From: Rariglobus sp.
GTDB lineage: Bacteria > Verrucomicrobiota > Verrucomicrobiia > Opitutales > Opitutaceae
DNA: 64,000 bases
Assembly (NCBI GenBank): GCA_029266495.1
Contig: JAQSWS010000052.1
Location: 1-64,000 of the forward strand
Direction of reading: 5' to 3'
In this document: one piece after another, positions 1 through 64,000 of the stretch
How the letters are laid out: each line of letters starts with the position of its first letter
Numbering within the stretch: position 1 is the first letter of the stretch
Made by a program: the position numbers and the translations under genes
The notes under the pieces: generated by a model
Told to the model about the DNA's origin: nothing
The model's input: the letters and a program-made list of their open reading frames with translations, nothing else
Databases searched by the model: none

Positions 1-30
1 GATCGACGCATACAGCCCCCCGGACCGGCA

Positions 31-921
31 TCATTCGATCACCACGATCACCGGCCGGTGATCGCTCGCCAGCCCGACTTCCGGTGAATCATGGATTTGC
101 CCTGCCGCGTCTTTTATGCGCGGCCACAGTCCGGGTGACACCAGCATGTGGTCCACCCGTGAATACGAATCTTCCTTTTGGAAAAAATGCGACCACACGT
201 GCCCGCGTGCATCCGCCGCCGGCAGCCAGTCGGCGATTTTGGTTTTCCCGCGCTCCAGCATCGCCCGCACCGGCCGGCCCGTGCGTCCGTCGTTAAAATC
301 CCCCATGATCAAAAACCTCGCCGTCTCCGGATCCGGAAACACCGTCAACACCCGGTCACGCACCGCCACCGCCTCGCCCGCCCGTTGCAACGCCGCATTC
401 GGATCATCCGGCCTCTCGGTATAACGGCTCTTCAAATGCACCACGAAAAGCGCGATCTCGCCGGCATCGCCCGCCACCCGCACTTCCAATAATCCACGTC
501 TTACCGTCTCGATTCCGTCAAAATACTTGAACCGCAGGTCCGTGTGCCGCGTCACCCCCGCAAACGGCCGCTTCGACAACACCGCCACCCTGCGATTCGT
601 GTCCGCCGCCATCAGCACGACCGCATGCGGATAGTCCGCGCCTTCGCTCTTCAGGTCGCGCTGCAACTCCCTCACGTAGTCCTCTCCGCCGACTTCCTGC
701 AACGCCAGCACATCGGCGTCGATCTGCCTGATCACCGCGCGCAACGCCGCCTTCTCGTCCTCGGGCTTCGGATAGTCCTTCCGATACACACCGTCCGCAG
801 TGGTGCGATCTGCCAGCGTATAATTCTCGATGTTGTAGGTCGCCACGATCAGCGGCTCCGCCTGCAGGATCGCTCCCGCGACCAGCAGCGCCGCCAGCAA
901 TATCGCGCGTCCCGTCTTCAT
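31..921 (-). CDS. Endonuclease/exonuclease/phosphatase family protein, secreted
   Basis: About 296 residues. A hydrophobic signal sequence (AILLAALLVAGAILQA) precedes the EEP start motif ATYNIENY. Further family motifs follow: LALQEVGG, GDFNDG near residue 209 and the C-terminal SDHRPVI, which supply metal-binding and catalytic Asp/Asn/His. The family hydrolyses phosphodiester or phosphomonoester bonds; the substrate (nucleic acid or lipid) cannot be read from sequence. Export to the periplasm or outside is inferred. ATG at 921 overlaps the stop of the M48 protease by one base; a GTG three bases upstream is an alternative start. The two genes are probably co-transcribed. Confidence 0.85.
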   Translation of the reverse strand: MKTGRAILLAALLVAGAILQAEPLIVATYNIENYTLADRTTADGVYRKDYPKPEDEKAALRAVIRQIDADVLALQEVGGEDYVRELQRDLKSEGADYPHAVVLMAADTNRRVAVLSKRPFAGVTRHTDLRFKYFDGIETVRRGLLEVRVAGDAGEIALFVVHLKSRYTERPDDPNAALQRAGEAVAVRDRVLTVFPDPETARFLIMGDFNDGRTGRPVRAMLERGKTKIADWLPAADARGHVWSHFFQKEDSYSRVDHMLVSPGLWPRIKDAAGQIHDSPEVGLASDHRPVIVVIE

Positions 922-2159
922 CACGCCGTCTTCGCCAGCGCCGCCTCACGTTCCACCAGCGTCGGATGCGAGTAGTAAAACCCGCTGAACCACCGGTGCG
1001 GCGTCAGGTTGGTCAGATTCTTCTGCGCCAGCTTGCGCAGCGCGTCGACCAGCGGGGCCGCCCCGCCCACCGCGTCGCGGGCAAAGGCGTCCGCCTCGTA
1101 TTCGTGTTTTCGCGACAACAGATTTCCCAATGGCGAAAACCAGAACATCACCGCCCCGCTCAGCAGCCCGAACAGCAAAAAGCTCGGAGCCAGCTCATGC
1201 GCGGGAAATCCGAACGCCGGGTTGAACCAGTCGCTGCGCGCCAGCCACGCGATGGCCGCGAACGCCCCCAGCATGATCGCCGCCGAAAGCGCGATCGTCT
1301 TCGGAATGTGTCCGCGCCGGTAATGCCCCACCTCATGCGCCAGCACCGCCTCCAGCTCCTCCGGCGTAAGTTGCGCGATCAGCGTGTCGAACAAGACGAT
1401 GCGCCGAAACCGCCCGAAGCCCGTGAAAAACGCGTTGGAGTGCCCCGAGCGCTTGCTCCCGTCCATGACCTCGATCGTCGCCGCCTTGAAGCCGGTCCGC
1501 TGCGCCAGTGCCAGCAACCGCGTGCGCAGTTCGCCCTCCGGCAGCGGCGTCAGTTTATTGAACAACGGCATGATCAGTTTCGGATACAGCACCATCATGA
1601 GGAGCTGAAACGTGAACATCAGTCCGAAGCCCCACAGCCACCAGGTGTCGCCCACCCAGCCGACCAGCGACAGCAACGCCCACAACAACGGAAACCCGAT
1701 CACGAACATCAAGGCCAGCCCCTTGAACTTGTCGGACACCCACAGCCCCGGCGTCGATTTGTTGAAGCCAAAACGCTGCTCCAGATGAAACTGCCCCCAC
1801 CACTCGAAGGGCAGACCCGGGATGCTCAGCAGCACACCCGCCAACAGAATAAACAACGCATCATCCCATGTCCCCATCGGCGACCATGCCCCCACATCGC
1901 CAAACATCATGGGCAACACGCCGCTTGCCAGCACCAGCAGCAACACCCCCGTGTCAAAGATCATCGACCACACGCCAAACCGGTTCTTCGCCAGGGTGTA
2001 ATCAACCGCCTTACGGTAGGTGTCCGCATCCATGATCGCCGCGACCGCCGCCGGCGCCTGCATCGCGTGACGACGCACCTCCGCGCGATTCAACGCGGCC
2101 AAGCCCAATTCAGCCAGCAACTTGGCGACCACCAAACCCACAACAACAGGGAAAACCAT
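921..2159 (-). CDS. M48 family (Ste24-type) membrane zinc metallopeptidase
   Basis: 412 residues with several hydrophobic helices, as in Ste24/CAAX-protease-type M48 enzymes. The zinc motif HEVGH lies near residue 277 and the third ligand in EYEAD near residue 355. The N-terminal part is a membrane region and the short C-terminal YYSHPTLVERE motif is typical of the family. It would cleave membrane-associated or misfolded proteins in the inner membrane; a true CAAX-processing role is unlikely in bacteria. The ATG start at 2159 is unambiguous. It leads a two-gene unit with the phosphatase-fold gene. Confidence 0.9.
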   Translation of the reverse strand: MVFPVVVGLVVAKLLAELGLAALNRAEVRRHAMQAPAAVAAIMDADTYRKAVDYTLAKNRFGVWSMIFDTGVLLLVLASGVLPMMFGDVGAWSPMGTWDDALFILLAGVLLSIPGLPFEWWGQFHLEQRFGFNKSTPGLWVSDKFKGLALMFVIGFPLLWALLSLVGWVGDTWWLWGFGLMFTFQLLMMVLYPKLIMPLFNKLTPLPEGELRTRLLALAQRTGFKAATIEVMDGSKRSGHSNAFFTGFGRFRRIVLFDTLIAQLTPEELEAVLAHEVGHYRRGHIPKTIALSAAIMLGAFAAIAWLARSDWFNPAFGFPAHELAPSFLLFGLLSGAVMFWFSPLGNLLSRKHEYEADAFARDAVGGAAPLVDALRKLAQKNLTNLTPHRWFSGFYYSHPTLVEREAALAKTA

Positions 2160-2260
2160 CCGCCGACTCCATCGGATTCCTTTCGCAGGCCAACATCAAT
2201 TTACACCCGGCCGGACAACGCCCAAAGTTTGATTGAAAAGCCGTCCTCCCCCCGCATGGT

Positions 2261-2518
2261 TTGGCGGCTGTGGAAGCCAAAACCCAACAACCGCCTTCGT
2301 TCGAGCATGCCCTCGAACGCCTTGAAGCCATCGTCGAATCGATGGAATCCGGCGAGGTCCCCCTGGCCGAATTGCTGGCTAAGTTTGAAGAAGGCAATTT
2401 GTTGCTTAAGATCTGCGAGTCCCGCCTCAAGGAGGCCGAACTCAAGATCGAGCAGCTCAAAAAACAAAAAGACGGCTCCCCCGCCTTTGCACCCTTTGAA
2501 ACCGAACGCGGCGCCTGA
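2261..2518 (+). CDS. xseB: Exodeoxyribonuclease VII small subunit
   Basis: 85 residues, normal for XseB. The motif SFEHALERLEAIVESMESGE, then PLAELLAKFEEG and a helical tail, is diagnostic. It is the small subunit of exonuclease VII, which degrades single-stranded DNA together with XseA; xseA is not in this window. The reading begins with TTG at 2261; a GTG at 2270 is an alternative. It lies 32 bases upstream of dxs, as in the xseB-ispA-dxs arrangement of many bacteria, but no prenyl synthase lies between. Confidence 0.9.
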   Translation: MAAVEAKTQQPPSFEHALERLEAIVESMESGEVPLAELLAKFEEGNLLLKICESRLKEAELKIEQLKKQKDGSPAFAPFETERGA

Positions 2519-2550
2519 ACCCGGCCACCCGGTTTAACTTTTTTCGTTTG

Positions 2551-4515
2551 ATGAATACGTCCGCCGCCTCATCGGCCCCCTTCTCCGGCCGCCCCCGCCT
2601 CCTTCCCTCGATTCACGGTCCGGCCGATGTCAAAGCCCTCCCGCCCGAAAAGCTGACGCAACTCGCCCAGGAAATCCGCGAGGAAATCATTGCCGTCACC
2701 TCCCGCAACGGCGGCCATGTCGGCCCCAATCTCGGCGTCGTCGAGCTCACCCTCGCCCTCCACCGCGTCTTCACGACCCCCGACGACCAGTTCGTCTTCG
2801 ATGTCGCCCACCAGGGCTACGTCCACAAGCTCCTCACCGGCCGCGGCGGCGATTTTTTCCGCAAGCTCCGCCAGACCGATGGCGCCAGCGGCTTCCTTTA
2901 CCGCGCCGAGAGCAAACACGACTCCTTTGGCGCCGGGCACGCCGGCACCGCCCTCTCCGCCGCCCTCGGCATGGCCACCGCCCGCGACCTGCGCGGCACC
3001 CATGAACACGTCGTCGCCCTCTGCGGTGACGCCGCCTTCACCTGCGGCATCACCCTCGAAGCGCTCAACAACGTCGTCAGCTCCACCAAGCGCCTCATCG
3101 TCATCCTCAACGACAACGAGTGGTCCATCGCCAAAAACGTCGGCGCCATCTCCAAATATCTCAACCGGCTCTCCACCAATCCGACTTACAACAAGGTCCA
3201 CCACGACCTGGAGAAATTCTTCACGGGCCTCCCCGGTGGCCAGGACATGCACCGCCTGTGGGTGAAATGGAAACGCGAGACCAAGGACTTCTTCGTCGAG
3301 TCCTCCCTCTTCGAAAAATTCGGCCTCCGCTACCTCGGCCCCATCGACGGCCACAACCTCGACGAACTCGTCAAAAACCTGGAGTTCGCCAGCCACTGCG
3401 ACACGCCCGTCATCCTCCACGTTCTCACCAAGAAGGGCAAAGGCCTCGACGCCGCCCTCGCCCACCCCGAGAAATTTCACGGCGCCAGCCCCTACGACCC
3501 GCTCACCGGCGAAAGCATCAAACCCGCCGTCGCCCCCGCCTCCCCGCCCGCGCCCAATTACCAGGACGTCATGGGCAAGGCCCTCGTGCGCTTCGCCAAG
3601 GCCGACCCCGCGATCGTCGGCATCACCGGCGCCATGCCGAGCGGCACCGGCCTCTCGCACCTCGCCACCGAATGCCCGAAACAATTCTTCGACGTCGGCA
3701 TCGCCGAGGAACACGCCGTTCTCTTTGCCGCCGGCCTTGCCACCAAGGGCATCAAGCCCGTCGTCGCAATCTACTCGACGTTCCTTCAACGCGGCTACGA
3801 TCCCATCATCCATGACGTCGCGCTGCAAAACCTCCCCGTGACGTTCTGCATGGACCGCGCCGGTCTCTCGCCCAACGACGGACCCACCCACCACGGCCTC
3901 TTCGACCTCGCCTACCTGCGCCCGGTCCCCAACGCCACCATCATGCAGCCCAAGGACGAGGACGAACTCGTCGACATGATGCACACCAGTCTCCAGCTCC
4001 CCGGGCCCGGCTTCATCCGCTACCCGCGCGGCGCCGGCGTCGGTGTCAAAATCAAGACCCAGCCCGCCACGCTCCCCCTCGGCCAGGCCGAGGTCCTTCG
4101 CCAAGGCTCCAACATCATGATCTGGGCCCTCGGCAGCATGGTGCAGGACGCGCTCGCCCTCGCCGCCCGCCTTGAAACGGAGGACAACCTCTCCGTCGGC
4201 GTCGTCAATGCCCGCTTCGTCAAGCCACTCGACCGCACCCTCCTGCTCAGCCACGCGGCCTGCATTCCCCTCCTCGTCACCATGGAGGACCACGTCCTCT
4301 CCGGTGGCTTCGGCTCGGCCGTGCTTGAAGCCTTGCAGGACTCCGACTGCCCCGCCTCGGTGGAGCGTATCGGCTGGCCCGATACGTTCGTCGAACACGG
4401 CACCAGCCAGGAGGTCCTCCGCGCCGCCCATGGACTCTCGCCCGACGCGATTCACCGCCGGGTTGTCGACCGCTGGCGCAACCTCCACGCCGCCCACGTC
4501 GAAGCCGACGTCTGA
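2551..4515 (+). CDS. dxs: 1-deoxy-D-xylulose-5-phosphate synthase
   Basis: 654 residues. The enzyme makes DXP from pyruvate and glyceraldehyde 3-phosphate, the first step of the MEP isoprenoid pathway, and feeds thiamine and pyridoxal synthesis. Visible motifs: HQGYVHKLLTGR, the thiamine-diphosphate region GDAAFTCGITLEALNN, the catalytic DVGIAEEHAV, DGPTHHGLFDLAYLR and the transketolase C-domain. Some positions differ from the commonest Dxs: GDA replaces GDG and GHAGTALS replaces GHSSTSIS. I think this is a clade variant rather than another enzyme. ATG at 2551 is preferred to TTG at 2548. Likely co-transcribed with xseB. Confidence 0.9.
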   Translation: MNTSAASSAPFSGRPRLLPSIHGPADVKALPPEKLTQLAQEIREEIIAVTSRNGGHVGPNLGVVELTLALHRVFTTPDDQFVFDVAHQGYVHKLLTGRGGDFFRKLRQTDGASGFLYRAESKHDSFGAGHAGTALSAALGMATARDLRGTHEHVVALCGDAAFTCGITLEALNNVVSSTKRLIVILNDNEWSIAKNVGAISKYLNRLSTNPTYNKVHHDLEKFFTGLPGGQDMHRLWVKWKRETKDFFVESSLFEKFGLRYLGPIDGHNLDELVKNLEFASHCDTPVILHVLTKKGKGLDAALAHPEKFHGASPYDPLTGESIKPAVAPASPPAPNYQDVMGKALVRFAKADPAIVGITGAMPSGTGLSHLATECPKQFFDVGIAEEHAVLFAAGLATKGIKPVVAIYSTFLQRGYDPIIHDVALQNLPVTFCMDRAGLSPNDGPTHHGLFDLAYLRPVPNATIMQPKDEDELVDMMHTSLQLPGPGFIRYPRGAGVGVKIKTQPATLPLGQAEVLRQGSNIMIWALGSMVQDALALAARLETEDNLSVGVVNARFVKPLDRTLLLSHAACIPLLVTMEDHVLSGGFGSAVLEALQDSDCPASVERIGWPDTFVEHGTSQEVLRAAHGLSPDAIHRRVVDRWRNLHAAHVEADV

Positions 4516-4590
4516 CTCCGGCACAGGAACGCGCCTCGCGTGCTTCCGGTCCGGTGACCGTCCCCTGACCGTCCTCCCCTTTCCCTGACC

Positions 4591-5955
4591 ATGCCTTCCA
4601 TCAAATCCAAACCGCTCAGCTTTCCCAAAAACTTTGTTTGGGGCGTCGCCACCGCCGCCCCCCAAATCGAAGGCGCCGCCTTTGAGGACGGCAAAGGCGA
4701 GTCCATCTGGGACCGCTTCTCCCGCATCCCGGGCAAGGTCCTCAATGGCGACACACTCGACGTCGCCAACGACCACTACCACCGTTACCCGCAGGACTTC
4801 GCGCTCATGCGCAAGCTCGGCATCAAGAACTACCGCCTCTCCATCGCCTGGCCCCGCATCTTCCCCAACGGCGATGGCGAGGTGAACCCCGCCGGCCTCG
4901 CGTTCTACAACAAGCTCATCGATTCCTGCCTCAAGCACGGCATCACCCCGTGGGTCACCCTCTTCCACTGGGACCTCCCCCAGGCGCTCGAAGACCGCGG
5001 TGGCTGGACCTCCCGCGTGACCGCCGATGCCTTCGCCCCTTATGCCGAGACCGTTGTCAAAGCCCTCGGCGATCGCGTCAAAAACTGGATCACCCTCAAC
5101 GAAATCGTCTGCTTCACCCTCCTCGGCTACTCCAAGGTCGGCGACAAGGCCCCCGGTCGCAACGAGAGCGCGCAGGTCGTCAACCAGACCTACCACCACG
5201 CCCTCCTCTGCCACGGCCACGCGGTGAAAGCCGTGCGCAAATTCGGCGGCAAGGGCGCCCGCGTCGGCATCACCGACAACTCCGCCATCCCCGTTCCCGT
5301 CACCGAAACGCCCGCCGATATCGCCGCCGCCCGCGCCTGGTTCATCGAAAAGAACTCCCGCATCCTCGAGCCCATCTATACCGGCCGCTACTCCGCCGAT
5401 CACAAAAAACGCATGGGCGCCGACATGCCCGTCGTCGAAAAAGGCGACCTTGCCCTCATCAGCCAGCCCACCGATTTCCTCGGCCTCAACATCTACACCG
5501 GCGCCTTCGTCCGCGCCGCCAAGGGCAAACGCTACGAGGAACTCCCCCTCCCGGCCGACTTCCCGCGCTCGAGCTGCCCGTGGCTGAACATCATGCCGCA
5601 GGTCCTCTATTGGGGCACCCGCCTCCCCGCCGAGGTCTACGGCGTCAAAGCCATCTACATCACCGAAAACGGCTGCGGCTACGACGTCGAAACCGTCACC
5701 GAAAGCGGCGAGGTCCACGACCTCCACCGCCGTGACCTGGTGCGCAATTACCTGCGCGAACTCCACCGCGCCATCGTCGACGGCGTGCCCGTGAAAGGCT
5801 ACTTCCTGTGGTCGTTCATGGATAACTACGAGTGGCAGGACGGCTACACCCGTCGCTTCGGCATCGTTCACTGCGACTTCAAGACGCAGAAGCGCACGCC
5901 CAAGACCTCCGCCAAGTGGTATGCGAAGGTCATCGCCGAAAACCGCATCGTGTAA
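4591..5955 (+). CDS. Glycoside hydrolase family 1 beta-glucosidase
   Basis: 454 residues, standard for bacterial GH1, with no signal peptide, so cytoplasmic. The N-terminal FPKNFVWGVATAAPQIEGA is the family signature. The acid/base Glu lies in TLNEI (E171) and the nucleophile in YITENG (E359). It should release glucose or a related sugar from beta-linked disaccharides or aryl glycosides. The residue after the acid/base Glu is Ile where the family normally has Pro (NEP), which is worth noting. It follows dxs by 75 bases and precedes a sugar isomerase-like gene, so disaccharide utilisation is plausible. Confidence 0.93.
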   Translation: MPSIKSKPLSFPKNFVWGVATAAPQIEGAAFEDGKGESIWDRFSRIPGKVLNGDTLDVANDHYHRYPQDFALMRKLGIKNYRLSIAWPRIFPNGDGEVNPAGLAFYNKLIDSCLKHGITPWVTLFHWDLPQALEDRGGWTSRVTADAFAPYAETVVKALGDRVKNWITLNEIVCFTLLGYSKVGDKAPGRNESAQVVNQTYHHALLCHGHAVKAVRKFGGKGARVGITDNSAIPVPVTETPADIAAARAWFIEKNSRILEPIYTGRYSADHKKRMGADMPVVEKGDLALISQPTDFLGLNIYTGAFVRAAKGKRYEELPLPADFPRSSCPWLNIMPQVLYWGTRLPAEVYGVKAIYITENGCGYDVETVTESGEVHDLHRRDLVRNYLRELHRAIVDGVPVKGYFLWSFMDNYEWQDGYTRRFGIVHCDFKTQKRTPKTSAKWYAKVIAENRIV

Positions 5956-5971
5956 GGCCCGTTCTGCGTGG

Positions 5972-5991
5972 CCCCGGGCGTAAGCCCGGGG
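5972..5991. repeat. GC hairpin with GTAA loop
   Basis: Perfect inverted repeat CCCCGGGC-GTAA-GCCCGGGG just after the GH1 stop codon. There is no T tract, so it is not a standard intrinsic terminator. It could be an mRNA-stabilising hairpin or a dispersed palindromic repeat. Confidence 0.6.
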
Positions 5992-6028
5992 ATTCCGCCG
6001 CACGTCCCCTGCCCCGCCTCCGCCGCCC

Positions 6029-6841
6029 ATGCCCCGCCCCTACCTCCGCGCCTTTTCCACCCTCGGCTGCGTCGAACTCACCCTCGACGAATCCTTCGCC
6101 CTCGCCTCACGCCACGGTCTTGACGCCGTCGAACTCCGCGGCGTCGGCGGTTCCCTCGACGTGCCGGCCTGGCTCGCGCACACCTACGGCTCGCCCGAGG
6201 ATTTCGCCGCTCACGCCCGCCGTTCGCCTGTTCGTATTGCCGCGCTCGATACCTCGCTGCGCCTCATCGGCAACAGCGCGGCCGATCGCGAGGCATTCCT
6301 CCATTTTATCCCGTGGGCCGAGGCGCTGGGCATCCCCCGCCTGCGCGTCTTCGATGGCGGCGGCAAAGCCCTGACGGAGGCCGAACTCGCCCAGGCCCTC
6401 GACACGCTCGCGTGGTGGAATGCCCACCGTCGGACGCAAGGCTGGCACACCGATCTGATGATCGAGACGCACGATGCGCTCGTCACCACGCCGGCGATCC
6501 GGCGCTTCCTCGCCGCCGCCCCCGCCGGCACCTCGCTCCTCTGGGACGCCCACCACACCTGGCGTCAGGGAGGTGAAAAGCCCGCCGATACCTGGAACGC
6601 CATCCGCTCCGCCGTCGTTCATATTCACGTGAAGGACAGCACCGCGGTCCCTTCCGGCCGCCATCCCTACACTTATGTGCCCCCCGGAGGCGGCGAGTTC
6701 CCGATGACCGCCCTCCGCGACGTCCTGCAACGCGACGCTTACGCAGGTCCGGTAAGCCTCGAATGGGAACGCCACTGGCATCCGGCCCTCGCCACGCTGG
6801 AAACCGCGCTTACCGCGGCCCACGAAACCGCCTGGTGGTAA
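6029..6841 (+). CDS. Sugar phosphate isomerase/epimerase-like TIM barrel protein
   Basis: 270 residues with the AP-endonuclease-2/xylose-isomerase-like TIM barrel layout: FSTLGCVELTLDESFALASR at the start, LGIPRLRVFDGGG in the middle, then IETHDA, LLWDAHHTW and HIHVKDS, which carry the usual metal-binding Glu, Asp and His, and SLEWERHW at the end. The family includes inosose dehydratases, hydroxypyruvate isomerases and 3-keto-sugar enzymes. The exact reaction cannot be assigned. It follows the GH1 gene by 73 bases and may process the released sugar. Cytoplasmic, no signal peptide. Confidence 0.8.
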   Translation: MPRPYLRAFSTLGCVELTLDESFALASRHGLDAVELRGVGGSLDVPAWLAHTYGSPEDFAAHARRSPVRIAALDTSLRLIGNSAADREAFLHFIPWAEALGIPRLRVFDGGGKALTEAELAQALDTLAWWNAHRRTQGWHTDLMIETHDALVTTPAIRRFLAAAPAGTSLLWDAHHTWRQGGEKPADTWNAIRSAVVHIHVKDSTAVPSGRHPYTYVPPGGGEFPMTALRDVLQRDAYAGPVSLEWERHWHPALATLETALTAAHETAWW

Positions 6842-7063
6842 GCCGGCGGGCGAACGTCCGCTCCAAAGCGCCTCTTTCAAAATTGGTGCGGACGGAAAGC
6901 CCAAGCCAGTTTGCATTCAATACAGGCGAGTGAATAAGTGTTAATAAACCCGAATAATATAGCCGCCTCACAGGAGCTATATGGCAAATCCAACGCCTCA
7001 ATTCCCCTGAATTCCGGCAATTGACCCCGCAGGGGAAAAGAATCCATAAGGATGCCAAACATA

Positions 7064-7074
7064 TGACTTAGCCA
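7064..7074. promoter_or_regulatory. Operator-like palindrome, site 1 (TGACTTAGCCA)
   Basis: One mismatch from the 11-bp palindrome TGACTTAGTCA. It lies 128 bases before the proposed start of the first GntR-SBP regulator, which suggests autoregulation. Confidence 0.6.
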
Positions 7075-7187
7075 AATATGGTTAATTTCTAAGTGTAAAC
7101 TTGATCTGATTATGGACGGGACCCCAAAAGAGCTTTTCGTCGACTCACCCATTGATTGACAGTCACGGATAATGGCCGACACTAATC

Positions 7188-7198
7188 TGACTTATTCA
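7188..7198. promoter_or_regulatory. Operator-like palindrome, site 2 (TGACTTATTCA)
   Basis: One mismatch from TGACTTAGTCA, ending three bases before the proposed ATG at 7202. If the upstream ATG at 7172 were used it would lie inside the gene; its position supports the later start. Bound regulator here could block translation initiation or early elongation. Confidence 0.5.
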
Positions 7199-7201
7199 GA
7201 T

Positions 7202-8602
7202 ATGCTCGCCAACAAAGTAACCGATGTTCGCCATTACATCCTCTCCTTGCTGGAAGAGGGAGCATTATGCGCAGGACACCAGTTGCCCGGCGCGCGCGAG
7301 ATCGCCCTCACACTGAGTATTTCCTTCGTCAAAGTTCAGCAGGCAATTGAGACCCTCTGCCAGGATGGCGTGCTGGAAACGGTATCCCGCAAGGGTACCT
7401 TTGTGCAAAAGGACTGGCACAAACGAGCGCTTCGGGAAAACGTGGCGGTCTACAATCAGCTGCATCGCATGACGTGGGCGACCGGTCTGCTGAAAGAGCT
7501 AAACCGTGAGATTGGCGGACTCCGGATGACTTATGCCTTTGAGCAAGGAATGCTCGAAATACGCACCACCCGCCATGTGCTCGTCAACCATGCGGAATAC
7601 ATGGATATCGGTGATATTTTCCGGGAGTGCTACCCCGATCAGTCGGTCTTTTTCGAACGCCCCATGGAGCCCTTCCGGGTCGGCGGGCGGACGGTCGGCA
7701 TTCCGTTCTCTTTTTCACCTCGTGTGATCTTTTATAATCCCACCGCCTTCGAGCAGGCGGGCTGCCCCTTGCCACGACCCGGGTGGAGTTGGGATGAATT
7801 TATCCAAACGGTGAGGCGCCTGAAAAGATCGGTGCCGCCGAATCGAGTCATCAATTGGCATCCTCAGTTTTTCCTTTGGATGAATTTCGTTGTGCGCTCA
7901 GGCGGTTGTTTATTCCGACCAAATGAAGACGACCCGGTGGCCGTGGACAGCCTGCAGACCTTGGCCGGCCTTAAGCGGTTTGCAGACTTGGGCGCCGAGT
8001 TAGGTTCGACAGACCCGGACGGGGACGCGTTTAGCGCGGCATTCCTGGACGGCGATGCCGCAATGCAGATAGCCGGGCGCGAACAGATGCATGCCTTGGC
8101 GAGCTCGAATAACCGCAATTGGGGAGCGGTGCCGCTGCCTCTGATGCCGGATGGACTCGATGTGACCGCCCAGGCAACGGATTTAATCTGCGTGAGAGCA
8201 TCCTGCGCGACATCTGCACTGGCCAGAAAGTATGTTCGGACGATGCTCTCCGAGCGCGTCCAAGACTACCTTGCCAAGGTCAAACAGAACATCCCGATCC
8301 GCAAAAGTTCGGCATTCCTAAGTCTTGATCTAGGCGACCCCCGTGACGCGCTTTTCGCGATGGAGCTGGGAAAGGTTTCCACGGCGTTTCATCTGGCACC
8401 ACCGTATCCAGGCGCACTGGTCACGGATGGAATCAACCAATTGCTCGCGGGTAAGGGCGATCTGGAAGAAGGACTCGCGGAACTGGCTCAAATGGCGCGA
8501 ACCTGGCTGGCGATCCATGGGCGGATGGCAAAGGGCTCCATCGATCGATCGCCAGCACGGACCGGCAGATCCGATCTCCAGGCGGTCGTGCCGCAGCTGT
8601 AG
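7202..8602 (+). CDS. GntR winged-helix/ABC solute-binding domain fusion regulator, copy 1
   Basis: 466 residues from ATG 7202; a start at 7172 adds ten residues. Residues about 5-70 are a GntR winged helix: a TDVRHYILSLLEEG helix, LPGAREIALTLSISFVKVQQ and the wing VSRKGTFVQ. The rest (about 85-440) resembles a family 1 ABC solute-binding protein: VGIPFSFSPRVIFYNP, GWSWDEFIQTV, a GDAAMQ motif and AVPLPLMP. There is no signal peptide or lipobox, so the binding domain must be cytoplasmic and probably senses an imported sugar or oligosaccharide. The later start is chosen because the paralogue begins at the matching MLNKVTDVRH. Operator-like palindromes lie upstream. I know of no characterised member of this architecture. 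Confidence 0.85.
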   Translation: MLANKVTDVRHYILSLLEEGALCAGHQLPGAREIALTLSISFVKVQQAIETLCQDGVLETVSRKGTFVQKDWHKRALRENVAVYNQLHRMTWATGLLKELNREIGGLRMTYAFEQGMLEIRTTRHVLVNHAEYMDIGDIFRECYPDQSVFFERPMEPFRVGGRTVGIPFSFSPRVIFYNPTAFEQAGCPLPRPGWSWDEFIQTVRRLKRSVPPNRVINWHPQFFLWMNFVVRSGGCLFRPNEDDPVAVDSLQTLAGLKRFADLGAELGSTDPDGDAFSAAFLDGDAAMQIAGREQMHALASSNNRNWGAVPLPLMPDGLDVTAQATDLICVRASCATSALARKYVRTMLSERVQDYLAKVKQNIPIRKSSAFLSLDLGDPRDALFAMELGKVSTAFHLAPPYPGALVTDGINQLLAGKGDLEEGLAELAQMARTWLAIHGRMAKGSIDRSPARTGRSDLQAVVPQL

Positions 8603-8670
8603 TTTTCATCATACGGCTCACAGCTCCCGCCATGATTGCAGCTCACCCCTTCGCCACGCCGGGCAACAAT

Positions 8671-9990
8671 CTATCCGCGAATCTTCAACCAAATCCTCGC
8701 AAACCGGGCCAGCTCCGAGAGTCCCTCCTCCAAATTCGCATTCTGGTCCAACAATTGACAGATTCCGTCTGAAATTAATGCACCAGGATACGGTTCGCCC
8801 AGGTTAAAGGCCGTGGAAATCTTGCCCATTTCCACCGCAAACAGCGCATCCCGGGGATCCCCCAGGTCGATGCTTTTGAACGCCGAACTCTTACGGATCG
8901 GAATATTCTGTTTTGCCTGCGCCAAGTAATCCTGCACCCGCTCCGACAGCATCGTCTGGACGTATTTTCGCGCCAGCGTGGGCGAGGTGCACGACGTCCG
9001 CACACAAATCAAATCCGTTGCCTGGGCGGTCACATCAAGTCCGCCGGGCATCAACGGCATGGAGGCCACCGACCACGTCTTGTTATCGGAACCGGCGAGA
9101 GCGTGCAGCTGCTGACGACCGTCGATATGCATTGCCGCCTCGCCCCTCAGGAAAGCCGCTTGAAAATCATCCCCATTGAAATCGAGGTGTCCCAATTCCG
9201 CGCCTAATTCCGCGAACCGGCGGAGCCCGCTTAACGTATTCGGATGATCAACCATCACCGGATCGGAGGCGTTCGGCGAAAACAACCCGCCGCCGGAACG
9301 CACGACAAAATTCACCCAGAGGAAAAACTGCGTATGCCAGTTGATGATGCGATCACGGGGAATCGAGCGCTTCAGGATACGCACCGTTTCCATAAATTCA
9401 TCCCACGTCCATCCGGCGCGCGGCAGCGGACAGTTGGCGCGTTCGAATACACCTGGATTGAAAAAAATCACGCGCGGCGAAAATGCCAGGGGTATCCCGA
9501 CCATCCGCCCGTTCACCGTGAAAGGCTTCATGGGCCCTTCGAAAAACACCGACTTGTCCGGATAACATTCCGCAAAGATCCCGCCGATGTCCATGTATTC
9601 GCCCTGGTTCACCAGCACATGCCGCGTCGTGCGAATCTCCAGCATGCCCTGCTCGAACGCAAAGGTCGTTCGCAGCCCTCCGATCTCCTGGTTTAACTCC
9701 GATAACAAACCACCGATCCAAGGCATCCGGAACAGCTTGTTATAGACGGCGAGATTCTCCCGCAATATCCGCTTCTCCCAGCCGGCTTGAACGAAGGTCC
9801 CCTTCCGCGACACCGTCTCCAGCACTCCATCCTGGCACAACGTTTCGACCGCCTGCTGCACCTTCAAAAATGAAATCCCCAAGGTCAGCGCCAGCTCTCG
9901 CGCTCCGGGCAACCGCTGCCCCGCTTTGAGTTTCCCCTCTTCAAGGAGATTAAGAACGTAGTGCCGGACGTCGGTGACCTTGTTGAGCAT
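8671..9990 (-). CDS. GntR winged-helix/ABC solute-binding domain fusion regulator, copy 2
   Basis: 439 residues, clearly paralogous along its whole length to the regulator at 7202-8602 and convergent with it. It has the same winged helix (LPGARELALTLGISFLKVQQ, VSRKGTFVQ) and cytoplasmic solute-binding domain (VGIPLAFSPRVIFFNP, GWTWDEFMETV, GEAAMHIDG). The recognition-helix region differs only slightly from copy 1, so overlapping DNA targets are possible, while pocket residues may differ. It lies 84 bases after the pseudopilin gene on the same strand and may be read through from it. Its own upstream region holds a different inverted repeat (9992-10031). Confidence 0.85.
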   Translation of the reverse strand: MLNKVTDVRHYVLNLLEEGKLKAGQRLPGARELALTLGISFLKVQQAVETLCQDGVLETVSRKGTFVQAGWEKRILRENLAVYNKLFRMPWIGGLLSELNQEIGGLRTTFAFEQGMLEIRTTRHVLVNQGEYMDIGGIFAECYPDKSVFFEGPMKPFTVNGRMVGIPLAFSPRVIFFNPGVFERANCPLPRAGWTWDEFMETVRILKRSIPRDRIINWHTQFFLWVNFVVRSGGGLFSPNASDPVMVDHPNTLSGLRRFAELGAELGHLDFNGDDFQAAFLRGEAAMHIDGRQQLHALAGSDNKTWSVASMPLMPGGLDVTAQATDLICVRTSCTSPTLARKYVQTMLSERVQDYLAQAKQNIPIRKSSAFKSIDLGDPRDALFAVEMGKISTAFNLGEPYPGALISDGICQLLDQNANLEEGLSELARFARIWLKIRG

Positions 9991-9991
9991 T

Positions 9992-10031
9992 GAGCGAAAG
10001 CAGAACCACCCAGTGATAACCGCTTTCGTTC
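9992..10031. promoter_or_regulatory. Spaced inverted repeat before regulator copy 2
   Basis: GAGCGAAAGC at 9992-10001 and GCTTTCGTTC at 10022-10031 form a nearly perfect inverted repeat with a 20-base spacer, directly upstream of the ATG at 9990. Centre spacing of about 30 bases fits three helical turns, so it may be a two-site operator, or an RNA hairpin covering the start. Confidence 0.45.
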
Positions 10032-10052
10032 TCTCAGTGTCAAATCATGTTT

Positions 10053-10070
10053 GGCCCCTCCCTCGGGGCC
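10053..10070. repeat. GC hairpin after the pseudopilin gene
   Basis: GGCCCC and GGGGCC arms with a six-base loop, just downstream of the pseudopilin stop. No T tract follows on the minus strand, so termination would be weak; it may reduce read-through into regulator copy 2. Confidence 0.4.
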
Positions 10071-10074
10071 GGGT

Positions 10075-10869
10075 TTACGGAGACACCCAATAACCATTTC
10101 CCCACGCCATTTCTGATGTCAGGTAACGCGTGGAATCCTCCGGCTTCACATGTTTGACGTGCCCGTCGGCAAACGCCGCGTTGAAGCCGCCCGAGTGGCG
10201 CCGCCAGATCAGCGAACTGTCCTCGCCGAAAACGGACTTCTGATGCTCCAGTTTATTAACGTTGTCCCACACCCATTTGTCGAACGAGTCGGCCAGCAGC
10301 ACAAACCTGCCCGGGTTGGGAATCTCGCTCATCACCAGACTGTCGATGCGATGGGTGGCGGTCCCATGGGGATCGTAAAACATCTCGGATACTTTCGTCG
10401 TGGACGGAAGGTTGCCCTCCGCCGTCCACATGTAGCAATTGATGCCATAGGCCTGGCTGTCTTTTAAATACAAGACACGGGAATCGTAACTCAACGGACA
10501 ACTGGTGATGCGTTCGCCCAGCCGGCTCTCCAGCCCCGGTGCGTTCGTGAACTCCACGTAGCCTTTTTCCAACAGCAGCTGATCCCATCCCCACCACGTC
10601 GTGGATCCCGCCCTTTGCCAATAGATGGGGAGGCGCTGCCGATGCTCCGCAGCATAACCCAGCAGCACTACACTCGACGCCCGCAGGTTGCTTGTGCAAA
10701 GCGCGGACTTTGCCCGGTCCCTCACTCGTCCGATGCCCGCGAAGACCAGCGCCAACAAGAGCGCGACGATCGCGATCACGGCCAGCAACTCGACGAGCGT
10801 AAACGCCCGGAGGGCCTGGCCCCGCTTCGAAAAGCAAGCCGTCATGGAATAAGCCTTGATGGTGGTCAT
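10075..10869 (-). CDS. Type II secretion-type pseudopilin with H-X9-DG domain
   Basis: 264 residues from ATG 10869; ATG 10845 is also possible. The N-terminal prepilin motif is AFTLVELLAVIAIVALLLAL, with Ala rather than the usual Gly at the -1 processing position, followed by the hydrophobic helix. The C-terminal part contains H-S-G-G-F-N-A-A-F-A-D-G, which fits the H-X9-DG domain common in Planctomycetes and Verrucomicrobia pseudopilin-like proteins. It would be processed by prepilin peptidase and act at the inner membrane or surface with a secretion system. It starts 25 bases after the beta-helix gene on the same strand, so the two form an operon under the operator at 13855. Confidence 0.88.
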   Translation of the reverse strand: MTTIKAYSMTACFSKRGQALRAFTLVELLAVIAIVALLLALVFAGIGRVRDRAKSALCTSNLRASSVVLLGYAAEHRQRLPIYWQRAGSTTWWGWDQLLLEKGYVEFTNAPGLESRLGERITSCPLSYDSRVLYLKDSQAYGINCYMWTAEGNLPSTTKVSEMFYDPHGTATHRIDSLVMSEIPNPGRFVLLADSFDKWVWDNVNKLEHQKSVFGEDSSLIWRRHSGGFNAAFADGHVKHVKPEDSTRYLTSEMAWGNGYWVSP

Positions 10870-10894
10870 GTCGATTTTGCGATGTGAGGTTCGA

Positions 10895-13828
10895 TTAGCG
10901 GGCTGCGACGAGGGGGAGCTCGTCGCCCGCGAACAAGGGCCGGGTGCCAATCAGCACCGCATCCAGCTCGATTTCTTCGCGTGGAATCAAACGGAATTGG
11001 TTCTCCCCGGCATTCAGTTCCAAATGAGCCGTGGCCGCGACGAGCCGGCACCATTGCCATTGATCGCCGGCAACGACCGCCATGCGCAACGGAACGCTGC
11101 CGTTGAGTGAAGTGAACATCGAATCATGCAGCCCATAGGGCTTCTGGCAGCGGACCCGGAAGGCCACGTAATAAGCGCCGGCCGTGGGCGCGTTCACCGT
11201 GATCGTCAGCGCCTTGGCGCCTTCACCGGAAACCCCGGCTTCCTTGTCCACGAGGCGCACCGCCCCTCCACCCAGCGCCTTCGAATCGGCGATGAGTTCG
11301 AAACCGTCATGTCCCGGCAACGCTTCCGCCTCGATAAACGTGTGCATCCGCTCCGCCGTCGCCAACCCGTAAACCGAGACCGGCAATGACTCGCCATTCG
11401 CCAGCTTGAGAATCAGCGCGCCGGGCAACAGTCCGCGTCCCACCACATCCTTCGGATCGAGACTCACGCGAATCCGCGTTTCTTTGCCGGGTTGCAGCAC
11501 ACCTTGAGAGGGCTCCGCATTCAACCAGTCGGTCCCGCCGTTCTTCAAGACCGTGAACCGTGTCGGTGCCTTCAACCCATTCGTGTTGATCACCCACTCC
11601 TCGGCTTCGGAGGTTTTGCCTTCATCGCTCGTAAGAAAAATCTGTCCGTGGCTGCTGGTCACCGAGGTCCGCCGCAACGGCAAAGGAGCCGCGACAAAAA
11701 CGCCCGCGTCGATTTTCCCTTGCTTGGGCTGCCACGTCTCAAACCCGGGGATACGAATCCCCAAACCTGATCCTTCGCCGCCCGGCACCAGATGCAGCAG
11801 GCCTTTCTTCGCATCGACAAAAGTCACCGGGACCTTGACGCCCGATTGCTCGACCACGCCCGACACATCATAGGTGCCGGGGCCGCCGTTCGCGCCGGCG
11901 AACACATCGTGATCGTAGCGATTTTCATCCGCACGCTCGCCGTCGTTGATGCCCATGCCACTCGTCGCATACAGATTGTTAAAAGAGTCGCCGCGAAACA
12001 GTCCGCGATTTTTATCCCCGCCGTAACCGATCGCCGCCACGCCGTGGCCGAGGGTGAAAAACGTATTGTGATAAAAATACTGCTTCCCGTGCGAATTCGT
12101 CGGGCCGCCGCCATTTTTGACACCGGCACTGGCGGCGCCGCGTTCGTCGCCCAGGTTCACCACCAGGTTATTAAAGACATACGAGGGTCCGCGGAAATTC
12201 GGCGCCGTGCTGATACCGCACAACACACCTTCGATTTTGTTGCCGTAGAGACGCACGTTGGCCTGGCCGCCATCGAGTTCGATTCCGTCATCGTTCCCGT
12301 AAGCCAGGTAGTTCCCGTAGATGTCGGCATCCTGATTAAATCCGCCGTCCTGCTTTTCATTGCCATAGCCTTCGATCACGTCGTTCCAGCGGTGCCGGTC
12401 GCCGCCCACAAAATCATTATAGCGAATCACCAGGTTTCCCTTGCTGCGCACCAAGACCGCGGTGGGTCCGGCCGGATGCCCGTAAAACCACGAGTTCGCA
12501 TGATTGCGCGGAGCGTGGATAAAATTATTTTCAATCGTCACGTTGCTCGACAGATCCAGATACACGCCCGCATCCCAATTGATCGGCTTGTCCTCACCGG
12601 GAAGAAAATATTGTCCCTCACGTTTCGGATCCGCCACGCCGATCCGACCAAAGCCGGAGATATCACAATTACGAATCCGCACGTGATCCGAATCCTTGAG
12701 CTGAATGCCGTGCCGCCAGCCACCCTTGATCGTAACGCCCTCGATGATCACATAGCTGACTCCATTCACGAGCAGCGCCTCATTGGCCGTCTCACCGCCG
12801 TTAATCACGAAATCCGGCGAGCCCACGTAACGAATCCAGCCATCGGCCGTTCCACTTTGGTCGATTTTCATCGGACCGCCGCCCTTCGCCAGTTCGCTCA
12901 ACAAAATCGTGCGTGCGACCGGCACTTCATCGGCCCAGGTCTTGAATTCCCCGGCTGCCAGCAGCGAACCGTCGGCGCGCTCACAGCGCACGTCATAGCT
13001 GGTATTTTGCCGCAGCCCTAACAAAGACCCCCTCGGAGCGGGGTCCCTGGCCGAGGTCGAAAATGGATGCGCCTCGATCCACTTCGCCGCGCCTTTTTCG
13101 CGATATTTGATTTTGGGCAACGGCAATCCCGGCGCGGTCGGCTGGACATAGATGCTGGCATTTTCATAGGTCGGCACGATTCGCAGCGTCGCCGTGATCG
13201 AGGCAGCCGCCGCAGCCTCCCTGGCCTCGTCCTCCGCGGTCCATTCACGCAATGCCAGTCCAGCAAACCAAACGGTGCCGCCCACATGCCGCTCCTCCTG
13301 ATACCAGCGGCACAACACCTCCATCCGGTCCGCCGACGCAACCACACCCGCTTTGTCGGTCACACGGGTATCAATCTTCATCTCCACTTTCCGCCACGCG
13401 CCATCGCTCAAGCCTCCGTTCATTCTCACCAGTTCCGTTCGGCCATCATAAAGCTTCACCTCGATGTAGGCCGCGCGCTCCAGGTCGCTCTTCATATAAC
13501 CCGTCAAAACCCATTTTCCACCGTCTGCAGGAATCGAGATTCGCTGAGTCAACTGCCCGCTCCCAGCGGCCTTTGAACCCACCACCAACCGCACCGCCGT
13601 CTGAATTCCCTTTGGCAAATCCGCGGTCTCGGCCGTCAAAACCGTCCCCGCAGGATGTAATTGCCACCCTTCCGGAACGCTTAGCCCTTCCGCAATCGTG
13701 AGCGAAGGATTCGTCAAAACCGAATCGGCTCCCAACAAAGCCTGCCCGCAGAACACAGCCGCAAGCGACAACATGATCGCCGTATATGAGCCGAAGGCAC
13801 GTGCGGAGTAAGGAACCCATGAAAGCAT
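10895..13828 (-). CDS. Secreted right-handed parallel beta-helix multidomain protein
   Basis: 977 residues from ATG 13828, chosen because it gives a proper signal peptide ending in CGQALLGA and leaves the operator at 13855 upstream. Order: carbohydrate-binding-like beta-sandwich (about 35-195), fibronectin-III-like domain starting at RIVPTYENASIYVQP, right-handed beta-helix (about 325-690, with YGNDDGIELDGGQ and HNTFF-type turns), an Ig/BACON-like domain (WLNAEPSQGVLQPG) and a C-terminal sugar-binding-like domain. Such proteins are pectate-lyase-like polysaccharide lyases, epimerases or adhesins; I cannot assign catalytic residues. It is a paralogue of the divergent gene at 14019 and heads an operon with the pseudopilin. 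Confidence 0.82.
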   Translation of the reverse strand: MLSWVPYSARAFGSYTAIMLSLAAVFCGQALLGADSVLTNPSLTIAEGLSVPEGWQLHPAGTVLTAETADLPKGIQTAVRLVVGSKAAGSGQLTQRISIPADGGKWVLTGYMKSDLERAAYIEVKLYDGRTELVRMNGGLSDGAWRKVEMKIDTRVTDKAGVVASADRMEVLCRWYQEERHVGGTVWFAGLALREWTAEDEAREAAAAASITATLRIVPTYENASIYVQPTAPGLPLPKIKYREKGAAKWIEAHPFSTSARDPAPRGSLLGLRQNTSYDVRCERADGSLLAAGEFKTWADEVPVARTILLSELAKGGGPMKIDQSGTADGWIRYVGSPDFVINGGETANEALLVNGVSYVIIEGVTIKGGWRHGIQLKDSDHVRIRNCDISGFGRIGVADPKREGQYFLPGEDKPINWDAGVYLDLSSNVTIENNFIHAPRNHANSWFYGHPAGPTAVLVRSKGNLVIRYNDFVGGDRHRWNDVIEGYGNEKQDGGFNQDADIYGNYLAYGNDDGIELDGGQANVRLYGNKIEGVLCGISTAPNFRGPSYVFNNLVVNLGDERGAASAGVKNGGGPTNSHGKQYFYHNTFFTLGHGVAAIGYGGDKNRGLFRGDSFNNLYATSGMGINDGERADENRYDHDVFAGANGGPGTYDVSGVVEQSGVKVPVTFVDAKKGLLHLVPGGEGSGLGIRIPGFETWQPKQGKIDAGVFVAAPLPLRRTSVTSSHGQIFLTSDEGKTSEAEEWVINTNGLKAPTRFTVLKNGGTDWLNAEPSQGVLQPGKETRIRVSLDPKDVVGRGLLPGALILKLANGESLPVSVYGLATAERMHTFIEAEALPGHDGFELIADSKALGGGAVRLVDKEAGVSGEGAKALTITVNAPTAGAYYVAFRVRCQKPYGLHDSMFTSLNGSVPLRMAVVAGDQWQWCRLVAATAHLELNAGENQFRLIPREEIELDAVLIGTRPLFAGDELPLVAAR

Positions 13829-13854
13829 CATGAATCGGACGATGCCCGACATAG

Positions 13855-13865
13855 TGACATAGTCA
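13855..13865. promoter_or_regulatory. Operator-like palindrome, site 3 (TGACATAGTCA)
   Basis: One mismatch from TGACTTAGTCA. On the minus strand it reads TGACTATGTCA and is preceded by T, giving a TTGACT that could be the -35 box of the beta-helix/pseudopilin operon. The flanks match site 6: AAATTTA just before it and TATG shortly after on the minus strand. Confidence 0.65.
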
Positions 13866-13968
13866 ATTAAATTTCGGGCGATAAATGCGACCACCGCCTA
13901 AAACCCGAGAAGCGAACCAACGAAGCCAGCACACCCGTCTCTTCACCAATAACCGGCTTGACGCGATC

Positions 13969-13979
13969 TGGCTTAGTCA
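13969..13979. promoter_or_regulatory. Operator-like palindrome, site 4 (TGGCTTAGTCA)
   Basis: One mismatch from TGACTTAGTCA, 40 bases before the ATG of the large beta-helix gene at 14019. A TTGACG at 13958-13963 could be the -35 box, placing the palindrome between -35 and -10, as in repression. Confidence 0.65.
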
Positions 13980-14018
13980 GTAGGCGATTCATTGCTTCTT
14001 ATCGACCCCATAATCCCC

Positions 14019-17000
14019 ATGAACATCCGTTCTTATCTTTTCACCCCGCTCGTAGCACTCGTGCTACCGTTCACCGCCTCGGCCGCGACCATCAATATCG
14101 GGTTTTTGCCAAGTGCGATTAATCCACCCGCCACATCGAACCTCGATGGCGTGACGTGGAATCGCCTGACCCAGAATGCCGTGGTGAGCCCCCGCAGCCT
14201 GGTGGATTCCACCGGTGCGACCACTGGAGTTTCGGTCACGTCGAATACAACCCTGCAGTATACTTATGTCGCCCAGTCGGGCTTTCCCGGCCTGCCCGAA
14301 TCGATCTCCAGTGATTTCGTCTTCGGTTACGATGGCCCCTCCGCGGCCCCCTCCTTCACGTTTTCAGGTCTTGATAATAACTACACCTATACCTTCCGCG
14401 TGTATGCGATGAGGTATAATCAGACCGACATTCGTTCCGGCCTCTACACCGCCACCGGAGGCAACACCAAATCGGGAGTGCTCAACGCCAGCAATAACAC
14501 CAGCACGGTTTTAGTGCTGAGCAATGTCACCCCGAATGCAAACGGCTCCATCACGTTCAGCATGATCAAGGATGCGAGCAACACGAGCGCCGGTGCCCAG
14601 CCCGGTTATTTCCAGCTCAACGGTCTTCAGATCGAAGCCGTCCCGATCGCCGTCTCAGCCACGACCATCAACATCGGGTTTTTGCCGAGCGCAATTAATC
14701 CACCCGCTACATCGAACTTCGATGGCGTGGTCTGGAATCGCCTGACCCAGAATGCCGTAACCACTCCCCGCAGTCTGGTTAACTCCGCCGGAGCGGCGAC
14801 TGGAGTCTCCCTAACGTCCAATACGACGCTGCAGTATTCTTATGTCGCCCAGAACTTCCCCGGTCTCCCCGAGTCGATTTCCAGCGATTTTGTCTTTGGC
14901 CAGGATGGAGCCTCCGCGAATCCCTCCTTCACGTTTTCGGGTCTCGATAGCAATCAATCCTACACCTTCAGCGTGTATGCGATGAGGTATAATCAAACTG
15001 ACATCCGCTCCGGTCTTTACACCGCCACGGGAGCCAACACCAAGACGGGCGTGCTCAACGCCAGCAACAACACGAGCACCGTCCTGGTGCTGAGCAATGT
15101 CACTCCGGCTGCGAACGGTTCCATCACCTTCAGCATGATGAAGGACGCGACCAACACTGCCACCGGCATCAACGCCGGTTATTTTCAGCTCAACGGTCTT
15201 CGCATCGAAGCCACCTCGGGCGGCGGCGGTGGCGGCGGCGTCCAACCCTCCTCCACGTTCATCGATCAAAATCTCACCGAATTGATCACCACCAATCCCG
15301 GCTTCGAAAACGGCACGACCGGCTGGTCCAGCCAATACACGACGGTCCAATCCACCTACACCGCCAGTGGTGTGAATGCCGCATATCAGGATAGCGCCAA
15401 CTTCTACCGCATCTACCCCATCCGGACGTTCACGGCAGTGCCGGGAGCCTACTACCGCCTCAAGGCCAAGATCGCCACGGCCAACATGGCCATTGGACCG
15501 ACCTTGGATGTGCGCTTTTTCGACGCGAGCGGCACCCAGCTCACCTCTGCGAACGTCACCAATCCGACCGTGGCAGGCACGCGCCCGTTCCACGAGTATG
15601 CCACGGACTACATCATCGCTCCCCCCACCGCCGCGACCGCCAAAATTCACATCGCCACCAGCGCCAATGCAGGCGGCACCGTTTACTACGACGACGTTTC
15701 GTTCGTGAAGGTGAACAATCTGCCCGTGCGTGTCGTCCCCACCTACAACTCCCTCAGCGTTCACGTAGCCAAGGCCGGTGCCGGCTCCGGCATGCAGGCC
15801 CACGTCTTCTATCGCCCCCAAGGCACCTCCACGTGGCACGAAAGTTTCCTGCCCATCTACGACGCTGTCGCCGGCGAATACCGGGTCAGCATCGTCGATC
15901 TTCAACCCGACACCACTTACGAGGTCCAGGCACTCCTCGAAACCGGCGGCGTGGTTTCATCCGAGGCCGGCGCAAGGGCCACCACCTGGCCTGCGTCTCC
16001 GCCGATCGCCTCGACCGTCTCGATCGCCAGCCTCTACAGCGGTTCCGGCGAACTTAAGATCACGAATATGCACGGCTCTCCCACCGGCTGGATCAAGATC
16101 ACCGGCACGGGCACCAACGACGTCGCCGGCGGCTATAACACCACCACAGGCGCCGACAATGGCAGCGCCCTTCTCATCAAAAACTGCTCCTACCTGATCT
16201 TCGAAAACGTCCACGTGACCGGTGGTCGCTACAACGGCATCGAAATCCGCCACTCCGACTCAATCCGCCTTCTCCGTTGCGAGATCAGCGGCTGGGCACG
16301 CACAGCCAATGTCGTCAGCGCGGGCCACTCCTACGAATCCCAAGCCGACGTGACCGCCATTCCCAAACGCCCGATCGACCTTGATGCCGCCATCAAGCTC
16401 AACCACACGACCCGCGTTACGGTCGAACGCTGCTACGCGCATGATCCGCGTTCGGGCTCGAACACCTGGACCTACGGCCATCCAAATGGCCCGACCGCCC
16501 TCTACGTGATGAACAATCTCGAAACCGGCAACTCCGTCATTCGCTACAATGACTTTATCGGGAACGACACGGTGCGCTGGAATGATTCGATCGAAGGTTA
16601 TGACAACTCCGCCGACTCCGGCTCCTTCCACCGCGACAGCGATATTCACGGCAACATGCTTTGCTTCGGCAACGACGACGGCATTGAACTCGAGGGCGGT
16701 CAGAAAAACGTCCGCTTCTGGGGTAACCGCATCGAGAGCTTCTATCAGGGCATCAGCCTGGCCCCCAACAAACTCGGACCATCCTACCTCTATCGAAACG
16801 TCCTCTTTAACATGGGAGACCAAGAGGACGGCGCGTGGGCCGCAGTGAAAGCCGGCGGCGGAACCACCTTCTCCAAGGGCAAATCGTTCCTCTTCCACAA
16901 TACGTTCCACCTAAATGGCAATGGCCTGTATGGCGTCGGCTACGGCGAGGACTCCAACCGAGCCATGTTCATGGCCCTCACTCGAAACAACATCTTCTAC

Positions 17001-17642
17001 TCGACCAACAGCCACGTGAACTACCGGAACGCCATCAGCGACACCTCGCCCAACGCATGGAACAGCTTCGATTATGACAACCTCGCCTCCGCCACGTTGT
17101 CGTCCGCCCAAGTGACTTACGCCGCCGGTCAGGAATCCCACGGAATCCTCAACAACTACCCCACCTTCGTGGACCTCGCCGGCGGCGACTTCCGCCTGGC
17201 AACCGGATCCTCCGCACTGAACGCGGGCCAGCCCTTGGCCAACTTCGCCGAAAACTGGCTCGGCGCCAATCCCGACCAGGGCGCGTTCGAGTCCGGGGAT
17301 AGTTCACTGATTCCGAAGCGCCCCATCGCCATCAGCGCCAACAAATACCTGGTCAGCCTCACCGCGACTGCCAACGGCGGCTCGACCTCCTCCGCGGTCG
17401 TCACGCTCACCACCGGCAACCTCGGCGGCGCGACAGCCTACACCATCCGCAAAAACACCACCGGCACCGCCTGGCTGGCGGTCACGCCCACCGCCGGAAC
17501 GCTCAACAATAACTCCACCCAGTCGTTTACCTTCTCCGTAAACACCGCCGGCCTCGCCGCCGGGCAACGCGAAGCCACCGTGCTCGTGCGTCTGGCCAAC
17601 GGCTACTCCGTGCCGATCACCATCGTCGCCGCCGTCAACTAA
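14019..17642 (+). CDS. Secreted beta-helix protein with two N-terminal Verrucomicrobia-type surface domains
   Basis: 1207 residues from ATG 14019; the neighbour at 17856 begins with the same MNIRS signal peptide. Residues about 24-207 and 216-398 are two closely similar domains beginning TINIGFLPSAINPP. A Gly-rich linker (GGGGGGG) follows, then a carbohydrate-binding-like domain (about 420-565), a fibronectin-III-like domain (RVVPTYNSLSVHVAKA), a right-handed beta-helix (about 680-1080, with FGNDDGIELEGGQ) and an Ig/BACON-like C-terminus (WLAVTPTAGTLNNNST). From the Fn3-like domain onward it is paralogous to the divergent 10895-13828 protein. It lacks a PEP-CTERM anchor, so it is probably released or bound non-covalently. 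Likely a polysaccharide-active or adhesive exoprotein; function unproven. Confidence 0.82.
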   Translation: MNIRSYLFTPLVALVLPFTASAATINIGFLPSAINPPATSNLDGVTWNRLTQNAVVSPRSLVDSTGATTGVSVTSNTTLQYTYVAQSGFPGLPESISSDFVFGYDGPSAAPSFTFSGLDNNYTYTFRVYAMRYNQTDIRSGLYTATGGNTKSGVLNASNNTSTVLVLSNVTPNANGSITFSMIKDASNTSAGAQPGYFQLNGLQIEAVPIAVSATTINIGFLPSAINPPATSNFDGVVWNRLTQNAVTTPRSLVNSAGAATGVSLTSNTTLQYSYVAQNFPGLPESISSDFVFGQDGASANPSFTFSGLDSNQSYTFSVYAMRYNQTDIRSGLYTATGANTKTGVLNASNNTSTVLVLSNVTPAANGSITFSMMKDATNTATGINAGYFQLNGLRIEATSGGGGGGGVQPSSTFIDQNLTELITTNPGFENGTTGWSSQYTTVQSTYTASGVNAAYQDSANFYRIYPIRTFTAVPGAYYRLKAKIATANMAIGPTLDVRFFDASGTQLTSANVTNPTVAGTRPFHEYATDYIIAPPTAATAKIHIATSANAGGTVYYDDVSFVKVNNLPVRVVPTYNSLSVHVAKAGAGSGMQAHVFYRPQGTSTWHESFLPIYDAVAGEYRVSIVDLQPDTTYEVQALLETGGVVSSEAGARATTWPASPPIASTVSIASLYSGSGELKITNMHGSPTGWIKITGTGTNDVAGGYNTTTGADNGSALLIKNCSYLIFENVHVTGGRYNGIEIRHSDSIRLLRCEISGWARTANVVSAGHSYESQADVTAIPKRPIDLDAAIKLNHTTRVTVERCYAHDPRSGSNTWTYGHPNGPTALYVMNNLETGNSVIRYNDFIGNDTVRWNDSIEGYDNSADSGSFHRDSDIHGNMLCFGNDDGIELEGGQKNVRFWGNRIESFYQGISLAPNKLGPSYLYRNVLFNMGDQEDGAWAAVKAGGGTTFSKGKSFLFHNTFHLNGNGLYGVGYGEDSNRAMFMALTRNNIFYSTNSHVNYRNAISDTSPNAWNSFDYDNLASATLSSAQVTYAAGQESHGILNNYPTFVDLAGGDFRLATGSSALNAGQPLANFAENWLGANPDQGAFESGDSSLIPKRPIAISANKYLVSLTATANGGSTSSAVVTLTTGNLGGATAYTIRKNTTGTAWLAVTPTAGTLNNNSTQSFTFSVNTAGLAAGQREATVLVRLANGYSVPITIVAAVN
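14088..14639 (+). repeat. Surface-domain repeat, copy 1 of 3
   Basis: Codes for the first TINIGFLPSAINPP domain of the large beta-helix protein. It is similar at DNA level to copies at 14664-15212 and 17925-18476, with shared stretches such as ATCGGGTTTTT and CTCAACGCCAGCAA. Confidence 0.8.
14664..15212 (+). repeat. Surface-domain repeat, copy 2 of 3
   Basis: Second copy in the same protein, in direct orientation 24 bases after copy 1. The strong DNA similarity points to recent tandem duplication or gene conversion. Confidence 0.8.
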
Positions 17643-17690
17643 TCGTCTGCCCGTGCTCCCTGCAAATTGGGACGCGGGCATAACCAGACG

Positions 17691-17722
17691 AGCCGGCCGG
17701 CTTAAATCCGGCCGGCTTTTTT
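17691..17722 (+). terminator. Intrinsic terminator of the large beta-helix gene
   Basis: Perfect ten-base stem AGCCGGCCGG/CCGGCCGGCT with a seven-base loop, followed by a run of T. It separates the beta-helix gene from the PEP-CTERM gene, so the latter needs its own promoter. Confidence 0.92.
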
Positions 17723-17796
17723 AGTCGAGAGCACCTTACCCTCGTCGACGGACCGAATTCGTTTCAAATTATGCCGACATTTTGATTGACCGCACC

Positions 17797-17807
17797 TGAC
17801 TTAGTCA
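17797..17807. promoter_or_regulatory. Operator-like palindrome, site 5 (TGACTTAGTCA)
   Basis: Perfect 11-bp palindrome. TTGACC at 17787-17792 could be the -35 box and the -10 would fall near 17810, so the palindrome lies within the promoter. It is 49 bases before the PEP-CTERM gene start. Confidence 0.7.
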
Positions 17808-17855
17808 CAACTTAACCCCTGCTTCTTCCTTCACCCAACTCACCCATCAATCACC

Positions 17856-18584
17856 ATGAACATCCGTTCTTCTCTGCTCACCTCGCTCGTGGCGCTCGCG
17901 CTACCGTTCGCCGCCTCAGCCGCGACCATCAATATCGGGTTTTTACCCAGTGCGATTAATCCAAGCCCCACCAGGGACTACGATGGAGTCATTTGGAACA
18001 CCTTGACTCAAAATGCCACGGAAACGCCACGCAGCATGGTTGATTCCGCCGGCGCCGCCACCGGAGTCTCAGTCACCTCGAATACGACCCTGAAGTATGA
18101 GTATATTGAACAGCACGTCTCCATTCTGCCCGAGAACATTTCCAGTAATTTTGTCTTCGGCCATGATGGAGCCCCCGCTAATCCGTCGTTCACCTTCTCG
18201 GGCTTGAATAGCGGTTATACCTATACGTTCAGCGTGTATGCCGTTCTGCTTAATCAAACCGACATTCGCTCCGGTCTTTATACTGCCACCGGCGGCAACA
18301 CCAAATCGGGAGTCCTCAACGCCAGCAACAACACCGGCACGATCCTCGTGCTGAGCAATGTCACCCCGGATGCAAACGGCTCCATCACGTTAAGCATCTT
18401 GAAGGATGCGACCAACAATAGTGCCGATGTCGGCAAGATCGGTTACTTCCAGCTCAACGGTCTTCAGATCGAGGCCACCCCTGCGGCCATTCCCGAGCCC
18501 AGCACCTACGCCGTGCTTCTTGGCCTCGGTTCTTTGGTCTGCGTCGTGATGTGCCGCCACCGCAACCGACGCAACGCCGCTTAA
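17856..18584 (+). CDS. Single surface-domain protein with PEP-CTERM anchor
   Basis: 242 residues: a signal peptide almost identical to that of the upstream beta-helix protein, one copy of the TINIGFLPSAINP domain (about residues 24-207) and a C-terminal PEP-CTERM signal (IPEPSTYAVLLGLG, a hydrophobic segment, then RHRNRRN). PEP-CTERM proteins are normally processed by an exosortase and kept in or released from the envelope. It has its own operator-bearing promoter and its own terminator. It looks like a membrane-sorted version of the domain found twice in the neighbour, perhaps a partner or receptor for it; that is inference. Confidence 0.88.
   Translation: MNIRSSLLTSLVALALPFAASAATINIGFLPSAINPSPTRDYDGVIWNTLTQNATETPRSMVDSAGAATGVSVTSNTTLKYEYIEQHVSILPENISSNFVFGHDGAPANPSFTFSGLNSGYTYTFSVYAVLLNQTDIRSGLYTATGGNTKSGVLNASNNTGTILVLSNVTPDANGSITLSILKDATNNSADVGKIGYFQLNGLQIEATPAAIPEPSTYAVLLGLGSLVCVVMCRHRNRRNAA
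17925..18476 (+). repeat. Surface-domain repeat, copy 3 of 3
   Basis: Third copy of the domain-coding repeat, here in the PEP-CTERM gene, about 2.7 kb downstream of copy 2 in direct orientation. Recombination between copies could swap anchored and unanchored forms. Confidence 0.8.
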
Positions 18585-18617
18585 CGCCCACAGTTCAGAG
18601 CTGCCCTCCAGCTCCTC

Positions 18618-18643
18618 AAAAGCCCCATTTTGGGGCTTTTTTT
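18618..18643 (+). terminator. Intrinsic terminator of the PEP-CTERM gene
   Basis: AAAAGCCCCA/TGGGGCTTTT stem with a TTT loop and a seven-base T run, 34 bases after the stop codon. Confidence 0.92.
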
Positions 18644-18809
18644 GCGGCCTTTGCCTGCGCGGCGCCCTGCCGCAGGCAGGAAGCACCCCGGCCTCGATTG
18701 ATTTTCCGCCCGCAAGGCCCGCGGGTAATTCGCCTGCCAACGAATCTCCCTCGCTGCCCAGCGGCCTTCTGAGCGCACGAGACGACGAGCGAGTTCGACG
18801 GAAGCACGA

Positions 18810-20000
18810 TTAGCCCCGCCCGTCGGCAAAATAGGCCGCGATCCGCCCCTGAACGCGAGGCACGCTCAACGTCGCCCCGCCGCCGCGCAACGATTCGGTG
18901 GCGCGACAACCGGTGGCCACGCTTTCCCGGGCCGCCAGCGGTGACGTGGTGGTCTCCCCGCCGTAGCGCGCATAACGGATGAATTCCTCCATGATCCTCG
19001 GATCCGCCCCCCCGTGCCCGCCATCCCCGGGACGAACACGATAGGTGCGGTCCGCCTCCGCCCGGTAGCCGGAAGACCGCTTGTTCCACACCCGTATGAC
19101 CGTCCCCGCCTCGCCATTCCCGAAGTTTTCCATCCGCCCCCCGGTTCCGATGACCGTGTAGCTCCGCCAATAATCCGGAGTGTAGTGACATTGCGAATAC
19201 GTAGCCTGCACGCCATTGTCCAGGCGCATCATCATCGAGCTCAGGTCCTCGACATCGATCCGGTGATTAAGTCCCCGCGCGGACGTGGGCGGCCATGCGT
19301 CCAGCGTGCAGCCCTTCACCCCGGCGCGGGGTCCCTTAACCGCCGGCAGGCGCTGTCCCAGCCCTCCATACAGGGAAAGCGCGCCCATGCCGGCCACGTG
19401 GCGCGTGTAGCCGCCGCAAAGCCAGTGGATCACGTCAATGTCATGCGCCGCCTTCTGCAGCAGCAAGCCAGTCGAGTAGCGGCGCTCCGCATGCCAGTCA
19501 CGGAAGTAAAAATCCCCGCCATGTCCGACGAAGTGCCTCACCCAACAGGCCTTCACCTCGCCGATCGCTCCGCGCGTAATGAGGGCCTTCATTTTTCGCA
19601 CAAAAGGCATGTGCCTCATGTTGTGACCCAGGTAGAGTTTCGCACGGGTCTTCGCCGCCGCCGCCAGGATCCGATCGCACCCCGGGACGGTGAGGGCCAT
19701 CGGCTTTTCCAAATACACCGTGAGGCCGTGTTGAAGCGCCGCCACCGCCTGCTCCTCGTGGAGGTAATCCGGCGTCGCAATGATCACCGCATCGAGGTCC
19801 ACCCCCAACAACTCCGTGTAGCTTCGCGTGACGACTACGTCTCCGCCAAACTCCACGCGATTCTGCGCCAATACATCCGCATTCAGATCGCAACACGCCA
19901 CGATTCGAGCTCGCGCACCGGAACGATGAACAATCCCCGCCAAATGCCGGCCGCGCCCCCCTGAGCCAATCACCCCGACCCTAAGAAACATCGATTTCAT
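18810..20000 (-). CDS. Gfo/Idh/MocA family oxidoreductase
   Basis: 396 residues with the N-terminal Rossmann motif VGVIGSGGRGRHLAGI, the conserved EKPMAL near residue 98 and a DIDVIHWLCGG motif in the substrate domain. The family oxidises or reduces sugars, inositols or glycosides with bound or free NAD(P). No signal peptide is seen, so it is cytoplasmic. The gene has a perfect operator palindrome 28 bases upstream of the ATG and therefore seems to belong to the same regulon as the beta-helix and PEP-CTERM genes. A role in converting the sugar sensed by the regulators is plausible but unproven. It converges on the PEP-CTERM gene. Confidence 0.88.
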   Translation of the reverse strand: MKSMFLRVGVIGSGGRGRHLAGIVHRSGARARIVACCDLNADVLAQNRVEFGGDVVVTRSYTELLGVDLDAVIIATPDYLHEEQAVAALQHGLTVYLEKPMALTVPGCDRILAAAAKTRAKLYLGHNMRHMPFVRKMKALITRGAIGEVKACWVRHFVGHGGDFYFRDWHAERRYSTGLLLQKAAHDIDVIHWLCGGYTRHVAGMGALSLYGGLGQRLPAVKGPRAGVKGCTLDAWPPTSARGLNHRIDVEDLSSMMMRLDNGVQATYSQCHYTPDYWRSYTVIGTGGRMENFGNGEAGTVIRVWNKRSSGYRAEADRTYRVRPGDGGHGGADPRIMEEFIRYARYGGETTTSPLAARESVATGCRATESLRGGGATLSVPRVQGRIAAYFADGRG

Positions 20001-20028
20001 TGTTAGCTATCCGTAAGAGGCGGCATAC

Positions 20029-20039
20029 TGACTTAGTCA
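20029..20039. promoter_or_regulatory. Operator-like palindrome, site 6 (TGACTTAGTCA)
   Basis: Perfect palindrome. On the minus strand it reads TTGACTAAGTCA, so it also forms a likely -35 box for the oxidoreductase gene. Same flanks as site 3 (AAATTTA before, TATG after). Confidence 0.7.
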
Positions 20040-20240
20040 ATAAATTTAACCGATCCACCAGCTGCCAACACAAGCGCGTGTTCGCGCGAATGACCGCGCA
20101 GGATACGGCCACCCGAGTTCGGATTCACAGCCGAACGTCAGGATGGAACGTGCTGCCCGTCCCACGCTGGTCTTCGCTGGTCAGTCACGGAACTCCCGTG
20201 ATCAAGTTCACGCCGAGTCCATTATATAGACAATTTTCAG

Positions 20241-20315
20241 TGGTGCGGGCAGAGGGAGTCGAACCCTCTTCTCATGCTTGGGAAGCACACATAATAGCCG
20301 GTATACTATGCCCGC
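20241..20315 (-). tRNA. tRNA-Gly (anticodon CCC)
   Basis: 75 bases including an encoded CCA end. Acceptor GCGGGCA/TGCCCGC, D arm GTAT-ACCGGCTA-TTAT, anticodon stem TGTGC/GCATG with loop TTCCCAA, and T arm GAGGG-TTCGACT-CCCTC. It reads GGG codons. The D arm resembles that of E. coli GlyT. It stands alone between the oxidoreductase and the ABC genes, at the edge of the accessory locus. Confidence 0.95.
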
Positions 20316-20429
20316 GTAACCTGGCGAAGGTTCAAACCATCCGTCACCCTTCCCGCAATCACGAAGTGCGGACGATCGCATCTTGGCTGCGAGCTGCCTT
20401 CCCGTGGCCTTGAGCGCCACAGTGAGCCA

Positions 20430-22073
20430 TCACCGCGCGCCCTGCGTCTGCCTCGCCCTCTCCGCCAGCTCCACCGTGCGCAGGTATTGCGCGCGAAACC
20501 GGTTGCCCAGCTCGTTCGCGAGGCGGATCTCGTCCACCTTGTTTTTGGAGCGCAACGCCGCGCGGATGCGCCCGCTCGCGATCGCATAATCAACCGCCGA
20601 CAGGTCTTGGAACTCCGCCAGCGCCTCCGCCGGCATCCCCACGTCGATCAACGCTCCCCACGCCTTCTTCAGCTCCGGCTGCGTGTCCAAGCACATGACC
20701 CGGATAACAAACGCCATCTCGCGAAACAGCCGCCCCGTCCACTGCGGATGATAGATCAACCGCTCCTGCGGCGCATAAGGCTTCTCCTCCGGATCGCTGC
20801 GCAACGCGTCGATGCCGGCGATGTCATAAAAATCCTTCCGCACCGGCAGGCGCCTCAGCGCAAAATAATCCGGGCCGCCCGGCGCGCCCGGCTTCAGGTT
20901 CCACAACGCCTGTCCTTCCATCGACAGGGAAAACTCGATGAACGCGACCGCAACCTCCCGGTTCGGTGCGCCCCGCAACAAGCCCACCGGGTCGACCGAA
21001 GCGACCGCCCCGCCTTCAGGTGAAATGTAGGCCAGCCGGTCATCGGCCCCGCGCCGGCGCACCGCTTCCTGCTGCTGACGCCCGTAAAAATCGATGCCCA
21101 TGCCCACCGCGCAATCACCCGCCGCCACGTCAATCGGCACCTTTTGCGCCGAATCGGTGAAGTAGCGCGCATTCGCCCCGATTTTCTGCAGCAACCTCAA
21201 GCCCTCCAGCCAGCCGTCCGCCACCGCCTGCGCCTCCGCGGCCTTGCGCGCATCCTCGCTCGCAAACCGCACCGTCGCCATCCGGTTGCCCACGGTCTTT
21301 TGCATCTGCTGCTGGATCACGTTTTCAAACGCCTTGGCGATGGACCCGCTCTTCGTCGGATCGGCCAGCGCCACCTCGCTCATGTAACGCGGATCCGCCA
21401 GATCCTCCCAGGTGCGCGGCGGCGTGGTCACCCCCAGTCGCTTGAGCGAATCCCGGTTCGTGATGATCCCGAAGGAGCTCAGCACCGTGCCCACCCACAG
21501 CCCCTTTTTGTCCCAATAATCCTCCCCCGCAAACGACTGCGGGATGACCTCGTCGGTGAACCACTCCGGATGCAGCTGTAAAATCCCGCTGTCCACCAGC
21601 CGCCCCGCCTGCGCCTGACGGATGAAATCGTAGCTGCCTCCGCCATAAAAAAGATCGATTCCACAACTCACGCTCGACGCAAGAAACGCCGCCCGCGCCT
21701 CCTTCGCCTCCGCCGGGGCGTCCGCCGGAAGCGAACCGTTGGCAAAGCCGTTCAACACGTCGTTGCTCCAGGGCCTGCCCAGCGTGTTCACCCAATGATT
21801 CTGGAACGCCGCGGTGTATTCACCTTCCAGATACCGGGCGATCTCGGTCGTGCCCCCGATCAGGCGCCAGTCGAACGCCACCGTCCGCCCCGTGCGACCG
21901 TGATACCAACGAGTGAAGGCGCGCGCGAACTCGTGGCGGATGGCCTCGTTGTGCGGCGTGATGATGATCAGCGTATCGTCGGCCGCGGCGCGCGCCTCCT
22001 GCCGCGGACGCAGCGCAAACGGCAGCACCAGCGTGGCCAGCAAGGCGATGATGATGACGGCCTGCTTGACCAT
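20430..22073 (-). CDS. ABC transporter substrate-binding protein, Fe3+/polyamine-type
   Basis: 547 residues, longer than the usual 330-380 of this class. An N-terminal hydrophobic segment (AVIIIALLATLVLPFAL) is followed by LIIITPHNEAIRHEFARAF, typical of Fe3+- or 2-aminoethylphosphonate-type binding proteins, and by VGMGIDFYGRQQQ. About 150 C-terminal residues form an extra alpha-helical extension that I cannot assign. It acts in the periplasm, perhaps membrane-tethered. It starts two bases after the stop of the ATPase gene, so they are co-transcribed, but no permease gene follows or precedes. Confidence 0.85.
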   Translation of the reverse strand: MVKQAVIIIALLATLVLPFALRPRQEARAAADDTLIIITPHNEAIRHEFARAFTRWYHGRTGRTVAFDWRLIGGTTEIARYLEGEYTAAFQNHWVNTLGRPWSNDVLNGFANGSLPADAPAEAKEARAAFLASSVSCGIDLFYGGGSYDFIRQAQAGRLVDSGILQLHPEWFTDEVIPQSFAGEDYWDKKGLWVGTVLSSFGIITNRDSLKRLGVTTPPRTWEDLADPRYMSEVALADPTKSGSIAKAFENVIQQQMQKTVGNRMATVRFASEDARKAAEAQAVADGWLEGLRLLQKIGANARYFTDSAQKVPIDVAAGDCAVGMGIDFYGRQQQEAVRRRGADDRLAYISPEGGAVASVDPVGLLRGAPNREVAVAFIEFSLSMEGQALWNLKPGAPGGPDYFALRRLPVRKDFYDIAGIDALRSDPEEKPYAPQERLIYHPQWTGRLFREMAFVIRVMCLDTQPELKKAWGALIDVGMPAEALAEFQDLSAVDYAIASGRIRAALRSKNKVDEIRLANELGNRFRAQYLRTVELAERARQTQGAR

Positions 22074-22075
22074 GC

Positions 22076-23149
22076 TCAGGCGCCCAAAATCACCACGTCA
22101 TCGGGGTCGACGCTGGCGAACAGCTCCTTGTCCGAAGCAGTGCCGACGAAGCGCGGGTTCAGCTCGTAGATCTTCAAGGTCGTGCCGCCGCCCGCGACAA
22201 AGTCGTATTGCGCCACTTCGCCGAGGTAGACCGATTCGCCGATCCGCCCCGGCACGGCGTTGTGCCCGCGAGGCTCGCGTCCAAGTTTCCAGCACTCGGG
22301 ACGAATCGACAGCGTGACCGGGGCGCCCGCCGCAGGCTGGAAGGTTTTGTCACCCACCACGCCGAGAAAACGACCAATGGCCGTTTCCACCGCAATAAAA
22401 CCACCGTCCGGCCCGAGCACGCGCCCCTCGATGAAATCCGTCTCACCGATGAAGTGCGCCACGGTTTTGCACACCGGCCGGCGATAGACGTCCTTGGGCG
22501 AGCCCACTTGCAAAATTTTGCCGCCATCGAGAATCGCCATGCGGTCGGAAATCGAAAGCGCCTCCTTCTGGTCATGCGTCACGTAGACCGTGGTAAGCTT
22601 GAACTCCTTGCACACGCGACGGATCTCCGCGCGCATCTCCAGGCGCAACTTGGCGTCCAGGTTGGAAAGCGGCTCGTCGAGCAACAGGCAGCGCGGGCGG
22701 ATCACCAGCGCGCGCGCCAATGCCACGCGTTGCTGCTGACCACCGGAAAGCTGGTTTGGTTTACGCGCGGCGTAGGCCCCCATCCGCACCGATTCGAGCG
22801 CCTCGGCCACCCGGCGCTTGATCTCGGGCCTGGCCACTTTTCGCTCTTCCAGACCAAAGGCGACGTTCTCCGCCAGGGTCATGTGGGGCCAAAGGGCATA
22901 ACTCTGGAACATCATGCCCGTGTTCCGCTTGTGCGGAGCCAGTCGCGTCACGTCCTCGTCGCCGAAACAGATGCTTCCCTCCTCGGGAATGTAGAAACCG
23001 GCCATGCTGCGCAGCAGCGTCGTTTTGCCGCAGCCACTGGGGCCCAGCAGGAAGAACAATTCGCCCGGCTCGATGACCAGATCCAGGTTGCGCAACGCCA
23101 CGGTCGGACCGAACCGCTTGGTGAGATTTTGTATGCGAATTGAAATCAT
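22076..23149 (-). CDS. ABC transporter ATP-binding protein, FbpC/PotA-type
   Basis: 357 residues. Walker A GPSGCGKTT, signature LSGGQQQRVALARAL, Walker B CLLLDEPLSNLD, then the switch His in VYVTHDQ. The C-terminal 120 residues fit a TOBE regulatory domain. It would power import of an anion, iron chelate or polyamine as a homodimer with two permeases; the permease is absent here. It is followed immediately by the substrate-binding gene and diverges from hpt. Confidence 0.93.
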   Translation of the reverse strand: MISIRIQNLTKRFGPTVALRNLDLVIEPGELFFLLGPSGCGKTTLLRSMAGFYIPEEGSICFGDEDVTRLAPHKRNTGMMFQSYALWPHMTLAENVAFGLEERKVARPEIKRRVAEALESVRMGAYAARKPNQLSGGQQQRVALARALVIRPRCLLLDEPLSNLDAKLRLEMRAEIRRVCKEFKLTTVYVTHDQKEALSISDRMAILDGGKILQVGSPKDVYRRPVCKTVAHFIGETDFIEGRVLGPDGGFIAVETAIGRFLGVVGDKTFQPAAGAPVTLSIRPECWKLGREPRGHNAVPGRIGESVYLGEVAQYDFVAGGGTTLKIYELNPRFVGTASDKELFASVDPDDVVILGA

Positions 23150-23297
23150 GCAGAAAGCACCGCGAGAACCGCTGTCAGCAAGATTTCGGCCGTTTTTAAG
23201 TCAAAGGAATAGACGGCGTCTCTCTTGTTACAGTTGGTGTTCGCCGTCACGAACCAGTTGCCCTCCTTCAAACGCCCCGCCTAAGCTTTGCCCCCGC

Positions 23298-23873
23298 ATG
23301 ACCAAGGCCAAAAATTTCCCTCTCCACGCTGATCTCGAAACCGTGCTCGTTTCCGAGGGCGACATCAAAAAACGCGTCAAAAAGCTGGGAGCGGAACTCG
23401 CCGCCGCCTACGGGGATGAAGAGATCACCGTCGTCTCGATCATCAACGGCGCCATTCTTTTCACCGCCGATCTCCTCCGCGAAATCCCCAACCCCATCCG
23501 CCTCGATTGCATCCGCATCTCGAGCTATCGCAACGACACCAAGTCCCAAGGCCAGCCCAAGCTGCTGCAAAGCCTCACCCTCGACGTCACCAACCGCCAC
23601 GTCCTCCTGATCGACGACATCCTCGACACCGGCAAAACCTTCTCCGCCGTGGCCGCCATGTTGAACAAGCTCAACCCGGCCAGCCTGCGCACCTGCGTGC
23701 TCCTCGACAAACGCGGACGCCGCGAGGTCGACTTCGAGGCCGATTTCGTCGGTTTCCAGATTCCCGATAAATTCGTGGTCGGCTACGGCCTCGATTTCGC
23801 CGAGCGCTACCGCAATCTCCCTTGCATCGGCGTGCTCAAGCCCAGCCTGCAAAACCCGCCCGAGTGGGCGTGA
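23298..23873 (+). CDS. hpt: Hypoxanthine phosphoribosyltransferase
   Basis: 191 residues from ATG 23298, the usual HPRT length; upstream in-frame codons do not look like protein. The PRPP-binding motif is VLLIDDILDTGKTFSA, preceded by the flexible-loop SYRNDTKSQG and followed by KFVVGYGLDFAERYRNLP. It salvages hypoxanthine and guanine to IMP and GMP in the cytoplasm. It converges on the DUF3574 gene with a gap of seven bases. Confidence 0.95.
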   Translation: MTKAKNFPLHADLETVLVSEGDIKKRVKKLGAELAAAYGDEEITVVSIINGAILFTADLLREIPNPIRLDCIRISSYRNDTKSQGQPKLLQSLTLDVTNRHVLLIDDILDTGKTFSAVAAMLNKLNPASLRTCVLLDKRGRREVDFEADFVGFQIPDKFVVGYGLDFAERYRNLPCIGVLKPSLQNPPEWA

Positions 23874-23880
23874 GCGAGGC

Positions 23881-24333
23881 TTAAAACGCCACCTCCGCCG
23901 GCTGGCTCACGCGTAACACCGACTCCTCGCCGGTGAGTTGCTTCCACGCCGTCCGGATCGCCTCGACTTTATCCGCCGCCTCCTTCGTGGCCGGATGAAG
24001 GACGACCAGCAGACGGCTGCGTTCACGCAGGATCGGCGAGGCCGGCTTCGGGCTGCGCCACTGCCCGTAAACATCGATCACCGACAACCCGTCCGGAAAG
24101 CGCGAGGTCACTTCGCGGTCGAGGAACTCCGCCCAGCGCGACTCCCCCTCGGTGCTCAACGCCGTTTCCGTCCAGTCGCCAATCGAGAAATAAAGCTCGG
24201 TTCTCACCCAGCCGGCCGCCGCCTCCGCCACCGGCGCGTCCATCGCCACGGATGGCGTCTTGGTCGCGCAACCCGGACCGGCCAGCACCAGCATCGCCAA
24301 AGCAAAAAATAGATATCCACGGGAGTTCTTCAT
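23881..24333 (-). CDS. DUF3574-type lipoprotein
   Basis: 150 residues from ATG 24333, which gives a clear lipoprotein signal: MKNSRGYLFFALAMLVLAGP then GC at the lipobox. Residues about 40-145 fit DUF3574: TELYFSIGDW, SRWAEFLDREVTSRFPDGLS and VIDVYGQWR. Function is unknown in the family. It is probably anchored in the envelope and is transcribed divergently from the OmpW gene. Confidence 0.75.
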   Translation of the reverse strand: MKNSRGYLFFALAMLVLAGPGCATKTPSVAMDAPVAEAAAGWVRTELYFSIGDWTETALSTEGESRWAEFLDREVTSRFPDGLSVIDVYGQWRSPKPASPILRERSRLLVVLHPATKEAADKVEAIRTAWKQLTGEESVLRVSQPAEVAF

Positions 24334-24509
24334 GACGGCGCCATCCTGAGTTCGCAGTCCCGCAACAGGCAATCGCAGACCCGCGCAACCCCACTCCACC
24401 AATGCATGCGCAGCCCCTGACAAGCCCTGCGCAGTCACCTGCGGGTTCGTCCGGTAAGGTCGGCTTACTTCGTCTATTCGACGCGGCCATTGATCCACCT
24501 CCAACTCCC

Positions 24510-25097
24510 ATGAAATCCCTTCGCTCGCTGTCCGTTCTCCTCCTTCTCGCCTCAACCCTTCCCCTCGCCCAGGCCGCCAGCCCATGGTCCGTGCGCCTCG
24601 CCGCAACCTACCTGGAAACCACCGACGGCTCCACCAACGGAGCCGTGGATATCGAAATCGAGGACAAGCTGATCCCCGAGCTCGATGTCTCCTACGCGTT
24701 TTCAGAACACTGGTCCGCCGAACTCGTGCTCACCGTCCCGCAAAAGCACAGCGTCCGGGTCAACGGCACCAAGGTCGGCTATTTCAAACACCTCCCGCCC
24801 ACCCTGCTCGCCAAATATACCTTCAGTTCCATCCGCGGCTTCACGCCCTACCTGGGCGCAGGCGTCAACGTCACCCTGATTTTCGACGAGGACCTCGGCG
24901 GCGCCCGGCTCGATTCCTACAGCGTCGGACCCGCCGCCCAGGCCGGTTTCGACTACAAGCTCAACGAACACTGGTCGCTCAACGTCGACGTGAAACGCGT
25001 CATGCTCCGCACCGACGTGCGCGCCGGCAACACCAACCTCACCGAGGCCCGCCTCGATCCCCGGCTCTACTCCCTCGGCCTCCGCTACGCCTTTTAA
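24510..25097 (+). CDS. ompW: OmpW-family outer membrane protein
   Basis: 195 residues from ATG 24510, with a signal peptide ending in LPLAQA. The mature part is a small eight-strand barrel: the N-terminal SPWSVRLAATYLE, PELDVSYAFSEHWSAEL, the conserved KHLPPTLLAKYTF, YLGAGVNVTLIFDE and a C-terminal LYSLGLRYAF ending in Phe, as needed for outer-membrane assembly. OmpW forms a narrow channel for small hydrophobic molecules. It is preceded by a divergent lipoprotein gene and followed by a hairpin. Confidence 0.9.
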   Translation: MKSLRSLSVLLLLASTLPLAQAASPWSVRLAATYLETTDGSTNGAVDIEIEDKLIPELDVSYAFSEHWSAELVLTVPQKHSVRVNGTKVGYFKHLPPTLLAKYTFSSIRGFTPYLGAGVNVTLIFDEDLGGARLDSYSVGPAAQAGFDYKLNEHWSLNVDVKRVMLRTDVRAGNTNLTEARLDPRLYSLGLRYAF

Positions 25098-25103
25098 AAA
25101 CAG

Positions 25104-25122
25104 ACGCGGCATCTCGCCGCGT
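25104..25122. terminator. Hairpin after ompW
   Basis: ACGCGGC/GCCGCGT with a five-base loop, only a few bases after the ompW stop. No strong T tract, so only a probable terminator. Confidence 0.4.
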
Positions 25123-25139
25123 TGCTCGTTTCCTCAGGC

Positions 25140-25177
25140 GGCGGGACGCCACGTCCACTTACTTCCGGCGTCCCGCC
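25140..25177. repeat. Inverted repeat over the uvrB stop codon
   Basis: Perfect 11-base arms GGCGGGACGCC (25140-25150) and GGCGTCCCGCC (25167-25177) around the uvrB stop codon. It may end transcription from either side or protect mRNA ends. Confidence 0.5.
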
Positions 25178-27192
25178 TTCGGATACGCCCGGCCCGAGGT
25201 TTTTTTAGCCGCCCGGGCGGTCTTCCGGTAGTCCCCCGACTTGAGCGCCTCGATCTGGTCGCGCAGCAACGCCGCTCGCTCGAACTCCAGCTTGCCGGAA
25301 GCCTCGGCCATTTCGTCCTCCAGCTCCGTGATCACCGCCTTCACCTCCTCTTCGCTGCCCTCCGCCACGACCGCCTCCTCCTCGCGTCCGCTGCCGTCGT
25401 AAACGTGCAGGCTCGATTGCGCCGAGCGTTTTACGCTGCGCGGTGTGATCCCGTGCTCCCGGTTGTAGGCGATCTGCTTTTCGCGTCGCGCCAGCGTGAT
25501 TTCCTGCGTGCGGCGGATCGAGTCGGTGATCTTGTCCGCATAAAAAATCACCCGCCCGTCCTCGTGACGCGCCGCCCGTCCCGCCGTCTGGATGAGCGAG
25601 GTTTCGCTGCGGAGAAACCCCTCCTTGTCGGCATCGAGGATCGCCACCAGCGCGACCTCGGGCAGGTCGAGCCCCTCTCGCAAAAGATTGATCCCCACCA
25701 GCACGTCGAAATTGCCCAGCCTCAGGTTGCGCAAGATTTCGACCCGTTCGATCGCGTCGATGTCGCTGTGCAGGTATTCCACGCGGACCTTCGCCTCGCG
25801 CATAAAACTCGTGAGGTCCTCCGACAATCGTTTCGTCAACGTGGTCACGAGCACGCGCTCCCCTTTTTCAACCGCGCGTTTGACCTCCCCGATGAGATGC
25901 TCGACCTGGCCCTTGGTCGGGTGGATCACGATCTCGGGATCGAGCAGCCCGGTCGGCCGGATGACCTGCTCGGCGACGACCGTCGAATGCTGGATCTCGT
26001 ATTTGGCCGGCGTCGCCGAGACGAAAAGCGTCTGGCCCGTGATCGATAAAAACTCGTCGAAGGTCTGCGGGCGGTTGTCGAGCGCCGAGGGCAGGCGGAA
26101 CCCGAAGTTGACGAGGTTCATTTTGCGCGCGCGGTCGCCGTTGGACATGCCGCCGATCTGCGGGATCGTCACGTGGCTTTCGTCCACCATCAACAACGCG
26201 TCCTTGGGGAAGAAATCGATCAGGCAGATCGGCCGCTCCCCGGGCTTCCGGCCGGCGATGACGCTGGAATAGTTCTCGATGCCGTTGCAGAAGCCCATTT
26301 CCTGAAGCATCTCCAGGTCGTAGTTCGTGCGCATGCGGATGCGCTGGGCCTCCAGGAACTGCGAGTTCTTTTCAAAAAAGGCCACGCGCTCGTCCAGCTC
26401 GGCCTTGATCGCCTGGATCGCGCCCGAAAGCTTGTCCTTGCTCGCAACGTATTGCGTGGCCGGATACAGATCGAACTGGTCCAGCGTCCGCGTGACCGAG
26501 CCCGTGACGGGGTCGAACTCGCTCAGCGCCTCGATCTCCTCGCCCCAGAACTCCACGCGCAAACCGAGCTCGAGATAGGCGGGCATGATGTCGACGACAT
26601 CGCCCCGCACCCGGAAGGCGCCGCGCTTCAATTCGTAGTCGTTCCGCTCGTAGAGAATGTCGACGAGCTTTTGCAGAAGGACGTTGCGCCCCAGCGGAGA
26701 GCCCTTGCGCAGCGGGATGCGCATCTCCTGGAAATCCTCGGGGGAACCCAAGCCGTAGATGCATGAAACCGAGGCGACCACGATCACGTCGCGGCGCGAC
26801 ACCAGCGAACTGGCCGTGGCGATGCGCATGCGCTCGATCTCCTCGTTGATCGACGAGTCCTTCTCGATGTAGGTGTCGCTCGAGGCCACATATGCCTCGG
26901 GCTGGTAGTAGTCGTAGTAGCTGACGAAGTATTCGACCGCGTTCTCGGGAAAGAAATTCTTGAACTCCGAGTAAAGCTGGGCCGCGAGCGTCTTGTTGTG
27001 CGAAATGATCAGCACCGGCCGGTCGCACCGCGCAATGACGTTCGCCATCGTGAACGTCTTGCCCGAACCCGTGACGCCGAGGAGCGTCTGGAACCGATTC
27101 CCCGCCTCGATCGACGCCGTGAGTGTTTCAATTGCCTGGGGTTGATCGCCGGTCGGCTGGTAATCGGCGTGAAGTTTAAACAGCGAAGGCAT
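25159..27192 (-). CDS. uvrB: Excinuclease ABC subunit B
   Basis: 677 residues from ATG 27192, matching the family start MPSLFKLHADYQPTGDQPQA; an upstream frame adds 12 residues. Walker A GVTGSGKTF, the beta-hairpin region YYDYYQPEAYV, MVDESHV and helicase motif VI QTAGRAARH are visible. The C-terminal UVR domain (ITELEDEMAEASGKLEFERA) binds UvrC. It verifies damage after UvrA in nucleotide excision repair. Confidence 0.97.
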   Translation of the reverse strand: MPSLFKLHADYQPTGDQPQAIETLTASIEAGNRFQTLLGVTGSGKTFTMANVIARCDRPVLIISHNKTLAAQLYSEFKNFFPENAVEYFVSYYDYYQPEAYVASSDTYIEKDSSINEEIERMRIATASSLVSRRDVIVVASVSCIYGLGSPEDFQEMRIPLRKGSPLGRNVLLQKLVDILYERNDYELKRGAFRVRGDVVDIMPAYLELGLRVEFWGEEIEALSEFDPVTGSVTRTLDQFDLYPATQYVASKDKLSGAIQAIKAELDERVAFFEKNSQFLEAQRIRMRTNYDLEMLQEMGFCNGIENYSSVIAGRKPGERPICLIDFFPKDALLMVDESHVTIPQIGGMSNGDRARKMNLVNFGFRLPSALDNRPQTFDEFLSITGQTLFVSATPAKYEIQHSTVVAEQVIRPTGLLDPEIVIHPTKGQVEHLIGEVKRAVEKGERVLVTTLTKRLSEDLTSFMREAKVRVEYLHSDIDAIERVEILRNLRLGNFDVLVGINLLREGLDLPEVALVAILDADKEGFLRSETSLIQTAGRAARHEDGRVIFYADKITDSIRRTQEITLARREKQIAYNREHGITPRSVKRSAQSSLHVYDGSGREEEAVVAEGSEEEVKAVITELEDEMAEASGKLEFERAALLRDQIEALKSGDYRKTARAAKKTSGRAYPKAGRRK

Positions 27193-27244
27193 GGTTGGGC
27201 CGCCTACGATTACCCGGTTTCGCCCCATGGCAACCGTCCGCCAA

Positions 27245-28339
27245 TCAAAGTCCCAACCGCTTGATGATCCGCGCCTTGATGCCGTCCCTGCCCCGGGCGT
27301 CCACCTCCCGGTTCAAGTGGCGCCGGCCGATGTCCGCAATGAGGCCCATCACAAAACCCGCCCGCACGACAAAGGAGCCGCCGTCGGGCACCGCCACCAC
27401 CGCGAGCTCGGCAAACGGATCATTCATGTTGGTGAACACCACCTGGCGCTCGCCGTCGCTGCGTTCGTTGCGCAGTTCAACAAGGCCAAAGGTGCCGCAC
27501 AGCCACCAGGAAAACGGGCGCTTCCAGTCGGGCAGCAGCCGCCGGCGGCGGGTGAGTGCGGAATCCACCGATTGGACGAATCGCCGGCGCACCCACAGGC
27601 GCTCGCCCGGCCACAGCGCATGGTCCACCGAGACGGCGCTCTCGCCGATCACCGGCAGCGCGACCTCGGTTTTTCTCAACCGCACCGCATGGCCCCTGAC
27701 CGCCAGCTGCGCCCAGCCGTAGTAAAGGCAGGCCGCCACCGCCAGCCAGCCGAACAAATAGGTGAAAAACACCGCGTAGATCAGCCCCTTGCCTTCCTTC
27801 CAGGCGATGCGCAGGTAATGCATCACCGCATAGTTTTCGGTCTTCAACTGCGACTGCTCCTGATCCAGCTCCTCCAGCTTCCGCTCCAACTCCGCCCGGA
27901 CTCGTTCGCCCAGGACCACCTCGCGCTGCAACTCCACGATCCGCGTCTGCGTCTCCGTTTGCATCACCACGGTCTTCGCAAGCTGCGCATCGTGGGCGGC
28001 CTGCTGCTCCTTGTCGCCGATCAGACGCTCCAGCGTCCCCGCATCGAGTTCGCGCAGCGTCTTGAGCACCTTTTCGATCTGCTCCCCGCGCTGCTTCTGC
28101 GCCGCGAGCATCGCGGTGGCGACGTTCGTTTTCTGGCTGACCTCGGACAGCTCCGTCCGGAACTTGGCGCGATCGCCCTCGACTTGGGACATCCGCTTTG
28201 ACCGGTGCTCCTCAAAGCCGGCGTGATCCTGCACAAACAGCCACAAGGAATAGGTCACAAGTGTCAGCACGGCGATCAACACGGCCATGCCCAGCTTGCG
28301 GGCCAGTTTGGAAATGAAGGCTAAGGCGGGGTTTTCCAT
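27245..28339 (-). CDS. Membrane-anchored coiled-coil protein of unknown function
   Basis: 364 residues. One membrane helix near residues 15-35 (LGMAVLIAVLTLVTYSLWLF), a long charged coiled coil (about 45-170) and a second membrane segment (about 185-210, AVFFTYLFGWLAVAACLYY), then a soluble C-terminal domain of about 150 residues. The C-terminal part (WPGERLWVRRRFV, PDGGSFVVRAGFVMGL) weakly recalls the AIM24/TIGR00266 beta-rich fold, but I would not assign it. With two membrane passes the coiled coil would lie on the periplasmic side and the C-domain in the cytoplasm. It lies upstream of uvrB on the same strand. Confidence 0.65.
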   Translation of the reverse strand: MENPALAFISKLARKLGMAVLIAVLTLVTYSLWLFVQDHAGFEEHRSKRMSQVEGDRAKFRTELSEVSQKTNVATAMLAAQKQRGEQIEKVLKTLRELDAGTLERLIGDKEQQAAHDAQLAKTVVMQTETQTRIVELQREVVLGERVRAELERKLEELDQEQSQLKTENYAVMHYLRIAWKEGKGLIYAVFFTYLFGWLAVAACLYYGWAQLAVRGHAVRLRKTEVALPVIGESAVSVDHALWPGERLWVRRRFVQSVDSALTRRRRLLPDWKRPFSWWLCGTFGLVELRNERSDGERQVVFTNMNDPFAELAVVAVPDGGSFVVRAGFVMGLIADIGRRHLNREVDARGRDGIKARIIKRLGL

Positions 28340-28459
28340 CGGTGCGCCCGATCAAGCGATAAACGCCCGGGATTTCAACCGCCCATGCATGCGGTCCCCG
28401 AGATTTGCCATTCTGTTACAAGCGGGCACCGTGCAGACAACCCCCAGCCCCGTCTCCGC

Positions 28460-29734
28460 ATGTCCAAAGCCATCGTCTCATCCCTCTACGACTCGGACGT
28501 TTTCAAAATGGCGTGCCGCCAATTCGACCAGGCCGCCGACGCCATCAGCCTGCCCGAAGAGATCCGTGATCGCACCAAATATCCCCGCCGTTGCCTCGCC
28601 GTCGCCCTGCCCATCAAACGCGACGACGGCACCGTGACCGTTTTTGAAGGCTACCGGGTGCAACACAACCTTTCGACCGGCCCGGCCAAGGGCGGCATCC
28701 GTTTTCACCAGGACGTCACGATTGGCGAGGTGGCCGCACTCTCGATGTGGATGAGCTGGAAATGTTCGCTTGCCGGCCTGCCCTACGGCGGTGCCAAGGG
28801 CGGCGTGATCGTCGATCCGCGCCAGCTCTCCGAGAGCGAGCTCGAAAGGCTCTCCCGCCGCTACATGCAGGAAATCGCCCCGTTCATCGGCCCGCACGTC
28901 GACGTGCCCGCGCCCGACGTGGGCACCAACGAAAAAATCATGGGCTGGATGATGGACACCTACTCCAATCATCTCGGCCGCAACGAACCCGCCTGCGTCA
29001 CGGGCAAACCCATCTCGCTGGGCGGTTCGCAAGGCCGTCGCGAAGCGACCGGTGCAGGCGTCGCCTACCTCGTCAAACGCTACCTCGAAGATCTCAACAT
29101 CCCAGTCGCCGGGGCGACCGTCGCGATCCAGGGCTTCGGCAACGTCGGCGGCGAAACCGCCCTCGCGCTCGCCGGCTACGGCGCGAAGATCATCGCGATT
29201 TCCGACTACACCACCGGCATTCACAATGCCCGCGGAATCGACGTGAAGAAGGCCCTCGCCTTTCTCCAGTCGCAAAAGGTCCTGCGCGACTTCGATGGCG
29301 GTGAAGCCATCACCAACGAACAGCTCCTCGGCCTCGATTGCACCGTTCTCGTGCCGGCCGCGCTCGAACGCGTCATCACCGCGGAGATCGCCGCCGGGTT
29401 GCGCTGCCGCGTGCTCGCCGAGGCCGCCAACGGTCCCACGACCTTCAGCGCCGACAAGATTCTTGAGCAACGCGGCGACATCGAGGTCATCCCCGACGTG
29501 CTCTGCAATGCCGGCGGCGTCATCGTCTCCTACTTCGAGTGGCTGCAAAACCTGCAAAACTTCTACTGGGACCGGGACGAGGTCCTGCAAAAGCTGTTCG
29601 TCATCCTCGATCGCGCGAAATCATCGGTCGAATACCAGAAGCGTAAATTCAAATTCAGCCGCCGCCTCGCCGCGCTCACGCTCGGCATCCAGCGCGTCGC
29701 CGAGGCCAAGCAGAGCCGGGGACTTTTCCCTTAA
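28460..29734 (+). CDS. gdhA: Glu/Leu/Phe/Val family dehydrogenase, probably glutamate dehydrogenase
   Basis: 424 residues from ATG 28460. The substrate-binding KGGIRFH and the catalytic-lysine motif PYGGAKGGV are clear, with the dinucleotide motif VAIQGFGNVGGE near residue 220. Length and the VDVPAPDVGTNEKIMGWM stretch fit hexameric glutamate dehydrogenases. It interconverts glutamate and 2-oxoglutarate plus ammonia in the cytoplasm; cofactor preference cannot be read safely. Confidence 0.93.
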   Translation: MSKAIVSSLYDSDVFKMACRQFDQAADAISLPEEIRDRTKYPRRCLAVALPIKRDDGTVTVFEGYRVQHNLSTGPAKGGIRFHQDVTIGEVAALSMWMSWKCSLAGLPYGGAKGGVIVDPRQLSESELERLSRRYMQEIAPFIGPHVDVPAPDVGTNEKIMGWMMDTYSNHLGRNEPACVTGKPISLGGSQGRREATGAGVAYLVKRYLEDLNIPVAGATVAIQGFGNVGGETALALAGYGAKIIAISDYTTGIHNARGIDVKKALAFLQSQKVLRDFDGGEAITNEQLLGLDCTVLVPAALERVITAEIAAGLRCRVLAEAANGPTTFSADKILEQRGDIEVIPDVLCNAGGVIVSYFEWLQNLQNFYWDRDEVLQKLFVILDRAKSSVEYQKRKFKFSRRLAALTLGIQRVAEAKQSRGLFP

Positions 29735-29790
29735 TTCCACGTCCGGGGATTGCCCGGGGACGATCCAGTCAAATCGCTTGCAGGAAAAGT

Positions 29791-29816
29791 TAGTGTATCC
29801 AGATAAAGATACATTA
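29791..29816. promoter_or_regulatory. Inverted repeat upstream of the glycosyltransferase/glf cluster
   Basis: TAGTGTATC and GATACATTA, nine-base arms with one mismatch and an eight-base spacer, in an AT-rich spot of an otherwise GC-rich 248-base gap. Probable operator for the sugar cluster that starts at 29983. Confidence 0.45.
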
Positions 29817-29982
29817 ATTGCAAACAGCTGAATAAAAACAAAAAGCACGCGGACTTCCCCGGCAACGCTGTTGGTCGAAAACAAGACACAGGCGGTCCGT
29901 CCCCGCAGCGAGGCGTCGGTAAGACGCCCGTAAAAATGCATCCGTGCGGGAACCCGGCAGGGTGATTCCTGACCGTCTTTTA

Positions 29983-31293
29983 ATGTCTTCCTCTTTTTCC
30001 TCCTCACCCGTCGCATTTGATTTCCTCCCTCCACCCGGTCCTCCGGAAAAACAGCCGGCGCGGCCGCGATCTGCGGAGCGGCACACCGCCCTCCTCGAAA
30101 AGCAGATTCCGCTCATCGCCATCTGTCATCTGAGCTGGGACTGGGTATGGCAGCGCCCCCAGCAGTTTCTCTCCCGCCTCGCCAAAAACCATCCGGTGCT
30201 CTTCGTGGAAACGCACCGCACCGAAACCCCGGTGGCCTTCACCCGCACTCGCACCGCCCGGGGTCATCCATCCGTCACCATCCTCGAAATCCACCTGCCG
30301 TCCGAGCATTGGTCCGATGGTTCGTATATCGATCTTGAGCGCCGTCGCGTCCTGCAGGACCGCCTGGCGGGCGAGTTCGACGGGCGCTTCGATGGCGCCG
30401 TTCTCTGGTTCAACGACCCCATGGCCGTCACCGCCTATGCCGGTCGCCTGGGAGAGCGGATGATTGTCTATGACTGCATGGATGAACTCACCCAGTTTCA
30501 CGGCGCCCCGGCGGAGTTGGTGAAGCGTGAACACGAGCTCACCCTTCGCGCCGACGTCATTTTCTGCGGGGGCCGTGCGATGCGCGAAAAACGGCTTCCA
30601 CTGAATGCCAACACCCACTTCTACGGCACCGGCGTCGATTGCGAACACTTCGGCGCGGCGCTGTCCGCCAGCCTGCCCGTCGATCCTGACGTCGCCGCCC
30701 TCCCGGGACCGGTGCTGGGTTATTTCGGCGTGGTGGATGAGCGCATTGATTACACACTCCTCGCCGCGCTCGCCGATGCGCAGCCAGACTGGAGCATCGC
30801 AATGGTCGGGCCCTTTGCCAAAATCGACCCGGCCCGACTCCCGCGCCGTCCCAATCTTCACTGGATGGGCGCGCGTCCTTACGAGCGGCTTCCCGCCATC
30901 ACGAAAGGCTTTTCCGTATGCCTGATGCCCTTCGCGCTCAATGCCGCGACCGAATACATCAACCCGACCAAGGCGCTTGAATACATGGCGGCCGGGCGCC
31001 CCGTGGTTTCAACCGCGATCAACGAAGTTCGCACCAACTTCAGCGCCGTCTCCCGCATCGCCCGCAGCCACGAGGAGTTCATCAAAATGTGCCGGCGCGA
31101 GATCCGCTCGCCTTCCCGCCTCCGTGTTCAGCGCGGACTCAAGCTCGCGGCCGAAAACACCTGGGAGGCGATTGCCGCCCGGATGGACGGCCACATCGAA
31201 GCGGTCCTGGCGCGGCAGTCCAAAGCCCGCGCCACCACCGTTTCGTCCCCGGCGCCGCTGCCTCTTCCCAACAACCAGCCCGCGTATGTTTGA
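29983..31293 (+). CDS. Glycosyltransferase (GT4-like)
   Basis: 436 residues from ATG 29983. The N-terminal part IAICHLSWDWVWQRPQQFLS and the C-terminal Rossmann segment PTKALEYMAAGRPVVSTAI are typical of retaining GT-B enzymes with a UDP-sugar donor. It overlaps the glf gene by eight bases, so it is translationally coupled to UDP-galactopyranose mutase, and transfer of galactofuranose or a related sugar onto a surface glycan is a sensible guess. No signal peptide; it acts at the cytoplasmic face of the membrane. Confidence 0.85.
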   Translation: MSSSFSSSPVAFDFLPPPGPPEKQPARPRSAERHTALLEKQIPLIAICHLSWDWVWQRPQQFLSRLAKNHPVLFVETHRTETPVAFTRTRTARGHPSVTILEIHLPSEHWSDGSYIDLERRRVLQDRLAGEFDGRFDGAVLWFNDPMAVTAYAGRLGERMIVYDCMDELTQFHGAPAELVKREHELTLRADVIFCGGRAMREKRLPLNANTHFYGTGVDCEHFGAALSASLPVDPDVAALPGPVLGYFGVVDERIDYTLLAALADAQPDWSIAMVGPFAKIDPARLPRRPNLHWMGARPYERLPAITKGFSVCLMPFALNAATEYINPTKALEYMAAGRPVVSTAINEVRTNFSAVSRIARSHEEFIKMCRREIRSPSRLRVQRGLKLAAENTWEAIAARMDGHIEAVLARQSKARATTVSSPAPLPLPNNQPAYV

Positions 31294-32404
31294 TTACCTT
31301 ATCGTCGGGGCGGGCTTCGCCGGCAGCGTGCTGGCCGAACGCCTCGCCCGCGGCCTCAACAAGCGCGTGCTCATCGTGGACAAACGCGCCCACATTGGCG
31401 GCAACGCCTATGACTGCCACGACGAGCACGGCATCCTGGTTCACCGCTACGGCCCGCACATCTTCCACACCAACTCGGCGGACATCTTCGACTACCTCTC
31501 GCGCTTCACCGAGTGGCGGCAATACCAGCATCGCGTGCGGGCCTGCGTCGACGGCCGCCTTGTGCCGATCCCCATCAATCTCGACACGATCAACACCCTC
31601 TACGGCCTCAGCCTCGATCCGTCCGGCATGCGCGAGTTCCTCGCGGCGGTCGCCGAGAAGCGCGATCCGGTCGTCACCTCCGAGGACGTGGTCCTGAACG
31701 GCGTCGGCCGCGAGCTCTACGAAAAATTCTTCCGCGGCTACACTCGCAAGCAATGGGGCCTCGATCCCTCCGAACTCGACGCGCAGGTCACCGCCCGTGT
31801 TCCCGTCCGCCTCAACCGCGACGACCGCTACTTCACGGATTCCTATCAGGCGATGCCCGCGCGCGGCTTTACCCACCTGTTCGGCAACATGCTCGATCAC
31901 CCGAAGATCAAGATCATGCTCAACACCGATTATCGCGAAGTGCGCGACATGATCTCCTTCGATCAGCTCATCTTCACCGGCCCGGTGGACGAGTTTTTCG
32001 ACTACCGGTTTGGAAAGCTTCCCTACCGCTGCCTCGAATTCAAACACGAGACCCATCACCGTCCTGTTTTTCAGGATGCCCCCGTGGTGAATTACCCCAA
32101 CGAGTATGCCTACACGCGCGTCACCGAATTCAAATATCTGACCGGGCAGGCCCATCCGTTCACCAGCATCGTTTACGAATATCCCCGCGCCGATGGTGAT
32201 CCCTATTACCCGATCCCGCGCCCGGACAACGCCGCGCTCTACAAAAAATACCAGGCGCTCGCCGGGGAGACCCCGGACGTTCACTTCGTCGGACGCCTCG
32301 CAACCTACCGTTACTACAACATGGACCAGGTGGTAGGCCAGGCTCTCACGTTATTCTCGAAACTATCCGGCGTGAAACGGGTCGAGGCGATGGCCCTCGC
32401 CTGA
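31286..32404 (+). CDS. glf: UDP-galactopyranose mutase
   Basis: 372 residues from ATG 31286, normal for bacterial UGM. FAD-binding motif YLIVGAGFAGSVLAERLA, then HIGGNAYDCHDE, RYGPHIFHTN, YTRKQWGLDP and DRYFTDSYQAMP, which line the UDP-Gal site. It converts UDP-galactopyranose to UDP-galactofuranose. It is overlapped by the preceding glycosyltransferase and followed 32 bases later by a GH2 gene, an unusual mixture of synthesis and hydrolysis genes. Confidence 0.96.
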   Translation: MFDYLIVGAGFAGSVLAERLARGLNKRVLIVDKRAHIGGNAYDCHDEHGILVHRYGPHIFHTNSADIFDYLSRFTEWRQYQHRVRACVDGRLVPIPINLDTINTLYGLSLDPSGMREFLAAVAEKRDPVVTSEDVVLNGVGRELYEKFFRGYTRKQWGLDPSELDAQVTARVPVRLNRDDRYFTDSYQAMPARGFTHLFGNMLDHPKIKIMLNTDYREVRDMISFDQLIFTGPVDEFFDYRFGKLPYRCLEFKHETHHRPVFQDAPVVNYPNEYAYTRVTEFKYLTGQAHPFTSIVYEYPRADGDPYYPIPRPDNAALYKKYQALAGETPDVHFVGRLATYRYYNMDQVVGQALTLFSKLSGVKRVEAMALA

Positions 32405-32436
32405 GTCCGCCGTTAACGCCGCCCGTTTCTCCCGTC

Positions 32437-35268
32437 ATGTTTCCGTGCTCCTCCATTCCCCGGCCCGAATACCCGCGACCCGAACGTCAGCGGGGTCGGA
32501 TTGAAGGGATGGACTGGATCAACCTCAACGGTCCCTGGCAATTTCGCTTCGACCTGCATCGCGCCGGCATCGAGGAAAACTGGGCCGCCCCCGGCGGCGG
32601 GGACTGGCGCGAACAGATTATCGTCCCCTTTTGCTGGGAGTCCCTCGCCGCGTGGGGCGAAGGCGACGCCGCCGGCAATGACAACTACTACTCCACCCGG
32701 CCCTTTATCGATCCGGTGGAAGTCACCCGGGAAAACCACCGTCACGCCCCCCGCTACGAGGTCGGCTGGTATCGGCGGCGCATCGAAATTCCCAACACGC
32801 CCGCCTGGCGGAAAAAACGCGTCATCCTCACCATCGGCGCGGCGGATTTTTTCACCGATTGCTGGTGCAACGGCGTTCACCTTGGACGCCATGAAGGGGG
32901 CTATGTGCCCTTCGAGTTCGATATCACGGACACCCTCCCCGCAGCGGGGGCAGGCGAACCACGCCAGGCGTTGATCGTCATCCGGGTCGAAGATCCGATG
33001 GACAATCACGAGCAGCCTGTCGGCAAACAATGGGGCTGGTATACCACCACCAGCGGCATCTGGCAGACCGTCTTCATCGAACCGCGCTCGCCCGCGCATA
33101 TCGAGTCGTTCCGCATCGTTCCCAACATCGACAAAAGCGAAGTGCACTTCGAGGTCTTCTGCGAGGGATCCGAAGGCGACGCCGATGTCTCGATCGAGAT
33201 CATTCCGCCCGAAGCGCCCCCGCACACCCTGATGCTCACGAGCCAGGGCTCGACCGCCAACGGCTGCACGGAACTTCATCCATTGTCCTTGTGGGATCCC
33301 GGAGACCCCAAGCTCTACCCGATCATCATCCGGTTGCGCCATCCCGACGGGCATGTGCTCGACGAGGTGCGCAGCTACTTCGGCATGCGCAAAATCAGCA
33401 CCGCGCCCGCCACCGACGCCGACGCTCCGGGCATGCTTTGCCTCAATAACAAACCCATCTACCTGCGAGGCGCCCTCCATCAGTCCTATTATCCCGACGG
33501 CGTCTACACCGCCCGTGACGCATCGGTCCTGCGCGATGACATCGACTTCGCCCGCAAGGCGGGCTTCGACTTCCTGCGCATCCACATCAAGCTCGATGAC
33601 CCCCTCGTCCTCTACTACGCGGACACGCTGGGCATCCTCCTGATGCAGGACTTTCCGAACTTCGGCGAAGGCGGCGACACGCCCACCGGACGCCGGCGCT
33701 TCGAGGAGATGATGCGCCTCGGCTTCAAGCGCGACTTCAACCACCCGTCGATCATCTCCTGGTGCATTTTCAACGAGACCTGGGGCTTCGGCGGACAGAC
33801 CGAGCTGATGAAAATCATCACTCCGCACATGTCGGCGAAGAACATCCAGAACGCCGTCGAAAAAATCGCCAACACCCCTTCGTTCAAATGGGTCCATGAG
33901 ATGTGGACCCTTGCCAAGTCGATCGACCCGACCCGCCTCATCGAGGACATGAGCGTGGTCGTCTGGGAACACCTCGCCGCCTACGGTCACGTCGACACCG
34001 ACATCAATTCCTGGCATTTCTACATCGACGATTATTATCGCGCCAAGGCTCACATCGAAAACGTCGTGGCCCAAACCTACAAGGGTTCGAATTTCAATTA
34101 CATCGAGGGTTACACCCAGAGTGGCGCCCCGCTCATCAACAGCGAATATGGCGGCGTCGGCGCGCTCGACGGCAACGTCGATGTCAGCTGGAGCTTCAAG
34201 TTTCTCACCAACGAGCTCCGCCGCCACAGCCAGCTCTCCGCCTACATTTACACCGAGCTCACCGACGTCGAATGGGAACACAACGGCTTCCTCAATTACG
34301 ACCGTTCCCCCAAGGAATTCGGCTACGTGCCCACGCTGGTCAATCAGGGCGACGTCCTGCCGATCAACGCCGCGCCCATCAGCCGCGTCGCCCCCGGCGA
34401 TTCGGTCGAGGTCGAGGTGCTCTCCTCCCACTTCTCGCGCCGGCGGCGCGAGGGTGTCACCTTCCACTGGCTTTACTCCGGGATCGACACCTTGGGCACG
34501 CATCATCCCCAACTCATGCGCGGCAGCACCAAAATCCCCTTCACCCACCATCGTGTGGAGCTCGCGCGCCGCCTCACCCTGCCGGTCCCTGCCGAGCCGA
34601 TGCTCTGCACGCTCTCCGTCGCCGCCGTCACGGCCGACGGGCAGCCCGTCTGCGGGAACTTCATTCAACACCTGGTGGGCGACGGTCCGCCTCCGTTGCG
34701 CGAGGACCGGGACAACACGCTCGTTCTCCGGCAACCGATCCACGGCTGGCACGCCGCGGAATGGAGCAACGGCATGATCACGCCGGAGGACGCCCGGGAA
34801 CGCGGTCTTTGCTTTGGCAACGGCCACGGTTTTTTCGAATGGCATTTCGAGGATGCCGCCCTGCTGCGGATCGGTCATGCGCAGCGTCTGCGACTGCTAT
34901 GCGAGGTCTCCGCGAGGCGCGACGACACACCACAAACCGGGACCCAGCGCTTTCCCACCCGGTTCGAGCTGCTCGTCAATGACCTGCCGGTGCACCGGGC
35001 ATTGCTGCCCGATCACCCCCACGACACGCGCGGTTCGCTCAGTTACCTGCGCGGCGGCCGTGGAGGCTATGGTTACCTCATGCGCACCTCGATCGAGGAT
35101 GACCTTCTCCAGCGCGTCGCCGGATCCGTCTCGGAAGAAGGCGTGCTGCGCCTCCGCTGTGCGGTTCCCGCCGGCACCGCACCGTGCGGCGGCCTCACCA
35201 TCTACGATCACGACTGCGGACGGTTCCCAATCGGCCCCACGCTGGTCATCGAATGGGAACGAGGTTGA
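32437..35268 (+). CDS. Glycoside hydrolase family 2 protein
   Basis: 943 residues. Order: jelly-roll sugar-binding domain (about 20-200, LNGPWQFRFDLHRAG), Ig-like domain (200-300), TIM barrel (about 310-620) and a long C-terminal region. The acid/base Glu lies in FNETWG (E447) and the nucleophile in INSEYGG (E570). Members are beta-galactosidases, beta-glucuronidases and beta-mannosidases; the subfamily cannot be fixed. No signal peptide is visible, so it is probably cytoplasmic. Its place between glf and a GH1-RmlD gene suggests recycling or trimming of the glycan made by the cluster. Confidence 0.9.
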   Translation: MFPCSSIPRPEYPRPERQRGRIEGMDWINLNGPWQFRFDLHRAGIEENWAAPGGGDWREQIIVPFCWESLAAWGEGDAAGNDNYYSTRPFIDPVEVTRENHRHAPRYEVGWYRRRIEIPNTPAWRKKRVILTIGAADFFTDCWCNGVHLGRHEGGYVPFEFDITDTLPAAGAGEPRQALIVIRVEDPMDNHEQPVGKQWGWYTTTSGIWQTVFIEPRSPAHIESFRIVPNIDKSEVHFEVFCEGSEGDADVSIEIIPPEAPPHTLMLTSQGSTANGCTELHPLSLWDPGDPKLYPIIIRLRHPDGHVLDEVRSYFGMRKISTAPATDADAPGMLCLNNKPIYLRGALHQSYYPDGVYTARDASVLRDDIDFARKAGFDFLRIHIKLDDPLVLYYADTLGILLMQDFPNFGEGGDTPTGRRRFEEMMRLGFKRDFNHPSIISWCIFNETWGFGGQTELMKIITPHMSAKNIQNAVEKIANTPSFKWVHEMWTLAKSIDPTRLIEDMSVVVWEHLAAYGHVDTDINSWHFYIDDYYRAKAHIENVVAQTYKGSNFNYIEGYTQSGAPLINSEYGGVGALDGNVDVSWSFKFLTNELRRHSQLSAYIYTELTDVEWEHNGFLNYDRSPKEFGYVPTLVNQGDVLPINAAPISRVAPGDSVEVEVLSSHFSRRRREGVTFHWLYSGIDTLGTHHPQLMRGSTKIPFTHHRVELARRLTLPVPAEPMLCTLSVAAVTADGQPVCGNFIQHLVGDGPPPLREDRDNTLVLRQPIHGWHAAEWSNGMITPEDARERGLCFGNGHGFFEWHFEDAALLRIGHAQRLRLLCEVSARRDDTPQTGTQRFPTRFELLVNDLPVHRALLPDHPHDTRGSLSYLRGGRGGYGYLMRTSIEDDLLQRVAGSVSEEGVLRLRCAVPAGTAPCGGLTIYDHDCGRFPIGPTLVIEWERG

Positions 35269-35286
35269 CGACGCCGGCTCGCCACC

Positions 35287-37497
35287 GTGACACTCATGAA
35301 CGCTTCCCCCGATTCTCCGCTGGAACTATGGGGCGGTGTGGAATGTTCGGTGGTGCGAATCGGCGATCGCATCGTGGATCAACTCGCGCGCACCGGACAC
35401 ACTTGCCGGCTCGACGATCTTGACCGGTTTGCGGAGCTCGGCATTCGCACCCTGCGCTTCCCTGTGCTGTGGGAGCACCACGAGACCGGGGATCGCGACT
35501 GGCGTCAGATCGATGAACGTCTGGGACGTCTGCAAACCCTGGGCATCCGCCCGATAATCGGGTTTGTCCATCATGGAGGCGGCCCGCAACCCGGGGGATT
35601 GCTCGACACGCACTTCGTAAAAGGCCTCGCCGCGTTCGCGCGTGCGTTCGCCCGACGTTATTCCTGGATCGACGCCTACACGCCGGTCAACGAGCCGCTC
35701 ACCACCGCGCGCTTCAGCGGCCTCTATGGCATCTGGCATCCGCACGGAAACAGCCTGGAAGCCTTCGCCCGCATCTTCATGAACGAGTGTGGCGCCACCC
35801 GCGCCGCGATGCGTGCCGTTCGGGAAACCACCCCGCGCGCCGGACTCGTGCAAACCGAGGATCTGGCCAAGACCCACAGCACGCCGAGGCTCGCCTATCA
35901 GGCCAGTTGGGAAAACGAACGGCGCTGGCTTACGTTCGACCTGCTCAGCGGCACCCTCACTCCGGACCGCCCCATGTGGAGCTACCTGCACAGCGGAGGG
36001 GTGAGCCTGGAGGAGCTGCAATCGTTCATCGACGATCCCTGCCCACCCGACGTGCTCGGCGTCAATTACTACGTGACGAGCGAACGTTTCCTCGACGAAC
36101 GGCTGCATCGCTATCCCCCGGCCTGCCGCGGCGGCAATCTGCATGAGCGCTATGCCGACGTGCCCGCCGTGCGTGTGCGAACCGAGGGACTGGTCGGCCT
36201 GACTGGCCTGCTGTGCGAACTTGCGCAGCGTCACCCGCGCCCGATCGCCATCACCGAAATCCAACTCGCCTGCACGCGCGACGAACAATTGCGCTGGTTG
36301 AACGAAAGCTGGCACGCGGCGCTGGCCGCGCGGGCTGAAGGTGTCGACGTGAAGGCACTCACCGCCTGGTCCCTCCTCGGCGCTTATGATTGGGATTCGT
36401 TGCTCCTTGGGAACGCGGACAACTACGAACCCGGCGTGTTCGACGTGCGCAGCCCGGTGCCGCGCCCGACGGCGCTTGCCGGGGCGGTGCGGGCGCTCTC
36501 CTCGAAAGGACGTTGCGAGCACCCCGCGTTGTCCGCTCCCGGCTGGTGGCGGCGGTCCTCCCGACTGGAGTATCCCGCCGTAAGCGCGCCGCAGACAGGC
36601 GGAGGCACCGCGCTCGACGGCGAAAATCCGTCCCAGCTGCGGAGCCCGCTCATCCTCATTGCCGGGGCACAGGGCCGGCTGGGGCGCGCCTTCGCCCGCA
36701 TCTGCGAGCAACGGGGCCTGTTGTCCGTGGTGCTGGGACGCACCGAGCTTGATGTCACCGATCCGGTCTCCGTCGAGCGGATCCTCGCACGTTTCGCCCC
36801 TTGGATCGTCGTGAATGCAACCGGCTACGGACGCATTCACCGTGCCGACAGAGATGAGGAAAGGTGCTTTCGCGAAAACACGCTCGGCGCGGAGAATCTC
36901 GCCCGCGCCTGCGCGGCCCGGGGAGCGAGGTTCGTCACTTTTTCCACTGATTTCGTTTTCGATGGCTCAAAGGGCGAAGCTTACGTCGAGAGTGATGCCC
37001 CCGCGCCTTTCAATACCTACGGGCGGAGCAAACTCGAAGCCGAGCGGCGTGTGCTCCGTGAACATCCGGGCGCGTTGATCGTGCGCACCAGCGCCCTCTT
37101 CGGACCTTGGGATGAAACCAATTTTGTCACGATCACGCTGCGCCAGCTCGCGGGCCGGAGAAGCGTCGTGGCGGAGGACCAGGTGGTTTCGCCCACGTAT
37201 GTGCCCGATCTCGTCAACACCACCCTCGACCTGCTGATCGACGAGGAAACCGGACTCTGGCACGTCACCAACACAGGCCATGTCACCTGGGTGGATTGGG
37301 CCCGCGAGATCGCCGCGCTTGGCGGCTTTCCCGACCATCACGTGAACGCCGGGCGGTCGTCATTGCCCGCCACACGACCGCGTTTCAGCGCGTTGAGCAG
37401 CGAGCGCGCCGTTCTGCTGCCCTCCTGGCAACGGGCGCTCGCACGTTACTTCAACGAGCGATCCGGGCCTGTGCCGCTCACGCTCGCCACGGCCTGA
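35287..37497 (+). CDS. GH1-like domain fused to RmlD-like sugar-nucleotide reductase
   Basis: 736 residues from GTG 35287; ATG 35296 is the alternative. Residues about 10-400 are a GH1-type barrel with TPVNEPLTTARFSGLYG (acid/base E136) and AITEIQLACTRDEQ (nucleophile). After a linker, residues about 455-725 are an extended SDR like dTDP-4-dehydrorhamnose reductase: LIAGAQGRLGRAF, STDFVFDGSKG and the catalytic YGRSK. One chain thus pairs a glycosidase fold with a deoxysugar reductase fold. It is the last gene of the plus-strand sugar cluster, 18 bases after GH2. Whether the GH1 part hydrolyses, or only binds or transfers, is unknown. Confidence 0.87.
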   Translation: MTLMNASPDSPLELWGGVECSVVRIGDRIVDQLARTGHTCRLDDLDRFAELGIRTLRFPVLWEHHETGDRDWRQIDERLGRLQTLGIRPIIGFVHHGGGPQPGGLLDTHFVKGLAAFARAFARRYSWIDAYTPVNEPLTTARFSGLYGIWHPHGNSLEAFARIFMNECGATRAAMRAVRETTPRAGLVQTEDLAKTHSTPRLAYQASWENERRWLTFDLLSGTLTPDRPMWSYLHSGGVSLEELQSFIDDPCPPDVLGVNYYVTSERFLDERLHRYPPACRGGNLHERYADVPAVRVRTEGLVGLTGLLCELAQRHPRPIAITEIQLACTRDEQLRWLNESWHAALAARAEGVDVKALTAWSLLGAYDWDSLLLGNADNYEPGVFDVRSPVPRPTALAGAVRALSSKGRCEHPALSAPGWWRRSSRLEYPAVSAPQTGGGTALDGENPSQLRSPLILIAGAQGRLGRAFARICEQRGLLSVVLGRTELDVTDPVSVERILARFAPWIVVNATGYGRIHRADRDEERCFRENTLGAENLARACAARGARFVTFSTDFVFDGSKGEAYVESDAPAPFNTYGRSKLEAERRVLREHPGALIVRTSALFGPWDETNFVTITLRQLAGRRSVVAEDQVVSPTYVPDLVNTTLDLLIDEETGLWHVTNTGHVTWVDWAREIAALGGFPDHHVNAGRSSLPATRPRFSALSSERAVLLPSWQRALARYFNERSGPVPLTLATA

Positions 37498-37502
37498 CGC
37501 GG

Positions 37503-38831
37503 CTACAGGAACAGCCACCCCGCCAGCCCGAGAATCGGCAGCAGAATGGGCAGGCTGAACCTCACGATGTAGCCAAAGAAGCTGGGCATCCTCACACCCA
37601 TGCCGTCCGCGATGGATTTCACCATGAAGTTCGGGCCGTTCCCGATGTAGGTCATCGCGCCAAAAAACACCGCACCCAGACTCACCGCGATCACCAGCGG
37701 GGCCTGTTTCTCAAGCAACACCCGCACCGCGGCGATCTCGTCATCCCCCGCCGCCGCGAAGGCATCCGGGTGTTCCGCCGCCGCACTCACCTCGGCAAGC
37801 TTCAGGAAGTTCACGTAAGTCGGCGCGTTATCCAGCACCGCCGACAAAGAACCCGTGGCAAAATAATACTGGATCGGCTTCGTGAAACCCAGCTCCTTGC
37901 CGTGCTGCTCAAGGTATCCCAGCGCCGGCATCATCGTGATGAAAATACCCACGAAAAGGAACGCCACCTCCTTGATCGGCCCGAACGAGAAATGATTCTC
38001 CGCATGCACCCCTTTCGGCGTGAGAAAGTAAGAGGCCACCGCCGCGCCCAGCATCACGATCTCACGAATAAAATACATCTCGGGCAGAAACACCGCGCCG
38101 ATGATCACGAGCAGAAAGATCACGTTGATCCCGCCTTCAAAACGAAATGTGTCCGGCTCCTTGATCTCCTCCTGGATTGCCTTGGGTGCATGTTTGAAGC
38201 TCCGCACGTCAAAAGCATAAAAGGCCGCCAGCAGGGCGCCGATGACCACCAGCCAGACCAACAGCACGTGCTCGGTCAGCCAGAAGAACGGCACGCCGCG
38301 CAGATAACCCAGGAACAAGGGCGGATCGCCGATCGGTGTCAGCGAACCGCCGCAGTTCGAGACAATGAAGATGAAAAACACCACGTGAAACGCGCTGATG
38401 CGGATCTTGTTCATCCGGATAAACGGACGGATGAGCACCATGGATGCGCCGGTGGTGCCGATGAAGTTCGCCATGACCGCACCAATCAGCAGGAGCACCA
38501 CATTATCCAGCGGCGTAGCCTCGCCCTTCGCCTTGATGTGAATCCCCCCCGCCACCACGAACAACGAGCCGATCAGCGCGATAAACGACACGTATTCGAA
38601 GGCGGTGTGGGCCAGCACATGCCCGCCTCCGGGAATCTTCAGCAGATAAAACCCGCCCACGAGAGCCGCCAGAGCGATGGAGACTTTCGGGTAGTTATGC
38701 TCCCACCAATGTTTCACGCGGTCGGGCGTGAGCGGCATCGTTGCGATGAGCAAAAGCAGCAGCGCAAACGGTGCGATCAACAGAACGGGAATCTCCGTGG
38801 AAACGGAGGCAAGCAGCAGGACAGGAGACAT
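37503..38831 (-). CDS. Sodium:proton antiporter of the NhaD/citrate-transporter superfamily
   Basis: 442 residues with about 11-12 hydrophobic helices. The motifs SNCGGSLTPIGDPP and the C-terminal TYIGNGPNFMVKSIA are the paired pseudo-symmetric signatures of NhaD-type antiporters. An ATG 15 bases upstream (38846) is possible. It would exchange Na+ or Li+ for H+ at the inner membrane. It follows a second, different antiporter-like gene by 37 bases on the same strand. Confidence 0.88.
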   Translation of the reverse strand: MSPVLLLASVSTEIPVLLIAPFALLLLLIATMPLTPDRVKHWWEHNYPKVSIALAALVGGFYLLKIPGGGHVLAHTAFEYVSFIALIGSLFVVAGGIHIKAKGEATPLDNVVLLLIGAVMANFIGTTGASMVLIRPFIRMNKIRISAFHVVFFIFIVSNCGGSLTPIGDPPLFLGYLRGVPFFWLTEHVLLVWLVVIGALLAAFYAFDVRSFKHAPKAIQEEIKEPDTFRFEGGINVIFLLVIIGAVFLPEMYFIREIVMLGAAVASYFLTPKGVHAENHFSFGPIKEVAFLFVGIFITMMPALGYLEQHGKELGFTKPIQYYFATGSLSAVLDNAPTYVNFLKLAEVSAAAEHPDAFAAAGDDEIAAVRVLLEKQAPLVIAVSLGAVFFGAMTYIGNGPNFMVKSIADGMGVRMPSFFGYIVRFSLPILLPILGLAGWLFL

Positions 38832-38868
38832 AGGCGGGAGGCCCATGCAAAGCCCATGCCGTCCAGCC

Positions 38869-40398
38869 CTACAACCACAGAAAACACATCGCCATCACCA
38901 CGGTCGGTCCGATTGCGCCGGCGAGCAGTCCAAGGGGTGAAACGCCGTCAGGGAAAAACTTTTGCAAAATGGATTGGCCCGCCGGATTCGGGGCGTTGGC
39001 GATGACCGTGAGACCGCCCCCCGTCACCGCACCCGCCACCACCATGTATTTCAAACTCTCCGTGAAGCCGGGAACCAGCGTCGCGAGGTAGGTGATCGCG
39101 GCATTGTCGTTGAACGCCGTCAGCACCGTTGCACTCAGAAACAAGGGCACTTCGCCCAAGCTCTTCAGCACCGGCTCGATCCACCAACCCTGTAATCCAC
39201 CATGAATTACGAGCCCGGCCAGGAAGAAGCCCACCAGCAGCGGTGGCTTCAGGTCGAGCTGGCTCTGGTGGTGGGCGGTCGCCTGGCTGAAGGCCAGGAA
39301 GAACAGGAATCCGCCAATAAAAAGCGCCGGATAATGCGCGAAATACACCGCGACCGCCATAAAGCCCAGTTGCACCGCCGTCACCCACGCGGGCACCGGC
39401 CGGCCGTCATCCGTGCGCACGCCGCTTTCCTGGCGCTCACGGGTGGCCTGAAGCGCCGCGAATTCCTTCCGGAAGAACAGATAATAACCGAGTGTGGAGA
39501 CCACGATGCCCGCGACCGCCTTCCACCCGAAATGGATGAACATGTGCGGAAGGTCCCACTGCCACGGACCCGCCACCATGAGCACCGGCGGCGCGGCGAA
39601 ATGGGTGAGCGTGCCGCCCACGGAAATATTGACGAACAGCAAACCGATCGTCGCGTATGCAAAACGTGGAGACGGCTTGAGCGCATAAAACTGGCGCGCC
39701 AGCAGCAGCGCCGCGATCGTCATCGCCGCCGGCTCCGTCATGAAAGACCCCAGGATCGGCGCGAGAATCAGGATCGACAGCCACCAGGCCGCGACCGAAC
39801 CGCGACCGAGCGAAGCCACCGCCCGCAGGCATTGTTCCGCCACCCGCAGCACCGGGCGCGTCGAGGCGATCGCCATGATCACCACCACAAACATCGGCTC
39901 GGTGAAATTCACCCGGTGCCCGATGTAATCCAGAACCGTGGCCCAGCCCTTGAACGCGGTCACCGCCGCCACCAGCACCACCACCCAGATGCCGAAGATC
40001 GCCTCCACCTCGCCGAAAAAGTGGAGGATCTGCCCCTTGAAGCTCACCTCGTTGGGATGCCCGTCGCCATCGGCATCACCCGAAGTCTCGACGAGCCGGT
40101 CCTTCAGCCGGGCATGGTGCTCCGCCTCGACCACATGCGCCCAGTGCCGGAACTTGCCCGCCACGAACGTATGCACGATCGCCAGTAAAAAAATCACCGT
40201 GGCCACCGCGTTGAACGGCTCCGCCTGCACCCGCGCTTTGAGCACATCCACCACACCGGCCCCCGCCACATCCGCATAGGTCGACAGTGCGCGTGGGAAT
40301 TCCCCCGTCATCGCCGGACTCCCCGCCGCCGCCGCCAAAGGAATCATCCCGGCAAAACCGATCGCCCACAGTATCCATGGTCCAATGCGATGCTTCAT
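38869..40398 (-). CDS. Putative Na+/H+ antiporter with a DxDxDG loop
   Basis: 509 residues from ATG 40398, with an N-terminal signal/anchor helix and about 11 further membrane segments. GGTLTHFAAPPVLMVAGPW and AFNDNAAITYLATLVPGF resemble the conserved half-helix motifs of ion transporters. The soluble stretch after the second membrane helix contains DADGDGHPNE (coded at about 40045-40077), which fits a calcium-binding DxDxDG loop. The family is annotated only as putative Na+/H+ antiporter; specificity is unproven. Confidence 0.8.
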   Translation of the reverse strand: MKHRIGPWILWAIGFAGMIPLAAAAGSPAMTGEFPRALSTYADVAGAGVVDVLKARVQAEPFNAVATVIFLLAIVHTFVAGKFRHWAHVVEAEHHARLKDRLVETSGDADGDGHPNEVSFKGQILHFFGEVEAIFGIWVVVLVAAVTAFKGWATVLDYIGHRVNFTEPMFVVVIMAIASTRPVLRVAEQCLRAVASLGRGSVAAWWLSILILAPILGSFMTEPAAMTIAALLLARQFYALKPSPRFAYATIGLLFVNISVGGTLTHFAAPPVLMVAGPWQWDLPHMFIHFGWKAVAGIVVSTLGYYLFFRKEFAALQATRERQESGVRTDDGRPVPAWVTAVQLGFMAVAVYFAHYPALFIGGFLFFLAFSQATAHHQSQLDLKPPLLVGFFLAGLVIHGGLQGWWIEPVLKSLGEVPLFLSATVLTAFNDNAAITYLATLVPGFTESLKYMVVAGAVTGGGLTVIANAPNPAGQSILQKFFPDGVSPLGLLAGAIGPTVVMAMCFLWL

Positions 40399-40449
40399 GC
40401 GCAGGACCCAAAGAGCCCCCGGCCCCCTCCGCAAGCGCTTTGCGCCCGG

Positions 40450-41094
40450 CTACCCAAGGATTGCCGGCAGATCGACGAGCCGCGTGATGAACGCCGCCGC
40501 CTCACGGCGCACTTTTTCGCGCGCCATGTAACGGCCAAACCCCACGAACAAATCCACCACCGGTTTCGTCTCCAGATCGCTCACGCCATCCCCGACCATG
40601 ACGACACGCGAGGGCGACAGTTCCCGCCGCAAGCGCGCCACGACCTCCGGTTTTCCACCGGAGCGGGTCGTCGGATAACTTTCGTCAAACCGCAGGTAGC
40701 GCCCGTTCTCGTCAAAAAACAAATCGACCGCCTCGACGCGCTCGATGCCCAGAAAATCCGCCAGCGGCCGGATCGCCTGCCGAAACCCGCCGCTGATAAT
40801 CAGCGGAGTCCACCCCGCCGCGCGCACCGCATCGATCACCGCCTTCGCATCGGGCTCGATCGTATCGATGTAGCGCTGGCCGATCTGCGCGACGTGCTGC
40901 GCCTCGGGCAAAATGATTTCAAGTCGCCGGCCAAACACCTCCTCAACGGGAATTTTTCCGTCCATCGCCTCGTTGGTCATCTCCTCGACCCACTTGAAAA
41001 TCTCGGGGCCCCGCACCCGGGCAAGTTCATCGATGCCCTCGATGGAACTGAGCGTGCTGTCGCAGTCGAAAATCAGGAGTTTGGGAGAAGACAC
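40450..41094 (-). CDS. HAD-family phosphoserine phosphatase-like protein
   Basis: 214 residues from GTG 41094; a TTG at 41130 would add 12. HAD motif I is LLIFDCDSTLSSIEGIDELA, with the nucleophile Asp and the acid/base Asp. Motif II is PLIISGGF, then KPEVVARLRRE and motif III/IV VVMVGDGVSDLE. These match SerB, which makes serine from O-phosphoserine in the cytoplasm. Homoserine-phosphate or other small phosphomonoesters cannot be excluded. It lies 42 bases after the DNA polymerase gene, in a five-gene minus-strand run. Confidence 0.85.
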   Translation of the reverse strand: MSSPKLLIFDCDSTLSSIEGIDELARVRGPEIFKWVEEMTNEAMDGKIPVEEVFGRRLEIILPEAQHVAQIGQRYIDTIEPDAKAVIDAVRAAGWTPLIISGGFRQAIRPLADFLGIERVEAVDLFFDENGRYLRFDESYPTTRSGGKPEVVARLRRELSPSRVVMVGDGVSDLETKPVVDLFVGFGRYMAREKVRREAAAFITRLVDLPAILG

Positions 41095-41136
41095 GCCCGT
41101 GACGAAAACGTCCGGCCCCTTTGCGTGCAATGCGTT

Positions 41137-43311
41137 TTAGAACAACTCCCCCTGCTCGCCGCCCGCCGGTTTCACGCCGAGATACGGGCCGTATCGCTCC
41201 AGCCAGTCATCGAGCTTCTCCAGGTAATAACCCGGATCATACGGCGCCTGCATCGCATCGTAGAGCTCCACGGGGCGCGCCCGCTGCCAGTCACTCGTTT
41301 TGCCCTTTTGCTTCACCGTGATGTAATACGCCACCCGTTCACCCATGCGCGGACGCGGGGTCATCAGCAGGGCCGCCTCCGCCGAGGCGCGGCGCGGCTT
41401 GCCCCCGCCTTCGATGAACCGCTCATAGGCGTCCGGATTCATGCTCAGCACCTCCGCCTTCGCCACCTCCGTGACCGGCAGCCCGAGCGCGGTGAGCTTC
41501 GTCCGATAATCCTCCGCCATCGCAAGCGGCGACTCGGCACTCGCGCCCACGAGAAAGCGAATGAGCTGGTTGCCGAGTTTTTTGAGGAACGGCTCGATGC
41601 CGCGTGAACGCAACGCACTGCCCCGGATGACAACCTTCTTTCCATCGTAGAGCGCGTAGTTCTTCGCCTTGTAGCAAAACATCGCCTCGTAGCGCCCGTC
41701 GTATTCGAGCTCGATGCCGGGGGGCAGCACGCCGGCAACGCGTTCGAGCAGCGCCTCGGGCCGGTCGAAATAAACGTCCGACGAAAGGTAGATGCCGTCC
41801 GTGTCCGCCTCGAGAATCGTGCACCCGTGCCGCGCAAATTCGTCGATGAGCAGCTGCAGCAGCTCGCGTCCGCGCCGGGTGACCTCCGCCGCCAGCTCGC
41901 CGTCGCCAAACCGCGCCCCCGAAAACCCGAGGTAGCCGTAGAACGAGTTGATCAAAATCTTGAAACTCGACTGCCGCGCCTGCGCCTCGGCGCGCTCCTC
42001 CTCGGTGGGCGCCGTCTTTGCGAGCTGTTTGTAGCGCAGCCGGTATTCGCGCAGCGACGTGAGCAACGGGATAAAAACGCCCAGCGTGTCGTTGCGCGGA
42101 TTGCGCGCGATCGCCATGAGCAGGCTCGGATAAAGCGACGCCACGTCGAAGTGCAGCACGTGACGAAACACGCCTTCTTTAAAACTGCGTGTGTAGCCGC
42201 CTTCGAATGCCTTCACCTCCGGCGGCACCGGACACGCCTGCCTCGCGTGGTAATAATGCTCGAGAAACAGCAGGTCGATCTTCCCCGTGGTGCCGCGCAG
42301 CGTCGCCTCCTGCAGCAGGATCGGAAACGTGCGCACCTGCTCGAAATACGTCGGCAGCAGCAGATCGGCGATCCCCTTGGTCTCGCGCAGATCGTCGGCA
42401 AGATAAGCGAGGAACCGGTCCCGATTTTCGGTAAACGCCGCGTGGATCTTGTCGCCGGCGAGGTAGGTGCGCTCGCTGTCTTCGTCGGTGATTCCGAAAT
42501 AAACCGCGACATCCTTCAACCCATACGACGTCAGTTCGCGCGTGGTGATGTCGTATTGCTGCACGAGGAGGTAGGTGTCGACGACCGTGCGCCCCGGCAG
42601 GTCGCAACGCGGGAAATCGATCCAGCGCTCCGCGACCTTCAGCCGGCTGTTGCGGAACGTCGCCTTCTGTCCGAAACGCCCCCACGCACACGCCACTTTC
42701 AACTTCTTCGCACGCTGCCGCAGGTAATCGAAATCGAACTTAAAAATATTATGCCCCTCGATCACATCGGGGTCTTCCTCGGCGAGCACCGCGTTGAGCT
42801 GCTCGAGCAGCCGTTTCTCCCCTTCCGCACTCATCTCGTCGAGGACGAGCAGCCGGTTGCGTTCACCGAAACGCAGGCCGATCGCGAGCACGCGATCCTC
42901 GGCCTTGGCGGCGTCGCTGAACTCGCCGCCGCTCGAAGCCGTCTCAATGTCGAGCTGGCAGCGACGGAGCTGATGAAAACTCAAATCCCGATAAAGCCGC
43001 TGGCGGTTTTGCAGGAGGAACTGGCTCTCGATCGGACGCACCACGTCGACGCCGCCGGTTTCGCGCGCGATCTTGAGAAACCCGTCAAATGCCGCCAGTG
43101 ACCCGGCGTGCATCAGACGGTTGAACGGCGCGTCTCCGTTCAGCGTTTCCATGGCGACACCCTCGGTCGCCGGCGCAAGCACGCCGTCATTCAACCAGGC
43201 AAACGGACGCAGGGACTCAGTGCGCACCGACCGTGCACCGTCGGCTCCGGCGACCGACAGGTGGACGACGCCGGAATCATCCACCCAGACGCCACAGAGG
43301 GATTCGCTCAT
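41137..43311 (-). CDS. Family B DNA polymerase with 3'-5' exonuclease, Pol II-like
   Basis: 724 residues from ATG 43311; a TTG at 43323 is in frame. Exonuclease motifs: DIET (about 121), GHNIFKFDFDYL (about 186) and YLADD (about 303). Polymerase motifs: FDVASLYPS (about 388), KILINSFYG (about 451) and DTDG (about 503). All catalytic acids are present, so both activities are expected. The chain ends in QGELF, which fits the C-terminal sliding-clamp-binding motif (QxxLF) of bacterial Pol II. Likely a lesion-bypass or repair polymerase. It starts 15 bases after the small membrane protein gene. Confidence 0.93.
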   Translation of the reverse strand: MSESLCGVWVDDSGVVHLSVAGADGARSVRTESLRPFAWLNDGVLAPATEGVAMETLNGDAPFNRLMHAGSLAAFDGFLKIARETGGVDVVRPIESQFLLQNRQRLYRDLSFHQLRRCQLDIETASSGGEFSDAAKAEDRVLAIGLRFGERNRLLVLDEMSAEGEKRLLEQLNAVLAEEDPDVIEGHNIFKFDFDYLRQRAKKLKVACAWGRFGQKATFRNSRLKVAERWIDFPRCDLPGRTVVDTYLLVQQYDITTRELTSYGLKDVAVYFGITDEDSERTYLAGDKIHAAFTENRDRFLAYLADDLRETKGIADLLLPTYFEQVRTFPILLQEATLRGTTGKIDLLFLEHYYHARQACPVPPEVKAFEGGYTRSFKEGVFRHVLHFDVASLYPSLLMAIARNPRNDTLGVFIPLLTSLREYRLRYKQLAKTAPTEEERAEAQARQSSFKILINSFYGYLGFSGARFGDGELAAEVTRRGRELLQLLIDEFARHGCTILEADTDGIYLSSDVYFDRPEALLERVAGVLPPGIELEYDGRYEAMFCYKAKNYALYDGKKVVIRGSALRSRGIEPFLKKLGNQLIRFLVGASAESPLAMAEDYRTKLTALGLPVTEVAKAEVLSMNPDAYERFIEGGGKPRRASAEAALLMTPRPRMGERVAYYITVKQKGKTSDWQRARPVELYDAMQAPYDPGYYLEKLDDWLERYGPYLGVKPAGGEQGELF

Positions 43312-43326
43312 GACGTCCCGCAACGC

Positions 43327-43671
43327 TCAAAGCGCCGGCTTCAGGTAGACCATGGACACCGCGGTCGCCGCCAGGACGATCGCGATGATGGCCAGGACGC
43401 CGGCGGCTCCGCGGCGGCGATAGCCGAAGCCGGTCAACGCCGAGACTCCAAGCCAGGCCCCCAGCTTGATGATCATCCACAGTTCGAACTTGTTTCCATA
43501 GATTCTGGATACGAGGCCGAAGCCGCTTACGAGCACCAGAATGCTCGCGATGCCCGTGATCATGAGAACTTTTTTGCGGGTCTCCGCCGGGGCGGCGAAC
43601 GCGTAGAAGGTGTAGCCGAACAGCACGAACAACGAAACGAGATGGATGATGTGATAGACGGAGGGAGACAT
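43327..43671 (-). CDS. Small four-helix membrane protein
   Basis: 114 residues with four hydrophobic segments: LVSLFVLFGYTFYAF, ITGIASILVLVSGFGLV, IIKLGAWLGVSAL and VLAIIAIVLAATAVSMVYL. The layout (His-rich first helix start YHIIHLV, Lys at the third helix) recalls SirB2/CopD-like or cytochrome-associated membrane proteins, but I cannot name it. First gene of the minus-strand run leading into the DNA polymerase. Confidence 0.75.
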   Translation of the reverse strand: MSPSVYHIIHLVSLFVLFGYTFYAFAAPAETRKKVLMITGIASILVLVSGFGLVSRIYGNKFELWMIIKLGAWLGVSALTGFGYRRRGAAGVLAIIAIVLAATAVSMVYLKPAL

Positions 43672-43850
43672 GGTGGGAAAGACACCGTTGTCGGCGAAGC
43701 GCCCGAAAAAGTCTAGGGCTCGTTTTCACGGCCAACCCCTGAATAAAGATCCTCCATGAAGTTATCCCCCCACTGGAGCAACCGAGGCTCGACACTCTCC
43801 CTTCATTGACGTCATTAAAGTGTCCAGCTCGGCACTCACACCACCCCACA

Positions 43851-43956
43851 ATGGCCCCCCCTTTGCGCGTTTTGCATTTGGAAGACAACCCGTTCGACCA
43901 AAGGCTGGTGCGCCAGGGCGGATTTCACCCTCCCCGGTTACGACGGCACCGCCGCG
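43851..43956 (+). pseudogene. Disrupted N-terminal part of a receiver domain
   Basis: ATG 43851 opens a typical receiver start, RVLHLEDNPFDQRLV, in one frame. The continuation expected after about 35 further residues, ADFTLPGYDGTAALDLAR with the phospho-acceptor Asp, appears at 43918 in the next frame. So about 100 bases coding the end of helix 1 to strand 3 are missing and the frame is shifted. It may be a true deletion or an assembly error. Confidence 0.75.
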
Positions 43957-45702
43957 TTGGACCTGGCCCGGAGCACCTGCCCGGAAATCCCGTTCATCCT
44001 CGTCTCGGGCACCATCGGCGAAGACCGCGCAGTCGAAATTCTCAAGAGTGGAGCCGTCGACTACGTCCTGAAAACAAAACTCGACCGGCTCCGTCCAGCC
44101 GTCGATCGCGCGCTCGCCGAAGCCGCCGCTCGTGCGACGGCGATCGCAGCCCAGGCGGCGCTCCGCCGCAGCGAAGAACGCTTCCGCGAAATGGCCGAAC
44201 GTATCGGCGATGTCTTCTACGTCATCGACCTCGACACCGGTCACCGGCCCTATGTCAGCCCGGCCTATGCGCATATCTGGGGACGCACCGTCGCCGATCT
44301 CTACGCGAATCCCGCCCAATGGACCGCAGCCATATTCCCCGAGGATCTTCCTCCCGTGCTCGCCGCCCGGGAACAACTCATCCAAGGCAGGGAATTCTGC
44401 ATCGAATATCGCGTCGGACGTCCCGACGGAACACTCCGCTGGATTGAGGACCGCGGTTACTTCATCGAGGAATCCGCCGGGGGAATGAAGCGGGCGATCG
44501 GCGTCGCCCGGGATATCACCTCGCATCGTCAGCTCGAGGCACAATTACGACAGGCCCAGAAGATGGAGGCGGTCGGCCAGCTTGCCGGCGGCCTCGCCCA
44601 TGATTTCAACAACGTCCTCACCGTGGTCATCGGCTGCGCGCGCCTGCTGCTGGACCGGGGCACGATGCCCTCCGATTCGATCCGGCTGCTCACCCATATC
44701 TTCAATGCCGGAACCCGCGCCGCGAACCTGACCCGCCAGCTTCTTGTATTCAGCAATAAACATGTGATCGATCGACGGACCATCGATCTCAACCAGGTCA
44801 CCACCGAAATGTCCGAGATGCTCCCTCGCCTGATTGGCGAACACATCACCCTCGACCTGGTGCTTTCGAAGTCACCCTGTCTGGTCGACGGAGACTCCGG
44901 CATGATCGAGCAGGTGCTCATGAATCTCACGGTGAACGCCCGCGATGCCATGCCCGACGGCGGCAGACTGACCATCTCCACCGAGCATCTGACGATCGAC
45001 AACGCATCCACGCGAAATCATCCCGGGGCGCGGGCAGGCCAGTTTATCAGTTTAAGCGTCCGGGATACCGGCTGCGGAATCCCGGCGGAAAACCTTCAGC
45101 AGATTTTCGAGCCGTTCTTCACCACAAAGGAGATTGGCCATGGCACCGGCCTCGGCCTGGCGATGGTGCTGGGCATCGTGCAACAACACCAGGGGTGGGT
45201 GGAAGTGGCGAGCGCGCCGGGCACCGGCACCTGCTTCCGGATCCTGCTTCCCGCCCTGCCGGCAACGAGCCCCCTGGGTTCGGAACAGCCGGCAAAACCG
45301 GCGGCCGCCGCCGGCGGATTGGAAACGCTGCTGCTCGTGGAGGATGAACCGAACGTGCGCGAATTCGCAGTCGCCGTTCTCGGCAGCCACGGCTACCGCG
45401 TGCTGCAGGCCGCCTCGGGCGTCGAGGCACTGGAGGTCTGGCAGCGGCACCAATCGAGAATCAGCCTGCTCGTCACCGATCTGGTCATGCCCGACGGCCT
45501 GAGTGGTCATGCGCTCGCCCTCCGGCTGCGCAAAGACAAACCGGAGCTAAAAGTGGTGATCACCAGCGGATATATGAATGAGGCCGGAGCCGAACTCGAG
45601 CCGATCCCTGACATGCACTTTGTTCACAAGCCCTACAGACCGCAGACCCTCGCCGACGCGGTGCGCAACACGCTCGACGGGAATCCGGATCCCGACCCTT
45701 GA
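43957..45702 (+). CDS. Hybrid sensor histidine kinase (PAS-HisKA-HATPase-REC), N-terminal receiver truncated
   Basis: 581 residues if read from TTG 43957; the true start is unclear because the upstream receiver domain is broken. It keeps the back half of that receiver (FILVSGTIGEDRAVEILKSG), then a PAS domain (about 75-190), a HisKA box GLAHDFNNVLTVV, the ATPase motifs VNARDAMPDGG, DTGCGIP and GTGLGLAM, and a C-terminal receiver with LVTDLVMPDG. The kinase and C-terminal receiver look intact and could work as a cytoplasmic PAS sensor without the first receiver. Confidence 0.85.
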   Translation: MDLARSTCPEIPFILVSGTIGEDRAVEILKSGAVDYVLKTKLDRLRPAVDRALAEAAARATAIAAQAALRRSEERFREMAERIGDVFYVIDLDTGHRPYVSPAYAHIWGRTVADLYANPAQWTAAIFPEDLPPVLAAREQLIQGREFCIEYRVGRPDGTLRWIEDRGYFIEESAGGMKRAIGVARDITSHRQLEAQLRQAQKMEAVGQLAGGLAHDFNNVLTVVIGCARLLLDRGTMPSDSIRLLTHIFNAGTRAANLTRQLLVFSNKHVIDRRTIDLNQVTTEMSEMLPRLIGEHITLDLVLSKSPCLVDGDSGMIEQVLMNLTVNARDAMPDGGRLTISTEHLTIDNASTRNHPGARAGQFISLSVRDTGCGIPAENLQQIFEPFFTTKEIGHGTGLGLAMVLGIVQQHQGWVEVASAPGTGTCFRILLPALPATSPLGSEQPAKPAAAAGGLETLLLVEDEPNVREFAVAVLGSHGYRVLQAASGVEALEVWQRHQSRISLLVTDLVMPDGLSGHALALRLRKDKPELKVVITSGYMNEAGAELEPIPDMHFVHKPYRPQTLADAVRNTLDGNPDPDP

Positions 45703-45744
45703 TCTGCCACTCACGTTTCACCCCCCAAGCCTCCACCCCGGCTG

Positions 45745-46782
45745 ATGAAAAACACCCCACCCCTCAGAGTCCCGTCGCTCGTCGCCGCAGCGGGACTTGT
45801 CATGCTCCTGCTGGTGGCGTCCGGCTGCGAAAAACGGAGCGTGGAACGAGGCGTGTCAAAAACGCCCAGACCTGTCGCTGACGCCCTCGACCAGGAACCG
45901 ATCACCCCGATTCCATTGCAACCGGCCGTGGCTTTGGACGCCCGCAAGGTCGCCTTGGGCCGGAAACTCTTTCACGAACCCAGGCTTTCCCGGGACGATT
46001 CGCTGTCCTGCGCCAGCTGCCATCCGCTGGATCGCGGCGGAACCGATCACCGGGTGTTGTCGCTCGGCATCGATGGCCAAAAAGGCGACGTGAACGCACC
46101 GACGGTGTTCAACAGCGTGTTCAACTTCGCCCAGTTCTGGGACGGACGTGCCTCGAATTTGGAGGACCAGATGGACGGCCCCATCCAATCGGCCGTCGAA
46201 ATGGGCTCCACGTGGACAGAAGTGGTGGACAAATTACGCTCCGATCCGGCCTATGTCGCAGCCTTCAAGGAAATCTATGCGGAGGGCGTCCAACCCCACA
46301 CTGCAAAGAACGCCATCGTCGAATTCGAACGCTCGCTCACCAGCCCCAATTCGCGTTTCGACCGCTATCTCCGCGGAGACAAGGACATCCTGACCGCCGG
46401 GGAAAAAGCCGGTTACCTGAAGTTCAAAAACTACGGCTGCATCAGCTGCCATCAAGGGATCAATATCGGAGCGAATCTCTTCCAGCGCATGGGCGTGATC
46501 AGGGACTATTTCGCCGATCGCGGAAACGTCACCAAGGCCGACCTGGGCCGCTTCAATGTCACCGGCCAGGAGTCCGACCGGCATGTTTTCAAAGTGCCCA
46601 GCCTGCGCAACGTGGCCGTGACCGCTCCCTATTTTCATGACGGTTCCGCGAAAACCCTCGAGGAAGCCGTCGCCGTGATGGCCAAGTATCAGCTCGGCCG
46701 TCCGCTGCCCCCCGCGGACCTCGAGCATATCGTCGAGTTTCTCCGCACGCTCACCGGCGAACACGAAGGGAAATCGTTATGA
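45745..46782 (+). CDS. Di-heme cytochrome c peroxidase-like lipoprotein
   Basis: 345 residues. Lipobox LLLVASGC near residue 30 predicts an acylated, periplasm-facing protein. Two heme motifs, CASCH (about 92) and CISCH (about 232), fit the bacterial CCP/MauG family. It also has ALGRKLFHEPRLSRDDSLSC, FDRYLRGDKD and SLRNVAVTAPYFHDGS, with the Met/His ligands of the family. It would reduce H2O2 using periplasmic electron donors. It shares a four-base ATGA overlap with the next kinase gene, which suggests that peroxide or redox state is linked to the signalling proteins. Confidence 0.93.
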   Translation: MKNTPPLRVPSLVAAAGLVMLLLVASGCEKRSVERGVSKTPRPVADALDQEPITPIPLQPAVALDARKVALGRKLFHEPRLSRDDSLSCASCHPLDRGGTDHRVLSLGIDGQKGDVNAPTVFNSVFNFAQFWDGRASNLEDQMDGPIQSAVEMGSTWTEVVDKLRSDPAYVAAFKEIYAEGVQPHTAKNAIVEFERSLTSPNSRFDRYLRGDKDILTAGEKAGYLKFKNYGCISCHQGINIGANLFQRMGVIRDYFADRGNVTKADLGRFNVTGQESDRHVFKVPSLRNVAVTAPYFHDGSAKTLEEAVAVMAKYQLGRPLPPADLEHIVEFLRTLTGEHEGKSL

Positions 46783-48929
46783 AACGCGCCAGCCTCGTCG
46801 GATTTCTTCTCTTGGCCGTCCTGGCCGTTTTTTACCTGCAGCGCAAAGTCTACAGCAACGACGAGCACGAGCGTTTTCACTCCGGCTTGTCGCGGCTCAA
46901 ACGACTGGATTCCGCCTTCAACGAGGATTTGCTGCGGGTTCGGTTCTCCCTCCTGGGAAGCTATGATGTCTTCCTTAACTATCAGGAGGAAATGGAGCAA
47001 TTGGTCGACGGATCGCTGGCTATACCCTCCTTCGTCGGTCCGGACAGTCGCGCGGACATTGAACAAACATCCCGGGAGCTCGCCGCCCTGCTGCAAACCC
47101 GCCGCCGGTCATTCGAACGCTTCAAATCCCTGAACGCCGTCCTCTCCAACTCACGCCGGTATTTTCCGGTTGCAGTCGACGAACTCACCCGGCGGCTGAC
47201 CGCCTCCAACCAGGCGGACCAGGAGCTGGGAGGCATCATTCAAACGCTCACCCGCGTGTTGTTCACCCATACGTCGAGTCAGGACCCGTTGCCGGCTGAA
47301 GACCTCGCCACCCCCGGGTTGATCTCGGCGTGGTCCGCCCGCCACCCCGATCATACCGAAACCGCATTGGCCTCCAGCCTGGCCCAGCACGCCCGCACGC
47401 TTTTGGACGGCCAAAATGAACTGAATGCGCTCACCCGCCAGTTGCTCTCGTTGCCCACCGCCCACGAAATCGACCGGCTCTCCCAACTCTACGAAAAAGA
47501 CCTGACCGGCGCCCTGCGTCGCACGGGTCAATACCGGGAACTGCTCTACGCACTCGTCCTCGTTCTTGCCGGCGTGATCGGCTACGCCTTGTGGGCCTTG
47601 CGCGCCTCCAACCACAGCCTCGAGCAACGCGTCAGCCAACGCACTGCGGACCTCCAGCGTGAAAATGCCGAGCGCCAGCGGGCGGAGACTGAACTGGCCA
47701 ACTCCCTCTCGGTGCTTCAAGCAACCTTGGAATCGACCGCCGACGGCATCGTGGCGATCAAACCCACCGGCGAAGTCGTCAACTACAACACCCAGTTCGT
47801 GAACATGTGGGGTCTGTCGCCCGAGGTCCTCAAGCAAAGGGATACGATGCAAATGACGGCCTTCGTCGCCTCCCAGGTGAAAAACGAGGAGCAGTTCGTC
47901 CAACGCATCACCCAGTTGCTCTCCGCCCCTCCCGCCGATGCGTATGATGTGATCGAATTGAAGGACGGCCGGACCTTCGAACGATATGTGAAGGCCCAGC
48001 AGGTCGATGGGAAAACCCTGGGCATGGTGGCCAATTTTCGCGACGTCACCGCCCGCCGGCAGGCTGAAATCGAACTCGGAAAAGTTTACTCCCAATTACT
48101 GGATACCTCCCGGCAGGCGGGCATGGCGGAGGTCGCCACCGGCGTGCTCCACAACGTGGGCAACGTGCTCAACAGCGTGAACGTCTCCGCCACCCTGGTA
48201 GCCGATCAAGTGCGCCGGTCCAAGGTGACGAACGTCGGCAAGCTCTCCGAGTTGCTCGGACAGCATCGCGAAGACCTCGCCAGCTACCTCGTCAACGACC
48301 CCAAGGGCCGGATCATCCCGGCCTACCTCGCGACGCTCTCCGAGGAACTCACCAAGGAAAAAACCACGATCATCACCGAACTGGAGAGCCTTCAAAAAAA
48401 CATCGGCCACATCAAAGACATCGTGGCCATGCAACAAAGCTACGCCAAGACCTCCGGCGTGGTCGAAACGGTTTCGATTCCCGATTTGATCGAGGACGCG
48501 TTGCGGATGAATGCCGGCTCGCTGGCCCGTCACGACGTCGATGTCGTTCGCGATTACCACGCCCGTCCGGTTGTCACCCTTGAGAAAAACAAGGTCCTGC
48601 AAACCCTCGTGAACCTGGTGCGCAACGCCAAGTATGCCTGCGACGAATCCGGGCGAACCGACAAATTGTTAACCATCAGGACCACCGCCGACGAACAGTC
48701 CGTCACCATCGCTGTCATCGACAATGGCGTGGGCATCCCCGCCGAAAATCTCACCCGCATCTTCGCCCACGGCTTCACCACCCGCAAACACGGCCACGGC
48801 TTCGGCCTTCATAGCGGCGCCCTCGCCGTCAAGGAGCTCGGCGGCTCCCTCACCGCCCACAGCGACGGCGCCGGCCGCGGAGCCACTTTCATCCTCAAAC
48901 TGCCCTACAAGGCCGAAACATCCTTATGA
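46779..48929 (+). CDS. Membrane sensor histidine kinase with periplasmic helical domain and PAS
   Basis: 716 residues. Membrane helix near 5-18, a periplasmic alpha-helical domain (about 30-245, fitting the DAHL type), a second membrane helix near 255-270 ([20 protein letters not shown]), a coiled coil, a PAS domain (about 310-430), then a dimerisation box with [13 protein letters not shown] as probable phospho-acceptor His and an ATPase domain ([38 protein letters not shown]). ATGA overlaps join it to the cytochrome gene before and the hybrid kinase after, so the three proteins are made together. Confidence 0.9.
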
Positions 48930-51115
48930 ACAAGCCGGACTCCCATAAAAACGTGCGCGTGCTCATCGTGGACGACAACCGCTCCATCCATGGGGACTTC
49001 ATGAAGATCCTCTGCAGCCGCGATCAGGCATCTGAATCCGAATCCATGGAGACCGCCCTCTTTGGCGAGGCCACGGAGGAGCGGCAGGCGGTCAACTTCG
49101 AGGTGAACTCCGCCTATCAGGGCCAGGAGGCCCTGGCCCTGGTCGAAAAAGCCCTCGAGGAAAACCATCCCTATGCGATGGCGTTTATGGACGTGCGTAT
49201 GCCACCCGGCTGGGATGGTATCGAAGCCACCGCAAAAATCTGGGAGATCGACCCCGCGGTGCAGATCGTGATCTGCACCGCCTACTCGGATTACTCCTGG
49301 GACGAAATGATCCAAAAGCTCGGTCATTCCGACAAGTTGCTGATCCTCAAAAAACCGTTCGACAACGTCGAGGCCCTGCAACTCGCCATCGCCCTTACCG
49401 AAAAATGGAACCTCGCCCGGCAGGCGAAATCCCAGCTCGAAAACCTGGAGAGCCTGGTGGACGAGCGCACCCGCGAACTTCGCATCGCCAAGGAGGCCGC
49501 CGAGGTCGCGAACAAGGCGAAGAGCGAATTCCTCGCCAACATGAGTCATGAAATCCGCACGCCGATGAACGGCGTGATCGGCATGACCGGCCTGCTCCTC
49601 GATCTCGAGCTCGGCAACGTCCAGCGTGAATACGCGGAAACCATCCGCAGCAGTGCCGAGACCCTGCTGACGGTCATTAACGACGTGCTCGATTTCTCCA
49701 AGATCGAGGCGGGCAAACTCACCTTCGAGGAGCTCGATTTCGATTTGACCGAAACGATTGAGAGCACCCTCGACATGCTCGCCGAGCGTGCGCAGGCGAA
49801 AGGCACCGAGCTCGTCATGGACCTGCCGGCCCAAGTGCCACGACTCCTCCGCGGCGACCCGGGCCGGCTGCGCCAGGTGCTCGTCAATCTCGTTGGCAAC
49901 GCGATCAAGTTCACCGAGGGCGGCGAGGTCGTCGTCCGGATCACCCCCGGAACGTCGGACGACGATGGCGTGACTCTGCGCTTCGAAGTCAGTGACACCG
50001 GAGTGGGCATTCCCGCCGAAGCGCAGGCCCGGTTGTTCCAGGCGTTCATGCAGGTCGACACCTCGACATCGCGGCGCTACGGCGGCACCGGACTCGGCCT
50101 GGCGATTTCCAAGCAACTCGTCCTGATGATGAATGGTGAGATCGGGGTGAAAAGCGAACCGGGCAAAGGTTCGACATTCTGGTTCACCGCCCGGTTCGAC
50201 CGGTCGGCCGGTCGTCAGCCTCCACTCGCCGGCGACCGGAACGGATGGTCAAACCTGCGCGTCCTCGTCGTCGACGACAACGCCACGAGCCGGCAGATCC
50301 TGCGCCACCAGATCTTCGCGTGGAAACTGCAGAAGGGCAGCGCGGCCAGCGGCCATGAGGCGCTGCGCGTCCTGCGAGCCGCCGCCGCCGAGGGGCACCC
50401 CTATGATCTTGCGCTTCTCGACGTCGAAATGCCCGAGATGGATGGCCTCACGCTTGCGCACGAGATCCGGGCGGATCCCGCCATTGCCGGAACGCGGCTC
50501 ATCGTCCTGAGTCCCTTGGGTCACAAGCTTTCCGATCAAAAGCTGAAGGCCGCCGGCATCGACGCGACGCTCAGCAAACCCGTCAAGCAATCGAGCCTCT
50601 TCGAATGTCTGGTAAACGTGATCGGCAACACCGAAAGAATCACCGCTTCGACGGCAAAACCAGTGGCGGCCCCCGTGTCCGTCTCCGACGGCCTGCGCGC
50701 CGCGCTCGCAGGGACGCGCATCCTTCTCGCCGAAGACAACGCGGTGAACCAGAAAGTCGCCCTCGCGATGCTTGAAAAGCTCGGCTGCTCCGCCGACGCC
50801 GTCGCCGACGGTTTCGAAGTGCTCGAAGCCCTCCAACGCATCCCCTACTCGCTGGTTTTCATGGACTATCAAATGCCGGAAATGGACGGCCTTGAGGCGA
50901 CCCGATTCATAAGGAAACGCGAACAGGACAGCGGACAGGCCTGCCCGTGGAAATCGCCCATTTACATCATCGCGCTCACGGCGAGCGCCATGCAGGGAGA
51001 CCGTGAAAAATGCATCGAAGTCGGCATGAACGACTATGTGAGCAAACCGATCCGCCTCAGCGAACTCCAAGGGGCGCTGGAGCGATGGCAGGCCTCCCAA
51101 GCCCTGAAAAATTAA
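48926..51115 (+). CDS. Hybrid kinase REC-HisKA-HATPase-REC-REC
   Basis: 729 residues. An N-terminal receiver ([15 protein letters not shown], Asp in [13 protein letters not shown]), a coiled-coil linker, HisKA with [19 protein letters not shown], ATPase motifs ([32 protein letters not shown]), then two further receivers: [12 protein letters not shown] with [11 protein letters not shown], and [12 protein letters not shown] with [11 protein letters not shown]. All three receivers keep a phospho-acceptor Asp. No transmembrane helix, so it is a cytoplasmic partner, most likely receiving phosphate from the preceding membrane kinase through its first receiver. Confidence 0.93.
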
Positions 51116-51528
51116 GTGACACCCCGCCTGTGCCGTGCGCTCAAAGGCTCGAGAACCTTTTTTTGACTAGGTGGGCTCCTCCGGATGGCTTCGCGCTTTC
51201 CGATTTACGGCCTAGCACTCCCTCACCCGTTCCGGATCCCGAATTTTATCAAAGGCAAAGAGCAGTTATTGAAAGCACCTCGAACACTGCAGGGTGTCGG
51301 CAATAAACGTAGGTCCCCTGCGCCCTCCGTCAACCGCCATTGACCGTTTAATCTCATCCCTGCCCGATAACATTTCGCATCTGACGAACTGGGAAGGTGG
51401 GGACGGACCGCCCTGCTCCTAGGTTGTTATACCCCTTTCTCCGAGTAGGCCGCGAGCTTGCTCGCGCTCGAATACGCGCCTGCAAGCAGGCAGCCTACAG
51501 AAAAAACAAACCATTCAGGCTACCTGGT
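51116..51528. other. Intergenic region with one REP-like element
   Basis: 413 bases without a convincing gene between convergent units. Apart from the palindromic element at 51445-51498 I see no RNA gene or clear terminator in it. Confidence 0.6.
51445..51498. repeat. REP-like double-hairpin element
   Basis: 54 bases bounded by GTAGGC and GCCTAC inverted ends. Inside are two tight hairpins: CGCGAGC-TT-GCTCGCG and GCCTGC-AA-GCAGGC. This layout matches dispersed palindromic repeats mobilised by RAYT-type transposases in other bacteria; the transposase is not in this window. Confidence 0.7.
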
Positions 51529-51954
51529 TTAATTTCCCGGACGCTTCAGCCCGCGCAAACCCCAGACCATGAGCAGGAGCACGGCTGCAACCAGGCACGC
51601 GGGAGACTTTGCCAGCAAACCGGCCGCACCCAACCCGCCCGTGAGCGCCACAACCAGCCAGTCCGACATGCGTCCGCCCCCCGTCGCCTTCGCTTGAACG
51701 AGGGTCAACACCAGCCACAAGCCCGCGCCCACGGCCAGCGAGGCGACCAGAAACCGGTTGGCCACGACGTCGCGGCCCTGCCCGGCCAGCAGCTCCGCCA
51801 ACAGCCAGAACAAACCTTGGTTAAAAAACAACAGGCCGCCGGCAAGCACCGCGATCAAGGTGCGGTTGATCGGAAAATTACCGTTCTCGTCGACTGGAAT
51901 CCGACTCGCGAGAAAAGATCCGGTGCACGAATACTGGTCTCGCTGGCTACTCAT
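51529..51954 (-). CDS. Small membrane protein of unknown function
   Basis: 141 residues with four hydrophobic segments starting near residue 33 (TLIAVLAGGLLFFNQGLFWL), then FLVASLAVGAGLWLVLTLV, WLVVALTGGLGAAGLL and CLVAAVLLLMVWGL. The N-terminal 30 residues are polar. It overlaps the preceding gene by eight bases and is the last of the clpS-linked run. No family recognised. Confidence 0.65.
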   Translation of the reverse strand: MSSQRDQYSCTGSFLASRIPVDENGNFPINRTLIAVLAGGLLFFNQGLFWLLAELLAGQGRDVVANRFLVASLAVGAGLWLVLTLVQAKATGGGRMSDWLVVALTGGLGAAGLLAKSPACLVAAVLLLMVWGLRGLKRPGN

Positions 51955-52420
51955 CTTCCTCTACCGCCATCGGGTCGAGATACTTCAGGATGATCTTCTG
52001 GAGCTCGTCCAAAAAGAGGAAGCAGGCGAAGGCCTTTTGCACGATCTCGTCCAGATCGCCGAGACTGCTGCTGGCCTCAAGCGCCTCCAGGGTATCGTCG
52101 GGAATCTTTGCAAGATGGGTCTCGCGGAAGCGGAGGCGCAACGCGGCGCAGGCGCGCAACACCGGCTCGGCGTTGTCCCGGTCGAAGGCCACCACGCCCT
52201 CCATAAAAAATTCCTGGTCGAACAGGGAGAACAACCGGTCGCAATCATCACGTTGCGAAGCCAGCAGGTCCTCGCGCCAGACGGCGGCGAGTTCCGTGTC
52301 CGCATCGCTCAACACCAGCGGCACCGCCAGGTGGACGCGCAGTTCGTCGGCCACCGACTTGATCAAGTCGAGCAAGGGGGCGACCGCCGTGATGCTGAGC
52401 CGGACTTCAACTCTCTTCAT
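51947..52420 (-). CDS. Acidic alpha-helical protein downstream of clpS
   Basis: 157 residues from ATG 52420, overlapping clpS by 14 bases. It begins MKRVEVRLSITAVAPLLDLI and ends in an acidic tail VEEDE. It is rich in Leu, Asp and Glu and seems wholly helical, with no membrane segment. In Actinobacteria clpS is followed by an unrelated-looking helical protein (DUF2017); a similar role as partner of ClpS is conceivable, but I cannot show homology. Confidence 0.65.
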   Translation of the reverse strand: MKRVEVRLSITAVAPLLDLIKSVADELRVHLAVPLVLSDADTELAAVWREDLLASQRDDCDRLFSLFDQEFFMEGVVAFDRDNAEPVLRACAALRLRFRETHLAKIPDDTLEALEASSSLGDLDEIVQKAFACFLFLDELQKIILKYLDPMAVEEDE

Positions 52421-52667
52421 CGGGTTCGAGCGTGGCGGAGAGATGCCACTGTTGAAGTGAAAACACATGGGCTTCCGCGTTCTCGCGCATGCCCACCCAG
52501 ACGACCGAGCGACCCTGTTCATGGGCCTCGAGCATGTGTTTCGTCGCGGTCGCCTCGTCGAAGCCGAACAGCTTGCGAAGCACCATCACCGCATAGGACA
52601 TGCGCGTGACGGCGTCGTTGAGAAACACCACCCGCCAGGCTGCTTTTCGCTCGGTTCTCACGCTCAT
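52407..52667 (-). CDS. clpS: ATP-dependent Clp protease adaptor ClpS
   Basis: 86 residues from ATG 52667. It has VVFLNDAVTRMSYAVMVLRK with the Asn-Asp pair that binds the N-terminal amino group, then MLEAHEQGRSVV with the conserved His, and ENAEAHVFSL. It delivers N-end-rule substrates to ClpA-type unfoldases. ATGA overlap with the end of proS makes translational coupling likely. Confidence 0.92.
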   Translation of the reverse strand: MSVRTERKAAWRVVFLNDAVTRMSYAVMVLRKLFGFDEATATKHMLEAHEQGRSVVWVGMRENAEAHVFSLQQWHLSATLEPDEES

Positions 52668-54430
52668 GCCTGGGCAAACGCGTCGCGAACGACCGCGGCG
52701 ATGTGATCGGCGGCCTCGGCGACCGGCACCTTGATGACGTCCTTTTTGGCGCGCCACTTGAGTTCGATCACCCCCGCAAGCAGTCCCTTGCCGCCGATGG
52801 TGATGCGCAGCGGGATGCCGATCAGATCGGCATCCTTGAACTTCACGCCCGGACGCTCCTCGCGATCGTCGATGAGCACGTCGGCGCCCGCCTGTTCGGC
52901 GACGGAGGCGAGTTTCTTCGCCAGCTCCGCGGGTTCGGGAACGGACGGATCAAGCAGCGTGATGATGACCTGGAACGGCGCGACCGACCACGGCCAGATG
53001 ATGCCGTCGTTGTCGTGGCTCTGCTCGATGACGGCCTGCAAGGTGCGGCTGATGCCAATGCCGTAGCAGCCCATCACCATCAGGTGGGATTGCTTCTGGT
53101 CATCGGTATAGACCGCGCCGAACTTCTCGGAGTATTTCGTGCCGAGCTTGAAAATGTGGCCGACCTCGATGCCGCGTTTCACCTGGAGCGGCTGGCCGTT
53201 CTTCGGATCGGGCTCGCCCGGACGCACGCGGCGGAAGTCGCCGAACCGGGTGATCGCAAGATCGCGGGTCACGTTGACGTTGCGCACGTGGAAACCGTCC
53301 TTGTTGGCACCGGTCACGCCATTGCCGATGAGGCGGATGGCATGGTCGGCGAACACACCGGCGAGCGCGGACGGATCCTTGATGCTGCCCTTGACCGCGC
53401 CGAGGCTGCCGGGTTTCGCGCCGAGGACCGGCTCGATCTCCTCGGGCGTGGCGGCGCGCGTAAGCGTGAAGCCAAGGGAGCCAAGCTTGGCCTCCTCCAG
53501 TTCGTCGTTGCCGCGCAGGATCACAAGGAAGGGTTTCCCGTCGCCGATGTAGACGAGGGTCTTGAACTGCCTGTCGCCGGAAACCGAATACGGAGCGGCC
53601 TCGAGGGCGGCGATCGTGATGACGCCGGGGGTGGCGAATTCCTCGATCGCGCCGGCAGGCGCGGCGTCGGCGAGATCGGCGGGCACGAGGGCGCTGGTGG
53701 CTTTTTCGCGGTTGGCCGCGTAGCCGCTGGCCTCGTTGTAGATCACGTCGTCGTCGCCGATTTCGGCGGGCACCATGAACTCGTGGGAGAAACTGCCGCC
53801 CATCACGCCGGTGTCGGCCTCGACGGCGATGGCGGTCACGCCGATGCGTTTGAAAAAGCGCGCATAGGCGTCCTTCATCGCGAAGTAGCTCTTCACCGCA
53901 CCCTCGTCGGTGGCGTCGAAGGAGTAGGCGTCCATCATCACGAACTCACGGGCGCGCATCAGTCCGAAGCGAGGGCGGATCTCGTTGCGGAACTTGGTGG
54001 CGATCTGGAAAAAATTCTTGGGAAGATCGCGGTAGCTGGTGATCTCGTTTTTCACCAGCGGGGTGATGATTTCCTCGTGGGTCGGTCCGAGCACGAACTC
54101 GGGTTCGCGCGAACGGCCCTTGTTGGCGCCGGCGTTGTCGACGCGGAACATGATTTCGCGGGCGGCGGCCCAGCGCGGACCCTGCTCCCAGGTTTCCACG
54201 GGATGGATATGCGGCATCCACAGCTCGATCGCGTCGGAGACCTCAAGTTCCTCGCGACAGATCTGGGAGATCTTCTGCATGACGCGCAGGCCGAGCGGCA
54301 TGTAGGTGTAGAGACCGCCACCGAGCTTGCGCACGATGCCGGCGCGCATGAGCAGCTTGTGAGAGGCAATCTCGGCGTCGGCGGGGCTGTCGCGCAGGGT
54401 GGAAATATGGAACTTGGACCAAGTCTTCAT
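52664..54430 (-). CDS. proS: Proline--tRNA ligase
   Basis: 588 residues from ATG 54430, the standard bacterial-type ProS start KFHISTLRDSPADAEIASHK. Class II motif 2 is RFGLMRAREFVMMDAYSF and motif 3 is MGCYGIGISRTL. The region between them is the editing (INS/YbaK-like) domain that clears Ala-tRNA-Pro. The C-terminal anticodon-binding domain contains VLIDDREERPGVKFKDADLI. A longer in-frame upstream stretch does not look like protein. It couples to clpS by an ATGA overlap. Confidence 0.96.
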   Translation of the reverse strand: MKTWSKFHISTLRDSPADAEIASHKLLMRAGIVRKLGGGLYTYMPLGLRVMQKISQICREELEVSDAIELWMPHIHPVETWEQGPRWAAAREIMFRVDNAGANKGRSREPEFVLGPTHEEIITPLVKNEITSYRDLPKNFFQIATKFRNEIRPRFGLMRAREFVMMDAYSFDATDEGAVKSYFAMKDAYARFFKRIGVTAIAVEADTGVMGGSFSHEFMVPAEIGDDDVIYNEASGYAANREKATSALVPADLADAAPAGAIEEFATPGVITIAALEAAPYSVSGDRQFKTLVYIGDGKPFLVILRGNDELEEAKLGSLGFTLTRAATPEEIEPVLGAKPGSLGAVKGSIKDPSALAGVFADHAIRLIGNGVTGANKDGFHVRNVNVTRDLAITRFGDFRRVRPGEPDPKNGQPLQVKRGIEVGHIFKLGTKYSEKFGAVYTDDQKQSHLMVMGCYGIGISRTLQAVIEQSHDNDGIIWPWSVAPFQVIITLLDPSVPEPAELAKKLASVAEQAGADVLIDDREERPGVKFKDADLIGIPLRITIGGKGLLAGVIELKWRAKKDVIKVPVAEAADHIAAVVRDAFAQA

Positions 54431-54575
54431 GAGGGCTCGCGAACGAAGCACCGCACCCGGCGCGGAGCAAATGTTATTCGTGGGAGGGAGCCTCCTTCCC
54501 GTGCAGGGCTGGCGCTTGCGCCACGTCTCGGCCGAAAAAAGAGGCACGCCGCAAGCGACGGCCCCGGACCCAATC

Positions 54576-55079
54576 CTACAGGGCCAGCGCCTTGAATTCG
54601 GCGGTCTGGAATGTGCGCGGGAAGCCGCGGGGGCCGGCCTGCTTTTTCAGCTCCGCGCTGTCCGGGTGCTCCTTGACGCTTTTTTCCAAGAGCTTGAGGG
54701 CCTCATCGGTCTTGCCAAGAAGCGCGAGAACGAAGGCCTGCTGGGCAAGTTCCTCGGGGCGTTTGTCGGCCTCATAACGGTCTTCATGCAAGCCGAGTGC
54801 TTTTTGATAGGCTTTGCGCGCGCCGTCCTTGTTCTCCTGTTTGCGAAGCGCCATCCCGAGGGACACCCAATACTCGGGCATGTCGTCATGCAACTTGAGC
54901 GCCCGCTGGATCAACTCCTCGGCCCGGGAATATTCGCGAATGGACATCGCAAATTGTGCTTCGCTGACGAGCGCAGCCGCCTCCTTTTTGGCCACTTCGG
55001 GCACTTCCTTGGGCTGCTTCGAACAACCGGAGGCAAGCAGGGCGGCGGCACAGGCGAGAACAAAAAACAAACGCGTCAT
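54576..55079 (-). CDS. TPR lipoprotein
   Basis: 167 residues from ATG 55079. The signal peptide MTRLFFVLACAAALLASGC has a clear lipobox. Residues about 35-155 form TPR-like helices: YSRAEELIQRALKLHDDMPE and GKTDEALKLLEKSVKEHPD. Probable envelope scaffold protein. It lies 14 bases after the gspE stop on the same strand, so it may belong to the secretion apparatus, for example as a pilotin-like factor; this is inference. Confidence 0.78.
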   Translation of the reverse strand: MTRLFFVLACAAALLASGCSKQPKEVPEVAKKEAAALVSEAQFAMSIREYSRAEELIQRALKLHDDMPEYWVSLGMALRKQENKDGARKAYQKALGLHEDRYEADKRPEELAQQAFVLALLGKTDEALKLLEKSVKEHPDSAELKKQAGPRGFPRTFQTAEFKALAL

Positions 55080-55093
55080 GGTGGATGGGGGAA

Positions 55094-56800
55094 TCACAAG
55101 TCGGGCGGAACGTTCGCGATGGCTTCTTCGATCGTGGTCATGCCCTCCTTGACCTTGAGCAGGGAGTCCTGGTGAAGGGTCTTCATGCCGTTGCGCATGC
55201 AGATTTTTTTAAGTTCGGCGGTCTCCATGCCCTTGTTGATCCCCTCGATGAGTTCCTCGGTGGTGATCATGAGTTCGTGAATGCCAACGCGTCCCTTGTA
55301 ACCCGAACCGCCGCACTTGGGACATCCCTTGGGCGCGGCCTTGTAAATGGGGCCGCTCCAGCCGAGGGCCTTTTCGAGCAGCTCCTTCTCTCGGGCGGTG
55401 GGCTCGGTCTGCACCTTGCACGTCTTGCACACGCGGCGCATCAGACGCTGGGCGCACACGCACAACAGGGACGACGAGATCATGAACGGCTCGATGCCCA
55501 TGTCGGTGAGACGGGCGATCGTGCTGGGCGCGTCGTTGGTGTGGAGCGTGGAAATCAGCAAGTGACCGGTGAGCGCCGCTTCAACGGAGATGTTGGCGGT
55601 TTCCTTGTCTCGAATTTCGCCGACCAGAATGATGTCGGGGTCCTGGCGAAGGAAGGCGCGGAGCGCGCTCGCAAAGGTGAGCCCGATCTGCCGGTGCATC
55701 TGCATCTGGTTGATGCCGGCGAGCGTGTATTCGATCGGGTCCTCGGCGGTGCGGATGACGAGTTCGGGGGAGTTGATCTCGTTGAGCGCCGAGTAAAGGG
55801 TCATCGACTTGCCGGAGCCGGTCGGACCGCAGTGCAGGATCATGCCGTAGGGCTGGCGGATGACGTCGCGATATTTTTCCAGGTTCTCCGCGGAGAAGCC
55901 GAGGGCGGTCATCGGCAGCGTGGATTTCTGCTTGTCGAGAATACGCATGACCACGCCTTCGCCGTGGTTGAGCGGCGCGGTGGATACGCGCAAATCGATA
56001 TCGATGCCCTTCTTCGTGTATTGCTTGAAAACAATGCGTCCGTCCTGGGGCAACCGGCGCTCGGAAATATCGAGGTTGCACATGATCTTCAGGCGGGCGA
56101 CGAGCGACGGACCGACCTTCGCGGGGAGGCGAAGCTTTTCATGGCAAATGCCGTCGATCCGGTAGCGGACGATGATCTCCTTTTCCCAAGGCTCGATGTG
56201 AATGTCGGACGTGCCGGCAAAGTAGGCGTCTTCGATGATGCGATTGGAGAGCTGGATGATCGGGCCGGAATCCTCGCTGACGCTGTCCTCCTCGATGGCC
56301 TCGGAGATGGCGCCGAATTCGGCGCCGATCTGCTTGACCACGTCCTCGAAACCGGCCGCAGGCTGGTTCTCGCGGGCAAACTTTTCCTTGATGTCCTTTT
56401 CACGCCCCAGAAGGCGGGCGACCTTCATGCCAGTCATCTCCTGGATCTTGGCCGGGATCGAAACCTCGAACGGATTCGAGAAGGCCACCAGCAGGGTATC
56501 GCCCACCTGCCCCACCGGCAGCACCAGATGCTCCTGGCAGAATTCCTGCGGGATGCGTTCGAAGGTCTGCGGTGTCACCCGCCAGCGGGAGACGTTGTAG
56601 GGCGCCATGCCGACGGCGCGGGCACGGGCGACGAAAATCTGGAAAGGCGTGAGCCGGTAATCGTCGATGAGAAGCTTGTCGAGGGCGTCGCCGTTGAGGT
56701 CGTCCGGATGATGGACGAGCGTGTCGCGCTGGGCATCGGTCAGGCGGCCCATTTCCACGAGCCGGCTGACGATCTGGGTCTGGATTTTTCCTAGAGGCAT
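55094..56800 (-). CDS. gspE: GspE/PilB-family secretion ATPase
   Basis: 568 residues. N-terminal domains (about 1-160) fit the GspE/MshE N-region. The ATPase core has Walker [16 protein letters not shown], the Asp box [11 protein letters not shown] and Walker [17 protein letters not shown], then the tetracysteine zinc site (CKTC and CPKC). It powers pseudopilus or type IV pilus assembly at the cytoplasmic face. The pseudopilin at 10075 is a possible substrate of such a system. The start ATG at 56800 is six bases from the preceding related gene. Confidence 0.94.
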
Positions 56801-56806
56801 GGCGGC

Positions 56807-57334
56807 TTATTTCGAGGCGGCGGGGGCGGGCGCCTTGCCGGCGGCGCGGGCCTCCTCCAGTTTTTCAAAGTAGTCGGCGAGCACTTCCTGGGTGGTGCCA
56901 TACCAGACCACGGGTCCGCCGAGTTGTTTTTCCCAATAGGCTCGCACGGCGGGGCTCAGGTAGTAGGCGGTGGCGACAAAATACACGTCCTCCTCGCGGT
57001 CAAAGGGCATCGACCACGTTGCCCAGCAGGCGCCCAGTTCCAACGTGAGACGCAAATCATCGGGCACATCGTAGGAACGGAGGTCGATCAGACCGACGCC
57101 ATGTTCGTCCATCACATGTTGAAGAACGTCGGCCTCTTTCACGACCTGCAGCTCGAAGGCGAGGATGGAGAGCACCGAACCCTTGCGATAATCACCGGTG
57201 GAAATGAGTTCCAGCAGGCGCTCGTTGGCGGCCTCGAGGTTGTCGATCTTGACGAGGTTGGCCTCGACGAGGTGCGCACCGAGGAGACGGTTCGCCCGCA
57301 TCAGCAGGGAGCGGTGTTCGGGACTCAAACTCAT
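56807..57334 (-). CDS. GspE N-domain-like protein
   Basis: 175 residues. LLGAHLVEANLVKIDNLEAA and a following VLSILAFELQVVKEADVL resemble the N-terminal (GspE-N/MshEN-like) modules of secretion ATPases, but the chain has no ATPase. The last 20 residues are Ala/Pro rich. It precedes gspE by six bases and may act as a regulatory subunit or c-di-GMP-sensing accessory protein; that is inference. Confidence 0.7.
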   Translation of the reverse strand: MSLSPEHRSLLMRANRLLGAHLVEANLVKIDNLEAANERLLELISTGDYRKGSVLSILAFELQVVKEADVLQHVMDEHGVGLIDLRSYDVPDDLRLTLELGACWATWSMPFDREEDVYFVATAYYLSPAVRAYWEKQLGGPVVWYGTTQEVLADYFEKLEEARAAGKAPAPAASK

Positions 57335-57351
57335 AGGAAGGATGGCGGTGA

Positions 57352-58377
57352 TCAGGCGGTTTTTTTGATGAGGCGCGGCTTGCCGCCATGCTTGATGACG
57401 CGCTTGCGCAGAGCCAGCTTGAGCTCCTCAAGGCCTTCGCCGGTGATGCAGGAGATCTTGAGGACGTCGACCTTGTGGCGGGTCTTGAATTTCTTGAGAT
57501 TCGCGGCGGCGGCCGGGACGTCCATCTTGTTGGAGACAACGACGCGGGGCTTTTTAAGGAGGCTCTTGTCGTAGAGTTTTAACTCGTTGACGAGGGTCTG
57601 GTAGTCGTCGCGCGGGTCGCGATTATCGGTGCCCGCCATGTCGATGAGGAACATGAGCAGCGTGCAGCGCTCAATATGGCGCAGGAACCGGTGGCCGAGA
57701 CCGCGATTCTCGCTGGCGCCCTCGATGAGGCCGGGCACGTCCGCAATGAGCAGGCGGTCGAACGTCTCGGGATATTCGATCACGCCGATCTGCGGATGCA
57801 GGGTGGTGAAGGGATAGGCGGCGGTCTTCGGACGTGCCTTCGTGATGCGGGTGGTGAGGGACGATTTGCCGGCGTTGGGAAAACCGACGAGACCGATGTC
57901 CGCGATGCTTTTGAGGACGAGGCGAAACTTGCCGCCTTCGCCGGGCTGGCCGGCATTGGCACGCTTGGGTGCGCGATTCGTGGCGGTTTTGAAGTGAATG
58001 TTGCCCCAGCCGCCATTGCCGCCTTTGCAGAGAACGATCTGCTGGCCGTCTTCGATCAGTTCGGCGACGGCTTTGCCGGTCTCCTCATCGATCACGACGG
58101 TGCCCAGCGGAAGGCGAAGGATGCAGTGCTCGCCCTCCTTGCCGTAACAATCGGCGCCCTGGCCGTGTTCGCCGGCCTTGGCGCTCCAGTGCGGCTTGTA
58201 TTTGTAGTCGATGAGATTGTTCGTGTCGTCGTCGCCGAGCAGGATGACATCGCCTCCGCGACCGCCATCGCCTCCGTTGGGACCACCCCAAGGCTCGTAT
58301 TTTTCGCGGCGGAAGCTCACGGCTCCACGACCACCATCACCGGCTTGAACTTTGATTACGCACTCGTCGACAAACAT
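57352..58377 (-). CDS. obg: GTPase Obg/CgtA
   Basis: 341 residues. The Gly-rich Obg fold (about 1-158, with GGDGGRGGDVILLGD) precedes the G domain: G1 GFPNAGKSSL, G3 DVPGLIEGA, G4 SNKMD. The variable C-terminal OCT domain is absent, as in shorter Obg proteins. It binds the 50S ribosomal subunit and is essential in most bacteria. It heads the minus-strand run into the GspE genes. Confidence 0.96.
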   Translation of the reverse strand: MFVDECVIKVQAGDGGRGAVSFRREKYEPWGGPNGGDGGRGGDVILLGDDDTNNLIDYKYKPHWSAKAGEHGQGADCYGKEGEHCILRLPLGTVVIDEETGKAVAELIEDGQQIVLCKGGNGGWGNIHFKTATNRAPKRANAGQPGEGGKFRLVLKSIADIGLVGFPNAGKSSLTTRITKARPKTAAYPFTTLHPQIGVIEYPETFDRLLIADVPGLIEGASENRGLGHRFLRHIERCTLLMFLIDMAGTDNRDPRDDYQTLVNELKLYDKSLLKKPRVVVSNKMDVPAAAANLKKFKTRHKVDVLKISCITGEGLEELKLALRKRVIKHGGKPRLIKKTA

Positions 58378-58648
58378 GAGGCATCATGGTGCACAAAGGA
58401 TCGCGCTTGCCAAGGGGTGCCTTTGCAAAGGGAGGGTAAATCCGCGGCAAGCGGCACACCCGTTGAAGACTGCGCCCGCCTGGATCCGATCATCGCCATC
58501 AAAACATGGGGCGACACGGTGGACCCGTGAAAGCACGCGGATAGGTGAATGCCCCCAGATTTCCGCCAGTAATCAGCAATAACCATATTTGCGGTCAGCG
58601 ATGCGCTAACACGTCCGGAGCGAATCGGGGTAAGGTGCCACCGCCCCT

Positions 58649-60859
58649 ATGAAAACACCTACCCCTGTTGAAATGGACTCGCTACGTCGTGCCCGCTGGC
58701 TGCCGCTTTGCCGGTTGCAACGAACGGCGATGGCCCTGATCGGTTCGCTGGCTCTCGGCGGAACCTTGCGTGCGGTCGACCCCGCACCGCTCGTGCCCGG
58801 CACCTGGACCTTGCAGTTTCAGGACGACTTCGACGGCACAACCGTCAACGGCGCGAAGTGGCGCCTCGGTTCGCATCACTCCGGCATCGCCGGCTCCGCC
58901 GGTAATTCACCGCAGAACATCTCCGTCGCGGACGGAACACTGAAGCTGAAGGCCGAGCAGCGCGCCGTCACCTACAGTGGAACCAACTACAGTTACGCCA
59001 CCGGCGAGGTCAGCACGTTCTTCAACCACCGCCAGCAAAACGGCTACATCGAGGCGCGGCTCAAATACCCCGCCGTCACCGGCCTCTGGCCCGCCTTCTG
59101 GTTGATGCCCGACCGGGCCAGCTACGGCTGGCGAGACGCCTATCGGCGCTCCTACCTCAAGTTCGATCTGACCGGCGTGAACCTCGCCTCCGTGACGAGC
59201 GCCACGCTCAAGCTCACCGTCTCCTCGTTGGAAACCGGAGGCATCAACAACCTCGTGTTCATGAAGCTCGCCGATGACACGTGGAGCGAGTCGACGATCA
59301 CCTGGAACAACAAACCGGTTCCCGATCCGATCTGGCTCGCGCAACGCTGGAACAACCTGGTGTCCTCCGGCTCGGAGATCACCGCCGACGTGACCGCCTA
59401 CGTCGCGCAGGAAATGGCCGGCGACAAGAAGATCAGTTTCGTCCTCGCCGACACGTTCATGCGCACGAAGCTGCTCGCGTTTCACAGCAGCGAGGCGGGC
59501 AACGCCGCCAACCGTCCCCAACTCGTGATCGATGGCGTGGCCTACACCGCCACCGAGGACGCCACGGTTCGCTGGGGCACACTGGCAAATACCAACTACG
59601 GAAACGCCAATGACCTTGGCGTGAAGGACGATTGGGGCGACACCGCCACGACCTTTAACGGCGGCATGGAGGTGGACGTCATGGAGAGCCTCGGCATCTG
59701 GGGCGCCAACGTCACCCAGCACGCGCTCCACTGGGACGGTTATGGCTCCTCCCACAAAACGGCCGGATGGCCCAACATCACCTACACGCCCACTCCCGAC
59801 AACTTCCACACCTATGGTCTTTACTGGGAGCCGGGGCTGCTCGCCTTCTACGTCGACGGCATCAAGACCGCGGAATACGTCAACTCCCGCGTGATGAGCG
59901 TGCCTGCCTACTTCCTCCTCTCGCTGCAAATGGGCGGCTGGGGCAACAACAACCCCGGCCCACAGGTGAACAATCAGGTGATGGAAGTCGACTGGGTGCG
60001 CTCATGGAGCGGCACGCGCGCCGCCCCCATCACCGTGACGGTGGACAATGCCGGCACCGCCGACGTCGAGACGACCGGAACCTGGATCTCCTCCACCGCC
60101 AACGCCGGTTACCACGATATCGACTACGCGCATGACGACAACGCCGGCAAGGGCACCAAGACCTTCACCTTCCTGCCTCCGTTGCTGGCGGATGGCGAAT
60201 ATCTCGTCTATGCCCGCTGGCCGGCCGCAATCGACAACGCCACCAACACCCCGATCGATATCGTTTCGTCCAAGGGCGCGGTTTCCACGGTCACCGTCAA
60301 CCAGCAGCAGGGTGGCGGGCAGTGGAACTTCCTCGGCACCCACAACCTCGCCGTGCTCACGGCCGAGGCGACCATCCGCACCACCGGCACCAACGGCTTC
60401 GTGACCGCCGATGCAATGCTCTTCCAGCCCGCGCCAACGACCGGCTTTGTCACCGTGGACAACACCGACACCGCCTACGTCGCCTCCACCGGCACCTGGT
60501 CGGCCTCGACCAGCGTGCCCGGCTACCTCGGGACGAATTACGTGCACGACGGCAACACGGCCAAGGGAACCAAGACGTTCTCCTTCAAACCCGCGGTTGC
60601 CGCCGCCGGCGATCACCTCGTGTATGCACGCTGGCCGGCCGATGCCAACCGCGCCAGCAACGTGCCGGTGGACATCGTCAAGGCGGACGGCTCCGTCGCG
60701 ACGGTGATCGTCAACCAGCGGGTGAACAACAACACGTGGACCGCCCTCGGCGTGTTCCCGCTCTCGCCAACGAATGCGGAAATCAAGATCCGCACCACCG
60801 GAACCAACGGCTTCGTGATGGCCGACGGTGTGCGCGTCGTCCCGGTGATCGCGCCGTGA
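58649..60859 (+). CDS. Secreted GH16 glucanase-like enzyme with inserted beta-sandwich and two golvesin-like domains
   Basis: 736 residues with a signal-like region (TAMALIGSLALGGTLRA). The GH16 domain starts at WTLQFQDDFDGTTVNGAKW and reaches WPAFWLMPDR near residue 155, where about 165 residues of another domain are inserted. GH16 then resumes with GGMEVDVMES: E341, D343 and E346 form the ExDxxE catalytic triad, followed by HWDGYGSS. The insert is DNRLRE/CBM96-like (RRSYLKFDLTGV, WSESTITWNN) but its N-terminal part (DATVRWGTLANTNYGNAND) comes last. Two C-terminal golvesin-like domains (about 455-590 and 600-736) probably bind polysaccharide. Likely acts on beta-1,3/1,4-glucan, agar or carrageenan. 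Confidence 0.88.
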   Translation: MKTPTPVEMDSLRRARWLPLCRLQRTAMALIGSLALGGTLRAVDPAPLVPGTWTLQFQDDFDGTTVNGAKWRLGSHHSGIAGSAGNSPQNISVADGTLKLKAEQRAVTYSGTNYSYATGEVSTFFNHRQQNGYIEARLKYPAVTGLWPAFWLMPDRASYGWRDAYRRSYLKFDLTGVNLASVTSATLKLTVSSLETGGINNLVFMKLADDTWSESTITWNNKPVPDPIWLAQRWNNLVSSGSEITADVTAYVAQEMAGDKKISFVLADTFMRTKLLAFHSSEAGNAANRPQLVIDGVAYTATEDATVRWGTLANTNYGNANDLGVKDDWGDTATTFNGGMEVDVMESLGIWGANVTQHALHWDGYGSSHKTAGWPNITYTPTPDNFHTYGLYWEPGLLAFYVDGIKTAEYVNSRVMSVPAYFLLSLQMGGWGNNNPGPQVNNQVMEVDWVRSWSGTRAAPITVTVDNAGTADVETTGTWISSTANAGYHDIDYAHDDNAGKGTKTFTFLPPLLADGEYLVYARWPAAIDNATNTPIDIVSSKGAVSTVTVNQQQGGGQWNFLGTHNLAVLTAEATIRTTGTNGFVTADAMLFQPAPTTGFVTVDNTDTAYVASTGTWSASTSVPGYLGTNYVHDGNTAKGTKTFSFKPAVAAAGDHLVYARWPADANRASNVPVDIVKADGSVATVIVNQRVNNNTWTALGVFPLSPTNAEIKIRTTGTNGFVMADGVRVVPVIAP

Positions 60860-60890
60860 GATCAGGAGCGTTGTAGTCGAAAGCCACTAC

Positions 60891-60931
60891 ATCGGGGGAC
60901 GGCCGTCATCGGACCGTCCCCCGATTTTTTT
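60891..60931 (+). terminator. Intrinsic terminator of the GH16 gene
   Basis: Perfect 12-base stem ATCGGGGGACGG/CCGTCCCCCGAT with an 11-base loop and a seven-base T run, 31 bases after the stop codon. Confidence 0.93.
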
Positions 60932-60971
60932 GGGCGAAGAAGACCGGCGGGGCTTCCTCCGCGGGGCATGC

Positions 60972-62276
60972 TTACAACGCCAGGCGGATGCCCTTGCGCA
61001 GGTAGGTGGGGACGTCGAGGTCCTGACCCTCGAAGAGATTCCGGTCGGTCTTGTCGAAGTGGCCGCGGCTCTCGACCTCGTTAAAGGAAAATTCGTTCTG
61101 CGCCACGGCTTCCAACGGCAGCTCCGCCGCACTTTTCGCATTGCGGGCAACGGCCGGCGCGGACTTCGCGGCGGCAGGCGCGGGAACGGCGGTCTCGGTC
61201 TCGATGGGCAGCTCCCCCGCGGTGCGTGCGGGCGAAGGGGTCAGCGCCCGCGTGGGCCGTGCGAGCGTGGACGGACGGCGCACGCCGCCGCTGCGTCCGC
61301 CGATGTCGCTCGTGCCCAGCACGACGACCTCGACCTTCCCCTGCATGTCTTCGTCGATCACCGCGCCCATGATCACGTGGGAGTCGCGGCCGAACTGCTC
61401 AGTCACCGCCGTCATGATTTCGTTGACCTTGGGCAACGTGAGATCGGTGCCGCCGACGATGTTCACGAGCAGGCGGTCGGCCTTGCGGGCGAACTCGGGT
61501 GTGGCGAGCAGCGGGCACAGTTTCACACCGTCGATCGCCTCGGCCACGGCGTTCTCGCCGGAACCGGCGCCAAGGCCGAAGAGGGTCTTGCCGCCGCGCG
61601 TGTGGAACGCCTGGCGAAGCGTGGCAAAGTCCAGGTTGATCAGACCGGTGCGGAAGAGCATCGACCAGATTGATTTCACGCCGCGGCCGATCCATTCGTC
61701 GGCCCGGGCAAAGGAATCAAGCGCGGTTTCACCTTCCTCGGCCTGCTGGAGGAGAATGTCATTGGGCAGCGGGATGACCGCGTCGCACACCTTGCGGAGC
61801 GCGGCGAGACCCTCCTCGGCCTGCTTGGCGCGGCGTCCGCCCTCGAAGGTGAACGGCATGGTGACAAATGCGATGACCAGCGCCCCGGATTCGGCGGCGA
61901 TCTCGGCCACCGTCGGCGCGGCGCCGCTGCCGGTGCCGCCGCCCATGCCGGCGACGAGAAACACGAGGTCGCAATCCTTGACGACGGCGGAGATTTTTTC
62001 GCGGTCGGCCTCGGCGGCGTCATGCCCGAGATCGGGGTCGCCACCCGCACCGAGCCCGCGCGTGACGCTGGCGCCGATGAAAATTTTGTCCTGCACCGGC
62101 GAGTTGGCGAGGGCCTGGTGGTCGGTGTTGATCACCGCCATCTGAAGGCGGTCGAGGTTCTCCATCTTGAGACGGTCGACCGCGTTGGAGCCGGCACCGC
62201 CGACGCCCACGACCTTGATCGCGATCGTGCGGTCGGTGAGGATTTCGTGGGTGAGCGGGAGTTCGTTGGGATTCAT
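60972..62276 (-). CDS. ftsZ: Cell division protein FtsZ
   Basis: 434 residues. Tubulin signature GGGTGSGAAP (about 112-121), N-terminal VVGVGGAGSNAVDRL, and a C-terminal peptide DVPTYLRKGIRLAL that would contact FtsA. It forms the division ring as a GTPase polymer. The T7 loop reads NLDFATL, with Thr219 where E. coli FtsZ has the catalytic Asp212. It follows ftsA by 20 bases, as in the dcw cluster. Confidence 0.96.
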   Translation of the reverse strand: MNPNELPLTHEILTDRTIAIKVVGVGGAGSNAVDRLKMENLDRLQMAVINTDHQALANSPVQDKIFIGASVTRGLGAGGDPDLGHDAAEADREKISAVVKDCDLVFLVAGMGGGTGSGAAPTVAEIAAESGALVIAFVTMPFTFEGGRRAKQAEEGLAALRKVCDAVIPLPNDILLQQAEEGETALDSFARADEWIGRGVKSIWSMLFRTGLINLDFATLRQAFHTRGGKTLFGLGAGSGENAVAEAIDGVKLCPLLATPEFARKADRLLVNIVGGTDLTLPKVNEIMTAVTEQFGRDSHVIMGAVIDEDMQGKVEVVVLGTSDIGGRSGGVRRPSTLARPTRALTPSPARTAGELPIETETAVPAPAAAKSAPAVARNAKSAAELPLEAVAQNEFSFNEVESRGHFDKTDRNLFEGQDLDVPTYLRKGIRLAL

Positions 62277-62296
62277 GGAGTGATCCTCTCGGTGCG

Positions 62297-63505
62297 TCAG
62301 GCGGTGGCGAAAAGTTTGCCCATCCAGCCCGGCGCCCGCGCACGGCGGCGGGGAGCGGCGAGATCGGCGCGGGAGCTGAGTCCGTATTGGAGAAGACCGA
62401 GGACACTGCTGAAGCCCGGATCGCGCAGGTTTTCCGCCACCCAGCCGGGAGCCTCGCCGAGACGGGCCTGCACGCCAAAGACGCGCGCGGCGGCCTCGTC
62501 GATCCCGGGGAGCTTGGCCGTGCCGCCCGTGAGGATGACGCCCGCGGCGGTCTTCTCGGGAGAGAAGGCGGCGCCGAGCTTCTTGCGGACCACCTCGAAC
62601 AACTCGGTGGTGCGCGCGGCGGTGATCTGCTCGATCGTGTGGCGCGGGAACTGGCGGTCGCCGATCGCGAAGTCACCGTTGAGCCAGACCTTCTCGGCGC
62701 GGTCCTTGGTGGCCACCGTGCCGCGTCCGAAACGGAGCTTGAGTTTCTCGGCCTGGCCTTCGGTCACCCGCAAGCCGAGGCTGAGGTCATTGGTCAGGTG
62801 GACGCCGCCGACCGGCACAACCCCGGTGAGCTGCGCACAACCGTCACGATAAAGCACGAAGTCGGTCGTGCCCGCGCCCACGTCGATCACCAGCACGCCG
62901 TTCTGCTTGTCCTCGGCGGAGGCGAGAATGGTGCCCGAGGCGAGGCTGGACAGGATGAGTTCGGCAACCCGGACGTTGAAGCCGCGGATCACATGGATGT
63001 TGTCGGCGATCTTGCCCTCCTGGCCATGCACGGTCCAGTAGCCGGCTTCGAGGCGCTGCCCCACGAGGTGCTCGGGATCGGGGACATTGCGTCCGTCGAG
63101 ACGGAAAGGGCGGCGCAGGTGGTGAACCACCATGCGGCCCTCGGGCAGATTCTTCGATTTGGCCAGGCGGCAGACCGTGTCGATATCGGGGGCGCCGACC
63201 AGGTTGTCGGCGGCGGAGACGTTCACGGCGGCCTCGTTGTAGAAGCCCTCCAGGTGCCCGCCGGTTTGGGCGAGGTAAACCTCGTCGATCCGCGTGCCGG
63301 CGCTCTGCTCAGCGGCCATGAGCGCGCTGTGCGCCGCCTCGCTGGCGGCCTTGAAATCGGAAACCGCCCCCTTGATGACGCCACGCGACTGGCATTCGCC
63401 GACGCCGATGATGTGAAGCGTGCCCTGGGTGAGCTCGCCGATGAGAACGCTGACCTTTGAGGTGCCGATTTCAACGGCGCCGATGAACTTGGTTCTAGAA
63501 ATCAC
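62297..63505 (-). CDS. ftsA: Cell division protein FtsA
   Basis: 402 residues from GTG 63505, which overlaps the end of the ftsQ-like gene by 11 bases. Actin-fold phosphate motifs FIGAVEIGTSKVSVLIGEL, GVLVIDVGAGTTDFVLY and ILTGGTAKLPG are present, and the C-terminal AGWMGKLF fits the membrane-targeting amphipathic helix. It tethers FtsZ to the membrane. A longer upstream frame is not protein-like. Confidence 0.93.
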   Translation of the reverse strand: MISRTKFIGAVEIGTSKVSVLIGELTQGTLHIIGVGECQSRGVIKGAVSDFKAASEAAHSALMAAEQSAGTRIDEVYLAQTGGHLEGFYNEAAVNVSAADNLVGAPDIDTVCRLAKSKNLPEGRMVVHHLRRPFRLDGRNVPDPEHLVGQRLEAGYWTVHGQEGKIADNIHVIRGFNVRVAELILSSLASGTILASAEDKQNGVLVIDVGAGTTDFVLYRDGCAQLTGVVPVGGVHLTNDLSLGLRVTEGQAEKLKLRFGRGTVATKDRAEKVWLNGDFAIGDRQFPRHTIEQITAARTTELFEVVRKKLGAAFSPEKTAAGVILTGGTAKLPGIDEAAARVFGVQARLGEAPGWVAENLRDPGFSSVLGLLQYGLSSRADLAAPRRRARAPGWMGKLFATA

Positions 63506-64000
63506 GTTGCGTGGAAGAAGAGTTGCGGGGAGGCAGAGTAAAAAGCGCCGTTCCCGAGGGCGGGACGGGCCTGGTGTTGGACGCGGCGGGCGCTCCGCGG
63601 CCGTCGGCCACGGTATCAAATGAAACCGGCACCTGCTTGTCGCCGATTGCCAGGTTCACCGACTTGAGCTGCCCGGTGGCATTCTGGCGGCGGGTTTCAT
63701 CCAGGATGTAGTCGAGCCGCGCGAGTTGCCGGTAAAAACTGTCCTGCGACGCACCGAACGTGATCACCTCGACCTCGGTGGACTTCACCGTGAGGGTGCG
63801 GTCGAGGGCGAACCGGGCGAGCGAGACAACCTTGAACGACCGGTAAAGCGCGGGCGCGGAGGCCTGGGCGGTGCCGAGCAGATCCGCGACCGCGTCCATG
63901 CCGTCGATGCGCACGAACCCCGTGCCCTCGCGGAGCAGCTTGACGCCATCGATGAAGGGCAGCGAATCCGTCATCCCCGTGTCGTAACTAAAACCCGAAT
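63495..64000 (-). CDS. ftsQ: FtsQ-like cell division protein, C-terminal part
   Basis: Partial: the frame is open to the window end with no stop before position 64000, so the N-terminus lies outside. The readable part starts SGFSYDTGMTDSLPFIDGV and continues with ITFGASQDSFYRQLARLDYI, which fits the beta domain of FtsQ/DivIB proteins, and ends in a Pro/Ser-rich tail. Identification rests mainly on position directly before ftsA and on weak motif similarity. It would act in the periplasm as part of the divisome. Confidence 0.75.
   Translation of the reverse strand, partial: SGFSYDTGMTDSLPFIDGVKLLREGTGFVRIDGMDAVADLLGTAQASAPALYRSFKVVSLARFALDRTLTVKSTEVEVITFGASQDSFYRQLARLDYILDETRRQNATGQLKSVNLAIGDKQVPVSFDTVADGRGAPAASNTRPVPPSGTALFTLPPRNSSSTQRDF

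Follow-up and report, generated by a model that had tools for sequence, protein, structure and literature searches.

Six copies of a short palindrome in the Rariglobus sp. window (the whole stretch of DNA that was analysed, 64,000 nt) are very probably the places through which a regulator of an uncharacterised kind switches its genes; in this regulator a GntR winged helix is joined to a binding protein of the sugar-transporter type (GntR-SBP). The same pairing of regulator and site appears, from comparisons with other genomes, to control similar surface and glycan-degrading genes elsewhere in the phylum. A pattern scan of the window located two exact and four one-mismatch copies of the 11-base palindrome between positions 7064 and 20039. 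The operator core is TGAC-N3-GTCA, with TGACTTAGTCA as its best form. The sites are:

7064-7074, plus strand: operator site 1, TGACTTAGCCA, one mismatch; 138 bp 5' of the regulator 1 ATG (7202)
7188-7198, plus strand: operator site 2, TGACTTATTCA, one mismatch; abuts the likely regulator 1 start, ATG 7202
13855-13865, minus strand: operator site 3, TGACATAGTCA / TGACTATGTCA, one mismatch; overlaps a TTGACT box, 5' of beta-helix 1
13969-13979, plus strand: operator site 4, TGGCTTAGTCA, one mismatch; shortly past a TTGAC box, 5' of beta-helix 2
17797-17807, plus strand: operator site 5, TGACTTAGTCA, perfect; shortly past a TTGAC box, 59 bp 5' of the PEP-CTERM gene
20029-20039, minus strand: operator site 6, TGACTTAGTCA / TGACTAAGTCA, perfect; overlaps a TTGACT box, 29 bp 5' of the oxidoreductase gene

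The preliminary description of this region had listed these six sites, two perfect and four with one mismatch, and the scan confirmed all of their coordinates and mismatches. It placed them in or at the start of promoters, and all six are indeed at gene starts, with site 2 just ahead of a corrected one. The longest ORF for regulator 1 begins at 7172 and so contains the site at 7188, but alignment with its paralogue, regulator 2, puts the true start at ATG 7202, so that site 2 sits against the start codon and not inside the gene. Read on the minus strand, sites 3 and 6 (aaatttaatTGACTATGTCActatg and taaatttatTGACTAAGTCAgtatg) do overlap TTGACT in a single register, as had been described, and the equal distance by which sites 4 and 5 were said to trail a TTGAC box is 11 nt in both cases, counted from the first T of the box to the operator. 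These boxes are suggestive as promoter parts at most, because a simple sigma-70 scan of positions 6900-20300 gave no full -35/-10 promoters, compared to 4.9 in shuffled sequence.

The two regulators and the genes behind the sites are:

7202-8602, plus strand: regulator 1, GntR winged helix plus SBP_bac_1/8 (Pfam GntR 6.8e-9, SBP_bac_8 3.4e-17)
8671-9990, minus strand: regulator 2, 73-74% identical to its paralogue regulator 1; closes the probable minus-strand operon behind site 3
10075-10872, minus strand: pseudopilin, carrying a methylation motif at the N-terminus and H-X9-DG at the C-terminus; approximate start, ORF to 10950
10895-13831, minus strand: beta-helix protein 1, secreted, right-handed (Beta_helix 1.2e-11); ORF to 13894, start approximate
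14022-17642, plus strand: beta-helix protein 2, secreted, parts of it fn3-like and BACON-like; ATG near 14022, longest ORF from 13992
17856-18584, plus strand: PEP-CTERM surface protein (PF07589 22.0 bits, cut-off 20.7; TIGR02595)
18810-20000, minus strand: Gfo/Idh/MocA oxidoreductase (PF01408 9.9e-20)

Both regulators belong to the GntR family, with PF00392 scores of 35.7 and 41.2 bits (cut-off 27). Their SBP part is nearest by sequence to sugar binders, including an arabino-oligosaccharide-binding protein and maltose-binding proteins, a similarity that points to a probable class of ligand and not to the ligand itself. The N-terminal winged helix replaces the signal peptide, and the sensor should therefore be cytoplasmic. 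Regulator 2 has no operator site of its own, and no further full GntR-SBP copy was found in the genome; since the two DNA-binding domains are nearly identical, the regulators probably share the sites. An AlphaFold2 model of the regulator, with four sequences in the alignment, had a mean pLDDT of 45 and was too poor for use. A Spirochaetales MAG (L078:9920-11422) has a separate fusion of GntR-SBP-like form, whose recognition helix (SKSTVTQAL) is the canonical GntR one, so the architecture is wider than the Verrucomicrobiota.

Behind site 3 the minus-strand order is beta-helix 1, pseudopilin, and regulator 2, head to tail, and the site at 13855 probably drives all three as an operon. Homologues of beta-helix 1 are present in most of the regulator neighbourhoods examined, and homologues of beta-helix 2 (47-50% identical) lie behind sites at two other loci (L137 and L130). 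The PEP-CTERM gene with its PF07589 match is accompanied in the genome by four matches to exosortase (PF09721), the expected pairing. The pseudopilins were considered as full Verru_Chthon cassette members and rejected, as only their N-terminal region matches TIGR02600/TIGR02596, far below cut-off. The genes just upstream of regulator 1, at 4591-6841, encode a GH1 glycosidase and a sugar isomerase-like protein of the AP_endonuc_2 type, and neither has its own operator site. A minus-strand tRNA-Gly (ccc) gene occupies 20241-20315, some 200 bp from site 6.

The reading that we strongly favour is that the palindrome is the operator of both GntR-SBP regulators, which would form an autoregulated, sugar-released repressor of a surface and glycan regulon. 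A dimer bound at the operator would cover or adjoin promoter elements, or sit at a start codon, and so block its own gene and the beta-helix/pseudopilin/regulator-2 operon, together with the second beta-helix, PEP-CTERM, and dehydrogenase genes. A breakdown sugar or oligosaccharide entering the cell would then bind the SBP domain and release the repressor. Sites 2 to 6 are suitably placed for such a block of transcription, though no consensus sigma-70 promoter was found. It is possible, if rather unlikely, that the GntR-SBP proteins bind these sites but mainly activate, or activate some genes and repress others: the sign of regulation is not readable from sequence, and the paired sites, some 114-124 bp apart ahead of regulator 1 and within the beta-helix divergon, could serve looping or distal activation. 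The sites themselves speak for repression, however, since at 2, 3, and 6 they overlap the start-codon region or the TTGACT box, where a bound dimer would block polymerase, and at 4 and 5 they fall just behind the TTGAC box, also a polymerase-blocking position. GntR regulators studied so far are mostly repressors, which likewise counts against activation.

Whether they repress or activate, the association of these proteins with the palindrome recurs in other genomes. In the nearest relative, Verrucomicrobiota MAG CSMAG_1311 (L015, also G135), from another genus of the same family, the regulator is 72% identical and has TGACTAATTCA 11 bp ahead of its ATG, nearly the same place as site 2. A pseudopilin 49% identical to that of the window is directly ahead of the regulator, a perfect site lies between divergent genes for a GDSL esterase and a beta-helix protein, and TGACTTAGTCT is found 74 bp ahead of the start of a gene whose product was judged by eye to be PEP-CTERM-like, from its C-terminal PEP motif and its basic tail.

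Regulator homologues were then collected across the phylum, giving 50 upstream regions apart from those of the window and L015, and inverted repeats of 3,328 classes (256 four-base arms by 13 spacings, 0-12) were counted up to 250 bp upstream and in 100 shuffles. TGAC-N3-GTCA ranks first, upstream of 24 of the 50, which as related homologues are not fully independent observations; in shuffles it averaged 0.07 with a maximum of 1, and no class went above 8 there. The runner-up, GACT-N1, is nested in TGAC-N3-GTCA. About half of the homologues are without an exact site, many of these having one with a single arm mismatch. The preliminary description had called the palindrome a repressor operator of the GntR-SBP proteins; its position upstream of so many homologues supports the operator pairing, while repression stands as a prediction. 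One contig binned as Smithella (L016:3254-5433), which looks mis-binned and from Verrucomicrobiota, encodes a GntR-SBP protein that shares 39% identity with regulator 2; TGACATTGTCA lies 77 bp upstream of its gene, and the gene that follows directly encodes a pseudopilin.

All 53 DNA-binding domains compared keep Arg35 (FadR numbering), and Gln49 and Arg66 are present in all 24 homologues having the exact site, which is absent from the three homologues that have lost Gln49 and from the two with Arg45. FadR-type sites have the form TKGT-N3-ACMA, and Gln tends to prefer A (PMC4494728). It is a reasonable inference from these sequences that the change of the third arm base from G to A (TGGT to TGAC) goes with that of Arg49 to Gln. 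That some other conserved transcription factor binds the palindrome, and GntR-SBP merely shares its neighbourhood, seems very improbable. A LacI-type regulator gene does lie just ahead of the L015 PEP-CTERM gene, but the motif is found upstream of the GntR-SBP gene itself in 24 of these 50 diverged homologues, is missing where Gln49 is altered, and is nearly absent from related genomes without a GntR-SBP gene.

The genes behind the sites are also of recurring kinds. Across 15 regulator neighbourhoods elsewhere, sites are ahead of beta-helix proteins, some with CBM_4_9 or BACON domains; of PEP-CTERM, Gfo/Idh/MocA dehydrogenase, GH2, and melibiase-like genes; and of long prepilin-like proteins whose start is a weak match to Verru_Chthon A. 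Proteins of ~1,270-1,300 aa behind the operator in order-level relatives (L131:13251-17066, L132:1054-4854, and L137:10722-14624) have a prepilin-like start (GFALVIALSLMAF type), to which their resemblance to Verru_Chthon cassette protein A is limited.

Perfect sites number 50 in 14 carrier genomes against 2 in 20 non-carriers, with 33 matches to the reversed control in the same 14 carriers; the number in carriers is thus modestly above the control, and many isolated matches may be due to chance. The evidence from carriers rests on the positions of sites rather than on counts. Among perfect sites away from the regulator in six carrier genomes, 21 of 23 are intergenic, compared to 7 of 28 for the reversed control (Fisher 2.5e-6), and 10 of 23 are ahead of PEP-CTERM genes, compared to 0 of 28 (Fisher 9e-5). 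PEP-CTERM genes were counted up to 350 bp downstream of a site and recognised by the C-terminal PEP motif only, and the 28 control places are from seven of the eight carrier genomes searched. With the same gene classes behind sites in other genera and families, and distant PEP-CTERM genes in carriers, the surface-protein regulon first proposed from the window is supported. A better name is a secreted glycan-degradation and surface regulon, because Gfo/Idh/MocA dehydrogenases belong to it too, joined in relatives by GH2 and melibiase-like enzymes and by a GDSL esterase.

Within its own genome the motif is concentrated. The window has 13 matches at up to two mismatches (both strands counted) where 4.5 are expected, and none of 100 shuffles reached 13. 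A full-genome scan was made by pattern search; in 4,892,833 bases there are 11 distinct places at up to one mismatch, six of them inside the 13 kb cluster (binomial p = 1.6e-13), and the remaining five fall within coding sequence, at the ends of genes, or ahead of unrelated genes. Two more TGACWWWGTCA sites outside the cluster (C34, C166) are both in coding sequence. One off-cluster near-match, TGACTAAATCA (L010:1501), is followed by a longer, different palindrome, ATATTTTCAGTAATTACTGAAAATAT. Among 70 exact sites of other genomes the flanks are near-uninformative, with a weak T at -6 and -8, and the centre favours A or T, with T at -1. The flanks are alike within pairs 3/6 and 4/5, and beta-helix 2 is related to the PEP-CTERM protein at its N-terminus, so that some copies may stem from one duplicated promoter, but chance, a repeat family, or common promoter elements with no regulator involved can be given almost no weight as the source of all six, in view of the clustering, of flanks so poor in information, and of the recurrence of the motif upstream of homologues in other families.

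With the palindrome read as the operator of the GntR-SBP regulators, we think it fairly probable that these proteins are an undescribed GntR subfamily with a captured ABC-transporter solute-binding sensor, found in many Verrucomicrobiota lineages and using TGAC-N3-GTCA operators, and that they respond to sugars by directly switching PEP-CTERM surface proteins and the glycan degradation linked to pseudopilins, at numerous scattered loci in some genomes. To our knowledge, little has been established about the switch and purpose of PEP-CTERM and the many pseudopilin-like proteins of Verrucomicrobiota. An operator tied to a sugar-binding-protein sensor suggests that the surface proteins belong to glycan foraging, and it offers a sequence tag for finding regulated genes in other members of the phylum. 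If the reading is true, the solute-binding domain of a transporter can act as the sensor of a one-component regulator, and the operator arm changes from TGGT to TGAC as the recognition helix goes from Arg49 to Gln.

A search of open-licence papers gave nothing relevant on the GntR-SBP architecture, the operator motif, or Verru_Chthon cassettes, which is weak evidence of novelty. A 2015 survey recognises six GntR subfamilies according to the C-terminal domain (FadR, HutC, MocR, YtrA, AraR, and PlmA), and the SBP_bac sensor, judged by their descriptions, matches none of them (PMC4494728). The all-helical FadR/FCD domain was not found, Pfam giving only SBP_bac families in the C-terminal part. There is no match to the UTRA domain of HutC, nor is the aminotransferase-like domain of MocR present, and both the HutC and the MocR-type models cover the winged helix only. 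Instead of the short two-helix domain of YtrA, the C-terminal part is ~370 aa long with an SBP_bac match, and the Pfam matches, to SBP_bac_1/8 only, do not extend to the LacI/GalR-type sensor of AraR.

Several known systems are alike in part. The FadR subfamily also has operators of two four-base arms with a 3-base spacing, and helix-turn-helix Arg35 is kept; the arms here are TGAC/GTCA and not TKGT-N3-ACMA, there is no FadR-type C-terminal domain, and Phe or Leu mostly stands in for Arg45, with Gln in place of Arg49 and Arg in place of Gly66. In Proteobacteria, RpoN with PrsK/PrsR likewise controls transcription of PEP-CTERM surface-protein genes, but through sigma-54 and a probable two-component system, in contrast to the predicted one-component regulator with a sugar-type sensor and palindromic operator (PMC9850573). 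LacI-family regulons combine a binding-protein-type sugar sensor with control of carbohydrate-utilisation genes (PMC4052901); their DNA-binding domain and sensor family are different, and the operator here is odd-centred. Closest is AraR of Bacillus subtilis, in which a GntR winged helix and a binding-protein-like sugar sensor control polysaccharide-utilisation genes (PMC4494728). Its sensor is of the LacI/GalR type, whereas that of the GntR-SBP proteins is of the SBP_bac_1/8 type found in sugar ABC transporters. The AraR operator also differs in sequence from this palindrome. The GntR-SBP protein is not a member of the AraR subfamily by its sensor domain; in its working it is predicted, by analogy, to be AraR-like.

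What the first reader, a model, noticed from the sequence alone, without database searches (positions are those of the whole stretch)
7202..9990. Pair of one-component regulators made from a GntR winged helix and an ABC solute-binding domain
Both chains start with a clear GntR DNA-binding domain and continue as a whole family 1 ABC solute-binding protein, but without signal peptide or lipobox. The usual GntR effector domains (UTRA, FadR-type, aminotransferase-type) are absent. A periplasmic-type sugar receptor therefore seems to be recruited as a cytoplasmic sensor. Two paralogues stand convergently next to the genes they probably control. I know of no characterised member.
Basis: partly seen in the sequence, partly recalled or inferred. 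Interest (0 to 1): 0.8.

Follow-up and report, generated by a model that had tools for sequence, protein, structure and literature searches.

The report
Sugar-receptor repressors controlling surface-glycan genes
Two neighbouring genes encode DNA-binding regulators whose sensor half is a sugar-transporter receptor kept inside the cell; they belong to a family spread across the phylum that appears to switch off nearby secreted polysaccharide-processing genes through one specific DNA palindrome, and none of the family seems to have been studied.

Summary
Window 7172-8602 (+) and 8671-9990 (-) encode 74% identical, tail-to-tail proteins: an N-terminal GntR winged helix followed by a family 1/8 ABC solute-binding (SBP) domain. 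They have no signal peptide, lipobox or membrane segment, and no known GntR effector domain. The N-lobe of the SBP domain is about 25 residues shorter than in exported relatives.

This is not a local oddity. Forty-three full-length members from genomes of the same phylum form one clade. A distant GntR-SBP fusion also exists in Mesobacillus.

New here: a palindrome, TGAC-N3-GTCA, lies upstream of the regulator genes (18 of 43 perfect; 0.04 expected in shuffles). It often overlaps the -35 box of a near-consensus promoter. In the window's whole 4.9-Mb genome, TGACWNAGTCA occurs at only three places, all before genes of this cluster. The regulators are strongly linked to a low-copy family of secreted beta-helix proteins (23 of 31 copies within 10 kb; 0.27 expected) and often to a pseudopilin-like gene.

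Best reading: autoregulated local repressors, released when the SBP domain binds a (probably saccharide) ligand. Operator and regulon are strongly predicted; ligand and allostery are inferred. Nearest precedents: SgrR/DsvR (HTH+SBP_bac_5) and AraR (GntR+LacI-type domain).

The parts
7202..8602 (+). Regulator gene 1 (P0001; longest ORF starts at 7172, preferred ATG at 7202): GntR winged helix (DNA about 7223-7405) plus SBP domain (about 7481-8512)
8671..9990 (-). Regulator gene 2 (P0002, 439 aa): GntR winged helix (about 9972-9790) plus SBP domain (about 9714-8683); 74% identical to regulator 1
7188..7198 (.). Near-operator TGACTTATTCA (1 mismatch) just upstream of the 7202 start of regulator 1; the orthologue in L023 has TGACTAATTCA 22 bp upstream of its start
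7064..7074 (.). Near-operator TGACTTAGCCA (1 mismatch) upstream of regulator 1
10075..10950 (-). Pseudopilin-like protein (N_methyl, H-X9-DG-CTERM; likely true start near 10872), between beta-helix gene and regulator 2, probably same operon
10895..13894 (-). Secreted right-handed beta-helix protein (999 aa; likely start near 13852), family linked to the regulators across the phylum
13855..13865 (.). Perfect operator TGACATAGTCA at the start of the beta-helix / pseudopilin / regulator 2 cluster
13969..13979 (.). Near-operator TGGCTTAGTCA (1 mismatch) upstream of the second beta-helix gene
13992..17642 (+). Second beta-helix protein (1216 aa, likely start near 14019), divergent from the first and homologous to it (35%)
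17797..17807 (.). Perfect operator TGACTTAGTCA upstream of the PEP-CTERM-like gene
17856..18584 (+). Secreted PEP-CTERM-like protein (242 aa), about 72-74% identical to the repeated N-terminal units of the 1216-aa protein
20029..20039 (.). Perfect operator TGACTTAGTCA (TTGACTAAGTCA on the - strand) 29 bp upstream of the oxidoreductase gene
18810..20000 (-). GFO/IDH/MocA-family sugar oxidoreductase, predicted regulon member

Best explanation
The two proteins are cytoplasmic one-component repressors. A dimer binds the palindrome TGAC-N3-GTCA through the GntR winged helices (inferred from co-conservation) and blocks promoters of its own gene and of a local regulon. In the window that regulon is the beta-helix/pseudopilin/regulator-2 cluster, the divergent second beta-helix gene, the PEP-CTERM-like gene and a GFO/IDH/MocA oxidoreductase. 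The C-terminal SBP domain is the sensor: a saccharide entering the cytoplasm, probably a breakdown product of the polysaccharide handled by the secreted proteins, is bound between the two lobes, and the movement releases the DNA (inferred). Shown by computation: architecture, lack of an export signal, single family, operator, linkage. Inferred: dimerisation, direct DNA binding, sign of regulation, ligand class, allostery.
For: Architecture and lack of export signal. A family of 43 full-length members with a clear gap to plain SBPs (full length at E below 1e-50 versus partial, weaker hits); one clade, support 100/99. Operator: 18 of 43 perfect and 11 of 43 with one mismatch upstream of regulator genes, versus 0.04 and 2.5 in dinucleotide shuffles; only 3 places in the whole own genome, all in this cluster; 31 of 95 perfect 12-mers in 18 genomes lie within 10 kb of a regulator, 0.82 expected; 46 of 65 sites in the neighbourhoods are intergenic although only 12% of the sequence is. 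Repression: in all 18 loci where the site is TTGAC-type, a -10 hexamer with 5-6 of 6 matches lies 16-17 bp downstream, so the operator covers the -35 box. Regulon: beta-helix homologues carry the site upstream in 12 of 34 cases, versus 27 of 339 other neighbours, and an unlinked copy has a site 93 bp upstream (G233:C98). Sugar-related context (GFO/IDH, GH1/5/35/42, PL8, rhamnogalacturonan-lyase-like).
Against: No experiment exists. AlphaFold models had mean pLDDT 45-46, so the bilobed fold rests on sequence homology. The N-lobe is abridged, and pocket residues were not tested. Ten of 43 members show only a two-mismatch site and 4 show three mismatches. In the window no consensus sigma-70 promoter was found, so promoter overlap is seen only in relatives. 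A TTGAC-type site resembles a -35 box by itself; the evidence lies in the second half-site.
Confidence: 0.72

Rival explanations
1. The protein is a ligand-responsive activator, or a dual regulator, rather than a repressor.
For: Sign of regulation is not measured. SgrR, the closest functional analogue, was described as an activator that also represses itself (reference titles and text in PMC13060122). Some members have two sites 35-78 bp apart.
Against: In 18 of 18 TTGAC-type loci the site covers the -35 hexamer of a promoter with a near-perfect -10, the geometry of a repressor; such promoters need no activator.
Confidence: 0.15
2. The SBP domain no longer binds a ligand and serves only for dimerisation or as a scaffold; regulation depends on another signal.
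For: The N-lobe lost about 20-28 residues relative to exported SBPs, and sequence there has diverged.
Against: The 43-member family keeps the SBP core with invariant residues in it and aligns with sugar SBPs over 337 columns, suggesting retained function.
Confidence: 0.15
3. The palindrome belongs to another regulator of the same loci (for example a LacI or AraC neighbour), and the GntR-SBP gene is merely part of that regulon.
For: LacI and AraC regulators are occasional neighbours; the half-sites TGAC...GTCA depart from the usual GntR NyGTNxACNy consensus quoted in PMC4494728.
Against: The only gene family common to all the neighbourhoods is the GntR-SBP regulator. Sites track its position in many genomes, and its helix-turn-helix region is well conserved (SFxxVQxA), unlike the usual GntR recognition helix, in line with a different operator.
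Confidence: 0.1
4. Exported solute-binding protein of an ABC importer with a mis-annotated N-terminus.
For: Public annotation of the similar Mesobacillus protein is 'extracellular solute-binding protein'.
Against: Continuous ORF with GntR at the N-terminus in 43 members, no signal peptide or lipobox in the two window proteins, no ABC permease on the window's contig.
Confidence: 0.01

Closest known systems
SgrR (E. coli) and DsvR (V. cholerae): HTH + SBP_bac_5 transcription factors
   Same: [quoted passage not shown] linked to sugar metabolism (PMC13060122)
   Different: DNA-binding domain not of the GntR type; SBP domain of family 5 instead of the sugar-type family 1/8; different targets
AraR subfamily of GntR (B. 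subtilis)
   Same: GntR winged helix fused to a sugar receptor related to periplasmic binding proteins; sugar-responsive repressor (PMC4494728; own knowledge for the effector)
   Different: Sensor is a LacI/GalR-type (PBP type I) domain; here it is a MalE-like type II SBP. The window's genome also has an AraR-like protein (C144)
Family 1/8 sugar SBPs of ABC importers (MalE, GacH, CbpC, 7c0f group)
   Same: Homologous C-terminal domain
   Different: Those are exported and work with permeases; the protein here lacks an export signal, carries a DNA-binding domain and has a shortened N-lobe
Mesobacillus foraminis WP_121614118.1 (GntR + SBP_bac_1, plasmid record NZ_CP033045.1)
   Same: Same domain order, GntR at the N-terminus, SBP domain matched by both Pfam models
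   Different: Only about 20% identical, full-length N-lobe, sits in a sugar ABC-transporter operon; the tree cannot say whether the fusion has the same origin
Engineered DNA-binding-domain/periplasmic-binding-protein chimeras
   Same: Same principle, including a GntR-family (FadR) DNA-binding domain in the library (PMC6079105)
   Different: Synthetic; the present family is natural and old enough to be spread over a phylum

Membership tests
GntR superfamily | N-terminal GntR winged-helix domain (PF00392) | tested here: met
   E 7e-9 and 1e-10, above the curated cut-off; also in diverged members
GntR superfamily | Palindromic operator of the form NyGTNxACNy | tested here: inconclusive
   A palindrome was found, but it reads TGAC-N3-GTCA; the quoted consensus is from PMC4494728
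FadR, HutC, MocR subfamilies of GntR | FCD-like, UTRA or aminotransferase C-terminal domain | tested here: not met
   No such domain at E up to 1; NCBIfam hits to GntR regulators cover only the winged helix
YtrA subfamily of GntR | Short C-terminal domain of about 50 residues with two helices | tested here: not met
   C-terminal region is about 360 residues and SBP-like
PlmA subfamily of GntR | Cyanobacterial PlmA-type C-terminal domain | tested here: not met
   The C-terminal region matches SBP families instead; definition from PMC4494728
AraR subfamily of GntR | LacI/GalR-type (Peripla_BP) C-terminal domain | tested here: not met
   Pfam finds SBP_bac_1/8, not Peripla_BP
SgrR class | C-terminal SBP_bac_5 domain with its own HTH type | tested here: not met
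   SBP_bac_8/SBP_bac_1 and GntR found, no SBP_bac_5
Family 1/8 solute-binding proteins | Sequence homology over the SBP chain | tested here: met
   Pfam, PDB profile search, hhalign 337 columns
Family 1/8 solute-binding proteins | Bilobed fold with ligand cleft | tested here: inconclusive
   Two AlphaFold runs gave pLDDT 45-46; Foldseek on the first hits sugar SBPs at E 5e-8 but TM about 0.3
Family 1/8 solute-binding proteins | Export signal and partner ABC permeases | tested here: not met
   No signal or lipobox; no BPD_transp_1 hit on the window's contig C10
Sugar-responsive one-component repressors | Ligand-dependent release of DNA | not testable with these tools
   Needs protein biochemistry

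The most novel reading that the evidence does not exclude
A further GntR subfamily, of single origin within its phylum, in which a MalE-type solute-binding protein became a cytoplasmic sensor. It recognises a non-canonical GntR operator (TGAC-N3-GTCA) and controls a conserved module of a secreted beta-helix protein and often a pseudopilin-like protein, i.e. a dedicated surface polysaccharide system of these bacteria.
Probability: 0.6. Interest if true: 0.7.

Novelty: new variant of a known kind. Interest (0 to 1): 0.62.

Why it matters
GntR regulators are classified by their effector domain (six subfamilies in PMC4494728); a sensor made from a type II sugar-binding protein is not among them. 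The family comes with a predicted operator and regulon, so function can be tested at once. It gives regulatory handles on the poorly understood polysaccharide loci of this phylum, whose beta-helix and pseudopilin-like genes have no assigned role. It is also a natural counterpart to the engineered fusions of DNA-binding domains with periplasmic binding proteins that are used as biosensors.

Tried and rejected
Structure prediction: two runs (full P0002 with P0001 and 17 exported SBPs; SBP part alone with P0001 and 8 exported SBPs) gave pLDDT 46 and 45, so no fold claim is based on them; the Foldseek matches are only mild support. Scan of genome contigs with P0002: only plain exported SBPs. Viral contigs: none. 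Search outside the phylum by the genome search was not possible (centres must be G handles); plasmid records gave a single further fusion. The beta-helix protein has no PDB sequence match, so its substrate stays unknown. Literature searches found no description of GntR fused to a family 1/8 SBP; the library is partial. The primary SgrR paper is not held. A generic inverted-repeat listing was uninformative; the operator was seen by comparing upstream regions. Considered and rejected: export with a mis-annotated N-terminus; a chance pair; membership of AraR, SgrR, HutC, FadR, MocR or YtrA.

Full report
OBSERVATION. Window 7172-8602 (+, 476 aa, P0001; preferred start 7202) and 8671-9990 (-, 439 aa, P0002) are intact, tail-to-tail and 74% identical. 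Each begins with a GntR winged helix and continues with an SBP_bac_8/SBP_bac_1 domain. No usual GntR effector domain is found at E up to 1, and the NCBIfam hits cover only the winged helix, apart from weak hits to ABC sugar-binding proteins. There is no signal peptide, lipobox or membrane segment. In profile-profile comparison with ten exported sugar SBPs the C-terminal part aligns over 337 columns, P0002 residues 93-436 (99.4%, E 5e-21). A segment of about 20-28 residues of the N-lobe is missing relative to those SBPs. PDB profile hits are sugar SBPs for the C-terminal part and GntR proteins, including AraR's DNA-binding domain, for the N-terminal part.

FAMILY. The own genome holds only these two copies plus an AraR-like GntR/LacI-type protein on another contig. 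One of 149 other genomes of the same family has an orthologue, G135, 72% identical. A profile search of 387 genomes of the phylum found about 50 full-length members, often several per genome. Re-searching with 43 members leaves a clear gap: members match over nearly the full length at E below 1e-50, apart from one further diverged one, while other hits are partial and at E above 1e-38. The 43 SBP domains form one clade against plain SBPs (100/99). Outside the phylum a GntR+SBP_bac_1 protein exists in Mesobacillus foraminis, in a sugar ABC operon. Its relation is unresolved because of long branches. The architecture as such is therefore already present in public records, annotated only as 'extracellular solute-binding protein'.

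NEIGHBOURS. In 20 of 43 loci the immediate neighbour is a pseudopilin-like N_methyl protein, while such genes are 43 of 510 in these regions. A second recurrent neighbour is a secreted right-handed beta-helix family homologous to the window's 999-aa and 1216-aa proteins. This family is scarce: 31 strong copies in 18 genomes, of which 23 lie within 10 kb of a regulator, 0.27 expected. Further neighbours are GFO/IDH/MocA oxidoreductases, glycoside hydrolases GH1/5/35/42, a PL8 lyase and a rhamnogalacturonan-lyase-like protein. ABC permeases are not among the commonest neighbour families, and none lies on the window's contig.

OPERATOR. Comparing upstream regions revealed the palindrome TGAC-N3-GTCA, best form TTGACTTAGTCAG. 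Of 43 regulator upstream regions 18 have it perfect and 11 with one mismatch; shuffles give 0.04 and 2.5. In 18 loci it begins TTGAC (up to one mismatch in the palindrome), and in all 18 a -10 hexamer with 5-6 matches follows at 16-17 bp, so the bound protein would cover the -35 box. In the window exactly three perfect sites occur (13855, 17797, 20029), all before genes of the cluster, with one-mismatch sites at 7064, 7188 and 13969. In the whole 4.9-Mb genome the pattern TGACWNAGTCA occurs at these three places only. In 18 genomes 31 of 95 perfect 12-mers lie within 10 kb of a regulator, 0.82 expected. In same-order and similar relatives (L075-L080) many genes of the cluster carry the site, and an unlinked beta-helix copy also has one, 93 bp upstream.

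MECHANISM. Shown by computation: architecture, lack of export signal, family, operator, local regulon. Inferred: dimer on the palindrome; repression by covering the core promoter; autoregulation; release when the SBP cleft closes on a saccharide derived from the polysaccharide that the secreted proteins handle. The lack of a co-located ABC importer suggests that the SBP domain here is a sensor only. In the window no consensus promoter was found, so promoter overlap there is not shown.

KNOWN KINDS. It works like SgrR/DsvR (HTH + SBP_bac_5, PMC13060122) and AraR (GntR + LacI-type domain, PMC4494728), and like engineered chimeras (PMC6079105), but fails the defining domain test of SgrR and AraR. 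It is a GntR-superfamily member by its winged helix, but of none of the six subfamilies listed in PMC4494728. I therefore rate it a new variant of a known kind.

LIMITS. Fold prediction failed. The ligand is unknown. The literature library is partial. Gene calls in relatives were made by a simple script.

Noticed in passing
window 10075-10950 and relatives (L054, L056-L060, L064, L067, L070, L072, L082, L083, L085, L087, L088, L090-L092): A pseudopilin-like gene with N_methyl (and in the window H-X9-DG-CTERM) motif stands directly beside the regulator in 20 of 43 loci, often with overlapping or nearly overlapping start; why a pilin-like protein accompanies a polysaccharide regulator is unexplained.
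   Followed up: partly
window 10895-13894 and 13992-17642: Secreted beta-helix proteins without PDB sequence match; scarce family (0-5 copies per genome), candidate uncharacterised polysaccharide-active enzymes.
   Followed up: partly
window 13992-17642 and 17856-18584: The N-terminal region of the 1216-aa protein contains two units of about 200 residues that are 72-74% identical to the free-standing PEP-CTERM-like 242-aa protein just downstream: recent duplication and fusion.
   Followed up: no
window 20430-23149: ABC-type solute-binding protein (547 aa) and ATPase (357 aa) genes side by side, but no BPD_transp_1 permease was found on this contig.
   Followed up: no
window 20241-20315: tRNA-Gly (ccc) on the - strand, at the outer edge of the regulated cluster next to the operator at 20029; possible boundary of an inserted island, in line with the patchy occurrence in the family.
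   Followed up: no
L094 3196-4614 (NZ_CP033045.1): Mesobacillus foraminis GntR+SBP_bac_1 protein annotated as extracellular solute-binding protein; probably a misannotated cytoplasmic regulator of its sugar ABC operon.
   Followed up: partly
L003 535-1752 (own genome, contig C144): An AraR-like GntR + LacI-type regulator in the same genome, also close to a prepilin-type gene (1935-2696).
   Followed up: no
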